Below, piece by piece: positions 1 through 64,000 of a DNA stretch of 64,000 nucleotides (positions are counted from its first letter, which is position 1; every line of letters starts with the position of its first letter). This DNA comes from Fidelibacterota bacterium (lineage in GTDB: Bacteria > Pseudomonadota > Alphaproteobacteria > Rhodospirillales > Rhodospirillaceae). Location: positions 372,001 to 436,000 of the forward strand of contig CANJBL010000001.1 in assembly GCA_947472795.1 (NCBI GenBank). The letters are read 5' to 3'. The notes under the pieces are model-generated. The model was given only the letters and a program-made list of their open reading frames with translations. It searched no databases and had not been told where the DNA came from. The position numbers were made by a program, and so were the translations under genes.

Positions 1-627
1 CTGGGCCGGCGCACCGGCCATGAGCCCGAGCCGCGCGAAACGCGGCGTGAAGAATTTACCCGCGGCTCTGACAATCGGGGGGCCGACAACGTCGTGAACC
101 TGCCGACCCCGCCCCAGCGCCGCAGCCGGGAAAGTGTTCTTTTGGATATCGAGCCGGCCTACCAGGGTACGCCGCTGGAAGCTGGCATGGTCCAGATCAA
201 GATGAGCGATCCCCATTTCTCGGCCACTGGATTCCTGCAAGGCGCGGCCAAGGCCTTTGAGATGATCGTCATGGCCTATGCCAAGCACGACACGGACACC
301 CTGAAGCCGCTGCTCTCCAGCGACGTCTATTCGCAATTCTCCGGCTCCATCCAGGAGCGCGAGGAACGCGGCGAGACCATGGAGACGGAACTCGTTGTGC
401 TCAAACCGGCGCGTTTCGAAAGCATCGAAGTGCAGGGCGACCGTGCGCTCATCGACGTGCGTTTCCAGAGCGAGCAGGTCAATATCGTGAAGGACAAGAC
501 CGGCGCTATCATCGAAGGCGACCGCGAGCACGTGAACAGCGTCACCGATGTCTGGACCTTCCAGCGCGAGCTTTCCACCTCTGATCCTAACTGGGTGTTG
601 ATTGCCACGCGTAGCGTCGAATCCTAA
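1..627 (+). CDS. Tim44-like domain protein (5' end outside window)
   Basis: The frame is open from base 1, so the start lies upstream; 208 residues are visible. The first residues (LGRRTGHE) match the segment that usually follows the N-terminal membrane anchor in alphaproteobacterial Tim44-like proteins. The rest is the Tim44-like fold, running from about residue 60 to the C-terminus and ending in a WVLIATRSVES tail. Homologues resemble mitochondrial import factor Tim44 and are thought to sit on the inner membrane; their bacterial role is poorly defined. A GTG at base 94 would give a shorter protein but would discard the conserved LGRRTG segment. The next gene is mltA, 51 bases downstream on the same strand, which is a common alphaproteobacterial order. 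Confidence 0.85.
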   Translation: MGRRTGHEPEPRETRREEFTRGSDNRGADNVVNLPTPPQRRSRESVLLDIEPAYQGTPLEAGMVQIKMSDPHFSATGFLQGAAKAFEMIVMAYAKHDTDTLKPLLSSDVYSQFSGSIQEREERGETMETELVVLKPARFESIEVQGDRALIDVRFQSEQVNIVKDKTGAIIEGDREHVNSVTDVWTFQRELSTSDPNWVLIATRSVES

Positions 628-678
628 CGGTTCCATGCGGCGCATCTTCGGCCTCGCGACACGTTTTCGCGTTCGCTC

Positions 679-1995
679 ATGAGTCCGATTGCCCGCCTTA
701 CCGGCATTGTTGTCATCGCCGTACTTTTTGGTGCCGCGCTTGGGGCCGGGCTCATGCGCCGGTTTCAGCCACCGCCGCCGCAAGAGGGCGTGGTGGTGTC
801 CGCCAAGGGCGAGCCCTCGGCGGTTTTCACACCCGTCGATATCAATGACCTGCCCGGCTGGACACAAGACTCCGTCGCGCAAGCCATGCCCGCGTTGAAG
901 CGCAGTTGCGCGCAATACAAAAACCTACCCGCCAACACCCTGATCGGCAGCGGCCTCATCTCAAGATCCGCAAAGGTTTGGCAAGGTGCGTGCAACGCTC
1001 TTGTGCTGGCTGGTGACAGTGACGCTTCCTTGCGCGCGGTGCTGGCGCGGGATTTCGTCAGTTACGCTGTGTCCAACTCCGACGGCAGTGGGCGTGCGCC
1101 CGGTAACCGGGGAACCTTCACGGGGTATTATGAAGCCGACCTTCACGGCTCGCTCGCCAAGGACGCCAACTATCAGGTGCCCATCTACGGGATGCCGCAC
1201 AATCTCGTCACGGTGAACGTCAAAGACTTCCTGCCCCCCTCGGCGCCCTTGCCGCGCGGCGTGCCCGATAAGCTGGTGGGCCGTCTGGTGCAAGAGTCCG
1301 GCGACAGTGCAGCGAGCCTAGGCGGCGGAACAATCAAACCCTTCTATACACGCTCCGAAATCGATGCCGACGGCGCCATCGCAGAGGATGCCGACGTGCT
1401 GCTGTGGGCGAACGATCCCGTGGCGGTACACATCCTGCACATCCAGGGCTCGGGCCGCGTAACGCTCTCCAACGGAGAAGTCGTGCGTGTGGGCTTCGCG
1501 GGCACCAACGGCCGCGCCTTCCGCGGCATCGGGAGCATTTTGATGGAAGCCGGCGAGTTGAAAGCGGGCGGCGCGTCCATGACAGATGTGCGCGAATGGC
1601 TGACCAAGCATCCCCAGGAAGCGGCCAAGTACATGAACCGCAATACGCGCTACATCTTTTTCCGCCGCCTGGATCCGGCGGAAGCCGAAGACGGCCCCAT
1701 CGGCGCCTTCGGTGTGTCGTTGACACCGCAGCGCTCCATCGCCGTGGACCGCAGCTATATCCCTCTGGGCGTTCCCGTGTGGCTCGATACTGTCGATCCC
1801 GACGGCATCGCGATCCAACGTCTTATGGTTGCCCAGGACGTCGGAACAGCAATCACAGGTCCGGTGCGCGCCGATTTCTTCTGGGGCCACGGCGAAGAAG
1901 CTTTCCGCAAAGCCGGCCGTATGAAGAGCAGCGGGCGGTATTTTGTCTTCATTCCCCGCCCCGATGCGGTGCAATCGGCCTCGGCCGCACCGTAG
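679..1995 (+). CDS. mltA: Membrane-bound lytic murein transglycosylase A
   Basis: This 438-residue protein cleaves the MurNAc-GlcNAc bond of peptidoglycan to give 1,6-anhydromuropeptides. Residues 5-25 form a hydrophobic signal anchor with no lipobox cysteine, so it is probably anchored by a TM helix and not by lipid. The MltA barrel shows GTFTGYYEADLHGS (about 145-158) and HIQGSGRVTL (about 254-263). The 3D-type C-terminal part carries AQDVGTAITGPVRADFFWG (385-403); Asp399 probably corresponds to the catalytic Asp of the family. No strong ribosome-binding site is visible before the ATG. It works upstream of AmpG-type muropeptide import, and an AmpG-like gene lies at 27.7 kb. Confidence 0.93.
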   Translation: MSPIARLTGIVVIAVLFGAALGAGLMRRFQPPPPQEGVVVSAKGEPSAVFTPVDINDLPGWTQDSVAQAMPALKRSCAQYKNLPANTLIGSGLISRSAKVWQGACNALVLAGDSDASLRAVLARDFVSYAVSNSDGSGRAPGNRGTFTGYYEADLHGSLAKDANYQVPIYGMPHNLVTVNVKDFLPPSAPLPRGVPDKLVGRLVQESGDSAASLGGGTIKPFYTRSEIDADGAIAEDADVLLWANDPVAVHILHIQGSGRVTLSNGEVVRVGFAGTNGRAFRGIGSILMEAGELKAGGASMTDVREWLTKHPQEAAKYMNRNTRYIFFRRLDPAEAEDGPIGAFGVSLTPQRSIAVDRSYIPLGVPVWLDTVDPDGIAIQRLMVAQDVGTAITGPVRADFFWGHGEEAFRKAGRMKSSGRYFVFIPRPDAVQSASAAP

Positions 1996-2022
1996 AGCCC
2001 GGCTTTGCCCGAAAACGGGCTC
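1995..2022 (+). terminator. Hairpin after mltA, possible terminator
   Basis: A 7-bp perfect inverted repeat (GAGCCCG, 1995-2001; CGGGCTC, 2016-2022) starts on the last base of the mltA stop codon. A nested alternative pairs GCCCG with CGGGC around an AAAA loop. No clear T-run follows, so it may stabilise the mRNA or act as a weak terminator. Confidence 0.3.
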
Positions 2023-2142
2023 CTCTCCTGTTCGTTTGGCCTGTTCCGTTTGGCGTTTAGATTCGGGTAAACATTCTTTCTTAGGATGGGGCCGCGGACC
2101 GCGGTAATACCGCGCGGCCTCGCGTTTTATTGGAGATTGGAT

Positions 2143-2709
2143 ATGGCTGAGGGCACAAAGCCGGAGAAAAAGCGCGACCGCGCCCTCTTCGCGCGCCTTG
2201 TGGAGTCCTATCAAGCCGACCGCGTCAGCGTTTTTGTCGACTTCGACCGTCTCAATAATCCTAAATCGCCCGTATGGAATCCCTGGGAGAACGTCGGCCC
2301 ACTCCTGATCATTCTTCTCGGCTCCATGGCGCTGATGATTTTCCTGCCCTGGCCCACGGGGGCCTTGATCGGTACGGCCGCCATGGTGCTGGGTGTGCTG
2401 TTCTATCTTTTTGTCATGCGGCCATGGATCGCGCAGCGCGTTTATCGCCGTGCCATCGAAGCCGCCACCGAGAACCTGCACAACTGGAATCTCTTGTGGA
2501 AGCTGGGCGGCCTCGTCATCACGCTTAACTATATGAACAAGACGCGCTGCGTGGCGCCCGACGGCGACTGGCGTGCGTTCGTCACACGTTATCTGCCCGA
2601 GATGGAGCTTGAGGGCGTCGAGGCCTACAACTCCTTCAAAAAAATGGAACGCCCCGACGAGCAGCAGAAGGAAAAAGAAGCCGCGCGCCTGCACGACCTG
2701 CAGATGTGA
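2143..2709 (+). CDS. Hypothetical two-TM membrane protein
   Basis: This 188-residue protein is not one I recognise. I chose the ATG at 2143 because GGAGA lies 8 bases upstream; an in-frame start at 2086 would add 19 unconvincing residues. The N-terminal 50 residues are charged, followed by two adjacent hydrophobic helices at about 51-70 and 72-92 with a short PWP turn, then a soluble C-terminal half ending in a Lys/Glu-rich helix. The topology suggests a helical hairpin in the inner membrane with both ends in the cytoplasm. It lies between mltA and an Smr gene, so an envelope role is possible but unproven. Confidence 0.7.
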   Translation: MAEGTKPEKKRDRALFARLVESYQADRVSVFVDFDRLNNPKSPVWNPWENVGPLLIILLGSMALMIFLPWPTGALIGTAAMVLGVLFYLFVMRPWIAQRVYRRAIEAATENLHNWNLLWKLGGLVITLNYMNKTRCVAPDGDWRAFVTRYLPEMELEGVEAYNSFKKMERPDEQQKEKEAARLHDLQM

Positions 2710-2760
2710 CGCTGCTTTTGGAAAGGCTTGGGTGCGCTGGCACCCAGGCTATAGTGCTTC

Positions 2761-3300
2761 ATGGCCCGCCGCGCTCTCACCTCCGACGATGAAAAAGTCT
2801 GGCGCTTTGTCACGCGCCAGGTGAACCCGCTGCATGAGCGCCGTCATCCGGAGACGGAAGACGCGCGTTCCGAAGATGATGTGCCGCAGGTTGTGACCCG
2901 GGCGCTGGAGGTTTCGCCGCCGCCGCGCGCCGCCCCACGCCCCTTATCGGCGCTGGTGCTTGGCGGCACCGCCGACATAGACCGACGCACGGCGCAGCGC
3001 TTTAAGCGCGGCGAGATGGCCGTGGACGGGCGCATCGATTTGCACGGACTCACGCTGGATCAAGCCCACGTGGCGCTGGTGTCCTTCGTGCGCAGTGCTG
3101 CGGCACGCGGGGACCGCTGCGTCGTGGTCGTGACCGGCAAAGGCAAGGCACCTGGCGTCGGCAAGATCAAGCGCGAGACGCCGCATTGGCTGAATCAGGC
3201 ACCGCTCAGGGGAGTGATCCTGGCCGTTTCGGAAGCGCGCCACCGCGACGGCGGTTCGGGCGCGTTGTATGTGCTGCTGAAGCGTAAGCGCGCCGAATAA
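2761..3300 (+). CDS. Smr/MutS2 C-terminal domain protein
   Basis: This 179-residue protein carries a C-terminal Smr domain (about residues 97-178) with the hallmark IDLHGLT motif followed by VVTGKGK and a closing GALYVLLKR strand. Stand-alone Smr domains are nicking nucleases that act on branched or structured DNA or RNA. The N-terminal half is polar, Pro/Arg-rich and probably disordered, as in alphaproteobacterial proteins of this type. It follows mltA and the two-TM gene, a linkage common in the group. The gene converges with xth, leaving 24 bases between the stops. Confidence 0.88.
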   Translation: MARRALTSDDEKVWRFVTRQVNPLHERRHPETEDARSEDDVPQVVTRALEVSPPPRAAPRPLSALVLGGTADIDRRTAQRFKRGEMAVDGRIDLHGLTLDQAHVALVSFVRSAAARGDRCVVVVTGKGKAPGVGKIKRETPHWLNQAPLRGVILAVSEARHRDGGSGALYVLLKRKRAE

Positions 3301-3324
3301 AAACCGATCAAGCGGGCGGCAGTT

Positions 3325-4116
3325 TCAGGACCCCAGCTTTAGAATCACAGGCACATGGTCCGAGGGCGGCGTCCAGTGACGAATGTCCGTCAGCACCTCG
3401 ACATTCGCGATCCGCTGTTTCAGCGGTTGTGTGACCCAGATGTGATCGAGGCGCCGGCCTTTGTTGGCAGCCTGCCAGTCGCCAGCGCGATAACTCCACC
3501 AGGTGAAGACCGGATCATTCTCCGGTACCACTTCGCGCAGCGTGTCGATGAATTGGAGCGAGCGCTTCATGCGCTCGAGGGCGGCGATCTCAATGGGTGT
3601 GTGGGTGACAATGCGCGAGAGTTTCACGTGATCCCAGACATCGGCGGGCAACGGCGCCACGTTGAAGTCGCCGGCGACGATCAAGGGATCGCGGTAGCCG
3701 TGACGGCCGGCGAAGTGGTCGGCCACCGTCTCGATGAACTTAAGCTTATGGGCGAACTTGGGATTGATCTCGGGGTCCGGCTCTTGCCCGCCCGCGGGCA
3801 CATAAAGGCTGTGCACCGAAAGGCCGGCGACGGTGGCGCTGATGTGGCGCGCGTCGGCGCGGTCGCAGTGATGGTGGCGGTCGATGTCGGTGAGCGGAAG
3901 ACGGGAGAGGATGGCAACGCCGTTGCGCCCGCCATAACCTGACAGCGCCTGGTGTTCATAACCCATGGCGCGTGCGGCCTCGCAAGGGAAGGCCTCGTCG
4001 CTGGCTTTGGTTTCCTGCAAGCAGATGACATCGGCATTGCTCGCCTCCGCCAGGCGCTCGAGTTGCGCCACGCGTTTGCGCACCGAGTTGATGTTCCAAG
4101 AGGCGATTGTCAGCAC
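3325..4116 (-). CDS. xth: Exodeoxyribonuclease III
   Basis: This AP endonuclease and 3'-5' exonuclease of the EEP superfamily acts in base-excision repair. The protein is 263 residues from a GTG at 4116, which places the canonical LTIASWNINSVRKR strand at the N-terminus; a longer frame back to 4317 would add 67 residues that run through a terminator hairpin. Family motifs include CLQETKA (metal-binding Glu), SLYVPAGG, IVAGDFNVAP and a C-terminal SDHVPVIL (catalytic Asp-His pair). An extra TWWSYRAGDWQAANKGRRLDHIW block binds the AP site. It lies downstream of ftsK-lolA, but the intervening terminator suggests it has its own promoter. Confidence 0.93.
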   Translation of the reverse strand: MLTIASWNINSVRKRVAQLERLAEASNADVICLQETKASDEAFPCEAARAMGYEHQALSGYGGRNGVAILSRLPLTDIDRHHHCDRADARHISATVAGLSVHSLYVPAGGQEPDPEINPKFAHKLKFIETVADHFAGRHGYRDPLIVAGDFNVAPLPADVWDHVKLSRIVTHTPIEIAALERMKRSLQFIDTLREVVPENDPVFTWWSYRAGDWQAANKGRRLDHIWVTQPLKQRIANVEVLTDIRHWTPPSDHVPVILKLGS

Positions 4117-4152
4117 GGATGCAAAACCAGATAAGCGGGCCTCAAATAAAAC

Positions 4153-4181
4153 GGCGCCCGGTGTGGGGGACACCGGGCGCC
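4153..4181 (-). terminator. Rho-independent terminator upstream of xth
   Basis: A perfect 12-bp stem (GGCGCCCGGTGT, 4153-4164; its complement, 4170-4181) closes a 5-base loop. Read on the minus strand it is followed by GTTTTATTTGAG. It would end transcripts from the ftsK-lolA direction, and the stop codon of the small ORF at 4181-4411 abuts it. Confidence 0.75.
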
Positions 4182-4411
4182 TAACGGAGTGCCCAGGATG
4201 GCAGGGGATACCATCTCGAGCGGGGCGTCTGACACCATTGCGATGACGACGCTTCGTAAGACCAGATATAGGAGCGCTTTGGGCCTTCGCAAATACTCGT
4301 GGTTGCATACCCGCCATGCATCGCGCGCATCAGCCATCGCGTATATTTGAGCAGGAAATTCAAGATGTTGCGCGAAGCCACCCGATAGAGAAGCCCGGGG
4401 CGGGCATTCAC
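4181..4411 (-). CDS. Possible small Trp/Tyr-rich protein (76 aa)
   Basis: This is an open frame between lolA and the terminator, from a GTG at 4411 to a TAG whose last base meets the terminator stem. I do not recognise the protein. It is basic, with a hydrophobic first third and a C-terminal half rich in Trp, Tyr and Ser. Third codon positions are GC-biased over most of its length, as expected for real genes here, but there is no strong ribosome-binding site. A start at an internal ATG (MRAMHGG) is also possible. If it is not a gene, this roughly 290-base interval is untranslated 3' sequence of lolA. Confidence 0.3.
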   Translation of the reverse strand: MNARPGLLYRVASRNILNFLLKYTRWLMRAMHGGYATTSICEGPKRSYIWSYEASSSQWCQTPRSRWYPLPSWALR

Positions 4412-4469
4412 GTTTTCGGGAGCACTGGGGGAAGGCGGTTAACGCCAGAGCGAGAGCGGATCGACTCGG

Positions 4470-5096
4470 TTAGTTGCGGTCGCCGCGATCGCCGCTTTTG
4501 CGGGTGTCGTAGCGGAACAAGTCCTTGTCCAGCGCCACACCCAGCTTCGGATCAGACAGTGTGACGCGCACCTCTTTGTTCTGCGCATCCAGCACGCGCC
4601 ACTGCTTCAGCTCGAAGGGAGCGTCGGTGAAAACCATGGTGAGCTTGCCGGCCGATGGGTCCTTGGCCATGGAGGTGGTGATCTCAACAATGCCGGGACC
4701 GAGTCTGATGCCGTTCAGTTTCACGCCGGGATCGGTGAAGGAAAGATTTTCCTTCAGCAAAAGGCCCGCGGGCGTGTCGTCGAGGCTGATATGGCTGACA
4801 TCTTTCATCTGCGTGTCGACGTAGATGAGGAAGACGCCGTCAGCCACCATCAACATGGGTGTCGGCGGGTCATAGACCAGGCGCATCTTGCCGGGCCGCG
4901 AGACATAAAGATCGCCCTCGTGGCTGCCGCCATCGGGGTTCACTTGCAGGAAGCGGGACTTCAAGGTTTTGACGCCGTTGAGATAAGCCTCGGCCTTCTT
5001 GAGGGCAGCGGTTTCCGCCTCTGTCAGGGCGTAAGCTGGCAGCGCCGCGGTAAGAGCAGCGGCGGCGGTGAGAGATATGAAGGATCTACGCAACAT
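4470..5096 (-). CDS. lolA: Outer-membrane lipoprotein carrier protein LolA
   Basis: This periplasmic chaperone carries lipoproteins from the LolCDE complex to the outer membrane. The protein is 208 residues from the ATG at 5096; a TTG six codons earlier is less likely. A signal peptide covers about residues 1-24 and ends at AYA-LTEAE. The LolA fold follows, with FLQVNPDGGSHEGDLYVSRPGKMRLVYDPP (split here: FLQVNPDGGSHEGDLY then VSRPGKMRLVYDPP), as in the family where an aromatic-rich strand lines the hydrophobic cavity. The C-terminus is charged. It sits 106 bases downstream of ftsK on the same strand, an order seen in many alphaproteobacteria. Confidence 0.9.
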   Translation of the reverse strand: MLRRSFISLTAAAALTAALPAYALTEAETAALKKAEAYLNGVKTLKSRFLQVNPDGGSHEGDLYVSRPGKMRLVYDPPTPMLMVADGVFLIYVDTQMKDVSHISLDDTPAGLLLKENLSFTDPGVKLNGIRLGPGIVEITTSMAKDPSAGKLTMVFTDAPFELKQWRVLDAQNKEVRVTLSDPKLGVALDKDLFRYDTRKSGDRGDRN

Positions 5097-5149
5097 GCAG
5101 AGTGAAACGCCCAAAGCCCCAGAGTGTTCGCCTTAAAAGCGAAGTCTTA

Positions 5150-5209
5150 CAGATAGTCTCACACTATGGCGGCGATAAGGCCGAGTCCATCCGCAGATAG
5201 CCTCACATT
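5150..5209. repeat. Short direct repeat across the ftsK stop codon
   Basis: CAGATAGTCTCACACT (5150-5165) and CAGATAGCCTCACATT (5194-5209) match at 14 of 16 positions and are offset by 44 bases. The second copy contains the ftsK stop codon; the first lies in the spacer before lolA. No function is apparent. Confidence 0.5.
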
Positions 5210-7647
5210 TCTTGGGACGGCGGCAGCAGGACTTCGCGTTTGCCCACATGGTTGGCCTTGGAAATCATGCCCTGCTGTTCCATCTCCTCGATGATCTTGG
5301 CGGCGCGGTTATAGCCGATGGACAGATGGCGCTGGATGAAGCTGGTGGACGCCTTGCGCTCGCGGGCGACAAGGGCCACGGCTTGATCGAGCAGGCCGTC
5401 ACCTGACGAGGTGTTGCCGCCCGGCCCACCGGCAAAGCCCGGCACGTCGTCCATGTCGTTCTCTTCGGTGACGGCTTCGACATAGTCCGGCTGCGATTGA
5501 TCGCGCAGGTGGCGGGTGACTTCCTCCACTTCCTTGTCGCTGACAAAAGGTCCGTGCACGCGCGTGATGCGTCCGCCGGCAGCCATATAGAGCATGTCGC
5601 CCTGACCCAAGAGCTGTTCGGCGCCCTGCTCGCCCAGGATGGTGCGGCTGTCGATCTTGCTGGTGACCTGGAAGCTGATGCGTGTGGGGAAGTTTGCCTT
5701 GATGGTGCCGGTGATGACATCGACGCTGGGGCGCTGTGTGGCCATGATGACGTGAATGCCGGCGGCGCGCGCCATCTGCGCGAGGCGCTGTACGGCGGCT
5801 TCCACGTCCTTGCCGGCGACCAGCATGAGGTCGGCCATTTCGTCGATGATGACGACGATGTAGGGCAGCGGCGTGAGATCGAGGTCCTGTTCTTCATAGA
5901 TGGGCTTGCCGGTGCCGGGATCGAAGCCGGTCTGCACCGTGCGCTTTAGGGCCGTGCCCTTCTTGGAGGCTTCCTGCAGGCGCTGGTTATAGCCGGCGAT
6001 ATTGCGCACCGAGAGCTGCGACATGGCGCGGTAACGGTTTTCCATTTCGCGCACGGCCCACTTCAGCGCCATCACCGCCTTGCCGGGTTCGGTGACGACG
6101 GGGGCCAGCAGATGCGGGATGCCGTCGTATACGGACAATTCCAACATCTTTGGATCGATCATGATCAGGCGCACGTCGGCGGGCGTGTTGCGATAGAGCA
6201 GCGACATAATCATGGTGTTGATGGCCACCGACTTGCCCGAACCGGTTGTGCCGGCGACGAGCAGGTGCGGCATGCGCGACAGATCGGCGAGCACCGGCGC
6301 GCCGCCGATGTCTTTGCCGAGCGCGATCACAAGCTTACCGTCGCTCTTCTCGAATTCTTCCGCCGCCAATTGTTCGCGCAAGTACACGGTCTCGCGGGTG
6401 GCGTTGGGCAGTTCGATGCCGATGACGCTGCGCCCCGGCACGACGGCGATGCGTACGGCGACCGCGCTCATGGAGCGGGCGATATCGTCAGCCAGGGAAA
6501 CAACGCGGGACGTTTTCGTGCCGGGCGCGGGCTCCAATTCGTAGAGCGTGACCACAGGGCCCGGGCGCACCTTGGTGATCTGACCCTTGATGCCGAAATC
6601 ATCGAGCACGGATTCCAACATGCGCGCGTTGCTTTCCAAGGCTTCGCGGCTGATGACCTTGCTGGCCTTCTCCGGCGGCGGGGCAGCGAGCACTTCCAGG
6701 TGCGGCAGCTCGAAGCCCTTGCTGGAGGACGGCAGCAAACTTCCCTGGCGCGCTTCCATCTCGCGCTTGGAGGGCTTGGCGGCTTTCGCGCGCGGCGTGA
6801 CGACGGCGGTTTCCTTGGGCTTTGGTGCCTCCACTTCGAAAGCTTGAACAGGCGCTTCGTCTTCCGCCTCGGGCTCTTCGGCTTCGACGTCGGCAACGGA
6901 TTCGCGGCGCACGCGTTTAGCCGGGGCTTTCTCTTCCGCTGTTTCTTCGTGGGCGCTGCGGCGCGCGGCAATCCAATCGGCGAAGGATTCAATAAGGCGC
7001 ATGATGCCGCCGCCGACGGCTACACCGGTCTGACCGGCCCGCATGGCGGCACGACCCGCGGTGGCGGGCTTCACGGTCATGGACCAAAGTGCTGTGAACA
7101 CGCCGGCCACACCGGCCACGGCGGCGACGGCAAAGCGCACGAAGCCGGCAGCAACGGGGTCCAGCGTTTGCAGAAGGTGACGATTGGCGGTGAGGTCCAG
7201 CAGCACTTGGCCGGCGGAGCCACCGAACCCGGCGTTGATGGGCCACAGATCGGGCGCGGGGATTTCCTCTAACCCCATGGCGAGCAACAGAGCGGCGCCG
7301 AGGGCGGCAACGGTGCGCAGCCACAGCCAAGAAACAGCTTCGCCGCGCGTGAGGCGCAGAGCCCAGGATCCGATCACCAGCACAAACAACAGCGAAGCCA
7401 ACCCCGCCGTCTGCAGGGCGGCGTCAGCCATGATGGCGCCGGGCATGCCCAGCGCATTCTGCGGCGCCTGCGTGGTGGCAGTGTTGAAGGAAGGATCCGT
7501 CGGCGAATAGGTGATGAGTGCGATCAGCACCGCCGCACAGAAGGCCAGAACCGTCGAACCCGCCGTAAAAAGTGCGCTGCGCTTCAGCATCGCAGCCCAC
7601 GCGGGCGGCAGGAACGGAACGTTCTGAGTGCGGACGGCGGTGTTCAT
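5203..7647 (-). CDS. ftsK: DNA translocase FtsK
   Basis: This septal ATP-driven DNA pump clears and resolves chromosome termini at division. The protein is 814 residues from the ATG at 7647, which is preceded by AGGA; a start at 7668 adds seven residues. Four TM helices occupy roughly the first 195 residues, followed by a charged, Glu/Ala/Pro-rich linker to about residue 320. The motor domain has Walker A GTTGSGKS (466-473) and Walker [14 protein letters not shown]-terminal winged-helix gamma domain ([20 protein letters not shown]) reads KOPS-type sequences. The linker is short compared with E. coli FtsK. The aminotransferase gene ends 33 bases upstream, so the two are probably co-transcribed. 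Confidence 0.96.
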
Positions 7648-7680
7648 GGACCAGTTTCCTATAATCAAAACATATCGGGT

Positions 7681-8877
7681 CTAAAGCGTATCAAGCGTGT
7701 GTTTCATGCGGGCGAGCGCACTCTCGGTGCGCGCACGGTCGTGCACCAAGGCAACGCGGATATAGGCGCTGCCGGGATTTGTGTTCTTGTCAGTGCGTGC
7801 GAGATAACCGCCGGGCAGAACTTTGACCCCGGCTTTGCTCCATAGTGCTTTCGTGGCGGCTTCACCGTCGCCCACATCGAGCCACAGGAAGAAACCGCCG
7901 GCGGGACGATAGAAACCGTAGGCGTTTCCAAAAATACGCGCGGCATCTTCGCTTTTCGCGCGGTAGAGATGCCGGTTCTCTTCGACGTGCGTTTCGTCGC
8001 GCCAAAGGGCAGCCGCAGCAGCCATGAGGGGCAGCGGTTGCACCGCGCCACCATGGGCGCGCAGTTTGGAGAACTTGGCGATGAGATCGGCGTCGCCCGC
8101 GACAAAGCCAGCACGTAAGCCCGGGACGCTGGAGCGTTTGGACAGCGAGTTGAAGACGAGCACGTTCTTCATGCCTTCCCCGAGGGCGGCGCACGCTTCG
8201 AGTGCACCGGCGGGCGGGGTGTCGGTGTAAATCTCGGAGTAGCACTCGTCGGAAATCAGAACGAAGTCGTGTTTGCGCGCGAGACGGATGGCGTCCTTCA
8301 GCACATCGAGGCTGGCGATGGTGCCTTGCGGATTGGCCGGCGTGCAGAGGTAGGCCATGGCCGTGCGCGCGAGATCAACAGGCGCGACGCCAGCATAATC
8401 TGGCAGGAAGCCAGAGGTCTTGGTGGCGGGTACGAAGATGGGCTCGGCACCGCTCATGACGGCCGCGCCGAAATAGACCTGATAGAAGGGATTGGGCATC
8501 AGCACGCTTGGCGCACGGCCATTCTTCTCGGGCGGTACGCAAAGCTGCGCGGCCATGAATAGCGCTTCGCGGCTTCCGGCCACAGGCAGGACATGACGCT
8601 CGGGATCGAGAAATCCACTGGGAAGGCCGTAACGGCGGTCGCACCAGGCGGCGACGGCGGCGCGGTAGTCGGGCGTGCCAGCCGTGGGCGGGTATTTGCC
8701 CCAGTCCGAGGTGTTCCTGGCCAGGGTTTCCAAGAGCAGGGCCGGCGGGGTGTGCTGCGGCTCGCCGATGGACATGATGATCTGGGGGGCGTTTTCCGGC
8801 GGGGAAACGCCCGCCAGCAGCGCGGTCAGGCGCTGAAACGGATATTCCGTCAGTCCATCCAAACGGGTGTTGTACAT
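7681..8877 (-). CDS. Fold-type I aminotransferase, probable N-succinyldiaminopimelate aminotransferase
   Basis: This 398-residue PLP enzyme belongs to the aspartate aminotransferase family. Its N-terminus (YPFQRLTALLAG, SIGEPQH) and overall layout match alphaproteobacterial DapC, which transfers an amino group in the succinylase branch of lysine and diaminopimelate synthesis. Visible motifs are GKYPPTAGTPDYR, the cofactor-binding LPVAGSREALF, NPFYQVYFGA, CTPANPQGT, SDECYSEIY and the Schiff-base lysine in NSLSKRSSVPGLRAG. It is followed by ftsK in the same direction. Substrate specificity cannot be proved from sequence, and other aminotransferases of this subgroup share these motifs. A dapB gene lies at 20.4 kb. 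Confidence 0.8.
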   Translation of the reverse strand: MYNTRLDGLTEYPFQRLTALLAGVSPPENAPQIIMSIGEPQHTPPALLLETLARNTSDWGKYPPTAGTPDYRAAVAAWCDRRYGLPSGFLDPERHVLPVAGSREALFMAAQLCVPPEKNGRAPSVLMPNPFYQVYFGAAVMSGAEPIFVPATKTSGFLPDYAGVAPVDLARTAMAYLCTPANPQGTIASLDVLKDAIRLARKHDFVLISDECYSEIYTDTPPAGALEACAALGEGMKNVLVFNSLSKRSSVPGLRAGFVAGDADLIAKFSKLRAHGGAVQPLPLMAAAAALWRDETHVEENRHLYRAKSEDAARIFGNAYGFYRPAGGFFLWLDVGDGEAATKALWSKAGVKVLPGGYLARTDKNTNPGSAYIRVALVHDRARTESALARMKHTLDTL

Positions 8878-9063
8878 CGCGCCCTTAACCGCCTCACGCC
8901 CCTCATCGGGAAGCTTGACGGAGCAAGGTATACGAAGCGTAAAGAAAAGGCAAAAAATCTCTATTTTTCAGTAGGCTCTGCCTGACTCTTGAGGCTTTAC
9001 ATAAGTCACTTTAAGACTCTTCAGATGACGATATAACCCATTGAAATAAATACAACTATTCCG

Positions 9064-10257
9064 CTAGACGAGGAGTTCGCGGAGCAGGGCATTCAAGGCT
9101 ACCCGGCCCTTGGGTGTCGCCTTTAGGGCAGCTGGGTTATCGGCGAGATAGCCGTCTTTTTCCAGCGCGGCCACGGCCTCGGCGTCGACCAGGCGCCCGA
9201 GGTCAAGGCCCGTGAGGCGGGTAAATCGGGCTTTGTCCAATCCTTCGGCCAGGCGCAAACCCACCATCACCAACTCCTGGGCACGGGTTTCGGGGCTGAG
9301 CGCATCTTCTTCCTGCGTGCCCTGCCCTTCGCCGGCTACGCGTTTCAGCCAGAGGGCGGGTGCCTTGATCTGGCGGGTGGCAATCATTGTTTGGCGCGCA
9401 GCGCCCACTTTTCCATTTTCAGTGATTCGCCCGTGGGCGCCGGGACCCACGCCGACGTAATCGCCGCCACGCCAATAGGTGAGGTTATGGCGGCATGCGG
9501 CATCGTCGCGCGCGTGATTGGAAATCTCATAGGCCGGATATCCTGCCGCTTCGCACAGCTCTTGAGTCAGCTCAAAGAAATCCGCGCCGGCGTCATCCGT
9601 TGGCAAAATGAATTCGCCTCGCGCGTGTGCATCGAACATGGCCGTACCCGGCTCCATGGTGAGTTGATAAAGCGAGAGGTGCGCAATGTTGTGATCGGCC
9701 ACCTCGCGCAAAGCTTCACCCAATTCGGTGCGCCAGCCCTCAAGTGTTTGCCCCGGGCGCGCGTAGATGAGATCGAAGGAGACGCGCGGGAATATTTTCG
9801 CCGCCGTGCGCCAAGCCTGCCGCGCTTCGTTCACATCATGACGCCGGCCAAGAAATTTGAGATCGGTTTCGCGCAGGCTCTGCACACCCATGGAGAGGCG
9901 ATTGACGCCGGCTGCGCGGATGGCCGCGAAACGTTCCGCATCGACCGTGCCTGGGTTGGCTTCCAGTGTGATCTCGAGATCGTTGACCGTGGGCCAATGG
10001 CGCCGCGCCGCTTCGATGAGCGCCGCCGTTGTGTCCGGGTCCATCAGCGATGGCGTGCCGCCACCGAAAAAAATGCTGGTGAGTGTTTTGTGCTTCGTAC
10101 GCGCAGCATAATGAGCGAGCTCGGTGAGCAGTGCCTCACGCCATTGGGGCTGGTCGATCCGCTCGGCGACGTGGCTGTTGAAATCGCAGTAGGGACATTT
10201 GGATAGGCAGAAGGGCCAGTGGATATAAAGCCCGAAACCTTCGTCGCCCTGTGTCAT
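9064..10257 (-). CDS. hemW: Radical SAM protein HemW (coproporphyrinogen III oxidase-like)
   Basis: This 397-residue radical SAM protein is similar to HemN but of the shorter HemW type, which binds heme and is thought to act as a heme chaperone. The cluster motif C17-x3-C21-x2-C24 lies in HWPFCLSKCPYCDF, and GGGTPSL forms the SAM-binding loop. A HemN C-terminal domain begins near residue 300. The extra N-terminal cysteine of true HemN oxidases is absent. The gene starts 6 bases after the rdgB stop, so rph-rdgB-hemW reads as one operon. Confidence 0.93.
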   Translation of the reverse strand: MTQGDEGFGLYIHWPFCLSKCPYCDFNSHVAERIDQPQWREALLTELAHYAARTKHKTLTSIFFGGGTPSLMDPDTTAALIEAARRHWPTVNDLEITLEANPGTVDAERFAAIRAAGVNRLSMGVQSLRETDLKFLGRRHDVNEARQAWRTAAKIFPRVSFDLIYARPGQTLEGWRTELGEALREVADHNIAHLSLYQLTMEPGTAMFDAHARGEFILPTDDAGADFFELTQELCEAAGYPAYEISNHARDDAACRHNLTYWRGGDYVGVGPGAHGRITENGKVGAARQTMIATRQIKAPALWLKRVAGEGQGTQEEDALSPETRAQELVMVGLRLAEGLDKARFTRLTGLDLGRLVDAEAVAALEKDGYLADNPAALKATPKGRVALNALLRELLV

Positions 10258-10263
10258 AGAATG

Positions 10264-10863
10264 CTAAGGCGCAAAACATGCCGCCACGAGCTTATGGAAA
10301 GCGATAGCGCGGTGGCTCATGCGTTGCTTCTCGTCGTGCGCGATCTCGCCGAAGGTTCTGATGTCGCCTTCGGGGATGAACATGGGGTCGTAGCCGAAGC
10401 CCTTGAGCCCCCGCGGCGGAGTGACAAGTTGTCCCTGTAAAACGCCCTCAAACGTCTCACAGTGGCCGTCGGGCCAGCAGAGCGACAGGGCGCAATTGAA
10501 CTGCGCGCGGCGGTCGGGGTTGTTGCCCATCTCATCGGCGACGCGTTGCATGGCGAAAGCGAAGTCTTTGTTGGGTCCGGCCCAGCGCGCGGAATAAATG
10601 CCGGGTGCGCCGTTCAGCGCGTTGACGCTCATGCCGGAATCGTCGGCAAGCGCTACGATGCCCGATGTGGTCGCGGCCGCGCGCGCTTTCAGTTCGGCAT
10701 TGGCGATGAAGGTGAGGCCGGTCTCTTCCGGCTCCGGCAGATTGAGATCGGTGGCGGAGAGGACTTCGACGTTATAGGCCGAAAGCAGTTCGCGGATTTC
10801 GCGCGCCTTGCCGGCATTGTGGCTGGCGACAACAAGTTTGCCGCCCTCAAATTTTCGGCTCAC
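10264..10863 (-). CDS. rdgB: dITP/XTP pyrophosphatase (Ham1/RdgB)
   Basis: This 199-residue enzyme hydrolyses dITP, ITP and XTP to the monophosphates and keeps deaminated purines out of DNA and RNA. Ham1 motifs are present: [13 protein letters not shown] near the N-terminus (substrate phosphate site), [20 protein letters not shown] (metal and base pocket), GFGYDPMF and [10 protein letters not shown]. The start codon overlaps the rph stop by 4 bases, indicating translational coupling. This rph-rdgB-hemW arrangement is typical of the class. Confidence 0.95.
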
Positions 10864-11615
10864 GCGAGACCTGCTTTCTTCAAGGCCTCTGACTGCAACT
10901 CCACGAGCTCTGCGATCCCCTTTTTGGCAAGGCCGAGAAGAGAGAGGAACTCATGCTCCTCGAAGGGATGATCTTCCGCCGTACCCTGAATTTCGACAAT
11001 TTTACCGGACGAGGTCAGTACGAAATTGGCATCGGCCTGCGCGCCGGAATCTTCCACATAGTCGAGATCAAGAACCGGGTTACCCTTCACAAGGCCGCAG
11101 CTGACGGCGGCCACGGGCTCGCGCAACGGTATCTTCGTAATGGCGCCGAACCGCCGCATGGTGGCGAAGGCCTGATAGAGTGCGAGATAGCCGCCGGTGA
11201 TGCTGGCGGTGCGCGTGCCGCCATCGGCCTGGATGACGTCGCAATCGACGCGCACCTGGATCTCGCCGAAACCGCGCAGGTCGGTGATGGCGCGCAAGGC
11301 GCGGCCAACAAGACGCTGGATTTCCTGAGTCCTGCCGCTTTGTCCGCCCTTGGCCGCTTCGCGGGCCGTGCGCGTGTTGGTGGAGCGCGGCAGCATGCCG
11401 TATTCCGCCGTGACCCAGCCCTTGCCGGTGCCCTTGAGCCATGGCGGCGGCATGTCCTCGACGGTGGCAAGGCACAGCACGTGTGTATCGCCGAATTTCA
11501 CCAGACAGGAGCCTTCGGCGTGTTTGTTCACGCCCAGCTCAAAGCTCACCGGGCGTAGAGCATCGGCCTTGCGGCCGGCAAAACGGGTTGTGGTCGCCGG
11601 GGGAACGTCGGGCAT
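10860..11615 (-). CDS. rph: Ribonuclease PH
   Basis: This phosphorolytic 3'-5' exoribonuclease trims tRNA 3' ends. It is 251 residues from the ATG at 11615, which has AGGA 9 bases upstream; a GTG at 11660 would add 15 residues. The two RNase PH domains show [16 protein letters not shown], the RNA-binding [17 protein letters not shown] loop, [15 protein letters not shown], and [19 protein letters not shown] for phosphate binding. It is the first gene of a minus-strand operon and is divergent from hrcA; the 170-base spacer holds promoters for both directions. Confidence 0.95.
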
Positions 11616-11722
11616 GGCGTCGAATCCTGGGAAAGGGGGCGAAGGCTGTTCGTCTAACACCCCTCGTGAGGTCGGTCAAAGCGCCGCAAAAAACAGCGTG
11701 CGCACGGAAGGTTGAGCGTAGA

Positions 11723-11751
11723 TTGACGCCCCCACCCTCGCAGCTTACATA
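11723..11751 (+). promoter_or_regulatory. Candidate sigma70 promoter for hrcA
   Basis: TTGACG (11723-11728) and TACATA (11746-11751) are separated by 17 bases, placing transcription start near 11758, about 30 bases before the hrcA start. No CIRCE inverted repeat (TTAGCACTC-N9-GAGTGCTAA) is visible here, so HrcA autoregulation by that route is not supported. Confidence 0.4.
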
Positions 11752-11791
11752 GCCCGAGAAGCTTTGTCGTTTTCCCAGAATCGTGGACGCC

Positions 11792-12868
11792 ATGATCGCC
11801 CCTGACGCGCGCCCCTCTGATATGCACGGTGTCGTTGGATTGAACGAACGCTCGCGGGAGATCTTTAGGCACATCGTCGATGCCTATGTGGAGACCGGCG
11901 AGCCGGTGGGCTCGCGCACCATCGCCCGCAAGCTCGGCGACGTACTATCGCCGGCCACTATCCGCAATGTCATGGCCGACCTGGAATTTGCCGGGTTGCT
12001 GTACGCGCCGCATACCTCCGCCGGCCGCCTGCCGACGGAAGCGGGCTTGCGCATGTTTGTGTCGGGTTTGTTGCAAGTGGGCGGCCTGGATGCCGACGAG
12101 CGGCGCGCTATTGATGCGCACTGCCAAGCGGCAGGTCGCACACCGGAAGATGTGCTAAGCCAGGTGACGGGCACGCTGGCGGGTCTCGCGCGCTGCGCCA
12201 GTCTCGTGCTGGCCCCGCGCGTGGAAGCGCCGCTGCGGCATATCGAATTCGTCAACCTGAAGCCGGGCCGGGCCCTTGTGGTCATGGTTAATGAGAGCGG
12301 CGTGGTGGAGAACCGGTTGATCGAAGTGCCGCCGGATCTTCCGGCGTCGGCGCTGGTGGAAGCGGGCAACTTTCTCGCCGCCCATCTCACCGGCAAAACC
12401 ATCGCAGAGGCGCGCCACGATATCCTCGCTGATCTCGACTCCCAGCGCGCGCAATTGGATGAATTAACCACGAAGGTGGTCAAGGCAGGCCTTGCGACCT
12501 GGGGCGGCGGCGGCACCGCCGATGCCGCGCTTATCATCAAAGGTCAGTCCAACTTGCTCAATAATGTGACGGGCCTTGAGGACCTGGAAGCCATCCGCCG
12601 CTTGTTCACGGTTCTGGAGACGCGCGAGCAGATGGTGCGCGTGCTGGATCTGGTGGGCCGCGGCGACGGCGTGCAGATTTTCATCGGGGCGCAGAATGAA
12701 CTTTTCGGCATGGCCGGATGTTCCATGGTGGTCGCGCCTTTTCAGAATGCCCGCGAGCAAATCGTCGGCGCCATTGGCGTCATTGGCCCGACGCGGCTCA
12801 ATTATGCCAGAATCATTCCCATGGTTGATTACACCGCCAAGCTTGTCGGGCGCATGCTTGAACAATAA
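11792..12868 (+). CDS. hrcA: Heat-inducible transcription repressor HrcA
   Basis: This repressor binds CIRCE operators and is kept active by GroEL. It is 358 residues from the ATG at 11792; a GTG at 11783 or an ATG at 11822 are alternatives, and none has a strong Shine-Dalgarno. The N-terminal winged helix shows LNERSREIFRHIVDAYVETGEPVGSRTIA (in two parts: LNERSREIFRHIVDAY, then VETGEPVGSRTIA) followed by LSPATIRNVMADLEFAGLL. The GAF-like and dimerisation parts follow, ending in GVIGPTRLNYARIIPMVDY. grpE starts 45 bases downstream in the same direction. Confidence 0.95.
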   Translation: MIAPDARPSDMHGVVGLNERSREIFRHIVDAYVETGEPVGSRTIARKLGDVLSPATIRNVMADLEFAGLLYAPHTSAGRLPTEAGLRMFVSGLLQVGGLDADERRAIDAHCQAAGRTPEDVLSQVTGTLAGLARCASLVLAPRVEAPLRHIEFVNLKPGRALVVMVNESGVVENRLIEVPPDLPASALVEAGNFLAAHLTGKTIAEARHDILADLDSQRAQLDELTTKVVKAGLATWGGGGTADAALIIKGQSNLLNNVTGLEDLEAIRRLFTVLETREQMVRVLDLVGRGDGVQIFIGAQNELFGMAGCSMVVAPFQNAREQIVGAIGVIGPTRLNYARIIPMVDYTAKLVGRMLEQ

Positions 12869-12913
12869 TTTTTTGAACACACATTTTCCTTTCCAATATT
12901 CAGAACGAGAGTC

Positions 12914-13552
12914 ATGACGAACCCCACTTCCGATCAGAACCCCGCCGCGCAACAGCCTGCTCAGAACGGCGCCGAAGAACCGGCCGTGGCGCCGGCAGCC
13001 GCTGCCGCCGAAGCCTTCAATGCCGCCGAACGCATTGCCGCGCTGGAAGCAGAGATTGAAACTCTGAAGAAGGACAAATTGCTGGCGCTGGCCGAAGCGG
13101 AGAACGCCGGCAAGCGCGCCGACAAGCGCATCGCCGACAACGCCAAATACGCTGTCTCGAACATTGCCAAGGCGCTGTTACAAGTGGCCGACAACCTGGG
13201 CCGCGCGTTGATGGCGGCACCGCCTGAGTCGCGCGCTGCCAACGATGCTCTGAAGAACATCGCCCACGGCATTGAATTGACGGAGAAAGAACTGGCGACA
13301 GTTTTGGAGAACCAGGGTGTGCGGCGCATCAACGTGCTGAACCAGCCCTTCGATGCCAACCTGCATAATGCCATTCAGGAAGTGGACAATGCCTCCGTCC
13401 CCTCAGGCACCGTCGTGCAAGTTTTCCAGGATGCCTATATGATCCACGACCGTCTTTTGCGGCCCGCCATGGTGGTGGTCTCCAAGGGCGGACCCAAGCG
13501 CGACGCGAGCGCGCCGGGCGCTGCCGCGAGCGGCGTCAATACGACGATATAA
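12914..13552 (+). CDS. grpE: Nucleotide exchange factor GrpE
   Basis: This 212-residue protein is the ADP/ATP exchange factor for DnaK. The first 30 residues are Ala/Pro-rich and disordered, followed by a long helix predicted to form the dimer coiled coil (about residues 37-90) and the four-helix bundle. The C-terminal beta domain carries the family signature ending in YMIHDRLLRPAMVVVSKG. It is close behind hrcA and probably co-transcribed. The partner dnaK-dnaJ pair lies 2.7 kb further along, separated by three unrelated genes. Confidence 0.95.
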   Translation: MTNPTSDQNPAAQQPAQNGAEEPAVAPAAAAAEAFNAAERIAALEAEIETLKKDKLLALAEAENAGKRADKRIADNAKYAVSNIAKALLQVADNLGRALMAAPPESRAANDALKNIAHGIELTEKELATVLENQGVRRINVLNQPFDANLHNAIQEVDNASVPSGTVVQVFQDAYMIHDRLLRPAMVVVSKGGPKRDASAPGAAASGVNTTI

Positions 13553-13628
13553 AAAGCGCGGTATCAAAAAGGAAGTTTAGATCGGGTTATTGCTGGGGGC
13601 TGCTGCAACACAACAAGGAGTCACAGGG

Positions 13629-14867
13629 ATGACATCGCGTTTCATTCTGCTCGCCACCACTGCCGTTTTATGTAGTGCATCGGCTTTCGCCGAACCGCAG
13701 ACGCCCGGCACCAAGATCAAGATCGATGCGAATGCGCTCGCCAAGCCAGGCGACACCTCCAGCGCGAGCAATAATTCCAAACCCGTTCCCAAACCCGCCA
13801 ACGCGACGCTGAATGTGCCGGCGGGTTTCGTGGTGAATGTTTTCGCCGATCATCTGACGCACGCACGCAACATGCTCGTCGCGCCCAACGGTGATGTGCT
13901 GCTCGCCGAGACCAGCGGCGGCAAAATCACGCTGCTGCGCGATGCCGACGGCGACGGCAAAGCCGAGACCGTCACCACTTTCGCGGCCGGCTTCAAAATT
14001 CCTTACGGCATGGTCTTCGGCAAAGGCGCGGTCTATGTCGGCGATAGCGAAGGCGCATGGCGCATCCCTTATCAGGCAGGCGACACACAGGCGCGTGAGA
14101 AGCAGGTGATGATCACACCCGAAGGTGCGTTCGGCGGGCGCGGCGGTCATTCGACGCGCAATCTCACGGTTAGCCCAGACGGCACGAAGCTTCTTGTCTC
14201 CATCGGGTCGGCGGGCAATGTGGCGGAAGAAGCAGCACCCCGCGCCACTATCCAAGAGTTTACGCTGAGTGCCGATGGCACGAAGGCCACAAACCAACGC
14301 ACCTATGCGAGTGGTCTGCGCAATCCCGTGGGCACGGCGTTTTATCCCGGCACCAGCGATCTCTATACGGTCGTGAACGAGCGCGACACATTGGGTGACG
14401 AGTTGGTGCCGGACTATTTGACGCGCGTGGCCGATGCCGGCTTCTACGGCTGGCCCTACAGTTATCTCGGAAAGAACCCGCAACCGGGCCTCGGCGACAA
14501 ACGCCCTGATCTCGTAGCCAAAGCGACCGTGCCCGATGTGTTGTTCCGTTCGCACTCGGCGCCGTTGGGTTTGACTTTCGCGACCGGTACGCAGTTCCCG
14601 GAAGAATACCGCGGCGGGGCATTCGTCGCGTTGCATGGTTCGTGGAATGCGGCGGGTCCGCGCGCCTACAACGTGGTGTACGTGCCCTTCAACAATAAGA
14701 AGCCCGCCGGCGACTATGCGGTATTTGCGAGCGGCTTCTGGAGCGGCGCTGATTCCACGGCGCAAGTGTGGGGCCGCCCCGCTGGTGTGGCTGTCGCCAA
14801 GGACGGCAGCCTGCTTATCGCCGACGACGTGTCGCAGACCGTCTGGCGCGTGAGCTATAAGAAATAG
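13629..14867 (+). CDS. PQQ-dependent sugar dehydrogenase-like periplasmic beta-propeller
   Basis: This is an exported six-bladed propeller of the soluble glucose/sorbosone dehydrogenase family, 412 residues long. The ATG at 13629 has AAGGAG 8 bases upstream, and a signal peptide covers residues 1-21 (cleaved near AFA-EPQT). Family motifs include ARNMLVAPNGDVLLAETSGG, GGHSTRNLTVSPDG, SGLRNPVGTAFYPGT, the metal-site ERD, GWPYSYLGKNPQPG and HGSWN. These enzymes oxidise aldoses or sorbosone to acids or lactones using PQQ and pass electrons to the respiratory chain. No PQQ synthesis gene is in the window. Sorbosone dehydrogenase-like is the closest label, but the true substrate is unknown. Confidence 0.8.
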   Translation: MTSRFILLATTAVLCSASAFAEPQTPGTKIKIDANALAKPGDTSSASNNSKPVPKPANATLNVPAGFVVNVFADHLTHARNMLVAPNGDVLLAETSGGKITLLRDADGDGKAETVTTFAAGFKIPYGMVFGKGAVYVGDSEGAWRIPYQAGDTQAREKQVMITPEGAFGGRGGHSTRNLTVSPDGTKLLVSIGSAGNVAEEAAPRATIQEFTLSADGTKATNQRTYASGLRNPVGTAFYPGTSDLYTVVNERDTLGDELVPDYLTRVADAGFYGWPYSYLGKNPQPGLGDKRPDLVAKATVPDVLFRSHSAPLGLTFATGTQFPEEYRGGAFVALHGSWNAAGPRAYNVVYVPFNNKKPAGDYAVFASGFWSGADSTAQVWGRPAGVAVAKDGSLLIADDVSQTVWRVSYKK

Positions 14868-14874
14868 GTTTATT

Positions 14875-14894
14875 CCTCCCCTTGCAGGGGGAGG
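14875..14894. terminator. Hairpin between converging genes
   Basis: CCTCCCC (14875-14881) and GGGGAGG (14888-14894) form a perfect 7-bp stem with loop TTGCAG, between two converging stop codons. Neither strand has a long T-run after it. The sequence resembles short C/G-rich palindromes scattered between genes in many alphaproteobacteria. Confidence 0.5.
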
Positions 14895-14899
14895 GAAAA

Positions 14900-15340
14900 T
14901 CAGAGAATTTTGCGAAAGTACACGACGCGCTCGGTTTCATTGAAGCCGAGCGCTTTGTGCATCTGGTGGCTGGTGGTGTTCTCGAGCAAAGCATCGGATG
15001 CGAATTCGCGCACGCCCTTGCTTCGGGCCCACGCTTCGACGGCATCGGTGAGCGCGCGGGCGACGCCGCGTTTGCGGTGGGCGGGAACTACGAAGATGGC
15101 TTCGAGGAAGGCGACCGGCGACGTCTCGCACCCATTCACATAATCACCACGCAAGGCCGCCTCGGCGAACCCGATGGCTGCACCGTGATCGTCGAGCGCG
15201 ACGATATTGCAGAGCCCGTCGTCGGCAAGCATGGCTTCCAAGGAAGTGCGCAAATTCTCTTCGCCATAGTCGGGCCATAGGGCCATGCGCATCGCGAGCC
15301 AGTTCTTGATGTGCAACGAGTCCAAGGGAACAACGCGCAT
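14900..15340 (-). CDS. GNAT acetyltransferase resembling aminoglycoside 6'-N-acetyltransferases
   Basis: This 146-residue single-domain GNAT spans its whole length. Diagnostic segments are DYVNGCETSPVAFLEAIFV, PAHRKRGVARAL (acetyl-CoA pyrophosphate loop), FASDALLENTTSHQMHKALG and ERVVYFRKIL. These match the 146-residue AAC(6')-I subgroup known from Acinetobacter chromosomes. That group acetylates the 6' amine of aminoglycosides, although the native substrate of such chromosomal enzymes is often unknown. The start is either the ATG at 15340 or a GTG at 15346 that overlaps the stop of the AlkB-like gene; both imply coupling to it. There is no mobile-element signature nearby. Confidence 0.8.
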   Translation of the reverse strand: MRVVPLDSLHIKNWLAMRMALWPDYGEENLRTSLEAMLADDGLCNIVALDDHGAAIGFAEAALRGDYVNGCETSPVAFLEAIFVVPAHRKRGVARALTDAVEAWARSKGVREFASDALLENTTSHQMHKALGFNETERVVYFRKIL

Positions 15341-15342
15341 GC

Positions 15343-16002
15343 TCACAGCGCCTTGCGGAAGGTGAGGCTGTAGCGACCGCCTATGTCCGACACCGGACTG
15401 GTGCCGGGATAGATTTTGCGGATGCCGTGAAAGCGCATCCGGCTCGCGCCGCCCATGAGCAGTACGTCGCCGCTTTGGACTTTGAAGGGCACGGCCTTAT
15501 CGCCACGCGCGGCGCCGCCGATGAGGAAGTCCGCCGTATCGCCCAAAGACACGGTGACGATGGGCTGGCTGAAGTCGGCCTCGTCCTTGTCCTGGTGTAG
15601 GCCCATTTTGGCGCCCTTGACATAGTGGTTGATGAGACAGGCGTCGGGTGCAAAGCCAGGCCACGGGCTTTCGGCCATAACTCTTTGAACAACCTCAAGA
15701 AATGCATTTGGAAAAGGCGGCCAGGGACCGCCGCTGGCGGGGTTGGTGGGGGTATAGCGGTAGCCCTTGGCATCGCTCCACCAGCCCACTTTTCCGCAAT
15801 TGGTCATGGCGGCGGAGGTATATCCGCCCCCTTTGGTGCGGGTTTGGACGCCTGGAGCGGCTTTCAGCACCTCTTGAAGGGTGATCCACAGGCTTTTCTG
15901 TTCCGGAAGGTCCAAAAACCCCCGACGCAGGACCAAACCCTCCGGCAGGGCCGGCGGGAGACCGGGTTCGAAAGCGGGGAAAGCGAGCTGGGCGGGCGTC
16001 AT
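15343..16002 (-). CDS. AlkB-like 2-oxoglutarate/Fe(II) dioxygenase
   Basis: This 219-residue enzyme of the AlkB family oxidatively removes alkyl groups from damaged bases. The start ATG at 16002 begins just before the conserved domain; a longer frame to 16365 runs into dnaK and is not credible. The Fe(II) site is visible as H-x-D in GLHQDKDEADF and the distal His in SRMRFHGIRKI; the 2-oxoglutarate-binding arginine is in the C-terminal GGRYSLTFRKAL. VTVSLGDTADFLIGG forms the core strand. It is followed directly by the AAC(6')-like gene. Its size and the LINHYVKG segment match classical DNA-repair AlkB. Confidence 0.87.
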   Translation of the reverse strand: MTPAQLAFPAFEPGLPPALPEGLVLRRGFLDLPEQKSLWITLQEVLKAAPGVQTRTKGGGYTSAAMTNCGKVGWWSDAKGYRYTPTNPASGGPWPPFPNAFLEVVQRVMAESPWPGFAPDACLINHYVKGAKMGLHQDKDEADFSQPIVTVSLGDTADFLIGGAARGDKAVPFKVQSGDVLLMGGASRMRFHGIRKIYPGTSPVSDIGGRYSLTFRKAL

Positions 16003-16081
16003 GGGCTTCAATATGGGCCTCCGGAGATGGATTTGCTCCTGAAACTCCCAAAAAACTGCGTGGAAAGAGTCGCTTGGCCCG

Positions 16082-16110
16082 TTGCGGGTCCTTGAACCCC
16101 CGCTTATATA
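16082..16110 (+). promoter_or_regulatory. Candidate promoter for dnaK
   Basis: TTGCGG (16082-16087) and TATATA (16105-16110) are 17 bases apart, giving a leader of about 130 bases before dnaK. A CTTGAA (16091) resembles the heat-shock sigma factor -35 element, but no matching -10 lies at the right distance. The assignment is tentative. Confidence 0.3.
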
Positions 16111-16248
16111 CCGCCTCAAGATGACAAGAGGCCTGGACGGGGGATGTCCGGTCTCTGACAACTGCCAGATGTAAAACCAAAAATGGGGACATGCGGAGTG
16201 CCTACCAGGGCTTCGGGATGTCTGCCGCAAGAAGAAGGAACAGGATAA

Positions 16249-18150
16249 ATGGGTAAAGTTATCGGTATCGATCTCGGAACAACGAATTCCTGCGTCGCGG
16301 TGATGGAGGGCAAAAGCGCCCGCGTCATCGAGAACGCCGAAGGTGCGCGCACCACGCCGTCGCAAGTCGCCTTCACAGAATCAGGCGAACGCCTTGTCGG
16401 TCAGCCGGCCAAGCGCCAGGCGGTGACTAATCCTGAAGCGACACTTTTTGCCATCAAGCGTTTGATCGGCCGCCGTAGCGACGATCCGATGGTGGAAAAA
16501 GACAAGAAGCTCGTCCCCTACAAGATCGTCAAAGGCGACAACGGCGATGCGTGGGTTGAAAGCCGCGGCGAAAAATATTCGCCCAGTCAGGTTTCGGCCT
16601 TCATTCTCGGCAAGATGAAAGAAACCGCCGAGAGCTATCTCGGTGAAAAAGTCACCGACGCTGTCATCACCGTTCCCGCATACTTCAACGACAGCCAGCG
16701 CCAAGCGACGAAAGACGCCGGCAAGATCGCCGGCCTCAATGTGCTGCGCATCATCAACGAACCGACAGCCGCAGCACTCGCCTACGGCATGGACAAGAAG
16801 AGCCAAGGCGTCATCGCGGTCTATGACTTGGGCGGCGGCACTTTCGATGTCTCCGTGCTCGAGATCGGCGACGGCGTGTTCGAAGTGAAGTCCACCAACG
16901 GCGATACGTTCCTGGGCGGTGAAGACTTCGACGCGCGCATCATCGATTACCTGGCCGACGAGTTTAAGAAAGAAGCCGGCATCGATTTGCGCAATGACAA
17001 GCTTGCTTTGCAGCGCCTGAAGGAAGCCGCTGAGAAAGCCAAGATCGAGTTGTCCAGCGCCATCCAGACGGATGTGAACCTGCCGTTCATCACGGCGGAC
17101 GCCTCGGGTCCGAAGCACCTGAACATCAAGCTCTCGCGCGCGAAGTTGGAAGCGCTGGTGGAAGATTTGATCCAGCGCACCATCGAGCCGTGCAAGAAAG
17201 CTTTGAAGGACGCAGGCCTGAAAGCCAGCGAGATTCAAGAAGTGATCCTGGTGGGCGGCATGACCCGCATGCCCAAGGTGCAGGAAGTGGTGAAGCAGTT
17301 CTTCGGCCGCGAACCGCACAAGGGTGTGAACCCGGATGAAGTTGTCGCTCTCGGCGCGGCCATTCAGGGCGGCGTGCTGAAGGGCGACGTGAAGGACGTG
17401 CTGCTGCTGGACGTCACTCCGCTATCGCTCGGCATCGAGACGCTGGGCGGCGTGTTCACGCGCCTCATTGAACGCAACACGACGATCCCGACGCGCAAGA
17501 GCCAGGTGTTCTCGACGGCGGAAGACAATCAAACAGCGGTCACCATCCGCGTCTTCCAAGGCGAGCGCGAAATGGCGGCGGACAATAAGCTCCTGGGTCA
17601 GTTCGACCTGATGGGCATTCCGCCGGCGCAGCGCGGCATGCCGCAGGTGGAAGTGACCTTCGACATCGACGCCAACGGTATCGTCAACGTCTCGGCCAAG
17701 GACAAAGCCACGGGCAAGGAGCAGCAGATCCGTATCCAGGCCTCGGGCGGTTTGTCGGAAGCTGACATCCAAAAAATGGTGAAGGACGCCGAAGCCCACG
17801 CCGAGGACGACAAGGCGCGCCGTGCTGCTGTGGATGCCCGCAACCAGGCCGACGGCTTGGTGCACTCCACCGAGAAGAGCCTCAAAGAACACGGCGACAA
17901 GATCCCGGCCAGCGACAAGGCCGAGATCGAAAGCAAGCTCACCGAAGTGAAGGCGGTGCTGGACTCGGGCGATGCAGAGAAGATCAAGGCGGCCACGGAT
18001 GGGCTGATGCAGGCGTCCATGAAGATGGGCGAAGCCATGTACAAGCAGGACCCGGGGGCTGCTGCGGCAGGCGGCGCCGAGCCCGGGGCTGAGAAGAACG
18101 ACGACGTGGTCGATGCTGACTTCGAAGAAGTCGATAAGAACAAGAAGTAA
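16249..18150 (+). CDS. dnaK: Chaperone protein DnaK (Hsp70)
   Basis: This 633-residue Hsp70 is full length. The nucleotide-binding domain starts with [18 protein letters not shown] and includes the phosphate-2 loop [20 protein letters not shown] and the adenosine motif [15 protein letters not shown]. The hydrophobic [15 protein letters not shown] linker region leads into the substrate-binding domain, and the C-terminus ends in the conserved [11 protein letters not shown]. GrpE (12.9 kb) and DnaJ (next gene) are its co-chaperones. AGGATAA precedes the ATG. No CIRCE element is seen upstream, so heat control, if present, is probably through an alternative sigma factor. Confidence 0.98.
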
Positions 18151-18213
18151 GCGTCAGTAACGTTAGACATTCGTCCCCGGGGGGACGGTATTGTAAGGCG
18201 TTAAAAGATTCTC

Positions 18214-18243
18214 CACGGTGCGGGCAATAAAGTCCGCACCGTG
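18214..18243 (+). promoter_or_regulatory. Hairpin in the dnaK-dnaJ spacer
   Basis: A perfect 10-bp stem (CACGGTGCGG, 18214-18223; CCGCACCGTG, 18234-18243) closes a 10-base loop. It lies 63 bases after the dnaK stop and 25 bases before the dnaJ ATG. No T-run follows, so attenuation, RNA processing or 3'-end protection of dnaK mRNA is likelier than full termination. Confidence 0.6.
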
Positions 18244-18268
18244 TGTGACTCTGGAGAAGTTCCGCGCG

Positions 18269-19432
18269 ATGGCTGTCGTGAAGCAGTGTTATTACGAAGT
18301 CCTACAGGTCGCCAAGAGCGCCTCGGGCGAAGAGTTGAAGAAGTCCTATCGCAAGCTCGCTATGGAATTTCACCCGGACCGCAATCCGGGCAACACCGAA
18401 GCCGAACATAAATTCAAAACTCTGAGTGAAGCTTACGACGTGCTGCGCGACGAACAGAAGCGCGCGGCCTACGACCGTTATGGCCATGCGGCTTTCGAGC
18501 AGGGCGGCGGTGCCGGCCAGGGCGGCTTCGGTTTCGATTTCGGCGCAGGCTTTGCCGACATCTTCGACGAGATGTTCGGCGACATGATGGGCCGGCGTGG
18601 CGGCGGCGGTGGACGCCAGGGCCCAGCGCGCGGGCAAGACCTGCGCTACAACATGGAGATCACGCTGGAGGAAGCCTTCCACGGCAAGAAGGCCACGGTC
18701 ACTGTGCCCTCCTCCATCGCGTGCGAGAAGTGCAAAGGGTCCGGCAGCAAAGATGGCGCGGCACCCTCTACGTGTCCGGGCTGTAAGGGTGCCGGCAAGA
18801 TTCGCGGGCAACAGGGCTTCTTCACGGTGGAACGTATTTGCCCCACCTGCCACGGCGGCGGTCAGGTCATCACCGACCCCTGCCCCAAGTGCAACGGCGC
18901 CGGGCGCACGCGCAAGGAAAAGTCACTCGACGTCACGATCCCTCCCGGTGTGGAGGAAGGTACCCGCATCCGTCTCGCCGGCGAAGGTGAGGCGGGCATG
19001 CACGGGGCCCCTGCCGGCGATCTCTATATCTTCCTCGCCATTGCCCCGCACCGCATGTTCCAGCGCGACGGCGCCAATCTGTTCATGCGCCTGCCGCTGC
19101 CCATGACCACCGCCGTTCTCGGCGGCGAGGTCGAAGTGCCGGGGCTCGACGGGTCCAAAATCAAGGTGATCGTGCCCAAGGGTTGCCAGAACGGCCACCG
19201 CTTCCGCCTAAAGAGCAAGGGCATGACCGTGCTGCGCTCGACGGCGCGCGGCGACATGTTCCTGGAGACAGCGGTCGAGGTGCCCGTGAACCTCACCGAC
19301 AAGCAAAAGAAATTGCTCGAAGAGTTCGAGAAGGATGGCGACGCGGCCACCAGCAGCCCCGAATGCGCCAGCTTCTTCGCTAAGGTGAAGGACTTCATTG
19401 GTGCGGGCGGCGCGGGCGAGAAGGCGAAGTAA
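18269..19432 (+). CDS. dnaJ: Chaperone protein DnaJ (Hsp40)
   Basis: This 387-residue co-chaperone stimulates DnaK ATPase and delivers substrates. The ATG at 18269 is preceded by GGAGAAG; an upstream frame start at 18218 falls inside the spacer hairpin and is rejected. The J domain has the HPD motif at 35-37, followed by a Gly/Phe-rich stretch (about 79-110). The zinc-finger domain has four CxxCxGxG repeats starting at Cys152, Cys169, Cys191 and Cys205. The substrate-binding C-terminal domains and dimerisation tail follow. It is the type I (DnaJ proper) architecture. Confidence 0.97.
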
Positions 19433-19441
19433 GTGATGGAT

Positions 19442-19462
19442 GGCCCAACCTCGCGGTTGGCC
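19442..19462 (+). terminator. Probable terminator after dnaJ
   Basis: GGCCCAACC (19442-19450) pairs with GGTTGGCC (19455-19462) around a TCGC loop with one bulged base; GTGA and TCAC just outside extend the stem. A short TTGT follows. It lies between dnaJ and the converging methyltransferase gene. Confidence 0.45.
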
Positions 19463-19483
19463 TTGTCACAGCGACGCTGGTTC

Positions 19484-20141
19484 TTAAAATCCTGTCCAAC
19501 CCGCCTGGTAGGCGGCAAAGTGAAGTTTAGCGCCGCAAGCTCCCGCAAAGTCCGCGACCAACCGCCCCTTGCCGCCGACGAATGGCCCGGCCACAAAGTC
19601 GGTTTTACTTTGCGTATTCACATAGGAAGCTTCCAAGGGGCAATCATCCACCACGACGAGCGTGTCCTTCCTGATACCGCGCATAGCGGCGCATAATTCC
19701 TTCAAATGATGAATCGCGGACGGTTGCCAATAAACCCAATCGACGTCGAATGAGTCGAGGTAAAGCAAATCGATTGTCTTGCCTTCGCCCGAAAGCTTTG
19801 CGACCAACTGCGTGAGATATGCCACGCTGTCCTCATGCGTCAGCTTAGCTCTGCTGCTCACAAGTTTGCGGGCTTGGGCCACCGCTTTCTCGCTGATATC
19901 CACAGAGTACAAGATCGAATCGGCGTCCCTCAGCGATATGTATTTGTCGAACAAGACCGTGCTTTGGCCGTCGCCCCCCCCAATTTCCTGCCTGACGCGC
20001 GCAGCCCGTCTCCACGATTATTACGGGATGGTCGAATCCGTCGAGAAACTGAAAAATCTGCCGGAATGTATTTTCTCGTCGCGCAAGCCGCGGCGCCGCC
20101 TCTTGGTCAAAGAAGCTCCAGAACTCCGAAGTATGCGGCAT
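19484..20141 (-). pseudogene. Class I SAM-dependent methyltransferase, frameshifted at a G8 run
   Basis: Two overlapping minus-strand frames together make one protein of about 218 residues. The first runs from the ATG at 20141 (MPHTSEFWSFFDQEAAPR) through VIIVETGCARQAGNWGG; the second continues DGQSTVLFDKYISL, then YSVDISEKAVAQARKLV (SAM site) and DLLYLDSFDVDW, to the stop at 19484. The join is the run of eight G on the minus strand (eight C at 19974-19981). With seven G the motif reads NWGGDGQST, as in intact relatives. As written the gene yields a truncated product. The cause could be a sequencing error, a real null mutation or phase variation. AT content is above that of the neighbours. 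The substrate is unknown. Confidence 0.75.
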
Positions 20142-20361
20142 GCCATTTTCTTTCCGCTGAGGAATACGCGAAAGATTTACATCAATCTTGATGGCGGCGG
20201 AATGTATCAACACAGCTGCGTGACGAGGCCCGCACCGCCTTCCGCACCATGGTTTGGTCCTCTCATATGACAATCGCGCGGGGTGCAGCATTTCTGACAA
20301 GAATTCTGGCCCCGGACCCGGCGGGCCCCTATACTTCCGCGCGCAAGTCACGGAGTTATCT

Positions 20362-21159
20362 ATGAAAATCGGAATTGTTGGATGCGCGGGCCGCATGGGC
20401 CGCATGCTCATCCAGGAAGTGCTGCGCACACCGGGCGCAGCCTTGGCCGGCGGCACGGAACCGGCGGGCGCGGCTGTTGGCCAGGATCTCGGCATACTCG
20501 TCGGCGCGACGGCGGCGGGTGTTGTGGTGACCAGCGACACCAAAGCGCTGTTCGCGGCCAGCGATGCGGTCATCGATTTCACCGTGCCGGACGCGACGAT
20601 GCGTCACGCAGTTATCGCCGGCGATACAGGTAAGGCGCTCATTATCGGCACCACAGGATTAAAAGAGAACGATCAGAAACTCATAGAGTTGGCTGCGAAA
20701 AGGACCGTGATCGTCCAATCGCCCAACATGAGCCTGGGCGTGAATGTGCTTCTGGCGCTGACCGAGAAACTCGCAGCGACGCTGGGCCCCGACTACGACA
20801 TCGATATCCTGGAAATGCATCATCGGCACAAGGTCGATGCCCCGTCGGGCACGGCGCTGGGGCTCGGTGAAGCGGCGGCAAAAGGACGTGGGGTCAAATT
20901 GAAGGACACCGCGCGCATGGTGCGCGATGGCCAGGTGGGCGCGCGGCCCGTGGGCGAGATTGGCTTTGCCACTTTGCGCGGTGGCGACGTGATTGGCGAT
21001 CACACAGTGATATTTGCTGCTGACGGTGAACGCATCGAAATCACTCACAAAGCGTCTTCGCGCGAGATTTTCGCGCGCGGCGCCGTGCGCGCGGCCATGT
21101 GGAGCAAGGGCAAAGCGCCGGGGCGTTATTCCATGCGCGACGTGCTGGGATTGGGCTGA
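20362..21159 (+). CDS. dapB: 4-hydroxy-tetrahydrodipicolinate reductase
   Basis: This enzyme reduces hydroxy-tetrahydrodipicolinate with NAD(P)H in lysine and diaminopimelate synthesis. It is 265 residues from the ATG at 20362 (CGGAG upstream); the frame extends further left but without homology. The N-terminal nucleotide site is IGIVGCAGRMGRML, followed by VIDFTVPDATM and IGTTGL. The catalytic His/Lys pair lies in EMHHRHKVDAPSGTALGLGE. The C-terminus is complete (GRYSMRDVLGL). nth starts 6 bases later, so the two are probably co-transcribed. Confidence 0.96.
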   Translation: MKIGIVGCAGRMGRMLIQEVLRTPGAALAGGTEPAGAAVGQDLGILVGATAAGVVVTSDTKALFAASDAVIDFTVPDATMRHAVIAGDTGKALIIGTTGLKENDQKLIELAAKRTVIVQSPNMSLGVNVLLALTEKLAATLGPDYDIDILEMHHRHKVDAPSGTALGLGEAAAKGRGVKLKDTARMVRDGQVGARPVGEIGFATLRGGDVIGDHTVIFAADGERIEITHKASSREIFARGAVRAAMWSKGKAPGRYSMRDVLGLG

Positions 21160-21165
21160 ACGCTC

Positions 21166-21906
21166 ATGAAGCCCGAGAAGGTCACGGAGTTCTATCGCCG
21201 CCTGCGCGATCTGGAGCCGGCACCGAAGACTGAACTTAAATACATCAATGCCTATACACTGCTAGTGGCCGTGGTGCTGTCGGCGCAGGCGACGGATGTG
21301 GGCGTGAACAAGGCCACGGGGCCGTTGTTCAAGCTTGTCGATACGCCGGAGAAGATGCTGAAGCTGGGCGAAAAGGGCTTGAAGGACTACATCAAGACCA
21401 TCGGGCTTTTTAACGCCAAGGCCGCCAACGTCATGGCGCTGTCGAAGATCCTGGTGGAGCAACACGGCAGTCAAGTGCCGGCGACACGCGAAGAACTGGA
21501 AGCGTTGCCGGGCGTAGGCCGCAAGACCGCCAACGTCGTTCTGAATGTGGCCTTCGGTCAACACACCATCGCGGTGGATACTCACATCTTCCGCGTCGGC
21601 AATCGCACAGGCTTAGCGCCCGGCAAAAATCCGCTGGAGGTGGAACAGAAGCTGGAGAAAGTGACGCCAGCGGAATTCAAACAGCACGCGCACCACTGGC
21701 TCATCTTGCATGGGCGCTATGTGTGCAAGGCGCGCTCGCCGGAGTGCTGGCGCTGCCCGGTCATTGATCTGTGTCCCTTTGAGCCGAAGACACCGCCGCC
21801 GGAAGAGCAGAAGAAGCTCAAGGCCAGAGCAAAGGCCAAAGCTAAGGCGGACGCAAAAACGCCGCGCGCGACATCAGTGCCAAAGAAGCCGAAGAAAAAG
21901 AAATAG
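21166..21906 (+). CDS. nth: Endonuclease III (DNA glycosylase/AP lyase)
   Basis: This 246-residue base-excision repair enzyme removes oxidised pyrimidines and cleaves the abasic site. The helix-hairpin-helix LEALPGVGRKTANVVLNVAFG contains the catalytic Lys, given here as LEALPGVGRKTANVV plus LNVAFG; the catalytic Asp is in AVDTHIFRVGNRTGLA. The [4Fe-4S] cluster motif C-x6-C-x2-C-x5-C is CKARSPECWRCPVIDLC. After this the protein has an extra Lys/Ala-rich tail of about 40 residues, which is basic and probably increases DNA binding. The frame could begin slightly inside the annotated ATG, but the N-terminus fits the family. Confidence 0.95.
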   Translation: MKPEKVTEFYRRLRDLEPAPKTELKYINAYTLLVAVVLSAQATDVGVNKATGPLFKLVDTPEKMLKLGEKGLKDYIKTIGLFNAKAANVMALSKILVEQHGSQVPATREELEALPGVGRKTANVVLNVAFGQHTIAVDTHIFRVGNRTGLAPGKNPLEVEQKLEKVTPAEFKQHAHHWLILHGRYVCKARSPECWRCPVIDLCPFEPKTPPPEEQKKLKARAKAKAKADAKTPRATSVPKKPKKKK

Positions 21907-21918
21907 ATCGCGAAGCGC

Positions 21919-21944
21919 GGGTTAAGCGTCGAGGGTTAAGCGTC
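21919..21944. repeat. 14-base tandem duplication at the bactofilin stop
   Basis: GGGTTAAGCGTC occurs at 21919-21930 and again at 21933-21944 with a period of 14 bases. The right copy carries the bactofilin stop codon; the left copy is untranslated, between the converging nth and bactofilin genes. It looks like a local duplication. Confidence 0.55.
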
Positions 21945-22586
21945 CAGAGTCTCGATGCTGCCCAGGATCTTGCCGCCGTTGGCCACTGCGATGGTCTTGT
22001 AGGACACGCCACCCTTCACCACGCCCGAGGGTGTGATCTCCAGGTGACCGCTGACCTTCAGATGACCTTCGAAGGTGCCGGCGATGATGGCGCTTTCCAC
22101 TTCCGCGTTGCCCTTGAAGATTCCGTTGACGGTCACTTCGACGGCTTTGACGTCCGAGAGCGTGACATCGACTTTGCCCTCGACCACAAGCTTTTCGCAG
22201 CCGGAGATTTCGCCGCTCATCTTGATCTGTTTGCCGATGACAAGGCGCTTGCCGTCCATGTCGCCGTCGCCGCCGCGCACGGTGGCGAGGTTGGGGATGT
22301 CGGCCACGCGTTTTGCAATTTGCGGCGTGAAGGCGGCCATGCGGTCGCTGGTGAAACGCTCGGACATATTTTTCCCCCTACTCTCTTTTCCCGGACTCTC
22401 TTTTCCCTTGCCGTCTTTTCCCAATCCTGGGGACACTCCAAAGAACGGGTTCGTCGTCTTGAACAGCGGCTTGGCACCATAGGGTCGTTGTGGCGGACGC
22501 ACATGGCGTGAGGCATGCGAGAGGTCGATGCGCGCCGGCTCTACGCTCTCGCCGGCGGACGAGGTTTCGGTCTTGTCGGCTTCCAC
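21936..22586 (-). CDS. Bactofilin family cytoskeletal protein
   Basis: Bactofilins polymerise without nucleotide into membrane-associated filaments that place envelope enzymes. The C-terminal part (about residues 108-213 of 216) is the right-handed beta-helix, with KQIKMSGEISGCEKLVVEGKV (shown as KQIKMSGEISG then CEKLVVEGKV), NGIFKGNAEVESAIIAGTFEG and similar short turns. Two starts are plausible. A GTG at 22586 (GGGGA upstream) gives 216 residues with a polar N-terminal extension containing a 5-residue repeat. An ATG at 22367, preceded by AGGGGG, gives 143 residues, which is closer to typical bactofilin length. I list the long form because its frame stays open and looks coding. Confidence 0.85.
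   Translation of the reverse strand: MEADKTETSSAGESVEPARIDLSHASRHVRPPQRPYGAKPLFKTTNPFFGVSPGLGKDGKGKESPGKESRGKNMSERFTSDRMAAFTPQIAKRVADIPNLATVRGGDGDMDGKRLVIGKQIKMSGEISGCEKLVVEGKVDVTLSDVKAVEVTVNGIFKGNAEVESAIIAGTFEGHLKVSGHLEITPSGVVKGGVSYKTIAVANGGKILGSIETLDA
22381..22425. repeat. Three 15-base tandem units inside the bactofilin 5' region
   Basis: Units CTCTCTTTTCCCGGA, CTCTCTTTTCCCTTG and CCGTCTTTTCCCAAT follow one another with an exact 15-base period. In the bactofilin frame they encode 5-residue Gly-Lys-Glu-rich repeats just upstream of the internal ATG at 22367. Confidence 0.65.
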
Positions 22587-22698
22587 GGCTTATATCCCCA
22601 CGAGATGCTGAGTATGCCCAGCTTTGTCCGTTGTGGGCCACCCTAGGGCTGTGCGGTTAATATTTTTCGTATAGCGCCGGATGCCCGCAAGGCCCGGC

Positions 22699-22726
22699 TT
22701 GTGACAAGCGTCGGGACGGCTATACT
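22699..22726 (+). promoter_or_regulatory. Candidate sigma70 promoter for the sugar kinase
   Basis: TTGTGA (22699-22704) and TATACT (22721-22726) are 16 bases apart. The expected start near 22733 leaves a leader of about 46 bases before the kinase ATG. Confidence 0.5.
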
Positions 22727-22779
22727 TGCGGGGGGCGGGCCTCAAGCTAAAAACTCAGCGAAAACAGAAGGATATTGCG

Positions 22780-23772
22780 ATGGCGGCGCGTTTCGATGTG
22801 GTCGGGATCGGCTCAGCGATTGTGGACATCTTGTCCCGGACGGACGATGCCTTCCTGCTGGCCAACGGCATGGTCAAGGGCACCATGGCGCTCACCAATG
22901 CCGAACAGGCCAAAGCCATCTATGCCCGCATGTCCCAAGCCATCGAGGTCTCCGGCGGGTCGGCGGCCAATACCATGGCGGGCATCGCCTCGCTGGGCGG
23001 CAAACCGGCCTTCATCGGCAAAGTGGGTGCGGACAAACTGGGCGAGATTTTCGCCCATGAGATCACCACCATCGGCGTGGAATTTAACGGCGGCGAGAAG
23101 CGCCCCACCAAACTGCCCACGGCCACGTGCCTGATCCTGGTAACACCCGACGGCCAGCGCACCATGAACACATTCCTGGGCGCCTGCACGGAGTTGGGCC
23201 CGGCTGATATCGACGCCAAGCTGATTGCCGATGCGGAAGTGACCTATATCGAAGGCTATCAGTGGGACACGCCGCTCGCCAAAGAGGCTATCCGTAAGGC
23301 TTGCCAGGCTGCCAAGGGCGCAGGCCGCAAAGTGGCGCTGTCGCTGTCGGACCCCTTTGTGGTGGACCGCCATCGCGAAGATCTCTTCACGCTGATCCGG
23401 GAAGAGGTGGACATTCTCTTCGGCAACGAAGAGGAAGTTTTCAGCCTCTATCAGTCCAAAGATCTTGCCAGCGCCGTGGCCAGCATGCGCGAGGCCAAAA
23501 TCCTCGCGTGCATGACGCGCAGCGCCAAAGGTGTGATCGTGTTTGACGGCCAAAGCACCATCGCCGTGGAAGCCGCACCTGTACCCAAGGTGGTGGACAC
23601 CACAGGCGCGGGCGATCTCTTCGCCGCGGGCTTCCTCTACGGGTTCACCCACGGCCGCGACCTGACCGCCTGTGCCCGCATCGGCTCGCTGGCGGCCGGT
23701 GAGGTCATCGGCCATATGGGGGCCCGCCCGGAGGTCTCGTTACGCGACCTGTTGGCGAAACAGGGGCTTTAA
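22780..23772 (+). CDS. PfkB-family kinase, probable adenosine kinase
   Basis: This 330-residue ribokinase-fold protein starts at the ATG at 22780 (GAAGGA upstream). Motifs are GIGSAIVDILSRTDD at the N-terminus, VSGGSAANTMAGIASLGG with the substrate-binding GGSAANT, FIGKVGADKLGE, and the PfkB catalytic signature DTTGAGDLFAAGFLYG containing the base Asp. The order and spacing match alphaproteobacterial adenosine kinases, which phosphorylate adenosine to AMP for purine salvage. Related sugar kinases share the motifs, so the substrate is inferred. A terminator-like hairpin follows. Confidence 0.85.
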   Translation: MAARFDVVGIGSAIVDILSRTDDAFLLANGMVKGTMALTNAEQAKAIYARMSQAIEVSGGSAANTMAGIASLGGKPAFIGKVGADKLGEIFAHEITTIGVEFNGGEKRPTKLPTATCLILVTPDGQRTMNTFLGACTELGPADIDAKLIADAEVTYIEGYQWDTPLAKEAIRKACQAAKGAGRKVALSLSDPFVVDRHREDLFTLIREEVDILFGNEEEVFSLYQSKDLASAVASMREAKILACMTRSAKGVIVFDGQSTIAVEAAPVPKVVDTTGAGDLFAAGFLYGFTHGRDLTACARIGSLAAGEVIGHMGARPEVSLRDLLAKQGL

Positions 23773-23790
23773 TCCCGGCGAATAGTCTTA

Positions 23791-23813
23791 AAAGCCCGAC
23801 ATTTTCGGGTTTT
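23791..23813 (+). terminator. Rho-independent terminator after the sugar kinase
   Basis: CCCGA (23795-23799) pairs with TCGGG (23805-23809) around a CATTT loop, flanked by AAA on the left and TTTT (23810-23813) on the right. It lies 18 bases after the kinase stop. Confidence 0.6.
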
Positions 23814-23838
23814 GCGCCCTTTTCACCGCACTGCACCT

Positions 23839-23866
23839 TGAACTTGAGGGCCTTTTCAGTATATAG
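23839..23866 (+). promoter_or_regulatory. Candidate promoter for typA
   Basis: TTGAAC (23839-23844) and TATATA (23861-23866) are 16 bases apart. Transcription would begin near 23873, giving an unusually long leader of about 185 bases before the typA ATG. Two GC-rich hairpins lie in that leader (near 23954-23970 and 24018-24035). Confidence 0.5.
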
Positions 23867-24056
23867 AGCGCCCCGTCTAGGGAGCCGGTCGCCACATCGC
23901 GTCCGGCTTTTGCTTATATATGCGCTCCATACCCTGGCGCATACACCAGCAGGACCGCCGGCGTGCGGCGGAAGCACGCTAAGACGCTGGATTTTATAGA
24001 TTTTTTGAAAAATAAGTGCGGCGGAGAAGCGCCGCTTGCAGGAACGGTCAGGTTTC

Positions 24057-25883
<1,827 letters not shown>

Positions 25884-26795
25884 GACAACACTTCGCTGCG
25901 GTCCGGGCGCGTGCTTTCGTAGTCGTCCAGCATCGCATGGAGAACATCGGATTGAAGACTTTCGCCTCCTGACGCAACACTGCGCAGGAGGCGAAGTTGT
26001 TTTACGCACACGTCTTCAAACAGCGCCTGCGTCATGAGCCCCGCCTGCGTCGCCACAGCCCACGCGGCTTTCATGGACACGGTGGTCGCGCCGCCGGCGT
26101 CGGAGTTACGCAGCACATCGCCGTACGTCGGAAGACCGAAGGCAGATGACCCAGCCTTGAGCTGAGCCACGATGGCTTGCTTCCATTTTCTATCGCGCGT
26201 GGTGAGCGCAAACGCCTCATCGCGCACAACAGACAGCTCGCTCGCCGCAAGGCCCTCACCTTTGAGGACAGCGGGCGCGGCCTCGGATGTGTCGCACAAA
26301 TATCCAGGTGTCTTAGTGAAACGATCCAGATAGGCCGTAAGCGTGGAGGCCGGCCGGGAATAGTGAAAGGGTGTGGTGCGGCAGGTCAGCGGGCGTACAT
26401 CGTAAATAGCGCAGCGCGCGTCGATGAGATGCGGACAGGCGCCGCGATTTTCGTGAATCGGTAGCGCCGAGAGCGTGAGATGGAGCGTGCGCTTATGGTC
26501 GCGGTCGATGACGTCATCGACGGAAAACAGCGTGATGTGCGCGCGAACTTCTTCCAAGGCCTCCTTCACCGGAAGAGCGCTGCCCGAGCGCTTCCACCAG
26601 GCCATGGCGCGGCCCCGCTTCGTATCCAGCGGTAAGGTGTGCAGCTTGAATATCAGGCGCGTGATGAATTTATCGGCCAGTGCCGTTGCTTCGCCAAGCT
26701 CCATCTCGGGCGCGCGCGTGCAGCACTTGCCGCAAGCGGCGCAGGAGAAATGGCGGATGGTTTCGGTGGCGTTGAGCGGAGCTTCCACAGACCTG

Positions 26796-27584
26796 CTACT
26801 TACACCAGAGTTCCATACGGATCAGGTGTGGCTTCGGGCATGGGCTGTCTGGAAGCGGTAACGGTGTGCCGGGTTTCCATAGACCGAGGCGCTGCTGAAT
26901 GTTCGCCATTTCCGAATCGATGACCGATAGAGGATTCCCATCAGCGTAAGTGGTCGCACTGCGGTAACGTAACACCTCTTTATAAGAGTCGTCGGAGCTC
27001 GCGGTGTTCACCACGACCCAATATCCGAATGGGGCATTTTCGGTGGGCTCAACCGAAATGATAGTGCCCTGCAGGATGCCTTTTTCGATAAAGTGGATCT
27101 TCTGATTGTTGTTTCTGCCGCTCTGGTAGTTATAGACGCGCTCGAATTCATCGTTGTCTGGCCGGTATGCGAGCACTTGAGTGAAAACGAGTTGATTGCC
27201 GTTAATGCTATACATGCTGCCTGTCTGCACCAGCAGATAAGGGCGGTTTGATGCGCCGTGGACAACGTCCACTTTATTCAAGTAACGCGGTTGGTCATAA
27301 ATATCGCCCTGAAGTGGCAGGCGTAGCGGGCTTTGGAGTTGGGGACTACAGGGTCCCGCTGCACCTCTATGCAGGCAGATATTCACTTCCCCTGGTGAGG
27401 GATCGCCAAAGTCGTCGGGAACGGATGGTCCTTGTGTGGCACTCAAGTGCCAGGCCGAAGGCGCGGCGAAGGGTTCGGAAAGATCAATGTCCGAAGGCAT
27501 TGCAAGTTCGTCGGGTGCGGCGTGGACAGATGTTGATGTTAGAAACGCACTCGCTGAAACAAGCACCACCCATATCCACCGCAT
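26796..27584 (-). CDS. Secreted hypothetical protein
   Basis: This 262-residue protein has a clear signal peptide (residues 1-22, MRWIWVVLVSASAFLTSTSV then HAA). GGAGG lies upstream of the ATG at 27584. The mature part has no family I can name. It contains a pair of cysteines near residue 70 (NICLHRGAAGPC), a beta-rich middle with LLVQTGSMYS and a C-terminal Pro/Cys-rich tail (PLPDSPCPKPHL...ELWCK). Four cysteines may form disulfides in the periplasm. GC content is lower than in flanking genes. The YkgJ-type gene follows 7 bases later. Function is unknown. Confidence 0.65.
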   Translation of the reverse strand: MRWIWVVLVSASAFLTSTSVHAAPDELAMPSDIDLSEPFAAPSAWHLSATQGPSVPDDFGDPSPGEVNICLHRGAAGPCSPQLQSPLRLPLQGDIYDQPRYLNKVDVVHGASNRPYLLVQTGSMYSINGNQLVFTQVLAYRPDNDEFERVYNYQSGRNNNQKIHFIEKGILQGTIISVEPTENAPFGYWVVVNTASSDDSYKEVLRYRSATTYADGNPLSVIDSEMANIQQRLGLWKPGTPLPLPDSPCPKPHLIRMELWCK

Positions 27585-27729
27585 GAACCCGCCCCCTCCA
27601 GCAAGACCGTCGTGCACATTTATAGTCTAGCATTTTTGCTGGGTATGGGGATGCCGCGGCCTTTCCATTTGCCCATACCGTTTCTGGGGTCGATTCACTT
27701 TCCGGCTGAGGTATGCGACAACTGCCGCT

Positions 27730-29400
27730 ATGGCCGACAGAGCGCCCGCCCGTACCTGGAAGCAGTCCTTCGCGGTTTATCTCGAACGCCGCGCGGTGGT
27801 GATGCTGGGTCTGGGCTTTGCCTCGGGCCTGCCCTTCTGGCTGATCTTTGACACATTGTCGGCATGGCTGCGCACCGTCGGCCTGTCGCTGAACGTCATC
27901 GCCTTTTTCAGCCTCGCCACGCTGGCCTATGCCTTCAAATTCCTCTGGGCGCCCCTTGTCGACCGCACGGCTTTGCCGGGGCTTACCCGCCTGTTAGGCC
28001 ACCGGCGCTCGTGGATGCTGGTCTCCCAAGGTCTCATCATGGTGGGTCTTGTGCTCATCGCGGTGACGGACCCCGTGGCGCACCTTTCGGTGACAGCAGC
28101 TCTTGCGGTCCTCACCGGCTTTTCAGGCGCGACGCAAGATATCGTCATGGATGCTTGGCGCATCGAAGTAGCCGATCAAAGCGAGCAGGGTGTGATGCTG
28201 GCCTCCTACCAGTGGGGCCATCGCATCGCTTACATCACCGCCGGTGCGGCCCCTCTATTCCTGGCCGACGCCTTTAACTGGTCGGTCTCCTATTTCACCA
28301 TGGCGGCCTTTATGGGCATCGGAGCGCTCGCGGTGCTCTGCGCGCCGCGCGAACAGGCGCACATCATCCGGCCCATCCCGCGCGTGGCGGGCGCAGCCAA
28401 CCCATGGGCGGAGCGGGCCGAGTGGGCGGTGCGCCTTGTGATCCTGATTGTTGGCGCGTTGATCCTGGGCTCGGGGCTCTCGGCGCAGGTAGCACTCATC
28501 GCGTCGTGGCTGCCGGCGGAGACGGGCGATGCCTTGCGAGCAGCGTGGGCGTCGCGGCCTGGCGGGGTGTTTCTTCAATTCGGCGCCGTGGTGGTGGGTT
28601 TCGCGCTCGTGATTGCTTGCGCATGGCCGTTGCCCGGTAAGCCGACACAACCCGGGTATTTCCTCTCGCATGTTTTCGGCGAGCCTATCGGCGATTTCTT
28701 CCAGCGCTTTGGCCGCACGGCAGTGCTGATCATTTCGGTGATCTGCCTCTACCGCCTCTCGGAATTCGTGCTCAACATCATGAACCCGTTTTATCTCGAT
28801 CTCGGGTTCTCGCTCACCCAGATCGCAGAGGTGCGTAAAATCTACGGCGTCATTCTCTCGCTCATCGGCATTTTCGCCGGCGGTTATGCCGTGATGCGGT
28901 TGGGTGTGAAACGCGCGTTGCTGGTGGGCGCCATCATCGCGCCCTTGAGCAACCTCATGTTCGCCTGGCTTGCCACGCAAGGGCCCAGTGTTTCCGCGCT
29001 CATCCTGACACTCGGGGTGAACAACATCTGCCAGAGCTTCGCCGGGACGTGTTTACTCGCCTATATGTCGAGCCTGACCAGCATCGGTTTTACAGCCACA
29101 CAGTACGCGTTGTTCTCATCACTTTATGCGCTGCCCGATAAGCTGATCGCCACACAATCGGGGCGCATTGTCGATGCCGCCGCACAGTCGGCGGCGAGCG
29201 GCGGATGGATGGCGCCCTTCACGGCGTTCTTCCGCAATCTTGATCCGGGTGCGCTTGTAGCCGGGGCGAGCCGCACGGGCGTGGCGGCGGAGGCTCTGGG
29301 TGCGGGCTACTTCGCCTTCTTCATCTATACGGCGGTGATTGGCCTTGCGGCCTTGCCCTTTGCGGTGATGGTGGTGCGCAAACAGCAGTCGGCTATTTAG
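27730..29400 (+). CDS. ampG: AmpG-like muropeptide permease (MFS)
   Basis: This 556-residue inner-membrane protein of the major facilitator superfamily has about 14 predicted TM helices. The N-terminus has the AmpG-type signature MLGLGFASGLPFWLIFDTLS (split MLGLGFASGLPFW, LIFDTLS), FKFLWAPLVDR and GATQDIVMDAWRIE. AmpG imports GlcNAc-anhydromuropeptides for cell-wall recycling, which fits with the mltA gene at 0.7 kb. It is longer than E. coli AmpG (about 490 residues) because of an extended central loop. No amidase or NagZ gene is adjacent. Confidence 0.88.
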   Translation: MADRAPARTWKQSFAVYLERRAVVMLGLGFASGLPFWLIFDTLSAWLRTVGLSLNVIAFFSLATLAYAFKFLWAPLVDRTALPGLTRLLGHRRSWMLVSQGLIMVGLVLIAVTDPVAHLSVTAALAVLTGFSGATQDIVMDAWRIEVADQSEQGVMLASYQWGHRIAYITAGAAPLFLADAFNWSVSYFTMAAFMGIGALAVLCAPREQAHIIRPIPRVAGAANPWAERAEWAVRLVILIVGALILGSGLSAQVALIASWLPAETGDALRAAWASRPGGVFLQFGAVVVGFALVIACAWPLPGKPTQPGYFLSHVFGEPIGDFFQRFGRTAVLIISVICLYRLSEFVLNIMNPFYLDLGFSLTQIAEVRKIYGVILSLIGIFAGGYAVMRLGVKRALLVGAIIAPLSNLMFAWLATQGPSVSALILTLGVNNICQSFAGTCLLAYMSSLTSIGFTATQYALFSSLYALPDKLIATQSGRIVDAAAQSAASGGWMAPFTAFFRNLDPGALVAGASRTGVAAEALGAGYFAFFIYTAVIGLAALPFAVMVVRKQQSAI

Positions 29401-29452
29401 CGCGCGATTGCTTTTATTGAAGCGTGATCGCGCTCTAAAGTTTTGATTGGTC

Positions 29453-29495
29453 GCATTTTGAGCGGGAAACCGAAGGCCACTTTTCCCTAAAATGC
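29453..29495. repeat. Intergenic inverted repeat between ampG and phoR
   Basis: GCATTTT (29453-29459) plus GGGAAA (29464-29469) pair with TTTCCC (29482-29487) plus AAAATGC (29489-29495). The element sits between converging stop codons. Its sequence resembles dispersed palindromes often seen between alphaproteobacterial genes. It may serve as a two-way terminator. Confidence 0.5.
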
Positions 29496-29496
29496 T

Positions 29497-30918
29497 CTAA
29501 GCGGCTTTCGCTTCCGGCATGATGGGCAGATACACCGTAAACGTGGCGCCCTTGCCCATATCGCTGTCGATAATGAGCGCGCCGCGGTGGCGGTTGGTGA
29601 TGTGCTTGACGATGGCAAGCCCCAAGCCCGTTCCGCCCAACTCACGCGAGCGGGCGTTATCGACGCGGTAGAAACGTTCAGTCAGGCGCGGGATGTGTTC
29701 GCGGGCAATGCCTTCGCCGTAATCGCGAACGGAGATCTTGAGGCAGGGTCCACGGCCCGGCATGGAGGGTGGGCGGCTGGCGGTGATCTCGGCTGTCACG
29801 TCGACGCGCCCCTGCGCACCACCATATTTCACCGCGTTGCTGACCAGATTGTAGAACACCTGGCCAAGCTCGTTGGCGTCACCCAAAGCCGTAGGCAAGT
29901 TAGTGGGCACTACGAGCGAGAGGTTCGTGCGCCGCTCCTTGATCTGCCGATCGAGAAGCTCAACCGTATTGCGCAACACCAGTTCCAGATCCACGGCCCC
30001 GGTGGGGCGCGTGTGTTCGTGCAGCTCGATGCGCGAGAGCGACAGAAGATCGTCGATCAGGCGCGTCATACGGTTGGCTTGTTTCAACATGATGTCGAGA
30101 AATTGCATACGGGCGTCGGCGTCATCTTTGGCGGGACCTTGCAGGGTCTCGATGAACCCCAGCACACTGGCCAAGGGCGTGCGCAGTTCGTGGCTGGCGT
30201 TGGCGACGAAATCGGCGCGCATGCGATCCATCTTCAGGCGCTCGGTCTGATCGTGCAGGGCGACAATAAGCGTGGTGCCGTCCCGCGCCGTGATGGCCAG
30301 TGGCACAATGAGGGCACCGAAGGTGTGCTCGACGGGAGCCGGCAGGGTGAACTGGGCTTCGGCCTTGCGGTTCTGGGCCAGGGCAAAGTCGGCCGCCTCC
30401 AGCACTTTGGGGTCGCGGATAACGCCCGCAAGATCGCGCCCCATGAGGCCCGTGGCGTTGCGGCCTAAGTCGAAGAGTGTGCGCGCGGCGGCATTGGCGC
30501 TGACAATGCGCCGGCGCTTATCCAGGAGGAAGAAGGGATCAGGCAGGCTGTCGAGTATATCCTGACGCGACTGGGCCAGGGCGTCGGCATCGTCACGCCG
30601 CTCGTTCCAGAGTTTGCGCAAGGCCATGAGCCCGCTCAAGAGCCGCTGGGCCGTGGCCGAAGTGTAGAGCGAGGGCGGCGGCGTCTCCGGATTGACGAGC
30701 AGGTCTTCGGCGTAGCGGATGATGCGGTCGAAGTCCGCGAGGCGTGTGAATACCAGCACCGCCATCAGCACGAAAACGAGGGCGCACGCCACGACCGCCG
30801 CCGTCCAGCTCAGGCGCCCGGTGAGCGCCAGACCCATAAGCACGACCCATGCCGGCAGGCATGGGCCGATGGCCCAAGCCATCAATCGGCGGAAAGAAAC
30901 GCTGGTAAATCCGCCCAT
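29497..30918 (-). CDS. phoR: PhoR-like sensor histidine kinase
   Basis: This 473-residue membrane kinase has two N-terminal TM helices (about 12-60), a PAS domain (about 130-235), a HisKA domain with phospho-acceptor His in ASHELRTPLASVLGFIE, and a HATPase domain with N-box NLVSNAVKYG, G1 VRDYGEGI and G2 GTGLGLAIVKH. The layout matches PhoR of the phosphate regulon. No phoB or pst genes are in the window, so the phosphate assignment rests on similarity alone. It begins 25 bases after the maeB stop on the same strand. Confidence 0.8.
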   Translation of the reverse strand: MGGFTSVSFRRLMAWAIGPCLPAWVVLMGLALTGRLSWTAAVVACALVFVLMAVLVFTRLADFDRIIRYAEDLLVNPETPPPSLYTSATAQRLLSGLMALRKLWNERRDDADALAQSRQDILDSLPDPFFLLDKRRRIVSANAAARTLFDLGRNATGLMGRDLAGVIRDPKVLEAADFALAQNRKAEAQFTLPAPVEHTFGALIVPLAITARDGTTLIVALHDQTERLKMDRMRADFVANASHELRTPLASVLGFIETLQGPAKDDADARMQFLDIMLKQANRMTRLIDDLLSLSRIELHEHTRPTGAVDLELVLRNTVELLDRQIKERRTNLSLVVPTNLPTALGDANELGQVFYNLVSNAVKYGGAQGRVDVTAEITASRPPSMPGRGPCLKISVRDYGEGIAREHIPRLTERFYRVDNARSRELGGTGLGLAIVKHITNRHRGALIIDSDMGKGATFTVYLPIMPEAKAA

Positions 30919-30943
30919 CGGATATTTGTTCAGTTCGCCCTAT

Positions 30944-33295
30944 TCAGTTTTTGTGTCGCTCGCTGGCGTGGGCGGCCATGAGGGCCATCTGCACCAGATC
31001 GGACACATTGGCATCCATACCAACAATCTGCACCGGTTTATCAAGCCCCATCAACATGGGGCCGATAGATGTCACAGCACCGAAACGTTGCACGAGGCCC
31101 GTGGAGATATCGGCCGCATGTAAACCGGGCATGACCAGCACATTGGCCGGACCCGTCAGGCGGCAGAAGGGATAGATGCGGTTGAGGTCGGGATCGAGGG
31201 CGACGTCCACCCCCATCTCGCCGTCGAATTCAAAGTCGAGCGCCGGCTTCTGGGCTTCCAGGATGCGCACGGCCTCGCGCATGGTGCCTGCCACCATGCC
31301 CGGCGGGTTGCCGAAGTTGGAATAGGATAGCAGCGCCACTTTCGGCTCGTGGCCCAGGCGGCGCACGGCGGCGGCGCTGGCCATGGCGATATGCGCCACT
31401 TCATCGGCAGTGGGCCGCTCGTGCACGGCCGTATCGGCGATGAACAGCGTGCGGCCGCGCTCGACGAGCATGGTCAGGCCGAAGACCGGGCTGTCTTTCT
31501 TGGCGTCGATGACTTTCAGCACGTCGCTCAGGGCTGAGTGATAGTTGCGCGTCAGCCCTGTGATCATGGTGTCGGCGTGGCCCATGGCCACCATGCAAGA
31601 GGCGAAGATATTGCGGTCTTGGCTCACCATGCGCTCGCAATCGCGCTGCAAGTGACCCTGGCGCTGCAGGCGTTTGTAGAGGAACTCGGCATAGGCGGCG
31701 AGTTCCTTGGATTCGCGCGCATTGGTGATGGTGACGCCTTCCAAATCCTCGGGCCTGATGGCCAGCTCGACCAGCATCTGTTCCACCTTGCGCCGGCGCG
31801 CAACGAGAACAGCCTTGCCGTAGCCGGAATTGCGGTAGGCAATGGCCGCGCGAATGCTCCGTTCTTCTTCGCCTTCGGCGAAGACCGCCGTGCGGGGGCT
31901 GCGCGCCACTTCGGTCGAGATGGATTGCAGCGTGGCCACCGTAGGATCGCGCCGGGCCGCCAATTGCCGGCGGTAAGCGTCCATGTCGGCGATGGGCTTG
32001 CGCGCCACGCCGGAATCCATGGCGGCCTGGGCGACGGCGGGCGGCACGGTGGAGATCAGGCGCGGATCGAAGGGTACCGGGATGATGTATTCCCGGCCGT
32101 AACGCAGGCGGCGGCCCGAGTACGCAGCAGCCACTTCGTCGGGCACGTTCTCGCGGGCGAGCGCGGCGAGAGCTTTGGCGGCGGCGATCTTCATCTCTTC
32201 GTTGATGGTGCGCGCGCGCACGTCCAGCGCGCCGCGGAAGATGAAGGGGAAACCCAGCACGTTGTTGACCTGGTTGTCGTAGTCGGAGCGGCCCGTGGCG
32301 GTGATGGCATCGTCGCGCACCTCGGCCACTTCCTCCGGCGTGATTTCAGGGTCCGGGTTGGCCATGGCGAAGATGATGGGGTTCTTGGCCATGCTCCTGA
32401 CCATCTCGCGGGTCACGGCGCCCTTCACCGAAAGGCCCAGGAACACGTCGGCGCCTTCTATAGCCTCGGCGAGCGTGCGGGCCTTGGTGTTGACGGCGTG
32501 GGCGGACTTCCACTGGTTCATGCCTTCGGTGCGGCCCTGATAGATCACGCCCTTGGAGTCAGCCATGATGGCGTTCTCGGGACGCACGCCCAGCGCCTTG
32601 GCCAGTTCCAGGCAGGAGATGGCAGCAGCTCCGGCGCCGTTCAGCACCAGCTTGATATCGGACATTTTGCGGCCCGTGAGGTCGCACGCATTGATGAGGC
32701 CGGCGGCGGTGATGATGGCCGTGCCGTGCTGATCATCATGGAAGACCGGAATATCCATCAGTTCACGCAAGCGGCTTTCAATGATGAAGCACTCGGGCGC
32801 CTTGATGTCCTCAAGGTTGATGCCGCCGAAACTGGGGCCTAAGAAGCGCACGCAGTTGATGAACTCATCAACGTCGCGGGTGTCGACTTCGATGTCGATG
32901 CAATCCACGTCGGCGAAGCGCTTGAAGAGCACGGCCTTGCCTTCCATGACCGGCTTGGAGGCCAGCGCCCCGAGGTCACCGAGGCCCAGGACGGCGGTGC
33001 CGTTGGAGATGACAGCTACCATGTTGCCGCGCGTGGTGTAGTCGTAGGCGGTGTCGGGATCGCGGGCGATCTCAAGACAGGGGGCGGCCACACCCGGCGA
33101 ATAGGCCAGGGACAGGTCGTGCTGCGTGGTCAGCGGTTTGGTGGCGACGATTTCGAGTTTGCCGGGGCGGCCTTGCAGGTGAAACTGCAGAGACTCCTGG
33201 TCGAAGTTGCGGCGAGCGGCGGGGCGGGCTTTCTTTGAATCTGGTTTCTTTCCGTTGGATGTCTTTTCGGTCTCGCCGTTATCAGTTTTATTCAT
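30944..33295 (-). CDS. maeB: NADP-dependent malic enzyme with phosphotransacetylase-like domain
   Basis: This 783-residue enzyme decarboxylates malate to pyruvate. The malic domain (about 30-170) starts with LSLAYSPGVAAPCLEIARDP; the NAD(P)-binding domain has LNGAGAAAISCLELAKALG. The C-terminal third (about 460-775) is the PTA-like domain, which is regulatory in two-domain MaeB enzymes and often responds to acetyl-CoA. CAGGACC precedes the ATG. Residue count is typical of the two-domain type. mutS is divergent upstream, with 255 bases between the starts. Confidence 0.95.
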   Translation of the reverse strand: MNKTDNGETEKTSNGKKPDSKKARPAARRNFDQESLQFHLQGRPGKLEIVATKPLTTQHDLSLAYSPGVAAPCLEIARDPDTAYDYTTRGNMVAVISNGTAVLGLGDLGALASKPVMEGKAVLFKRFADVDCIDIEVDTRDVDEFINCVRFLGPSFGGINLEDIKAPECFIIESRLRELMDIPVFHDDQHGTAIITAAGLINACDLTGRKMSDIKLVLNGAGAAAISCLELAKALGVRPENAIMADSKGVIYQGRTEGMNQWKSAHAVNTKARTLAEAIEGADVFLGLSVKGAVTREMVRSMAKNPIIFAMANPDPEITPEEVAEVRDDAITATGRSDYDNQVNNVLGFPFIFRGALDVRARTINEEMKIAAAKALAALARENVPDEVAAAYSGRRLRYGREYIIPVPFDPRLISTVPPAVAQAAMDSGVARKPIADMDAYRRQLAARRDPTVATLQSISTEVARSPRTAVFAEGEEERSIRAAIAYRNSGYGKAVLVARRRKVEQMLVELAIRPEDLEGVTITNARESKELAAYAEFLYKRLQRQGHLQRDCERMVSQDRNIFASCMVAMGHADTMITGLTRNYHSALSDVLKVIDAKKDSPVFGLTMLVERGRTLFIADTAVHERPTADEVAHIAMASAAAVRRLGHEPKVALLSYSNFGNPPGMVAGTMREAVRILEAQKPALDFEFDGEMGVDVALDPDLNRIYPFCRLTGPANVLVMPGLHAADISTGLVQRFGAVTSIGPMLMGLDKPVQIVGMDANVSDLVQMALMAAHASERHKN

Positions 33296-33551
33296 GGTCC
33301 TGTTGCCTTTTGTCCGGTGCGGGATGGGAGCCGCCTCCGAACGTTGCTGCCCCCCCGGGACAGCGCGGTGACATGGAAATTACTGAACTTTCACAAGCTT
33401 TTCCAAGCTTCTTCCACGGCTTTTTCCCAAGCCCGGGTTTTCCCCCGTCCCACTTCCTCTGGCCTTGGCCAACCCTCTCCCGCACCCGCGACCGGTAGTA
33501 TAGTGTCCCGGCTCAACGACACTTGGCTCAGGCTCAGCGGAAGAAAATTTC

Positions 33552-36374
33552 GTGCCGGATGAAACTGTAGATATTGGGTCGGGCACTTCTGCTGCACTGC
33601 AACCGGCAGAGAATGCCAGTCTTGGCGCATCGGGCCTGAGCTCATCGGCTCCGAGCGCATCGGTCCTCGCCGATGCCACGCCCATGATGGCGCAGTATCT
33701 CTCGGTGAAGGCCGGCTATCCCGACGCGCTGCTCTTCTATCGCATGGGCGATTTTTACGAGCTGTTCTTTGACGACGCGGTGAAGGCGTCCCAAGCGCTC
33801 GATATCGCGCTGACCAAACGTGGCCGCCACCAGGGCGAAGAGATCCCGATGTGCGGCGTGCCGGTGCACAGCCACGAAAATTATCTCTCTCGCCTGATCC
33901 GCCACGGCTTCAAGGTCGCGGTGTGCGAGCAGATGGAAGACCCGGCGGAAGCCAAGAAGCGCGGCTCCAAGTCGGTGGTGAAGCGCGATGTGGTCCGGCT
34001 CATCACACCCGGTACGCTGACCGAAGACGCGCTGTTGGATGCGCGCGCGCACAACTATCTCGCCGCCCTCGCGCAAGTGAAAAGCGATGCGTGCGGCGAA
34101 TTCGGCCTCGCCTGGTTGGATGTCTCCACCGGCGATTTCCACGTGCAGCCGCTGGCGCGCAAGGATTTAAGCGCGGCGCTGGCGCGTCTTGATCCCGGCG
34201 AACTTTTGATCTCTGAACGCGTACAGCAGGACGAGAGCCTCAAGGCGGCGCTGGATGACTGGAAGAGTATCACCAGCATTTTGCCCACGCCGCGTTTTGA
34301 CTCCGAGAATGCCCGCAAGCGGCTGGAGAAGATTTTCAGCGTTGGCACGTTGGATGCCTTTGGCATCTTCAGCCGCGCCGAAACCGCCGCCGCCGGCGTG
34401 CTGGTGGACTATGTGGAGCTGACGCAGAAGGGCAAGTTGCCGCGTCTTTCGCCGCCGCAGCGCCTGGCACAAGGCGCGGTCATGGAGATCGACGGCGCCA
34501 CGCGGCGCAATCTGGAAATCACGCAGACACTCTCCGGCGAAAAGCGCGGCAGTTTACTCGCTGTTCTCGACCGCACCGTGACGGGCGCAGGCGCGCGCTT
34601 GCTCGCTGCCCGCCTTGCAGCGCCCCTCACCGACTCTGCGCTCATCAATGCGCGTTTCGATGCCGTGGCATTTTTTGTGAATGCGGGCACAGCGCGCGAT
34701 CAGGTACGCGACGCTCTTGTCTCGTGCCCGGATATCGAACGTGCCCTGTCGCGCCTGACGCTGGGGCGTGGCGGCCCGCGCGACATTGCCAACATCCGTG
34801 ATGGCCTGAAGCAAGGCCCGGTCTTACGCGAGGCCGTGAACGAGCGCGCAAAAGGATTCCTGCCGCCGCCGCCGGATGTAATGCGGGACCTTGCTAACCT
34901 CGGGCATCACGACGTGCTGGTAGAGCGCCTTTCGCGGGCCTTAAGTGAAGAGTTGCCGCTCTTGGCGCGCGATGGTGGCTTCATTGCCAGCGGCTACAAT
35001 GCGGACCTCGATGAGCTGAAAGCCCTGCGTGATGAAAGCCGCAAATTGATCGCGGGCTTACAGGCCAAGTACGTCGAGATCAGCGGCGTGCCTGCGCTCA
35101 AGATCCGCCACAACAACGTGCTTGGTTACTATATCGAGACAGCGGCGAAGCCCGGCGAGAAGCTGATGGAAGATCTGCGCGGTGGTGGACCTGCCTCGAT
35201 CTTCATGCACCGCCAGAGCATGGCCAACGCCATGCGTTTCTCGACGGTGGAGCTGGGTGATCTGGAAGACCGCATCCGTTCCGCCGCCGACAAAGCATTG
35301 GCCCTCGAACTCGATCTCTTCGCCGATCTGGTGGCCGAAGTGCTCGCGCGCGCGACCGAAATCGCAACGGCCGCCGGCGCCATGGCGGCGCTGGATGTTG
35401 CGACGGCGCTCGCGTTCCTTGCCGTCGATTGCGACTATGTACGCCCGACGGTCGATCAAAGTCAGACGTTCCGCATCAGTGGTGGCCGCCATCCCGTGGT
35501 GGAGCGCGTATTGAAGGCGAGCGGCCAGTCGTTTGTCGCCAACGCTTGCGATCTTTCAGCGCAACCTCATGACGGCGGCGGGCGCCTTTGGCTTATCACC
35601 GGCCCCAACATGGCGGGCAAAAGTACCTTCCTGCGTCAGAACGCGTTGATCGCGCTCATGGCCCAGTGCGGCTCCTTCGTTCCGGCCACATCGGCGCACA
35701 TCGGGGTCATTGATCGGCTCTTCAGCCGCGTCGGTGCGGCCGATGATCTGGCGCGGGGGCGATCCACCTTCATGGTCGAGATGGTAGAGACGGCGGCCAT
35801 TCTCAATCAGGCGACCGCGCGCTCCTTCGTGATCCTGGATGAGATCGGACGCGGTACGGCCACCTTCGACGGCCTCTCCATTGCCTGGGCGGCGTTGGAA
35901 TATCTGCACGACGTCAACGGCTGCCGCGCGCTGTTCGCCACGCACTATCACGAACTGACGGCGCTGGCCGCCAAGCTGGCCCACCTTGCTCCGCACACCA
36001 TGCGCGTGAAGGAATGGCAGGACGACGTCATCTTCCTGCACGAAGTGGCGCCGGGAGCGGCCGACCGCTCCTATGGCATCCATGTGGGCCGGCTTGCAGG
36101 ACTACCCCAAGCGGTGGTGACCCGGGCTGAAGAGGTGCTCGCCATCCTCGAGAAGGGTGAGGCGGGCGGGGCGGCGGCACGCCTTGCCGACGACCTGCCG
36201 TTGTTCTCGGCCAAGTCCGCACGCCCGCGAACGAGTGCCTCACCCTCCGGCCCCTCGCCGATCGAAACCGCACTGACGGCTGTGACCCCGGATGCCTTGA
36301 GCCCCCGCGAAGCCCTTGAAACCCTTTATCGCCTGAAGGCGTTATTGCCCGCGGACGCCACGCCCAAATCTTAA
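33552..36374 (+). CDS. mutS: DNA mismatch repair protein MutS
   Basis: This 940-residue mismatch sensor is complete. The N-terminal mismatch-binding domain has [17 protein letters not shown], with the Phe-x-Glu in the MGDFYELF segment. Walker A is [13 protein letters not shown], followed by [19 protein letters not shown] and Walker [12 protein letters not shown], and the C-terminal DNA-clamp and MutL-interaction elements. The GTG at 33552 has GGAAG upstream; a start at the ATG at 33684 ([11 protein letters not shown]) would shorten it by 44 residues and is possible, since the first 44 residues are low-complexity Ser/Ala-rich. A hairpin at 36418-36437 may end the transcript. Confidence 0.97.
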
Positions 36375-36417
36375 CAGTCCGTCTTAACGACCCCACCTTA
36401 AAGACCTGGAGCGGCGT

Positions 36418-36437
36418 CAGGGGGCGCATAACCCCTG
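36418..36437 (+). terminator. Hairpin after mutS
   Basis: CAGGGG (36418-36423) pairs with CCCCTG (36432-36437) across an 8-base loop, 43 bases after the mutS stop. It is followed by mixed A/T sequence without a clean T-run. Confidence 0.35.
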
Positions 36438-36445
36438 GAATAATC

Positions 36446-36454
36446 TGTTATAAT
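36446..36454 (+). promoter_or_regulatory. Extended -10 promoter before the small membrane protein
   Basis: TGTTATAAT (36446-36454) matches the extended -10 consensus TGnTATAAT exactly. The -35 region is poor, which is usual for this promoter class. Transcription would begin near 36461, about 34 bases before the gene. Confidence 0.55.
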
Positions 36455-36494
36455 GGCTATCTGAGCTTGAGAGCGGTGGCTTTGAAGGTGGCCC

Positions 36495-36890
36495 ATGTTT
36501 GAGATCGATCCAGACAAACCGAACATTCCGGCGCTGGCGCGCATTCTGTCGGGCATGGGCATGCTGTGCCTGATCGGCAGCGCGGTCTCTCTCATGATGG
36601 CCTTCTCAAAATACAGTTGGATCAATGAGACCTACGCCATGATCGGTGCCGTGGCTGCGTTTCTGCTGGCGCTGCTGTTCGCCGGCCAAGCCAAGACGCT
36701 GGAATTACTCGCTGTGGTGAGTGCCCGGCTGAAATCGCGCTTTGCCATCGACAGCATGACCAACATGGCCTCCCCCAGCCCAACGACGTCATCAGTGCCC
36801 AAACCGGGTCTCATCACCCAGCCGGTGAAGGAGCGCGTCATCCACGTCTCCGACGAGCAGGCACGCCAGCAGGGTTTCAAGGTCCGCTAA
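36495..36890 (+). CDS. Small two-TM membrane protein
   Basis: This 131-residue protein has an ATG with GAAGGTGG just upstream. Two hydrophobic helices occur at about 16-36 and 45-64, followed by a short amphipathic part and a polar Ser/Thr/Pro-rich tail. I do not recognise a family. It has its own candidate extended -10 promoter, and glnD starts 48 bases downstream, so the two may be transcribed together. No function is assigned. Confidence 0.7.
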   Translation: MFEIDPDKPNIPALARILSGMGMLCLIGSAVSLMMAFSKYSWINETYAMIGAVAAFLLALLFAGQAKTLELLAVVSARLKSRFAIDSMTNMASPSPTTSSVPKPGLITQPVKERVIHVSDEQARQQGFKVR

Positions 36891-36938
36891 TTTTTCATAT
36901 CCATTCGTGCGTACTTTGATCTAGAGAGTCGTAACTCC

Positions 36939-39731
36939 GTGAACGCCGTCTTTCACCCCCGTGAGATCATCGACCGCCGCCAGATCGGCGCGGCGCTGGA
37001 TGTTTTTGCTGCGCGCGATCACGATGAGGCGCGCAAGCGCGGCCACCTCTTAGAGGAGGTCAAGGCTGCGTATAAAGCGGGCTACGCGGTCATCCGCGAG
37101 CGCTTCGAGGCGGGCAAAGCGAGCGGCGATGACACGGTGGCGGCCCATAGTTATTTGATGGACCAGCTCATCCGCATCCTCTTCGATGCGGCGACGGCGC
37201 ATTTCCTGCACGGCGGCGTGCCCACCATGGGCGAGCGCGTCAGCATCGTGGCCATCGGCGGTTATGGCCGCGGCGAACTGGCGCCTTTGTCGGATGTAGA
37301 CCTTCTGTTCCTTCTGCCCTACAAGCCCACGCCTTTCTCCGAGCAACTGGTGGAGTTCATGCTCTATCTGTTGTGGGATCTCGGCATCAAGGTCGGTCAC
37401 GCCGTGCGCTCGGTGGATGAGAACATCATTCAAGCCAAAGCCGACATGACCATCCGCACAACGCTGCTCGATGCGCGCTGGATCTGGGGTGATCAGGAGT
37501 TGGCGGCCGAGCTGATCTCGCGTTTCAAGAAAGAAGTCAAACGCGGCACGGCCAAGGAATTCGTGCAGGCGAAACTGACCGAGCGCGACGAACGCCACGC
37601 CAAACTGGGCGATTCGCGCTACCGCCTCGAACCCAATGTGAAAGAAGACAAAGGCGGCCTGCGCGATCTGCACACGCTTTTCTGGATCGCGAAGTATCTC
37701 TATGGGGTGTCGGACGTGCGCAAGCTGGCCGATCAGGGCGTGCTCGACGATGAAGCGGCTGGTCGCTTCACCAAAGCCCATGACTTCCTCTCCACCGTAC
37801 GCTCGCATATCCACTACATCACCGGGCGCACAGACAACCGGCTCACCTTTGACCTGCAGCGCGAGATCGCGCCCAAGCTGGGCTATGTGGACCGCGCAGG
37901 CGCTACGGCGGTCGAGCGCTTTATGAAGCACTATTTCCTGGTGGCGCGCGACGTGGGCGATCTCACGCGCATTTTCTGCACGCTGCTGGAAGAGAGCGGG
38001 CGTGAGAAGAAAGGCTTCTACCGCCTCACAAGCGCGCTCCGCCGACGCACCATCGACGGCTTCACGGTGGAGCGGGGCCGTATCTCCGCCGACGAAAGCC
38101 TGTTCATTTCAAACCCTGTGAAGTTGCTCGGCATCTTCCACACGGCCCTTGAGCACAACCTCGATTTTCAGCCGACGACCCTGCGCTTGATCTCGCATCA
38201 TGCGCGCCGCGTGGCGGCTTACCGCCGCGATCCCGAAGCCAACCGTATCTTCATGGACATCCTCACCTCGCCCAAGGGACCTGAAGCGACGTTGCGTCTC
38301 ATGAGCGAGTGCGGCGTCTTCGGGCGCTTTGTGCCGGATTTCGGGCGCGTCGTCGCACAGATGCAATACGACATGTATCATGTCTATACCACCGACGAGC
38401 ACACCATCCGCGCCATCGGCATCCTGCACCGCATTGAACAGGGCAAGCTGAAGGAACAGCTGCCCGTTGCCTCGGAAGTGGTGGAAACAGTGCAATCACG
38501 CCGCGCGCTGTATGTGTCGGTGCTGCTGCACGACATCGCCAAGGGCCGCGGCGGCGACCATTCGGAATTGGGCGCCGATGTCGCGGCGGAGCTTTGCCCG
38601 CGGCTCGGTCTTACCGCCGAGGAGACGGAGACTGTCGCCTGGCTGGTGCGCTACCACCTGCTTATGAGCAACACCGCTTTCAAGCGCGATCTCGACGATC
38701 CGCAGACCATCAGCAAATTCTGCGAGGCTGTGCAGTCACCGGAACGCCTGAAGCTTTTGTTGATTCTCACCTGCGCCGATATTCGCGCTGTGGGACCCAC
38801 GGTATGGAACAACTGGAAGGCCACGCTGCTCCGCGATCTGTACCAGCGCGCCGATCACTTCATGCGTGGCGGTCAGTCCGGAGCCGGCATCGACGCGCGC
38901 GTCGGCAGTGCCAAGCAGGCGCTGGCATCACGCCTTGCCGACTGGCCGGAAAAGATGCGCGAGAACATTCTGTCGCTGGGCTCGACGGGTTTCTGGCTGT
39001 TCAACGACACCGACACCCACGAGCGCTTGGCGCACTTCATGCGGGCTGCCGAGGAAGTGGGCGAACGTATCGCTATCGACTTCACCATCGACAGTTCCCG
39101 CGATGTCACACACATGGTGATCTATACGCCCGACCATCCGGGCCTCTTTGCCAAGATCACCGGCGCGCTCGCCCTGGCAGGGGTGTCGGTGGTCGATGCC
39201 AACATCCTGACGCTCTCCAACGGCATGGCACTCGACACCCTCTCGCTGCAGGACTTCGATGGCCAGGAAATCACCGAGCACCGTTTCCAGCGCATCAAGA
39301 CGCGTATTGTCCAGGCGCTGGAAGGCCGCCTGCGTCTGAACCAGGAGTTGCCGAAAGCGGGCTCACGGTTGCCCACACGTGTCAGCGCGCTGGAAGTGCC
39401 GCCGCGCGTCATTATCGACAACACTGCCTCGAAGGTTTGCAGCGTCATCGAGATCAACGGCCACGACCGCCCCGGCTTCCTGTCGGACGTCACCAAGGCC
39501 ATCGCGGATCTAGGGCTACAGATTTTCTCGGCCCACATCTCGACCTACGGCGAGCGCGTGGTCGATGTGTTCTATGTGAAAGACATCTTCGGCATGCGCG
39601 TGGAGAACGAGACCAAGATCCGCCAGATTCGAGACGCGCTCGGCAAAGCGATCGGGGTTACGGCCGACGCCGTGCATGTGACGAAAGCCGAGAAAGCCAA
39701 AAGCAAGACCACCACGGCGGCGGCGGAATAA
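36939..39731 (+). CDS. glnD: Bifunctional uridylyltransferase/uridylyl-removing enzyme GlnD
   Basis: GlnD is the glutamine sensor that adds or removes UMP on PII (GlnB/GlnK). The protein is 930 residues from a GTG at 36939. The nucleotidyltransferase motif GGYGRGELAPLSDVDLLFL is near residue 100, and a GlnE/GlnD-specific linker follows. The HD domain for UMP removal has LLHDIAKGRGGDHSELG (about 528-545). Two C-terminal ACT domains (HMVIYTPDHPGLFAKITGA and SVIEINGHDRPGFLSDVTKA) bind glutamine. No glnB, glnA or ntr genes are in the window. A murJ gene follows after 90 bases, an order seen elsewhere in the class. Confidence 0.96.
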   Translation: MNAVFHPREIIDRRQIGAALDVFAARDHDEARKRGHLLEEVKAAYKAGYAVIRERFEAGKASGDDTVAAHSYLMDQLIRILFDAATAHFLHGGVPTMGERVSIVAIGGYGRGELAPLSDVDLLFLLPYKPTPFSEQLVEFMLYLLWDLGIKVGHAVRSVDENIIQAKADMTIRTTLLDARWIWGDQELAAELISRFKKEVKRGTAKEFVQAKLTERDERHAKLGDSRYRLEPNVKEDKGGLRDLHTLFWIAKYLYGVSDVRKLADQGVLDDEAAGRFTKAHDFLSTVRSHIHYITGRTDNRLTFDLQREIAPKLGYVDRAGATAVERFMKHYFLVARDVGDLTRIFCTLLEESGREKKGFYRLTSALRRRTIDGFTVERGRISADESLFISNPVKLLGIFHTALEHNLDFQPTTLRLISHHARRVAAYRRDPEANRIFMDILTSPKGPEATLRLMSECGVFGRFVPDFGRVVAQMQYDMYHVYTTDEHTIRAIGILHRIEQGKLKEQLPVASEVVETVQSRRALYVSVLLHDIAKGRGGDHSELGADVAAELCPRLGLTAEETETVAWLVRYHLLMSNTAFKRDLDDPQTISKFCEAVQSPERLKLLLILTCADIRAVGPTVWNNWKATLLRDLYQRADHFMRGGQSGAGIDARVGSAKQALASRLADWPEKMRENILSLGSTGFWLFNDTDTHERLAHFMRAAEEVGERIAIDFTIDSSRDVTHMVIYTPDHPGLFAKITGALALAGVSVVDANILTLSNGMALDTLSLQDFDGQEITEHRFQRIKTRIVQALEGRLRLNQELPKAGSRLPTRVSALEVPPRVIIDNTASKVCSVIEINGHDRPGFLSDVTKAIADLGLQIFSAHISTYGERVVDVFYVKDIFGMRVENETKIRQIRDALGKAIGVTADAVHVTKAEKAKSKTTTAAAE

Positions 39732-39821
39732 CCATTTTTATGCCGCAAAGGCCGGGCATCTGTAGATCTTCGCCCGCCCCAGGGATTCCCCCAACCTAGC
39801 GGATAAGGTACATCTTCTTCC

Positions 39822-41441
39822 ATGTCCGCCGCGCCGCTCAGCACGCCTCCGCTCGCGCCCACGCCGTCGTTGTTGCGCGCCTTCGCCACCGTCGGTGGCT
39901 ACACCATGTTGAGCCGCGTAACGGGCTTCGTGCGCGAGATTCTCACGGCCACGTTCCTGGGCGCGGGGGCAGTGTCAGACGCTTTTTTTATCGCTTTCCA
40001 GCTTCCCAACCTTTTCCGCAGCTTGTTTGCTGAAGGTGCCTTCTCGGCAGGTTTTGTGCCCATCTTCGCCCAGCGGCTGGAGAAAGACGGTCAAGCCCAA
40101 GCCAAGCAGTTTGCCGACGAAGCTTTTGCCATGCTGACATCGGTGCTGACGGTGTTCACCGTGCTGATGATCCTCATCATGCCGTGGGTGCTTTATGTGA
40201 TGGCGCCCGGCTTCGACAAAGTCGCCGGCCAGATGGAGCGCACCACGGAGCTCGCGCGCATCGCCTTCCCCTATCTGCTGTTCGTCTCGCTGACTATGCT
40301 GCAGTCGGGCGTGCTTAATGCCATGCACTACTACGCCGTGGCGGCGGCGGCACCGGTGCTCCTCAATATCGTGCTGATTGCATCGCTGCTGATTGGCGTG
40401 GGCGCCGGGGGCGACCGTGGCGTATTCCTCGCCTGGGGGGTGTTCGCCGCGGGCGTGGTGCAGTTCTTGTGGTTGGCCGCTGAGTGCCGGCGCATCGGCA
40501 TGCGATTCAAATGGATGCGGCCCCGCCTGACTCCGGACGTGAAATTGTTGATGGTGCGCATGCTGCCCGTGGCTTTTGGCGCCGGCATCTATCAGATCAA
40601 TCTGGTGGTCAATAAAACCATCGCATCTCTCGTGGGGCCCGGAGCCGTGTCGTGGATCAACTACGCCGACCGCGTGAACCTGCTGCCTGTAGGCATTTTC
40701 GGTGTGGCAATTGGGATTGCGCTCCTGCCCCTGCTCACGCGCCACATCCAGGCCGGCAACGAAGCCGCAGCCATCGCCAATCAGAATCGGGCCGTCGAAG
40801 TGAGCCTGCTGCTCACCTTGCCAGCAGCGGCGGGCATCGCCGTGCTGGCCGAGCCCATCACGTCCGTCCTGTTCGAACATGGCGCTTTCACGCCCCACGA
40901 CCGCGTGGCCGTGGCGACCGCCCTGCTCGCTTTCTCGTTTGGTTTGCCCGCCTATGTGCTGAACAAAGCGCTGACGCCGTCGTTCTTCGGCCGCCATGAC
41001 ACCAAGACGCCGGTGAAGGCGTCAGCTTGCGCCCTTCTCCTCAACATCGCGCTCAACCTCGCATTCATGCAGACATTGGGGCATGTGGGCATCGCACTCG
41101 GCACATCCATCTCGGCGTGGCTCAATGCCATCATTCTCAGTGTGATTCTCTATCGGCGCGGCCATCTGGTGCCCGATGCGCGGCTGAAGCGCCGCCTGCC
41201 CCGCATGATCGGTGCGACGGCGCTCATGACGGCGGCGTTATGGGCTGGGCTTGTGTTGGTGTTACAGCAGTTCGGCCCCCTCTTCGGAGTGCCTGAGCTG
41301 GCATCGGGCCCAAATCTCCTGCGGACCGCTGTGCTCTTTGGTCTCATTGGTGCGGGTGGACTGGTATTCCTCGTTTCCGCGGTGGTGCTGGGAGCTGCCG
41401 AACGCAGCGATCTCGACAGCTTCCGCCGCAAGCGCGCTTGA
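39822..41441 (+). CDS. murJ: Lipid II flippase MurJ
   Basis: This 539-residue inner-membrane protein of the MOP superfamily has about 14 TM helices and moves lipid II to the periplasmic face for peptidoglycan synthesis. The N-terminus has the family motif TMLSRVTGFVREILTATFLGAG (as TMLSRVTGFVRE and ILTATFLGAG), then SDAFFIAFQLPNLFRSLFAEGAFSAGFVP, whose arginine and acidic residues line the central cavity. The rest is typical and complete. It is followed by trpS after 102 bases. Confidence 0.94.
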   Translation: MSAAPLSTPPLAPTPSLLRAFATVGGYTMLSRVTGFVREILTATFLGAGAVSDAFFIAFQLPNLFRSLFAEGAFSAGFVPIFAQRLEKDGQAQAKQFADEAFAMLTSVLTVFTVLMILIMPWVLYVMAPGFDKVAGQMERTTELARIAFPYLLFVSLTMLQSGVLNAMHYYAVAAAAPVLLNIVLIASLLIGVGAGGDRGVFLAWGVFAAGVVQFLWLAAECRRIGMRFKWMRPRLTPDVKLLMVRMLPVAFGAGIYQINLVVNKTIASLVGPGAVSWINYADRVNLLPVGIFGVAIGIALLPLLTRHIQAGNEAAAIANQNRAVEVSLLLTLPAAAGIAVLAEPITSVLFEHGAFTPHDRVAVATALLAFSFGLPAYVLNKALTPSFFGRHDTKTPVKASACALLLNIALNLAFMQTLGHVGIALGTSISAWLNAIILSVILYRRGHLVPDARLKRRLPRMIGATALMTAALWAGLVLVLQQFGPLFGVPELASGPNLLRTAVLFGLIGAGGLVFLVSAVVLGAAERSDLDSFRRKRA

Positions 41442-41543
41442 CCCGGTTTTAGAGCGGGAGTACCACCGCGTCGCTGGTTCGCAGGGAGCCAGCTACGGAT
41501 GCCTCCACGCAGTCCGTTCAACACATGTAGGGATCATCCCCCA

Positions 41544-42581
41544 ATGACCAGCGGGTCCACTCCGCCGGCGGCTCTCAAGGGTCGTATTCTTTCGGGCATT
41601 CAGCCCACCGGCAATCTCCACCTCGGCAACTATCTTGGCGCTATCCGCAATTGGAGCGCGTTGCAGAAAGACTACGAGTGTCTGTTCTGCATCGTCGATC
41701 TGCACGCTATCACCGTGTGGCAGGAGCCGAAGGAACTCATCCGCGCGACGCGCGAAGTAGCGGCCGGTTATATCGCCTCGGGCATCGATCCGGTGGCCAA
41801 CGCGCTGTTCGTGCAGAGCCACGTGCCGGCGCATGCTCAACTCGCTTGGGTGTTTAACTGCGTGGCGCGCCTCGGATGGCTCAACCGCATGACGCAGTTC
41901 AAGGACAAGGCGGGCAAGAACCGCGAAGCGGCGTCGGCGGGGCTCTACGTTTATCCGAACCTCATGGCCGCTGACATTCTCGTCTACAAGGCGACACACG
42001 TGCCCGTGGGCGAAGACCAAAAGCAGCATTTGGAACTGGCGCGCGACATCGCTCAGAAGTTCAACAACGACTACGGCGTGAATCTCTTCCCCCTGCCCGA
42101 GCCTGTGATCAGGGGCCCCGGCATGCGCGTGATGTCCTTGCGCGATGGGTCGAAGAAAATGTCGAAGTCCGATCCGTCCGAATTCTCGCGCCTCAACATG
42201 ACCGACGATGCCGACGCCATCGCCGGCAAGGTCAGGAAGGCCACGACGGACCCGAACCCCCTGCCCGACTCGGTGGAAGGTTTGGAAGGGCGGGCGGAAG
42301 CCGCGAACCTTCTCAACATCTACGCCGCGCTGACCGATCAGACCCTGGAACAGGCCGTGGCCGAGCAGGCCGGCCAGCAATTCAGCCAATTCAAGGCGAA
42401 GTTGACCGATACAGCCGTGACGGTGCTGGGGCCTATCAACGCCGAGATGAAGCGGCTCATGAACGATCCGGCGGAGATCGACGCGGTTTTGAAGCGTGGC
42501 GCCGACAAAGCCAACGCCATCGCCGAGCCGGTGCTGGCGGAGGTTTATCAAACGGTCGGGTTTCTGCCGGGTATCCGGTAA
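41544..42581 (+). CDS. trpS: Tryptophanyl-tRNA synthetase
   Basis: This 345-residue class Ic synthetase charges tRNA-Trp. I use the ATG at 41544 (AGGGA upstream) because it lies closest to the conserved [20 protein letters not shown], which carries the HIGH-like motif; the upstream in-frame ATG at 41499 would add 15 residues. The KMSKS loop appears as [11 protein letters not shown]. Length and motif spacing fit a bacterial TrpRS. The 102-base spacer before it holds no recognisable attenuator or T-box. Confidence 0.96.
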
Positions 42582-42602
42582 GTCTTTGATTTAGATCATT
42601 TT

Positions 42603-42635
42603 GCTGCAGGCTTTGCTGCAGCATAGAGTGCAGCA
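42603..42635. repeat. Mutually exclusive hairpins after trpS
   Basis: GCTGCAG (42603-42609) pairs with CTGCAGC (42616-42622). Alternatively, TGCTGCA (42614-42620) pairs with TGCAGCA (42629-42635); the second arm of the first stem overlaps the first arm of the second. They lie between the converging trpS and RAMA-like gene and may end transcripts from either side. Confidence 0.5.
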
Positions 42636-42641
42636 TAAAGC

Positions 42642-43346
42642 CTACTTCAGCGCCCAAAACCCGGCACCCTTGCCATAGGGCAGGTCGAAAAGGGCAGCGT
42701 TTTCCTCGAGGGCCTGGCGAATGGAGGCTGGGGCGGAGTCCGGCCACGGTCGGCCCGCATCGCGGCGGATCTTCTCCACGGCCTTATAGATATCGTCCAG
42801 AAAACCACGCCGGTCCTCGATCGCGGCTAGTCCGGCTTGAACATCGTCCAACCAGGTTATCTCGCGGGAGGCCTGCTGTTGGGGCGGTTTTGCCGTGGGG
42901 GCCTTCTTCGCCGGCTTTGGTTTTTTCACCCGCCGTGTGACGGCGGTGGGATCGCGCAAGGAGGAGACGGCTTTACGCCGGCCGTCTGGCCCCAGGAAGA
43001 ACCAGTTGGCCCAGGCATTCTCGGCTCCGGCACCGATGGCTCGGCTCAGCTCGTTCAAGCTGCCGTAGGCCGCGCCGCTCCAAAGCCATTTGCCGCCCGA
43101 AGCCACGGCTTGAATGTTCTGGCCTTTAAAGGCGCGGAAGATTTCGAAGCCTTCGGGAAAATGCACGCCGTGACGGGTGTCGCGCACACCGTCGGCAGTA
43201 TTCTTAGATTCTCTATAATTCTCTTGTTTTCGAGACGATCCTTCGGCCAGAAGGCGGGCGAGAATGTCATTCTCGGTATCCTCGCCCTCAGCTCGGAGGG
43301 CCCAAATTCGGGAGAAAACCTCGGCAGATATGGTAATTTCGCGCAT
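42642..43346 (-). CDS. Putative DNA-binding protein with RAMA-like domain
   Basis: This 234-residue protein has three parts. Residues 1-35 (MREITISAEVFSRIWALR then GEDTENDILARLL) resemble a ribbon-helix-helix arm such as the SeqA N-terminus. Residues 55-131 look like a RAMA/DUF4357-type module, with FPEGFEIFRAFKGQNIQA, GAAYGSLNELSRAIG and NAWANWFFLGPDG; such modules accompany restriction and modification proteins and are predicted to bind modified DNA. After a Lys/Pro-rich linker, residues 165-234 look like a winged helix of the Mrr-N type. AGGAG precedes the ATG, and the upstream spacer is very AT-rich. No catalytic motif is seen. The family labels are inferred by pattern, not by search. Confidence 0.6.
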   Translation of the reverse strand: MREITISAEVFSRIWALRAEGEDTENDILARLLAEGSSRKQENYRESKNTADGVRDTRHGVHFPEGFEIFRAFKGQNIQAVASGGKWLWSGAAYGSLNELSRAIGAGAENAWANWFFLGPDGRRKAVSSLRDPTAVTRRVKKPKPAKKAPTAKPPQQQASREITWLDDVQAGLAAIEDRRGFLDDIYKAVEKIRRDAGRPWPDSAPASIRQALEENAALFDLPYGKGAGFWALK

Positions 43347-43406
43347 ACCTATAGTCTCCTATATAAATCTTATTATATAGAAGCTTATAGATAAAAGAAG
43401 ACAATT

Positions 43407-44003
43407 TTAGATGATCTGGCAGGCCCGTTGGAAGGACAGCTTGGGGCCGCGCGGGAAGGTTTTGGCGTCGTCGCCGGTGCCCATATTGCAGATGAAGTTG
43501 GCCTTCACTTTCCCATCCGGCCAGAAGGCGGCGCTGAGCAAACCGGCGTCGAAACCGCTCATGGGGCCGCAGTCCAGACCCAGCGACCGGGCGGCGATGA
43601 TCATATAAGCACCCTGCAAAGCGCTGTTGCGAAAGGCTGCTTCCTGGATCAGGTCGGGTTTGCCGACAAACCACGCGCGGGCATCGGCGCGCGGGAAAAG
43701 CTCGGGCAGCTTTTCATAAAACTCCAGGTCATAGCCCACCAGCATGGTGACGGGGGCCTGCATGGTTTTGTCGACGTTGCCCGGCGCGAGGCAGGGGCGC
43801 AGCTTTTCCTTGGCTTCTTTGGAGACCACAAAGACAAAACGCGCCGGTGTGCAGTTGGCGGCGGTGGGGCCAAGCTTGGCCAGATCATAAACACGACGCA
43901 GCAGCTCTTCGGCCACGGCTTCGGGCCGCCAGCTGTTTTGCGTATGGGCGTCGCGAAAAATGAGATCGAGGCCGACCTCGGTGAGCGGCGTGCGTCCGGG
44001 CAT
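43407..44003 (-). CDS. Nitroreductase-fold protein, RutE/malonic semialdehyde reductase-like
   Basis: This 198-residue FMN-dependent oxidoreductase of the nitroreductase superfamily has SWRPEAVAEELLRRVYDLAKLGPTAANCTPARFVFV in its N-terminal half (read as SWRPEAVAEELLRRVYDL then AKLGPTAANCTPARFVFV), ALQGAYMIIAARSLGLDCGP for FMN binding, and a GFD segment typical of the RutE/HadB subgroup. RutE reduces malonic semialdehyde to 3-hydroxypropionate in pyrimidine degradation, but no other rut gene is present, so the physiological substrate is open. It starts 6 bases after the NfuA-type gene. Confidence 0.85.
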   Translation of the reverse strand: MPGRTPLTEVGLDLIFRDAHTQNSWRPEAVAEELLRRVYDLAKLGPTAANCTPARFVFVVSKEAKEKLRPCLAPGNVDKTMQAPVTMLVGYDLEFYEKLPELFPRADARAWFVGKPDLIQEAAFRNSALQGAYMIIAARSLGLDCGPMSGFDAGLLSAAFWPDGKVKANFICNMGTGDDAKTFPRGPKLSFQRACQII

Positions 44004-44009
44004 TGGACT

Positions 44010-44567
44010 TTAAGCGATCGCTTCGACCTGGAGCACTTCGGGCACGTAGTGCTTGAGCATGTTCTCGATGCCCATTTTCAACGTGGCGGTGGAACTGGGG
44101 CAGCCGGCGCAGGAGCCGCGCAGGTTCAGATAAACCGTGCCGTTCTTGAAACCCTTGTAGATGATGTCGCCGCCGTCTTGCGCCACAGCAGGGCGCACGC
44201 GCGTTTCGATGAGTTCCTTGATCTGAGAAATGATCTCGGAATGGGTGCCGTCGTCGGCCATCTCTTCGTCATCCTCGGCTTCGCCTTCCATGACAGGCGC
44301 GCCGGAGGTGAAGTGATCCATCACCGCGCCCAAGACCATGGGCTTCAAAACCTGCCAGCTCTTTTCGTCGGTCTTGGTGACGGTGACAAAATCGCTACCG
44401 AGGAAAACGCCGGCCACGCCGTCGATCTCGAACAGGAGCCGGGCGAGGGGCGAGCGCTGAGCAGCGTCGCGGTTGGTGAAATCGGCTACGCCTGAGTCGA
44501 GCACGGGCTTTCCCGGCAAGAACTTGAGGGCGGCGGGATTTGGGGTGTCTTCGGTTTGGATGAACAT
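44010..44567 (-). CDS. NfuA-type Fe-S scaffold/carrier protein
   Basis: This 185-residue protein has an N-terminal Nfu_N domain (MFIQTEDTPNPAALKFLPGK) and a C-terminal NifU-like domain with the cluster-binding CxxC in LRGSCAGCPSSTATLK. Nfu proteins carry [4Fe-4S] clusters to client enzymes. I chose the ATG at 44567, with GGAG upstream; the frame extends to 44639 without homology. It is followed by the nitroreductase gene, 6 bases away. A 113-base spacer separates it from the UspA-type gene, so it probably has its own promoter. Confidence 0.92.
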   Translation of the reverse strand: MFIQTEDTPNPAALKFLPGKPVLDSGVADFTNRDAAQRSPLARLLFEIDGVAGVFLGSDFVTVTKTDEKSWQVLKPMVLGAVMDHFTSGAPVMEGEAEDDEEMADDGTHSEIISQIKELIETRVRPAVAQDGGDIIYKGFKNGTVYLNLRGSCAGCPSSTATLKMGIENMLKHYVPEVLQVEAIA

Positions 44568-44680
44568 GGAAATCTCCGGCGATGGGAGCCCAAAAGCGGC
44601 GGGATGTATGCGCTTAAATAGGACTAAAGCAGTCCTCAATCAAGCCACAGAAGCCGCGCGTTTCAAGCGATCTACAAGGC

Positions 44681-45193
44681 CTAGGTGAGGGCGTCGATGC
44701 GGTCCTCGGGCAGGTCGCCGGGCACAATAGTGACGGGAACGTCGAGCTTGCCCGCCAATTTACCCGAGATGGCCGAAACGATGGGCCCGGGGCCTTCGGT
44801 GCCGGAGCCGGCACCCAAGACCAACATGGAGATGGCCGGGTTTTCTGTAATCACTTTCTGCAGCTCGGGGATGGTGTCGCCCTGGCGCAGATAAAGGTCG
44901 GGGAAGGTGCCGGTCTGGCGGTGCACCTCGGCGGCGATTTGTTGGAGCAATCTTTCGGCTTCGGTCTTGGCCTCGTGGTTCATCAGCTCGCCGACCGTGG
45001 CGAAGTGCTGAAACTCGATATAAGGCACGGCATGGAAGAGGGCGACGGCGCCGCCGTTGTGAACCACGCGCCGGCACGCAAAGCGCAAAGCGGCCCGCAG
45101 TTCCTTCGAGGTGTCGACCACAAGCAGGAAGGTGCGCGGACCATCGCCGAGATCGGAGGCGCGCGTGTCAGGTGAGGGTGCTCCGTCCACCAT
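44681..45193 (-). CDS. Universal stress protein (UspA) family
   Basis: This 170-residue protein is a single UspA domain. It starts at the ATG at 45193, immediately after the stop of the TIGR02186-type gene. Motifs are FLLVVDTSKELRAALRFA, a nucleotide-binding LVLGAGSGTEGPGPI, and the closing DVPVTIVPGDL strand. Usp proteins bind ATP or AMP and respond to stress, but the specific role is unknown. It is the last gene of a TSUP/TIGR02186/UspA operon. Confidence 0.85.
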   Translation of the reverse strand: MVDGAPSPDTRASDLGDGPRTFLLVVDTSKELRAALRFACRRVVHNGGAVALFHAVPYIEFQHFATVGELMNHEAKTEAERLLQQIAAEVHRQTGTFPDLYLRQGDTIPELQKVITENPAISMLVLGAGSGTEGPGPIVSAISGKLAGKLDVPVTIVPGDLPEDRIDALT

Positions 45194-45195
45194 TG

Positions 45196-45939
45196 CTATA
45201 CCCGGCGGAAGACAGCGCCCGCTGTCCACCCTGCGCTGCCGGCGAGCAGCACGGCGAGCAGGCCATAGAAAAACGCCCATTTGCCGTGCGCAAAATCATA
45301 GAGGTCGGCGCCGACACCGATCTTGGAGATGGTCAGCGGTACAATCTCGGCGCTAGTGATCTGGCCTTCGCGGAAAAGATAAACCTCCACGAGATAGGTG
45401 CCCGTGGGCACGTTGGCGGGAAAGTGCAGCTGCGTGCGGAAAAGGCGGTTGGACATGAGTGCCACGTCGGCCACGCCTTGATCGTAAAGGCCATCTTCGG
45501 TCTTTAAACGCAGCAGGGCTTGTTTGAACACCGTCGCCTGTTCAGCCGGCATGTTCTCATCGGCGGGCAGCATGCGCACCGAGTCCACGCCGATCTGATA
45601 ACGCGACAATAAAAGCTGCGGCGCGAATTCCCCCAAGGGCCGGCTGGAGGCGACACGGTAGTAGGAGGGCACATCGCGGAAGATGACGGACTCCGCATTG
45701 GCCCAGATAGGCCCCATGCGGCCCTTGCGGCGCACGACTTCCTCCTTTGCCGGACCGCGCACGACAACGGCGATGTCGCCGGGACCGTCCGTGGCGCCGA
45801 AGAGCAGCACGTCGGTGCCAGAAAAACCCGTGGTGATGGCGACAAGATGGCTGGAGAGATCGGCCACCAGCGGCACGTCCTGCGCGCTGGCGGGAAATGC
45901 GGTGAAGAGCAAGAATGCGAGGCCCAGAGCACGCATCAT
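45196..45939 (-). CDS. TIGR02186-type periplasmic/membrane protein
   Basis: This 247-residue protein has a signal peptide (about 1-19, ending in PASA-QDV), a beta-rich periplasmic region with DLSSHLVAITTGFSGTDVLLFGAT (as DLSSHLVAITTGF then SGTDVLLFGAT), and one C-terminal TM helix (about 222-242). It matches the alphaproteobacterial family found beside TSUP permeases. Function is unknown; partner roles in sulfur or sulfonate export have been inferred from linkage. Its start overlaps the TSUP stop by 4 bases and its stop is 2 bases from the UspA start. Confidence 0.85.
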   Translation of the reverse strand: MMRALGLAFLLFTAFPASAQDVPLVADLSSHLVAITTGFSGTDVLLFGATDGPGDIAVVVRGPAKEEVVRRKGRMGPIWANAESVIFRDVPSYYRVASSRPLGEFAPQLLLSRYQIGVDSVRMLPADENMPAEQATVFKQALLRLKTEDGLYDQGVADVALMSNRLFRTQLHFPANVPTGTYLVEVYLFREGQITSAEIVPLTISKIGVGADLYDFAHGKWAFFYGLLAVLLAGSAGWTAGAVFRRV

Positions 45940-46862
45940 GACACGTCTCCACTGCCCAGCGAGAAGATGTCAGCGGGCGTGAGGACAAGATCGAGCGCCA
46001 GACGAATAGCGACCGCCAGCACGAGAAGCGCAAGCATAATACGCAGGTGTTCGCCTTTGACTTTGCCCGAAAGACGCGCGCCCACTTGCGCGCCCAGCAC
46101 TCCGATGAGCAGCAGCAACAGGGCCAGCACCGCATCGACGGAGTGGTTGACCGTCGATTGCAGTATGGCCGTCGCGGCCGTGACGAAGGTGATCTGAAAA
46201 AGCGAGGTGCCGATGACAACCTGGGTCGGCATGCCGACGAGGTAGATCATGGCCGGCACCATGAGGAAGCCGCCGCCCACACCCATCATGGCCACCAAGA
46301 GGCCCACGAGTGCGCCGATGGCGAGCGGGAGAAGGGCGGAGACGTAAAGCTTCGACCGGCGGAAGCGCATCTTGAAGGGCAGGGCATCCATCCAGCGGTG
46401 ACGCCCAGGACCACGTTGCACCAGGGCCACGGCGACGGGCCGGCGCCTCAAAACGCCGGGCAGGCTCTCGATCAGCATGAAGCCGCCGACGATGCCGAGG
46501 AAGGTGACGTAGCCCAGCGAAATGGTGAGGTCGATGTGGCCTTCGGCCTTCAGCACGTTGAACAGCCAGACCCCAATGCCCGAGCCGACGAAGCCGCCGG
46601 CTGTGAGCACGGCGCCCATGAGGAAGTCCACGTTGCCGCGGCGCATGTGGGCGAGCACGCCGGAAACGGAGGACGCCACGGTCTGGGCGGCCTGGGTGCC
46701 CACGGCCACGGAGGGCGGCACACCGATGAAGATGAGCAGTGGTGTCATGAGGAAGCCGCCGCCCACGCCAAAAAGGCCAGAGAGCAGCCCAACCGCACCG
46801 CCCAGTCCAAGGACCAGGAAGATGTTCACCGATATTTCGGCTATGGGCAGATAGATCTGCAC
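45936..46862 (-). CDS. TSUP (TauE/SafE) family permease
   Basis: This 308-residue inner-membrane protein has about eight TM helices in two repeated halves. Each half carries a Gly-rich family motif: LSGLFGVGGGFLMTPLLIFIG near the N-terminus (as LSGLFGVGGGFLMTP and LLIFIG) and VAMMGVGGGFLMVPAMIYL in the second half. TSUP members export or import sulfite, sulfoacetate or related anions. It starts at a GTG, so translation may be modest. The next two genes overlap or nearly touch it, forming one operon. Confidence 0.88.
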   Translation of the reverse strand: MQIYLPIAEISVNIFLVLGLGGAVGLLSGLFGVGGGFLMTPLLIFIGVPPSVAVGTQAAQTVASSVSGVLAHMRRGNVDFLMGAVLTAGGFVGSGIGVWLFNVLKAEGHIDLTISLGYVTFLGIVGGFMLIESLPGVLRRRPVAVALVQRGPGRHRWMDALPFKMRFRRSKLYVSALLPLAIGALVGLLVAMMGVGGGFLMVPAMIYLVGMPTQVVIGTSLFQITFVTAATAILQSTVNHSVDAVLALLLLLIGVLGAQVGARLSGKVKGEHLRIMLALLVLAVAIRLALDLVLTPADIFSLGSGDVS

Positions 46863-46966
46863 GAGAGCAGGTGGCCTTTTGGCGCTAAATGCAGGGCTTC
46901 TTTGCTTGTAGAAGCACGCGCATGCCTGTTCAAGGCCGAACTCGAAACGGGCGACGAGAACCGGAC

Positions 46967-47911
46967 TTACGCGACGTTCTGGCGATACCAGTCATAGGCC
47001 TTGGCGATGCCGTCCTTCAGCTCGGTCTTTGCGCTCCAGCCGAGGCCGGCGAGCTTGCCACTGTCCACCAGCTTGCGCGGCATGCCGTCGGGTTTGCTGG
47101 AATCGAACACCAACTTGCCCTCGAACCCCACCACATCGGCGACGATCTGCGCCACCTCGCCAATCGTCACGTCGCTGCCGTAGCCGACATTCACATGCTC
47201 GTCGCCGGAATAGGTCTTCATGAGGAAGACGCAGGCGTCGGCCAGATCATCGACATACAGGAACTCGCGCTTGGGCGAGCCTGTGCCCCAGACAGTCATG
47301 GTGGCATCTCCGGCCAGCTTGGCGCGGTGAGCCTTGACCATGAGCGCCGGCAGCACGTGACTGCCTTGAAGGTCGTAGTTGTCGCCGGGGCCATAAAGGT
47401 TCGTCGGCATGGCGCTGATGAAGTCGCGGCCATACTGCTGGCGGTAAGCGCGGCATTGCATGATGCCGGAGATTTTGGCGATGGCGTACCACTGGTTGGT
47501 GGGCTCGAGCGGGCCGGTCAGCAGCGCACTCTCGGCCATGGGCTGTGGTGCGAGCCGCGGATAGATGCAGCTGGAGCCGAGGAAGATGAGTTTCTCGACA
47601 TCCAGTTTATGCGCGGTGTCGATGATATTGGTCTGGATGAGAACGTTGTTGGTCAGGAAGTCCACGGGCCGCGTGCTGTTGGCCATGATGCCGCCGACGA
47701 CGGCGGAGGCCACGAAGATCGCCTGCGGTTTATGCTTGGCCATCCAGGCTTCGACATCGGCCTGGCGCGTGAGGTCGAGTTCCTTATGCGCAACTGTGAG
47801 CACGTCGCATTTCTCGGTTGCCAGACGCCGCAAGATGGCGCTGCCGACCATGCCGCGATGACCCGCGACCCAGACGCGCTTGCCGGCAAGGGAATAGGGC
47901 GGGGATGTCAT
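46967..47911 (-). CDS. fcl: GDP-L-fucose synthase
   Basis: This 314-residue short-chain dehydrogenase/reductase converts GDP-4-keto-6-deoxymannose to GDP-L-fucose. The start is the ATG at 47911, with AAGAGG 9 bases upstream; in-frame starts at 47920 and 47935 lie on or over that site. Motifs are the NADP site VAGHRGMVGSAILRRL, LGSSCIYPRLAPQPM, the catalytic Tyr and Lys in WYAIAKISG, and PTNLYGPGDNYD. It follows gmd on the same strand by 13 bases, completing the two steps from GDP-mannose. Confidence 0.95.
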   Translation of the reverse strand: MTSPPYSLAGKRVWVAGHRGMVGSAILRRLATEKCDVLTVAHKELDLTRQADVEAWMAKHKPQAIFVASAVVGGIMANSTRPVDFLTNNVLIQTNIIDTAHKLDVEKLIFLGSSCIYPRLAPQPMAESALLTGPLEPTNQWYAIAKISGIMQCRAYRQQYGRDFISAMPTNLYGPGDNYDLQGSHVLPALMVKAHRAKLAGDATMTVWGTGSPKREFLYVDDLADACVFLMKTYSGDEHVNVGYGSDVTIGEVAQIVADVVGFEGKLVFDSSKPDGMPRKLVDSGKLAGLGWSAKTELKDGIAKAYDWYRQNVA

Positions 47912-47924
47912 CTCAGGCATCCTC

Positions 47925-49001
47925 TTAAGCGTCACGGTCGAAGCGCGTGGCTTCGGCTTTCACCGCTTCGAAATCGGCGGCGACCATTTCCTTCACCATG
48001 GCGCGGAAGGTTGTCTTGTGTTTCCAGCCCAGCACCTTGCGTGCCTTGGTGGGATCGCCCAGCAGCAAATCCACTTCGGTCGGGCGGAAATACCGCGGAT
48101 CGACTTCCACAAGCACTTTACCGGTTTTGGCATCGATGCCCTTTTCGTCGACACCTTTGCCCTTCCATTTGATCTTGCGGCCCACTTCGGCGAAGGAGAG
48201 CTGCACAAACTCGCGCACCGCATGGGTCTCGCCCGTGGCGAGCACGAAGTCGTCGGCCTTCTTGTGCTGCACGATCTTCCACATGCCTTCGACATAATCG
48301 CGCGCATGACCCCAGTCACGCTTGGCGTCGAGATTGCCGAGATAGATCTTCTCCTGCAGACCGAGCTCGATGGAAGCGACCGCGCGCGTGATCTTGCGGG
48401 TCACGAAGGTTTCGCCGCGCAGCGGGCTTTCGTGATTGAAGAGAATGCCGTTAGAGGCGTGGTAACCGTAAGCCTCGCGGTAGTTCACCGTGATCCAGTA
48501 CGCGTAGAGCTTGGCGGCGGCGTAGGGCGAGCGCGGATAGAAAGGTGTCGTTTCCGACTGCGGAATCTCCTGCACCTTGCCGTACAGCTCCGAGGTGGAG
48601 GCTTGGTAGAAGCGCGTCTTCTTGCCCATATCGAGAATGCGAATAGCCTCCAAGAGGCGCAGCGTGCCCATGCCATCGGAGTTGGCGGTGTACTCGGGCG
48701 TCTCGAAGCTCACCTGCACGTGACTTTGCGCGGCGAGGTTATAAATCTCGTCGGGCTGCACTTCCTGCACGAGCCGGATCAGGTTGGTGGCGTCGGTCAT
48801 GTCGCCGTAATGCAGGAAAAAGCGCACGCCGGTCCTGTGCGTATCCTGATAGAGGTGATCGATGCGCCCGGTGTTGAAAGACGACGAGCGGCGCTTCAGC
48901 CCGTGCACGATGTAGCCCTTCTTGAGAAGGAGCTCGGCGAGATAGGCGCCGTCCTGGCCGGTGGCGCCGGTGATGAGAGCGACTTTAGCCTTCTTGGGCA
49001 T
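47925..49001 (-). CDS. gmd: GDP-mannose 4,6-dehydratase
   Basis: This 358-residue enzyme removes water from GDP-mannose to make the precursor of GDP-fucose and GDP-rhamnose. The ATG at 49001 has AGGA upstream, and the protein begins [20 protein letters not shown] with the NADP motif. Other motifs are [29 protein letters not shown], the YxxxK pair in [13 protein letters not shown], and [20 protein letters not shown]. It is divergent from the FlaA1/WbpM-type gene across a 108-base spacer. Confidence 0.97.
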
Positions 49002-49109
49002 CGGCAATCCTAAAGAGGAATAAGACCAAATTTCCTCTTTTCTATACCGCAGATACGGCAAGTGTCCAATAACTCAATGAAAACAATTGTATAGAGGCCA
49101 TCTTCGGCT

Positions 49110-51062
49110 ATGATTGATGGCGTCCGCGACACCCCGTTGATCAGAGGCCTCTTGGCGCTTTCCCCCGATCTTTTCTCCCGTGACGGTTTGCTGCACCGGC
49201 TGCGCCAGCCGCGGAACCTGTTCGTCTATGGCTTTGACGTCGGCATGGCCTTCGCGGCCTTCATCGCGGCGTTTTTTCTGCGCCTGGGCAGCGACGTTCT
49301 CGAAAGCCGGCCCGATGTGCTGCAGATGGCGGCCACCTTCGCCGGGGTCGCCGCCGTCACCTATCTCTTCACCGGCCTCTACCGCCATGTGTGGGAATAC
49401 GTCTCGGCCCGCGATGCGGTGAACATCCTGCGGACGGCGACCATTGTGGTGGCGGTGTTCCTGCCGGCGTGGTTTTTCGTCGCGCGTCTGGAGACCCTGC
49501 CGCGCTCATTACCCTTCATCAGTTGGGTCCTCTTGGTCATGTTCCTGGCGGGCCCGCGCCTTTTCTACCGCATGTTCAAAGATCACGGTGCGCGCGGTAT
49601 CGCCATGGCGCCCGACGCGACGTTGATCCTTGTCATCGGCGCCGGTCAGGAAGCCGAGCACTTCATCCGCAAGCCGCCGCAAGGCGCCCGTGTTGTGGGC
49701 ATGGTGACGGCGCGCGGTGACCGCCTCGGCCAGATGATCCAGGGTGTGGAAGTGATGGGCCGCAACGAGGATCTGGTGCGTGTGGTGCGCGACCTGGATG
49801 CCAAAGGACTGCGGCCCGAGAAGCTGGTGCTGGTCGGGCGCGACGTGGACGGCGCGACGGTACAGAAGCTTCTGACGTTGGCGGGTGAGGCGGGCTGCCC
49901 CTTGGAACGTGTGCACGCCGACGGTAATGATCTGCGTCCGCATCCCATCGCCATCGAAGACCTGTTGGGTCGCCCGCAAAGCAATCTCGACCGCCCTGCT
50001 ATGGCGGCGATGATAAGGCGCCATCGTGTGCTGGTGACGGGTGCGGGTGGTTCCATCGGCTCTGAACTTGTGCGCCAGATCTGCGCGGAAGCGCCCGCCC
50101 ACATCACACTGCTGGATAACGGAGAATTCAATCTCTACACCATCGACATGGAAGTGCGGCAGCGCTTTGCCAGTGTTGCGTGCTCCACGATTCTTGCCGA
50201 TGTGCGCGACGACACCGCCATCAAAGACATCATCGCGCGCGAGAAGCCCGATGTCGTGTTCCATGCCGCGGCGCTGAAGCATGTGCCCATGGTGGAGATG
50301 AACCCCTTGGAAGGGCTGCTCACCAACGCCATTGGTGCGCGCAATGTGGCCGATGCTTGTGTTGCCGCCGGTGTGCAGACAGTCGTGATGATTTCCACCG
50401 ACAAAGCCGTGAACCCGTCCAACGTCATGGGCGCCAGCAAACGCGTGGCCGAGATCTATTGCCAAGCCATGGATTTGCGTGAGGCCGGCACGCGCTTTGT
50501 CACGGTGCGGTTCGGGAATGTGCTGGGCTCGGCCGGTTCTGTGGTGCCGCTGTTCCAGAAGCAGTTGGCGGAGGGCGGACCGATCACTATCACGCACGCG
50601 GACATGGAGCGCTTCTTCATGACCATCCACGAAGCGGCGGAATTGGTGCTGCAGGCGGCCGCTCTGGGCCCGGGGCGCGACGACGAAGGCGCGATCTATG
50701 TGTTGGATATGGGTCAGCCGGTGAAGATCATGGACCTGGCGAAGCAGATGATCCGTCTGGCCGGGAAAGAGCCGGGCAAGGATGTGGCTATCCACGTGAC
50801 GGGCCTGCGCGTGGGCGAGAAGCTGTACGAAGAGCTGTTCCACGGTCAGGAACCGCCGGTGGCAACAAATATGCCGGGTGTGTTCATCGCCCGCCCACGC
50901 ACGGTGGATCATGCTGTCATTGCCGCTAAACTTTCGGCCCTGGATGATGCCTGCCGCCGTCGCGACGAAACTGTCGCTTTGGCTTTGGTGGCCGACTTGG
51001 TGCCGGAGTTGCGCCGTACCGGTGCGCCGGGCGGCAAAGCTCATCTCAAGGTCGTGAAGTAG
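49110..51062 (+). CDS. Membrane NDP-sugar 4,6-dehydratase/epimerase (FlaA1/WbpM/CapD type)
   Basis: This 650-residue protein has an N-terminal membrane part with four TM helices (about 35-135), a CoA-binding-like Rossmann domain, and a C-terminal sugar-nucleotide domain. The latter has VLVTGAGGSIGSELVRQI, HAAALKHVPMVEMNP and STDKAVNPSNVMGASKRVAE, with VRFGNVLGSAGSVVPLF. Such proteins dehydrate UDP-GlcNAc to 4-keto-6-deoxy sugars for glycans or O-antigen. It lies next to gmd-fcl and near the Gfo/Idh and DegT genes, which suits amino-sugar synthesis. Confidence 0.92.
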   Translation: MIDGVRDTPLIRGLLALSPDLFSRDGLLHRLRQPRNLFVYGFDVGMAFAAFIAAFFLRLGSDVLESRPDVLQMAATFAGVAAVTYLFTGLYRHVWEYVSARDAVNILRTATIVVAVFLPAWFFVARLETLPRSLPFISWVLLVMFLAGPRLFYRMFKDHGARGIAMAPDATLILVIGAGQEAEHFIRKPPQGARVVGMVTARGDRLGQMIQGVEVMGRNEDLVRVVRDLDAKGLRPEKLVLVGRDVDGATVQKLLTLAGEAGCPLERVHADGNDLRPHPIAIEDLLGRPQSNLDRPAMAAMIRRHRVLVTGAGGSIGSELVRQICAEAPAHITLLDNGEFNLYTIDMEVRQRFASVACSTILADVRDDTAIKDIIAREKPDVVFHAAALKHVPMVEMNPLEGLLTNAIGARNVADACVAAGVQTVVMISTDKAVNPSNVMGASKRVAEIYCQAMDLREAGTRFVTVRFGNVLGSAGSVVPLFQKQLAEGGPITITHADMERFFMTIHEAAELVLQAAALGPGRDDEGAIYVLDMGQPVKIMDLAKQMIRLAGKEPGKDVAIHVTGLRVGEKLYEELFHGQEPPVATNMPGVFIARPRTVDHAVIAAKLSALDDACRRRDETVALALVADLVPELRRTGAPGGKAHLKVVK

Positions 51063-51171
51063 CGCCAAAGTTTTCCACAGGCCCCAGCGCAGAAACCCAT
51101 ATACGGCGCGCTTTTGTTTGAGGCGGCCGGCGTGCTACATCGGTCTCATTCACCCCGTTTTGTGAGTGCTC

Positions 51172-52743
51172 ATGACCCCCATCCGCCGCGCTCTTCTCTC
51201 CGTCTCCGATAAATCCGGACTGCTGGAATTCGCCAAATTCCTGCATGAGTCCAAGGTCGAGATCCTGTCCACGGGCGGCACGGCCAAGGCCATCAAGGAC
51301 GCAGGCATTCCGGTGAAGGAAGTGTCGGAACACACAGGTTTCCCCGAAATGCTCGACGGGCGCGTGAAAACGCTGCACCCCATGATCCACGGCGGTCTGC
51401 TCGGCGTGCGCGACAATGCCGAACACGAAGGCACCATGGCGAAACACAATATCGCGCCCATCGATCTGGTGGTAGTGAACCTCTATCCCTTTGAGGAGAC
51501 CATCGCCAAGGGTGCCGACTTCGACACTTGCATCGAGAACATCGACATCGGCGGGCCGGCCATGATCCGCTCGGCCTCTAAAAATCATGCCGGTGTGACG
51601 GTGGTGGTGGACCCCGTGGATTACGGCGTAGTCATTGCCGATATGAAAACCAATGGCGGTGCCGTGGCCGACACCACACGGCGTCAGCTGGCAGCCCGCG
51701 CCTTCGCGCGCACGGCAGCGTACGATGCGGCGATTTCGTCGTGGTTTGCTGGTCAGTTGAATGAAGAGTTTCCGCGCTGGCTAAGTTTTGGCGGCAAGCT
51801 GAAACAAACGCTGCGTTACGGTGAGAACCCGCACCAAAGTGCTGCTTTATATGTGACGGGCGAGAAGCGGGTTGGTGTGGCGTCCGCATTGCAAGTGCAG
51901 GGCAAGGAACTCAGCTACAACAACATCAATGACACCGACGCGGCTTACGAATTGGTGGCGGAATTCTCGCAGCCGGCGTGCGCCATCATCAAGCATGCCA
52001 ACCCTTGCGGTGTTGCCTTCGGCAAGGATTGTCTCGATGCCTACACCAAAGCGCTGGTGTGCGATCCGGTGTCGGCCTTCGGCGGCATCATCGCCCTGAA
52101 CCGCCCCATCGATGGCCCGACAGCCGCCAAGATCACCGAGCTGTTCACGGAAGTGGTCATCGCGCCGGGTGCTGATGAAGAAGCCAAAGCGTACTTCGCC
52201 AAGAAGAAAAACCTTCGTTTGCTGATCACTGACGGGCTGCCCGATCCAGCCGCCCAAGGCAGAACAGTGCGCAATGTGGCGGGCGGTTATCTTGTGCAGG
52301 GGCGCGACAACGGACGTATCACCAAAGCCGATTTGAAAGTCGTGACCAAGGTGAAGCCCACAGATCAGCAGATGGACGACCTGTTGCTCGCCTTCACCAT
52401 CTGCAAACACGTGAAGTCCAACGCCATTGTTTACGTCAAGAATGGCGCGACGGTGGGCATTGGCGCGGGACAAATGAGCCGCATCGATTCCGCGCGCATC
52501 GCCCACAGCAAATCAAAAGACGCCGCGAAAGCATTAGGTCAGGATGGTGCATTGACCGTGGGCTCGGTCGTAGCCTCCGATGCTTTCTTCCCCTTCCCGG
52601 ATGGCCTGCTGGTAACGGCGGAAGCGGGCGCGGTGGCCGTGATCCAGCCCGGTGGATCCATCAAGGATGAAGACGTCATCAAGGCAGCCGACGATAAAGG
52701 CCTCGCCATGGTTTTCACCGGCATGCGCCACTTCCGGCATTAA
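51172..52743 (+). CDS. purH: Bifunctional AICAR transformylase/IMP cyclohydrolase PurH
   Basis: This 523-residue enzyme performs the last two steps of IMP synthesis. The ATG at 51172 fits the conserved [18 protein letters not shown]-terminus (MGS-like IMP cyclohydrolase domain, about 1-150), with [13 protein letters not shown] and DGRVKTLHP. The AICAR transformylase half has [40 protein letters not shown] and the closing [23 protein letters not shown]. Its stop codon overlaps the stop of the converging UMF1-type transporter by 4 bases. Confidence 0.97.
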
Positions 52744-54035
52744 GCGTTGAGGTTAACTTCGCTGGCTTCTTCCTCGCGCACACTGCGCAGGAGAAGCCAG
52801 CCGATGGCTAAAAGGATGAGCGTCGTCGCCATCCCCAGACGATAGCTGCCGGTGGCGAAGGTCACCCAGCCCACCAGCGCGGGTCCTAAGAACGCCGTCA
52901 CTTTGCCCGAGAGCGCGAAGAGCCCGAACATCTCGCCGCGCATGGCGGGCGGTGCAAGGCGCGCCATCATGGTGCGGCTTGCAGCCTGCACGGGGCCGAA
53001 GAATGTGCTCATGGCGAGCGCTGCGATCCAGAACGTGGTTTTGTTGTCGGCGGCAATGACCACGGCACTGGTGACGATGAGGGCTGCCAGGCTGATGGAG
53101 ATGGTGGTCTTTGAACCCATGCGGTCATCGACCCAGCCAAAGAGGAAAGCGCCAAGACCAGCCGTGAGATTGAGGCTGATCCCCAGCACGATGATCTCTT
53201 CGGTCTTCATGCCGTAGATGACTCCGGCATAGACGCCGCCCAAGGCAAAGATCGTGCTGACAGCGTCGGAATAGATCATGCCGGCAATCAGAAAGCGGAA
53301 GACGTTGCGGTGGTTGCGCGCGTTGCGCAGTGAGGTCGCAAGCTGCTTCAGGCCCGTACGCACGGCGAGGGACACTGGGATGCCGCTGGGTTCGGGCTCT
53401 TTGATGAAGAAGAACAGAGGCGTCGCGAAGAGCGCAAACCAGCCGGCGACAAGAAGGGCTGTTGCGCGCACGTGCTCGGCTTGGCTTTTATCGAGACCAA
53501 AAGGCGGCGGGTCCGCTTGCACGAGACCGAAGAGCGCCAGCGCCAATGAGAGCAAACCGCCCGCATAGCCCACGCCCCAGGCCCAGCCGGAGATGCGCCC
53601 CATGGTGGCGGGGGTGGCGATGGTGGGCAGCAGCGCGTTGTAGAACAGCATGCCCATCTCGAAGCCGACGGTAGAAAGCACCGCCAGAGTCAGCGCGAGC
53701 GGCACATCCGCAGGCGTGGGCCGCACGTACCAGAGACAGGCCGTGGGAATGACACAGAGGACTGAGAGCACGAGAAGCCAAGGCTTGCGTTGTCCAGTCT
53801 GGTCGGCGATGGCGCCAGCGATGGGGCTGAGCAGCGCGATGATGATCCCCGCCACGGACATGGCAAGACTCCATTGCGCGCCGCCGGTGGTGGGATCGGA
53901 TGCGACACCGGTGGTGAAGTACGTCGCGAAAACGAACGTGACGACGATGGTGGTGAACGCGGAGTTGGCGAAGTCGAAGAGGCAGAAAGCCGCCACCGGT
54001 GCGAAGCGTGGACGCGCAGCGGCGGTGTCCGTCAT
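52740..54035 (-). CDS. UMF1-type MFS transporter
   Basis: This 431-residue inner-membrane protein has about 12 TM helices of the Atg22/UMF1-like MFS group. The N-terminal [24 protein letters not shown] is characteristic (as [16 protein letters not shown] then TFVFATYF), with [11 protein letters not shown] in the first loop. The substrate is unknown; Atg22 proteins move amino acids in yeast vacuoles. The ATG at 54035 overlaps the Gfo/Idh stop by 4 bases, so it is translationally coupled to an amino-sugar operon and might move a sugar-related compound. Confidence 0.85.
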
Positions 54036-54913
54036 GGCGCGATCCCCAGCGCTTGTTCGATGCGCCACGCCGTTTTCATGACGGCGAGTGCGGTTTCACC
54101 GCTGACACGCGGGCGGGTGCCAGTTTCGATACATGCCGTAAACGATTTGAGCTGGGCAGCGAGGGCATCTCCGGTAAAGGTTTCCGGCGCGCCATTATCA
54201 ATGCGTAAGGTCTTGGCGATGTAATCGACAACGTAAGAGGCGTCTCCGGTGACAGCAAGATCGCGCACGCGTTCCGGCCACGTGCGGCTGGCGGTGAGCG
54301 TGGCGATGGCGCCGTCGGCAAAAGTGAGCGTGGCTTCGGCATGATCGCGCGTGCCTTTGGCTTGCACACCCGTCACGGGCTGCGACGTCAAGGCGAGCAC
54401 GATATCGAGATCGTGCACCATCAGGTCCACAACCACGCTTATGTCCGTGACGCGCGCGCTGGCAGGACCCATACGCCGGGCAGTAAGGGTGCGCAGGTTC
54501 CGGGGCGCGTGCGAGAACAGCGCTTCGATGGCCGGATTGAAGCGCTCGATATGGCCAACTTGAACGACACGCTGGCGGATGGCGGCGGTATCAATGAGCG
54601 CGCGGCATTCGGCTTCCGAGGCGGCGAAAGGTTTTTCCACCAGGCAATGCAAGCCGGCGTGAAGTAGAGGTAGCGTCATGGGCGCGTGCGCTGCCGTGGG
54701 CACGGCGATGATGGCGGCGTCGAAGCCATCGAGCGTTTCACTCACATCGCAGCCATAGGCATCTGCGGCCGCACGGGCGCAGGTTTTATCCGTGTCGATG
54801 ACGGCGGCGATGGGAATGCCGGCAGCTTGCGCCGCGCGCAAATGATTGCGGCCCATAACGCCGGCGCCGATCACGGCGAGTTTTGGAGTGAGCTTCAGAG
54901 GGGTGCGTTCCAC
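54032..54913 (-). CDS. Gfo/Idh/MocA-family oxidoreductase
   Basis: This 293-residue NAD(P)-dependent sugar dehydrogenase begins at a GTG at 54913 with AGGAG just upstream; no ATG is nearby. The Rossmann motif is VIGAGVMGRNHLRAA, followed by VPTAAHAPM, the conserved VEKPFA and HIERFNP and the catalytic DLMVHDLDIVLAL. It resembles the WbpB/WlbA class that oxidises UDP-sugars at C3. The DegT aminotransferase gene lies 32 bases upstream on the same strand, which fits a dehydrogenase/aminotransferase pair for a 3-amino sugar. Confidence 0.85.
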   Translation of the reverse strand: MERTPLKLTPKLAVIGAGVMGRNHLRAAQAAGIPIAAVIDTDKTCARAAADAYGCDVSETLDGFDAAIIAVPTAAHAPMTLPLLHAGLHCLVEKPFAASEAECRALIDTAAIRQRVVQVGHIERFNPAIEALFSHAPRNLRTLTARRMGPASARVTDISVVVDLMVHDLDIVLALTSQPVTGVQAKGTRDHAEATLTFADGAIATLTASRTWPERVRDLAVTGDASYVVDYIAKTLRIDNGAPETFTGDALAAQLKSFTACIETGTRPRVSGETALAVMKTAWRIEQALGIAP

Positions 54914-54945
54914 ATCCGCTCCTGAAACGGGCGAGGGCGCCGCCC

Positions 54946-56097
54946 TCAGGCAACGGCGCTGCGCACAGCCGCGATGATGCGGTCTTGGGCGGGCGCCGTC
55001 AGATAAGGATGCATGGGCAGGCTGATGACATCGGTCGCCAGCTGCTCGGTCACCGCCAACCCGCCCATGGCGACTGGGTAGCCGCGATAGGGTGCTTGGG
55101 TGTGGATCGGCTTCGGATAAAAAATGTTCGTGGGAATGCCCTGAGCCTGGAGCGTAGCTGCGATGCGGTCGCGGCGCGATGAGCGAATGGTGTACTGCGC
55201 CCACACCGACGTGCAGTCGGCGCGGACGACAGGTGTGGTTACCACGTCCGCAAGACCTTTGGTGTAGCGTTGGGCGATGGCTTCGCGCTCCACGCACTCG
55301 GCGTCGAAGATGGCGAGTTTTTCCAGGAGCACGGCGGCCTGAATGGAATCAAATCGTGCGGTCAGGCCGACGCGCACGTTGTCGTTGCGGTCCTTGCCCT
55401 GGCCGTGCACGCGCACCTGCACCAGGCGGCGGGCGACTTCGTCGTCGTCGGTGAATACCGCGCCGCCGTCGCCATAACAGCCGAGCGGCTTGGAGGGATA
55501 GAAGCTTGTGGCCGATACTTCGGCGCAGGTAACGACGGATTTGTTTTTATACCGTGCGCCGTAGCTCTGCGCGGCATCGTCCAGAATCCAAAGGCCGTGC
55601 TTTTTGGCGACGGCCCCGATGGCATCGAAGTCCACCGGCTGGCCGAAAAGATCGACGGGGATAACACATGCCGGGCGCAGGCCGGTCTGCTTGGCGACAG
55701 CGATGGCGCGCTCGAGGCTGGCGGGGTCCATATTAAAGGTGTCGGGCAGCACATCGACAAACACCGGGGTGGCGCCGGCCAGCACCGGCACTTCGGCGGT
55801 GGCGGTGAAGGTGAAGGAGGGCACGAAGACGGCGTCGCCCCGGCCGACGTCTTTGGCCAGGAGCGCCATGACCAGGGCCGTGGTACCGCTCGAGCAGGTG
55901 ATGACGTGTTTTGCCCCGCAATGGGCGGCAAGCTTCTTTTCCGCTTCGGCCACTTCCGGACCCATGATGAAGCCACCGTGAGCCAACACGCGGTTGATGG
56001 CGGCCTCCATGCGGGCGCCGATGCGGGCACGCTGGCTCTGAAGATCAATGAAAGCGACCGCAGGAATTTCGACGGGAGCCGTCGCTGAATCACGCAT
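54946..56097 (-). CDS. DegT/DnrJ/EryC1 sugar aminotransferase
   Basis: This 383-residue PLP enzyme of the WbpE/DegT class transfers an amino group to a keto-sugar nucleotide. The motifs are GGFIMGPEVAEAEKKLAAHCG, CSSGTTALVMALLA, VPSFTFTATAE, DDAAQSYGARY and the Schiff-base Lys in SFYPSKPLGCYGDGGAVFT. It starts the DegT/Gfo-Idh/UMF1 operon; the ATG at 56097 has a weak AGGATCC upstream. With the Gfo/Idh enzyme it would form a 3-amino sugar, though no acetyltransferase is visible. Confidence 0.9.
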   Translation of the reverse strand: MRDSATAPVEIPAVAFIDLQSQRARIGARMEAAINRVLAHGGFIMGPEVAEAEKKLAAHCGAKHVITCSSGTTALVMALLAKDVGRGDAVFVPSFTFTATAEVPVLAGATPVFVDVLPDTFNMDPASLERAIAVAKQTGLRPACVIPVDLFGQPVDFDAIGAVAKKHGLWILDDAAQSYGARYKNKSVVTCAEVSATSFYPSKPLGCYGDGGAVFTDDDEVARRLVQVRVHGQGKDRNDNVRVGLTARFDSIQAAVLLEKLAIFDAECVEREAIAQRYTKGLADVVTTPVVRADCTSVWAQYTIRSSRRDRIAATLQAQGIPTNIFYPKPIHTQAPYRGYPVAMGGLAVTEQLATDVISLPMHPYLTAPAQDRIIAAVRSAVA

Positions 56098-56355
56098 GAG
56101 GGGGAAGGATCCTAGGTTGCCGCAGTGCAGGTGAAAGGACAGGTCGGAAAGGCCATTTTCCAGGCTTAAGACGTTCAGCAGCGAACCTATCCTTTGGTCA
56201 CAACGCTTGCAAATGGAATGGGTTGCGGGCCGTGCCGGTTTCTCGTAAGCCGGGTCGTTCTTGCCACACCGCTGAGCTCTGCCGACCTGGACAAGCGCAC
56301 ACCCGCAGCGCTAAGTGTCTGGGCTATTATAAGAGTCTCTCGAACATCTCGCCCT

Positions 56356-58137
56356 ATGGCTGTATCGCCGACCGCAGCACCCGCTCTCACCACAGCCGAT
56401 CTCTATCGGCGGCTGTTGCGCGAGGCCGTGGCACCTTATGCCGGACGCTTCCTGCTGGCGGGCGTGTGCATGGTTGCCGTGGCGCTGTCGACGGCAGCCT
56501 TGGCCTGGCTCATGGATCCGGTGGTCAACCGGGTCTTTGTGGAAAAACGCGCTGACCTGCTGTGGCCCGTGGGCCTTGCGGTGCTTACGGTCTTCGCCGT
56601 CAAAGGGATCGGCGCCTACGGCCAGACGGTGATCATGACGCAGGTGGGCCAGACTGTGCTCACTGATTTGCAGAACCGCCTGTTTCGCCATTTGCTGCAA
56701 ATGGACCTGACGTTCTTTGCCCAGCACCGTACAGGCACATTGATCTCGCGGCTGACCACCGATATCGCCGCCATGCGCATGGCGGTGTCGACTGCGCTGA
56801 CGGGCTTAGGGCGTGAGTCGCTGTCCATCATCTTCCTCGTCGGTGTCATGTTCTATCAGGACTGGTTACTGGCGACGGTGGCCTTCGTGGCCTTCCCGGC
56901 GACGGTGATTCCCATATCTCTGCTGGGCCGGCGCTTGCGCAAAGTGACCGCCAATACACAAGAGCAGACCGGCGCCTTTATGACGCTGGTGGAGCAAAGC
57001 CTTTCCGGGATCCGGCTGGTGAAGGCTTATCGCATGGAGGAGTACGAGCGCGGCCGCGCCGAGCGCCTCACCACCGCCATCCGTGATCTGGTGATCAAGG
57101 CCGAGCGCGTGAAAGCCATGGCAAGCCCGCTCATGGAAACCATGGGCGGCGTGGCTGTGACGATTGTGATTGTCTATGGCGGCTGGCGCGTCATCAACGG
57201 AACGACTTCGGCGGGCGCGTTCTTCTCGTTCATCACGGCGCTGCTATCGGCGTATCGCCCCATGAAAGCGCTCGCCAACGCCAATGCATCCGTGAACGAG
57301 GGGCTCGCGGGCGCGCAGCGTCTGTTCGGCGTGCTGGATACCGGCACGGTGATGGCCGAAAAGGTAAATGCGCCGGCGCTGCACGTCACACGGGGCGAAG
57401 TGCGCTTCGCCGACGTTGCGTTCTCCTACGGCGGCGAGGCCGAAGCGCTGAAGGCCATCAGTCTTGTGGCAGCGCCCGGCAAAACCACGGCGTTGGTGGG
57501 GCCGTCCGGCGCAGGCAAGACCACCATCCTCAATCTTATCCCGCGCTTTTACGACGTGGCGGAGGGGGCCATTCTCATCGACGGACAGAACATCGCCGAT
57601 GTGAGCATTGCATCTTTGCGCAACTCTATCGCGCTCGTGAGCCAGGACGTCGTGCTGTTCGATGACACCGTGCGCGCCAATATCCGCTATGGCCGGTCAG
57701 ACGCGAGTGATGCCGATGTGGAAGCAGCGGCGGGTGCCGCCGGTGCGCACGACTTCATCGCCGGCCTGCCGGAAGGTTACGACACCATCGTCGGCGAGCG
57801 TGGACAGACGCTGTCAGGTGGCCAGCGCCAACGCATCGCCATCGCGCGCGCGTTGCTAAAGGATGCGCCTATCCTGCTTCTCGATGAAGCCACAAGCGCC
57901 TTGGACACAGAGACCGAGCGCCAAGTGCAGGCGGCCTTGGATCGCTTGAAGCAGGGCCGCACGACGCTGGTTATCGCGCATCGTCTTTCGACCGTCGCGG
58001 CCGCCGACCAGATTTGCGTTGTGGACCAGGGCCGCGTGGTGGAGACCGGCGATCATGGTGCGCTCATGGCCAGCGGCGGCACCTATTCGCGGCTCTATGC
58101 GCTGCAATTTTCCACTCTCGGCGCGGCGACGGGCTAA
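56356..58137 (+). CDS. MsbA-like ABC transporter (fused TM and ATPase)
   Basis: This 593-residue half-transporter begins at an ATG at 56356; the frame stays open back to 56194, but the extra 54 residues have no likeness to the family. Six TM helices form the exporter domain (about 20-320), and the ATPase has Walker A GPSGAGKTTILNLIP, the signature LSGGQRQRIAIARALL and Walker B ILLLDEATSALD. It resembles lipid A/O-antigen flippase MsbA, which acts as a homodimer. Position next to sugar genes suits export of a lipid-linked glycan. Its last 74 bases overlap a truncated methyltransferase gene on the other strand. Confidence 0.9.
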   Translation: MAVSPTAAPALTTADLYRRLLREAVAPYAGRFLLAGVCMVAVALSTAALAWLMDPVVNRVFVEKRADLLWPVGLAVLTVFAVKGIGAYGQTVIMTQVGQTVLTDLQNRLFRHLLQMDLTFFAQHRTGTLISRLTTDIAAMRMAVSTALTGLGRESLSIIFLVGVMFYQDWLLATVAFVAFPATVIPISLLGRRLRKVTANTQEQTGAFMTLVEQSLSGIRLVKAYRMEEYERGRAERLTTAIRDLVIKAERVKAMASPLMETMGGVAVTIVIVYGGWRVINGTTSAGAFFSFITALLSAYRPMKALANANASVNEGLAGAQRLFGVLDTGTVMAEKVNAPALHVTRGEVRFADVAFSYGGEAEALKAISLVAAPGKTTALVGPSGAGKTTILNLIPRFYDVAEGAILIDGQNIADVSIASLRNSIALVSQDVVLFDDTVRANIRYGRSDASDADVEAAAGAAGAHDFIAGLPEGYDTIVGERGQTLSGGQRQRIAIARALLKDAPILLLDEATSALDTETERQVQAALDRLKQGRTTLVIAHRLSTVAAADQICVVDQGRVVETGDHGALMASGGTYSRLYALQFSTLGAATG

Positions 58138-58666
58138 CGCCGATGCTTCTTGAACATGCCATGAGCAGCGGCGCGGTGCCGGCGTAGTAGCTGAGTAACG
58201 CGACGCCACCGGGTTTCAGGCATGAGGCCATGAGGCTCAAGACATGGCGCTGCACTTCTGGAGGCGTGACGTAAAGCACACCGACATTATAAATCAAATC
58301 GAACTGACCTAGTCGCGCGGGCTCTAGGTCGAGAAGATCGCCACAGATGACCTCTACGCGTGAGCCGAACGCCGCGCACCGTGCGCGTGCGGCGGCGCAG
58401 GCGGACACAGAAAGATCAGCGCCGACGATGCGCCCCTTCGTCAGGCCGCCCAAGCGCGCCATCTGCACACCCGTACCGCAGCCTAGGTCGAGAATGTCGA
58501 AAGAGTCGCCGGCGGGTGCCGCGCCATAGAGCGCGCCGACACCCAGCACGCGCACCGGGTCGATGCCGGGAATGGCTTCGGAGTCAAAGGGCATCACGTC
58601 GTACGCCGTGGCGATACGGGCGTTGACGGCGCGTAACTCTGAGGATGACGATGCGGAGGTGGACAT
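58064..58666 (-). pseudogene. Truncated class I SAM methyltransferase
   Basis: This frame of 200 residues has a clear N-terminal methyltransferase domain with DILDLGCGTGVQMARLGG, GRIVGADLSVSACAAARARC, GDLLDLEPARLGQFDLIYNVGVLYVTPP and KPGGVALLSYYAGT. Relatives with this sequence continue for several hundred residues into a regulatory domain. Here the frame runs into the 3' end of the ABC transporter on the opposite strand, and the last 24 or so residues are simply antisense to that gene. The overlap is 74 bases. The piece could still make a minimal SAM-binding protein, but loss of the rest suggests a deletion remnant. Confidence 0.65.
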
Positions 58667-58738
58667 GGCGGCAATGCCGTAAAAACGGGCGTTAAGCTAA
58701 AGCTAGCGCCGGCCTGCGCGGTCGTCTATGGGAAAGCC

Positions 58739-59887
58739 ATGGCTTATTTCCGCAACTCCGACGTCAATCTCGTCAATCTGCACTTCGGCATCCGGGCGGT
58801 CTCCATCTACGGGGCCGGTGCGTTCTTCTTTGTCTTCATGCTGAAGTCCGGCGTGGCCTTGCCGCTGGTGCTGGTGTCGCTGGCGTGCATTCTGGCGGGC
58901 CGCTTCATTATCCGTCCGTCGGTGGTGTTCCTCGCGGCGCGTTATGGCTTACGCAATGTTCTTGTGTTCGGCACGCTGCTGAATGCCGTGGAGGCGCCGC
59001 TGTTAGGTGAGGTGCAAGGTGTGGGTTCGGCTTTGGTGGCCTTCTGCATCGTTTCGTCGGTAGCGGACACTTATTACTGGACGACCTATCACGCTTATTT
59101 CGCCGCCGTCGGCGATCATGAGCACCGCGGGCATCAGCTAGGCGTGCGCGAGGCTGTCGTCGCCATCGTCGGTATCATCAGTCCACTTGTCATGGGCTTC
59201 GCGCTGGTGGCCTTCGGGCCGCGTATTGCTTTTGGGACAACCGCCTTCATCCAACTCTTCTCGGTCATTCCGTTGTTGTTCACCCCGCGCGTTCCTGTCG
59301 TGCGTATCGCCCCCGGTGCATTCAAGGCCGCCATTCCGGGCATGCTGTTATTTTTCGCCGATGGCTGGATTCAAATGGGTTATGGCATCGCCTGGCAGAT
59401 GGCGCTGTTCCTGTCGCTGGGCGAGGACTTCACGGCCTACGGCGGCGCGCTCGCCATTGCAGCTCTCGTGGGCGTGGTGGCGAGCCTAGCGCTTGGGCGT
59501 CACATCGACGCAGGGCACGGCAAGCGCGCGGTATGGCTGGCTTTCATCGTGCTCGGCGCAACGATCGTTTTCCGCGGCGCGGCTGTCGGGCATGCCACGC
59601 TCTCCGTCATCGCCAATGCACTGGGTGCGCTGGTGGCGGCGCTCTATACACCCACGCTGATGACGGCGGTCTACAACCTCGCGAAGGGCTCACCCTGTCC
59701 GTTGCGATTCCATGTGGCGACGGAAGGCGGCTGGGATGCGGGCGGTGCGTCGGCGTGTTTGATCACGGCACTGCTGATCTATCTGGGAGCGCCGCTCGCC
59801 GTAGGTGTTCTTCTGAGCCTGGCCGGAGCAGTGGGATCGTTTGTCATGCTGCGGCGCTATTACGCCCGAACATCTCTAGCGACGTAA
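58739..59887 (+). CDS. MFS transporter
   Basis: This 382-residue inner-membrane protein has about 11-12 TM helices with MFS features, starting at an ATG preceded by GGGAAAG. The N-terminal half has MAYFRNSDVNLVNLHFGIRA and a loop YHAYFAAVGDHEHRGHQLGVRE; the C-terminal half has a PCPLRFHVATEGGWDAGGA segment that is not one I know. The substrate is unknown. It is divergent from the truncated methyltransferase and its 3' end overlaps the HNH-family gene by 12 bases. The codon use matches the surroundings. Confidence 0.75.
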   Translation: MAYFRNSDVNLVNLHFGIRAVSIYGAGAFFFVFMLKSGVALPLVLVSLACILAGRFIIRPSVVFLAARYGLRNVLVFGTLLNAVEAPLLGEVQGVGSALVAFCIVSSVADTYYWTTYHAYFAAVGDHEHRGHQLGVREAVVAIVGIISPLVMGFALVAFGPRIAFGTTAFIQLFSVIPLLFTPRVPVVRIAPGAFKAAIPGMLLFFADGWIQMGYGIAWQMALFLSLGEDFTAYGGALAIAALVGVVASLALGRHIDAGHGKRAVWLAFIVLGATIVFRGAAVGHATLSVIANALGALVAALYTPTLMTAVYNLAKGSPCPLRFHVATEGGWDAGGASACLITALLIYLGAPLAVGVLLSLAGAVGSFVMLRRYYARTSLAT

Positions 59888-60943
59888 GGATGCGCGCCCG
59901 CGCAGTGGCGTCGTGTCTTTGACAAGAGTAATATCCGGAACCACGGACGGCACAGCCGCGCTATGTGCCGCGTGCCGCATTTTGCGGGTGAACTCTTCCC
60001 ATCGCGCTTGGACCGCCCGCATGTCGATGCTTTGGCCGTTGCCGAACACAAGGCGTGTTCCGGCGAACATCTCATATTCGCTGCCGGTCAAATCCTCATG
60101 GAGGACAAGCTCCATGTTTTGCGGATTGAAGCCGATCAAGTCCAGGTCGAAGAGCGTATGCAAGTCGCTCCGCAGCAAGACGCCGTTGGCTGGGTGCGTC
60201 TCTGTGCTGCGTCCCTGGCGATTGACAGCGCAGGCTTCCAGCAGCGCGAGCACGGCGCAGCCCGTGACCATGCAGCGTGGTCCATACCTGCGGATCAGCT
60301 TGTCGCGGAACGTCGTGAGCCCGCGCCGTTGGCGAATGGCGAAGAAAGGCTTGTCTTGCTCATCGATGCTCGGCAACGGATGAAACTCGGCGGAGTCGCC
60401 GTCGCCATCACCGAGATCGAGCATGCGGTGGTTCAGCCAGTCGCGGAAAATCGCCGCCATTTTGTGATCGCGTCGGGCAACGTAGCTGCACAGGCCGATA
60501 AGATCAGCACGTTTCAACTTCACATGACGGCTGTTGGTGAGTTCGAAAGGGCGCAGCTCTGCTGGCTCGATCTGCGCGGCCACGGCGGCATAGTCATAAG
60601 AGAACAACACCGTGTGCGACACGGCAAGTTCGTGCGCTTCCACAGGTGTTGTGAACTGATGGCCGTGGAAGCAGCGATAGCGCATGCCACGCTGCTTGCG
60701 GGCCTCGATATCGGCGACGCCGCAGAAGGGACACTTGCGCACAAGCAATTCACGGCGCTTCGACGTCACATCCTCGACGCGCGCCACGGCAACGAGGCGG
60801 CGCTGGTCACGCAGGAAGATCAGGTCGCGCGCGACGATATGCTTCTTGCTGCGATCGGCGGTCTGATACGTGTACGACGTCAGCGGCGCGCGAGCGGGCG
60901 CGTCGGTATCGATCTTGGGTGTAACGGCGATCCAGCCTTGCAT
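59876..60943 (-). CDS. HNH-family protein with PUA/EVE-like N-terminus and altered active site
   Basis: This 355-residue protein starts at the ATG at 60943; the frame is open back to 61207 but those residues look non-coding. Residues 20-65 (SYTYQTADRSKKHIVARDLI, FLRDQRRLVAVARVEDV) resemble a PUA/EVE-type fold that can read modified bases. A zinc-ribbon follows (CPFC at 71-74, Cys91 and His93/95). The C-terminal part resembles the HNH_2 domain: CMVTGCAVLALLEACAV, then ANGVLLRSDLHTLFDLDLIG. Where relatives have EAAHI, this protein has EACAV, so residue 239 is Ala and not the metal or catalytic His. It may thus be an inactive nuclease or DNA-binding protein. Its 3' end overlaps the MFS gene by 12 bases. 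Confidence 0.65.
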   Translation of the reverse strand: MQGWIAVTPKIDTDAPARAPLTSYTYQTADRSKKHIVARDLIFLRDQRRLVAVARVEDVTSKRRELLVRKCPFCGVADIEARKQRGMRYRCFHGHQFTTPVEAHELAVSHTVLFSYDYAAVAAQIEPAELRPFELTNSRHVKLKRADLIGLCSYVARRDHKMAAIFRDWLNHRMLDLGDGDGDSAEFHPLPSIDEQDKPFFAIRQRRGLTTFRDKLIRRYGPRCMVTGCAVLALLEACAVNRQGRSTETHPANGVLLRSDLHTLFDLDLIGFNPQNMELVLHEDLTGSEYEMFAGTRLVFGNGQSIDMRAVQARWEEFTRKMRHAAHSAAVPSVVPDITLVKDTTPLRGRASLRR

Positions 60944-61034
60944 GAACGGGGCGCTATCTTGATTGCGACATGATTTAACAATTACACGCGGATGCCCCCG
61001 TCTTATTGTTGCAGTTCGGTGAAGAATTGTTTGC

Positions 61035-61050
61035 GTCGGAGCGTTCCGAC
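61035..61050. repeat. Inverted repeat upstream of the HNH-family and small exported protein genes
   Basis: GTCGGA (61035-61040) and TCCGAC (61045-61050) form a perfect 6-bp stem with a GCGT loop, in the 254-base spacer between the divergent HNH-family and small exported protein genes. It could be an operator, but I see no partner site. The rest of the spacer is unremarkable. Confidence 0.3.
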
Positions 61051-61197
61051 AACTCCGTAAGTCGTTTGTACATCGTACGTATTTGAGTGGAGGGCCGCAT
61101 AAACGCAGGCAATAAGACAGTTTCATGACGCTCTGCGACGTTGCAGAGGTGTGAAGGCTTTGAGACAAGCGCGGGGACATTACATAAGGACCCGCAC

Positions 61198-61698
61198 GTG
61201 ATTTCATATTCCTCGCGCTCTGTTATCGCCCTGACGCTGCTGGGAGCCGTGTTTGCGCAAGCCCCGGCTTTCGCCCGCCAGGACAGCAATGTCATCGCCA
61301 AAGCGGCACCGATGCCGCAGCTGGGTCAAAGTGCTGTGGATGGTTACGCACTGGCCGATCAGATCGAGTCCCTCATCGCGATGCGCGCGGCCATGATGGA
61401 GCGCACGGCGCCGCAGCCTGCTACCAATTGCAAAGATGAAGGTGAAGTCGCCCGCCGTCTCACAGCGCTGGCGGAACTGGACGGTTTTGCTCGCTCAACG
61501 GTGGCCGGTCTCATTGATGCAGCACCCAGCCTGGAGCTGCGTGCGATGACGGAAGAAAAGCTGATGTTGGTGATGCTGGAGCACCGCGCCGGCATGCGCA
61601 CAGCCTATGGAAATCTGTTGGATTTGCCGGTGGTGCGTGAGAAGGGCGCTTTGGCCGCGGATATCGCGCGGCTTGCTGAGCAAGCCGCGCGTCCGTAA
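61198..61698 (+). CDS. Small exported hypothetical protein
   Basis: This 166-residue protein starts at a GTG at 61198 with AAGGA 7 bases upstream. An upstream ATG-less extension is not credible. A signal peptide spans about residues 1-25 and ends in PAFA-RQDS. The mature part is Ala-, Leu- and Glu-rich and mostly helical, with two cysteine-free helices and no family I can name. It may be a periplasmic helical protein. It converges with a TPR gene 31 bases away. Confidence 0.6.
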   Translation: MISYSSRSVIALTLLGAVFAQAPAFARQDSNVIAKAAPMPQLGQSAVDGYALADQIESLIAMRAAMMERTAPQPATNCKDEGEVARRLTALAELDGFARSTVAGLIDAAPSLELRAMTEEKLMLVMLEHRAGMRTAYGNLLDLPVVREKGALAADIARLAEQAARP

Positions 61699-61729
61699 CA
61701 GGGCCTAAAATACTTCGTAAGCTGTAGGC

Positions 61730-62086
61730 TTAGTGAGCTGTTGTTGCGATGCCGGCAATGCGGCGCCGGGCAAGGCTCTTGGCGCGTGTCTGGTCCGAGC
61801 CGACTTCGACTCGCGGATTGCGATCAAGCTGAAGAACCTGGCCATAGAGATTCATGGCTTCATCGGCGCGGCCGGTGTTCTGCAACACATAAGCCAGATT
61901 GAGAAGGCGCTGCGGATCGGTCGGGTTCTGCGCGAGACCCTGACGCAGCAGTTTCTCGGCTTCACCCCACTGACCCTTCTGAACAGCCGTGTACGTCTGT
62001 GCAGCCTCATCCGGGCTGGACGCGGCGAAAGCCGGGGCTGTCATCAAGCCGGCGGCGAAGGCGCAAGTCAGTAGAATGTGTTTCAT
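61730..62086 (-). CDS. Exported TPR-repeat protein
   Basis: This 118-residue protein has a signal peptide (residues 1-21, MKHILLTCAFAAGLMTAPAF plus A) and about one and a half to two tetratricopeptide repeats (AAQTYTAVQKGQWGEAEKLLRQGL, read as two halves, then DPQRLLNLAYVLQNTGRADEAMNLYGQVLQLD). It is likely to be a periplasmic protein-protein adaptor. GGGAGA lies upstream of the ATG. The partner is unknown. It is transcribed away from the large intergenic region that precedes the TonB-dependent receptor. Confidence 0.78.
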   Translation of the reverse strand: MKHILLTCAFAAGLMTAPAFAASSPDEAAQTYTAVQKGQWGEAEKLLRQGLAQNPTDPQRLLNLAYVLQNTGRADEAMNLYGQVLQLDRNPRVEVGSDQTRAKSLARRRIAGIATTAH

Positions 62087-62409
62087 GCGAATCTCCCTGA
62101 AATGAACTCTAGCCAGGAAAGAATGCGCTTTCCGAAGCGGTTTAGAAAATGAATCTATTATGTAAGATTTATGAACGTTTCATGATATCTGGAGCGAACG
62201 AAATGGCGAATTTCCTAGGTTTTTTGAACATACTCAAAATGCGGTCAAACACCGACTGTCATAATTCTCACTAGAACCCCGCCAATTTCGGCGAAAGCGA
62301 TTCGCGCGGACGAATCTTAAAAGAGCACGCGACTCAGCCCGAAAAAAGCTTGTCTCACGCAGCGGCCGTAGGACGTTTTTGATCGCAGAGTGATCAAAAT
62401 GGGTGATGC

Positions 62410-62445
62410 AAAAAAGCCACCGCTCGCGAAATTCAAGGAGCGGTG
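62410..62445 (-). terminator. Minus-strand Rho-independent terminator
   Basis: CACCGCTC (62418-62425) and GAGCGGTG (62438-62445) form a perfect 8-bp stem with a 12-base loop. On the minus strand the stem is followed by GGC and six T (62415-62410). There is no annotated gene to its right on that strand, so it would end an otherwise unrecognised transcript. Confidence 0.7.
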
Positions 62446-62508
62446 AAAAATCACGCACGCTTTGAATGCCGCGAGGAACGCCTCGCGCGACCACTTGGAA
62501 GTCCCACA
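62410..62508 (-). ncRNA. Candidate small RNA upstream of the TPR gene
   Basis: A minus-strand transcript of roughly 99 bases is suggested by three elements. The strong terminator lies at 62410-62445. A perfect 7-bp hairpin (CGCGAGG/CCTCGCG with a 4-base loop, 62470-62487) lies in the middle. A weak promoter (TTCAAC at 62544-62539 and TATATG at 62520-62515, both minus strand) lies just upstream. The terminator stem-loop includes CTCCTT, which is complementary to Shine-Dalgarno sequences. No known RNA family is recognised. Only the terminator is firmly supported. Confidence 0.3.
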
Positions 62509-62588
62509 AATCCGCATATAAAACGCATTACGCGTCACGTTGAAAAAACATCGGCGTCGCGTGCACACTGATCGTGAGAACGTCAAAA

Positions 62589-62617
62589 TTGTAATAATTC
62601 CAACGCCGAGCTGTAAC
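62589..62617 (+). promoter_or_regulatory. Candidate promoter for the TonB-dependent receptor
   Basis: TTGTAA (62589-62594) and TGTAAC (62612-62617) are 17 bases apart, putting transcription start near 62624, about 63 bases before the receptor ATG. The match is moderate. No Fur-box-like palindrome was recognised beside it. Confidence 0.35.
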
Positions 62618-62686
62618 AAAACCGTCCAAAGCCATCGCTAGAGTGCCCCCGGCAAACAAAAGCCTACTTTTAGGGGTACTCACACT

Positions 62687-64000
62687 ATGAGCTTTAGAAA
62701 AAACTTCCGTCTGCATCTGCTCACCAGCGCCGCTATCGGTCTCATGAGCGCAACACCTGCACTCGCCGCCGATCAGCTGGCCGCCGCGCCGGGCAATGAA
62801 CAAGGTCTTGCTGAAATCGTCGTGACCGCGACGAAGCAAGAGACCAAGCTTCAAGACACTCCCATCGCCATCTCGGTGATCGATCCGACAGTCATGTCGG
62901 ACCGTCACGTGCAGAGCCTCTTGAACCTCTCCGACGGCATCCCGTCGCTGCGCGTCGCCACCTTCGAAGCACGCCAATCCGCTTTGACCATCGGTATCCG
63001 CGGCATCGTTCCCTTCGACGCCAACCAGACCGCCCGCGACCAAGGCGTCGGTGTTTATGTCGACGGCGTCTACCTCGGCCGTCAGCAGGGCTTGAACGCC
63101 GCGCTGTTCGACGTGGATCGCATCGAAGTACTGCGCGGCCCGCAGGGCACGCTCTTCGGCCGCAACACCGAAGGTGGCGCGGTCAGCATCGTCACCAAGC
63201 AGCCCACGGGCCAGTTCGACGGCCGTGCCAGCGCCAGCTACGGCAACTACGGCAGCTATGATAGCCAATTCCACCTCGACCTTCCGGCCTTCGCCAACAT
63301 CGCCGTCAAGCTCGATGGCGTGGTCCAGCACCAGAAGGCCACCACCTACAACCCACTGCCCGGTCAATACGGTTGGGGCTACTACCACCGCGTCGGCGGC
63401 AAGGCGACTGCCAAGTGGGAAATCACCGACGACTTCACGGCAACGATTTCGCACGACATTGCGAAGGACGAGAACACGCCGTACTACAGCCAGCTCATCA
63501 ACTATAACCCGCTGGGCCGCACCGTTGGCGCCTACAACGGCACCACGCTCGTGACGCCGGGCACCACCACGGCGTGCCCGACCTGTATCGCGCCGCTGGC
63601 TCCGATCATCAAAGTCAGCGACAAGCGCCAGTCGATTGCCTCTGTCGGCAACGTGCAGCAACCCAGCACGGACGAAACCGACGGCACCTCGGCCATCATG
63701 AAGTACGCCCTGTCGGACTTCGCTGAACTGCGCTCGATCACCGCATGGCGCGGCGTCACCACCGCGCAGTGGGATGGCTCGGCCACTGCCAACCGTGCCG
63801 CTTTCGTTCCCAACGCCAACTTCGGCCGCTACAGCTTGTCCGACCTGCATCAGACGCAATTCAGCCAAGAACTGCAGATCGTCGGCGGCTTCGATGCTTT
63901 CAAGTACGCCCTGGGCCTCTATTACTTCAACGAACACGCCTTCGAATCGGCCGCTACGCCGAACCCGCTCAAGTGGAATGCCGACGGCACCGCCTACACG
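62687..64000 (+). CDS. TonB-dependent outer-membrane receptor (3' end outside window)
   Basis: The ATG at 62687 opens a frame that is unbroken to the last base (438 codons). A signal peptide covers residues 1-26 (cleaved near LAA-DQLA). A TonB box-like segment follows in GLAEIVVTATK. The plug domain contains IGIRGIVPFDANQTARDQGVGVYVDGVYLGR, read as IGIRGIVPFDANQT and GVGVYVDGVYLGR, then VLRGPQGTLFGRNTEGGAVSIVT. The start of the beta-barrel is in the window. Such receptors import siderophores, vitamin B12, sugars or other large nutrients; the substrate cannot be told from this part. AGGGGTA lies before the ATG. Confidence 0.93.
   Translation, partial: MSFRKNFRLHLLTSAAIGLMSATPALAADQLAAAPGNEQGLAEIVVTATKQETKLQDTPIAISVIDPTVMSDRHVQSLLNLSDGIPSLRVATFEARQSALTIGIRGIVPFDANQTARDQGVGVYVDGVYLGRQQGLNAALFDVDRIEVLRGPQGTLFGRNTEGGAVSIVTKQPTGQFDGRASASYGNYGSYDSQFHLDLPAFANIAVKLDGVVQHQKATTYNPLPGQYGWGYYHRVGGKATAKWEITDDFTATISHDIAKDENTPYYSQLINYNPLGRTVGAYNGTTLVTPGTTTACPTCIAPLAPIIKVSDKRQSIASVGNVQQPSTDETDGTSAIMKYALSDFAELRSITAWRGVTTAQWDGSATANRAAFVPNANFGRYSLSDLHQTQFSQELQIVGGFDAFKYALGLYYFNEHAFESAATPNPLKWNADGTAYT

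Follow-up and report, generated by a model that had tools for sequence, protein, structure and literature searches.

An EVE–zinc ribbon–HNH_2 protein without its general-base histidine in a genus of Rhodospirillaceae

What becomes of a restriction-type nuclease gene when a catalytic residue is replaced and the reading frame stays whole? The question is raised by a gene on the − strand of the window, the 64,000-nt stretch of DNA analyzed here (assembly GCA_947472795.1, contig CANJBL010000001.1, positions 372,001 to 436,000). Its product, hereafter the window protein, has 355 residues, which set the numbering used throughout. Pseudoenzymes are well known among kinases and proteases. A literature search, with subscription papers mostly outside its coverage, returned no description of an inactivated HNH or a His-less EVE–HNH restriction protein. 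EVE–HNH fusions are predicted in PMC7641849 to be type IV restriction enzymes and are reviewed in PMC12707154. We suggest, with a probability of roughly 0.55, that the window gene is a resident descendant of an EVE–zinc ribbon–HNH enzyme of the restriction type and that its product most likely binds nucleic acid and cuts inefficiently.

The gene, its parts, and two neighbors have the following coordinates in the window.

59876–60943, − strand: EVE–zinc ribbon–HNH_2 gene, 355 aa plus stop; the ATG at 60943 is the start shared with homologs
60746–60943, − strand: EVE/PUA-like domain, first part (residues 1–66)
60653–60745, − strand: zinc ribbon inside the EVE domain (residues 67–97; C71, C74, C91, H95)
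60506–60652, − strand: EVE/PUA-like domain, second part (residues 98–146)
60338–60505, − strand: linker of helices followed by a low-confidence stretch (residues 147–202)
59969–60337, − strand: HNH_2 (beta-beta-alpha-metal) domain (residues 203–325)
60227–60229, − strand: codon 239, GCT (Ala), site of the general-base His according to alignments
60185–60187, − strand: codon 253, Asn of the HNH, kept; aligned to VcaM4I N241
60158–60160, − strand: codon 262, last His of the HNH, kept; aligned to VcaM4I metal ligand D250
60146–60148, − strand: codon 266, Asp, kept; aligned to VcaM4I D254
61141–61698, + strand: divergent small protein with no Pfam match, whose true start may be downstream; adjoins the HNH gene in 8 of 10 genus genomes
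61730–62086, − strand: TPR protein; adjoins the HNH gene or its small neighbor in 9 of 10 genus genomes

The frame of the gene runs for 355 codons with no internal stop or frameshift. A longer mechanical ORF reaching 61207 was rejected as the gene because homologs in the genus share a start of the form MQ/MK/MR-x-W. HNH_2 (PF13391) matches residues 234–273 (E 1.3e-5; 25.3 bits against a cut-off of 21) and all 31 rows of our alignment of relatives (A3). The Pfam search of the window protein gave no EVE match by sequence, and a few rows of A3 have scattered weak matches to ribbon families over the zinc ribbon, which in the window protein probably binds zinc through C71-x2-C74 and C91-x3-H95. The antisense strand carries a 336-aa ORF that covers almost all of the gene (59963–60973, + strand), and homologs L021 and L024 also have long antisense ORFs. 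The antisense ORF is probably mechanical because dS of the HNH gene between L021 and L023 (1.58) is not lowered relative to eight neighboring genes (0.77–1.69).

The organization of the protein is best seen in its predicted fold. An AlphaFold2 model built on 31 sequences has a mean pLDDT of 82.4 and a pTM of 0.51, with low confidence at residues 175–201 and in the tail; the beta-beta-alpha elements of the HNH (235–239, 254–258, and 259–266) are well predicted, and a model of the Cys-form homolog L023 has the same elements (mean pLDDT 82.2). Residues 1–160 resemble EVE, ASCH, and YTH domains in fold. According to the model and structure searches, an EVE/PUA fold precedes the HNH domain, as in proteins of the VcaM4I type. 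A preliminary description of the locus, made from its letters, had proposed a PUA/EVE-type reader joined to a zinc ribbon and an HNH_2 domain; the EVE-like fold and the inserted C-P-x-C...C-x-x-x-H ribbon support that architecture. The structure prediction and nuclease alignment it had proposed identify VcaM4I, an EVE–HNH modification-dependent restriction enzyme, as nearest to the whole chain.

VcaM4I (PDB 6yex) ranks at the top of the Foldseek search (E 6.1e-10, probability 1.00), and the TM-score of 0.27 and rmsd of 19 indicate that domains are placed differently in the window model. VIA-align pairs the two with Z 12.4, structural alignments give 15–19% identity, and a profile alignment by sequence covers the HNH part only (E 9.2e-11). 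Both proteins have an N-terminal EVE domain, a helical linker, and a C-terminal HNH in which residues pair one to one (A239/H224, N253/N241, H262/D250, and D266/D254). Unlike VcaM4I, the window protein lacks the general base and has a zinc ribbon inserted in its EVE domain; the word zinc is absent from the main text of the VcaM4I paper (PMC7897488). TagI (PDB 6ghs) has a similar HNH fold (VIA-align Z 11.8, rmsd 4.1 over 112 residues) but an SRA reader in place of EVE, and is active on 5mC/5hmC DNA (PMC7897488 and PMC12707154). The N-terminal domain is matched best, after VcaM4I, by that of chain A of DISARM DrmAB (PDB 7s9w and 7s9v): 7s9w_A aligns to model residues 3–169 with Z 9.7, rmsd 3.2 over 111 residues, and 18% identity (Foldseek E 0.059). 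This chain exceeds 1200 residues and has no HNH match in the alignment, and the likeness is one of fold only. The N-terminal domain is nearer to 7s9w than to single EVE domains (Z 9.7 versus about 8). The remaining VIA-align matches are EVE/ASCH domains at about 8 (2eve, 8.3; THYN1, 8.2) and YTH domains at about 5.5–7.

The residue that distinguishes the window protein is at position 239. It is Ala, in the motif EACAV, where five sisters in the genus read EACHV with no gap between the motifs. All 21 full-length rows of A3 from outside the genus, drawn from the best 80 of 155 relatives, read EAAH[I/V], in agreement with the earlier reading that EACAV stands where relatives have EAAHI. Codon 239 is GCT in the window gene, CAT or CAC in the five sisters, TAT in three homologs, and TGC in one. 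A frame error that fakes EACAV was ruled out, as the other two frames give no sister motif.

Mutagenesis of VcaM4I indicates what the residue does. According to PMC7897488, H224 activates the attacking water, N241 is structural, D250 is a metal ligand, and D254 is a probable substitute for another ligand. Mutants H224A, D250A, and D254A are drastically impaired, H224A both in vitro and in phage assays, and upon overexpression some restriction is left in the mutants, H224A included. Because A239 aligns with H224, the lost residue is the general base. The preliminary description had spoken of a "metal or catalytic His"; the catalytic half of that phrase holds, and the metal half does not. It had also stated that the later Asn and His are kept, which is the case for N253 and H262 and extends to D266; H262 and D266, of the metal site, are invariant in the 31 rows. 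Judged from these alignments, the window protein lacks its general base and keeps the aligned metal-site residues and Asn253. By analogy with the H224A mutant it probably does not cleave, and the restriction left to that mutant when overexpressed means that weak cutting is possible. As far as residue 323, the HNH domain contains no new His that could serve as a replacement: the five His-bearing sisters all share H250 and H262, and four of them share H282. H324 and H327 begin the variable C-terminal tail. Codon 238 (60230–60232) encodes Cys in the window protein and in its five sisters, L016–L020, where relatives have Ala; the position before site 239 is a metal ligand in many HNH enzymes (PMC7897488).

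The reader half has changed more widely across the genus. Of the positions at least 90% conserved in the 21 non-genus rows, the window protein keeps 5 of 17 in the first part of the EVE domain (12 are changed or deleted) and 0 of 6 in the second. The ribbon has kept all 6 of its 6 such positions, the linker 1 of 2, and the HNH domain 28 of 38. An average of 5.4 of the 17 first-part positions survive in the His-bearing sisters, and the EVE motif of non-genus relatives is missing in all ten genus proteins, a feature absent from the preliminary description. Since the His-bearing sisters lack the EVE motif too, its change most likely predates the catalytic loss. A profile built from the EVE part does not align to 6yex, the structure with the VcaM4I pocket residues P24, W82, Q128, and Y130.

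Loss of the histidine is rare outside the genus. A genome collection was scanned with peptide patterns that leave out residue 239, yielding 155 relatives of which the best 80 were examined; in a motif recount by script, His is kept at 66 of the 70 non-genus loci among these 80, and L065, L074, L076, and L086 lack it. HNH_2 is the sole Pfam match in L065 and L074, a profile to be read knowing that Pfam also misses the EVE domain of the window protein, and by eye their N-terminal region is different. L076 (6495–8384) and L086 (6819–8378) are pentapeptide-repeat and HNH_2 proteins of Laspinema and Oscillatoria; they read EAVYL/EAVYF and HPSSG, with both the first His and the Asn lost, and by their motifs this group is likely another set of inactive HNH proteins. 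Uncharacterized proteins of Paraburkholderia, Sphingomonas, Rhizobium, Calothrix, and others share the EVE–zinc ribbon–HNH_2 architecture. The 21 non-genus rows (among L025–L060, from the best 80 of 155) are 23–30% identical to the window protein and keep EAAH[I/V] and the EVE motif R-Q-Y-G-G-N-x-G-Y-x-D, both of which are missing in the window protein. An order-wide hunt through 317 genomes (E 1e-10, at most six first-look candidates scored per genome) gave one near full-length match outside the genus, L151, in which EAAHV and the EVE motif are both present; the remaining non-genus matches of the hunt cover the HNH part.

A3 and the tree leave out L031 (nearly identical to L030 and at a contig end), L038 (short), L044 (long N-terminal extension), L047, L049, L053, and L057 (partial), L048 (N-terminus out of frame), L050 (other N-terminus), L051, L054–L056, L059, and L061–L095 (matching mainly the HNH part), and L058, a genus fragment that retains the His. 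L058 (4056–4478) lies in the genome of the Cys form, G005, and is a 141-aa ORF with an intact EAAHI site; it adjoins a 344-aa ORF and a 654-aa ORF, the latter guessed by eye to encode a GHKL-type ATPase.

Within the genus, a full-length copy is present in 10 of the 19 genomes, and half of these ten homologs lack the His: site 239 is Ala in the window protein, Tyr in three, Cys in one, and His in five. The tree places the window protein as sister to the five His-bearing proteins (support 88/83; 100/99 for the six together) and the Tyr and Cys proteins in a separate group (94/84), which implies a minimum of two changes at site 239. Forcing the five His-less rows into one clade is rejected (AU p value of 0.023, or 0.011 when residues 236–252 are removed). 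Site 239 has thus changed separately in two lineages of the genus. Because the placement of L024 is open without active-site columns 236–252, there may have been two or three losses. A scenario in which the ancestor lost the His and the five sisters regained it is as parsimonious as two losses; we consider it less likely.

Selection after the loss is clearest in the Tyr/Cys group. We used a codon likelihood script (317 columns, one start per model, and bounded branch lengths) and pairwise NG86 estimates, which are rough where dS is above 1. On the four post-loss branches of L021–L023, omega is 0.047, and fixing it at 1 costs 271.7 lnL. Pairwise omega among these three is 0.059–0.084 overall, 0.078–0.111 for the whole HNH domain, and 0.014–0.031 for the HNH core (224–268), inside which site 239 alternates between Tyr and Cys. 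Between L021 and L023, eight neighboring genes have omegas of 0.052–0.340, seven of them above the 0.059 of the HNH gene. With an omega of about 0.05, these proteins have been under strong purifying selection since the loss and are not decaying. The stem branches of the Tyr/Cys group (with L024) have a higher omega, 0.197 against a background of 0.09, which fits a phase of relaxed selection and counts against our preferred explanation.

The window gene itself has a less direct record. Omega on its branch was estimated at 0.02 or 0.08 under different models, and a value of 1 is worse by 15.8 lnL. Synonymous change on this branch is saturated, the branch length hit the optimizer bound in the two-omega model, and the branch includes time before the loss. 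The protein keeps 72 of the 75 positions invariant in the other nine genus proteins. Where the five sisters are fixed, it differs at 6 of 13 positions in segment 236–252 and at 6 of 58 elsewhere in the HNH domain (Fisher p 0.006 for this contrast, with the segment picked after viewing the alignment); in the linker it differs at 6 of 21. The preliminary description had listed a decoy, a regulator, and a decayed defence protein as options; the last does not apply to L021–L023, and in the window gene changes center on the active site rather than being spread throughout, although this single copy may be decaying.

The locus is partly conserved and the gene itself is often missing. Eight of the 10 genus genomes with a full-length copy have the small protein and the TPR gene together next to it; in L024, the TPR gene alone adjoins the HNH gene, and in L020 neither neighbor does. 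Eight of the 19 genus genomes, several of them incomplete assemblies, have no match to the HNH gene; G012 has a C-terminal remnant only, from about Asn253 on, and G013 has both neighbors with no HNH gene detected. The gene is dispensable in the genus, which counts against our preferred explanation. PADLOC gave no match for six of the eight neighbors. Its matches to partial models link a small methyltransferase to mad2 (E 5e-20) and an ABC exporter to mad3 (E 2e-35) and mad8 (2.6e-8), and we take these as shared domains because Pfam reads them as Methyltransf_25 and as ABC_membrane plus ABC_tran.

These patterns bear on whether the window copy represents the early decay of a restriction gene, with its catalytic residue gone and its frame not yet broken. 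The absence or truncation of the gene in 9 of 19 genus genomes favors this reading, as do the identity of its HNH core to the five sisters (0.689, versus 0.893 among the sisters) and its being the only HNH_2 match in its genome. We nevertheless regard early decay as rather unlikely because the frame is unbroken, the EVE domain and ribbon have changed at only 5 of 61 sister-fixed positions, and the Tyr/Cys group has been retained long after the same kind of loss. That the protein still cuts, with another base such as H250 or by altered chemistry, is improbable. The invariant H262 and D266 and the residual activity of overexpressed VcaM4I H224A speak for it. Against it, H250 is not new, as the five His-bearing sisters also have it, and it is variable across the family; Tyr243, next to site 239, was lost together with His239 in both lineages; and the sister group has either Tyr or Cys at the site.

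Two further readings explain the loss by a partner or by the host, and we give each very little weight. VcaM4I forms dimers (PMC7897488), and the window protein could pair, as an inactive partner, with an active HNH_2 paralog in a mixed dimer; the intact 141-aa ORF in the Cys-form genome is the kind of partner this would involve. An active paralog in its own genome was rejected, as no second HNH_2 match is found there at E 0.001, and among the other genus genomes a second match to the query or to the A1 profile occurs in G005 only, an assembly 71% complete in 400 contigs. Alternatively, a host cytosine-C5 methyltransferase could have made a 5mC-dependent nuclease self-toxic and favored its inactivation, following the logic of modification-dependent enzymes. 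A gene matching PF00145 is present in two of five hosts of His-less forms, but also in one of five His-bearing hosts and three of nine others, and the genome of the window has no PF00145 match. With no association across the 19 genomes, some of them incomplete, this conflict was set aside.

Under the explanation we prefer, descent from an EVE–zinc ribbon–HNH enzyme, an ancestor of the modification-dependent restriction type would have become a resident chromosomal gene of the genus. The base-reading EVE motif would have been rebuilt or lost in the genus ancestor, and the water-activating His then lost at least twice, here by His239 to Ala, while the fold, the zinc ribbon, and the metal-site residues were retained. 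The protein most likely still binds nucleic acid, and possibly a metal ion, without efficient cutting, and would act by occupying its target, either as a regulator or by blocking incoming DNA without cleaving it. The separate losses of the His in the genus, with the rest of the protein retained, suggest that the protein is kept for a job other than cutting. A more specific version, which we hold tentatively, is a domesticated non-cutting DNA- or RNA-binder comparable to dead Cas9, in which the reader pocket was rebuilt first, catalysis was then repeatedly removed, and the metal-site helix was strongly selected for a new regulatory or roadblock role.

The same catalytic residue has been lost separately within one genus, and natural His-bearing sisters are available, mostly at the same locus. 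Comparison across this genus is thus suited to asking how a restriction nuclease turns into a binding protein and what the cellular job of a non-cutting modified-base reader may be.
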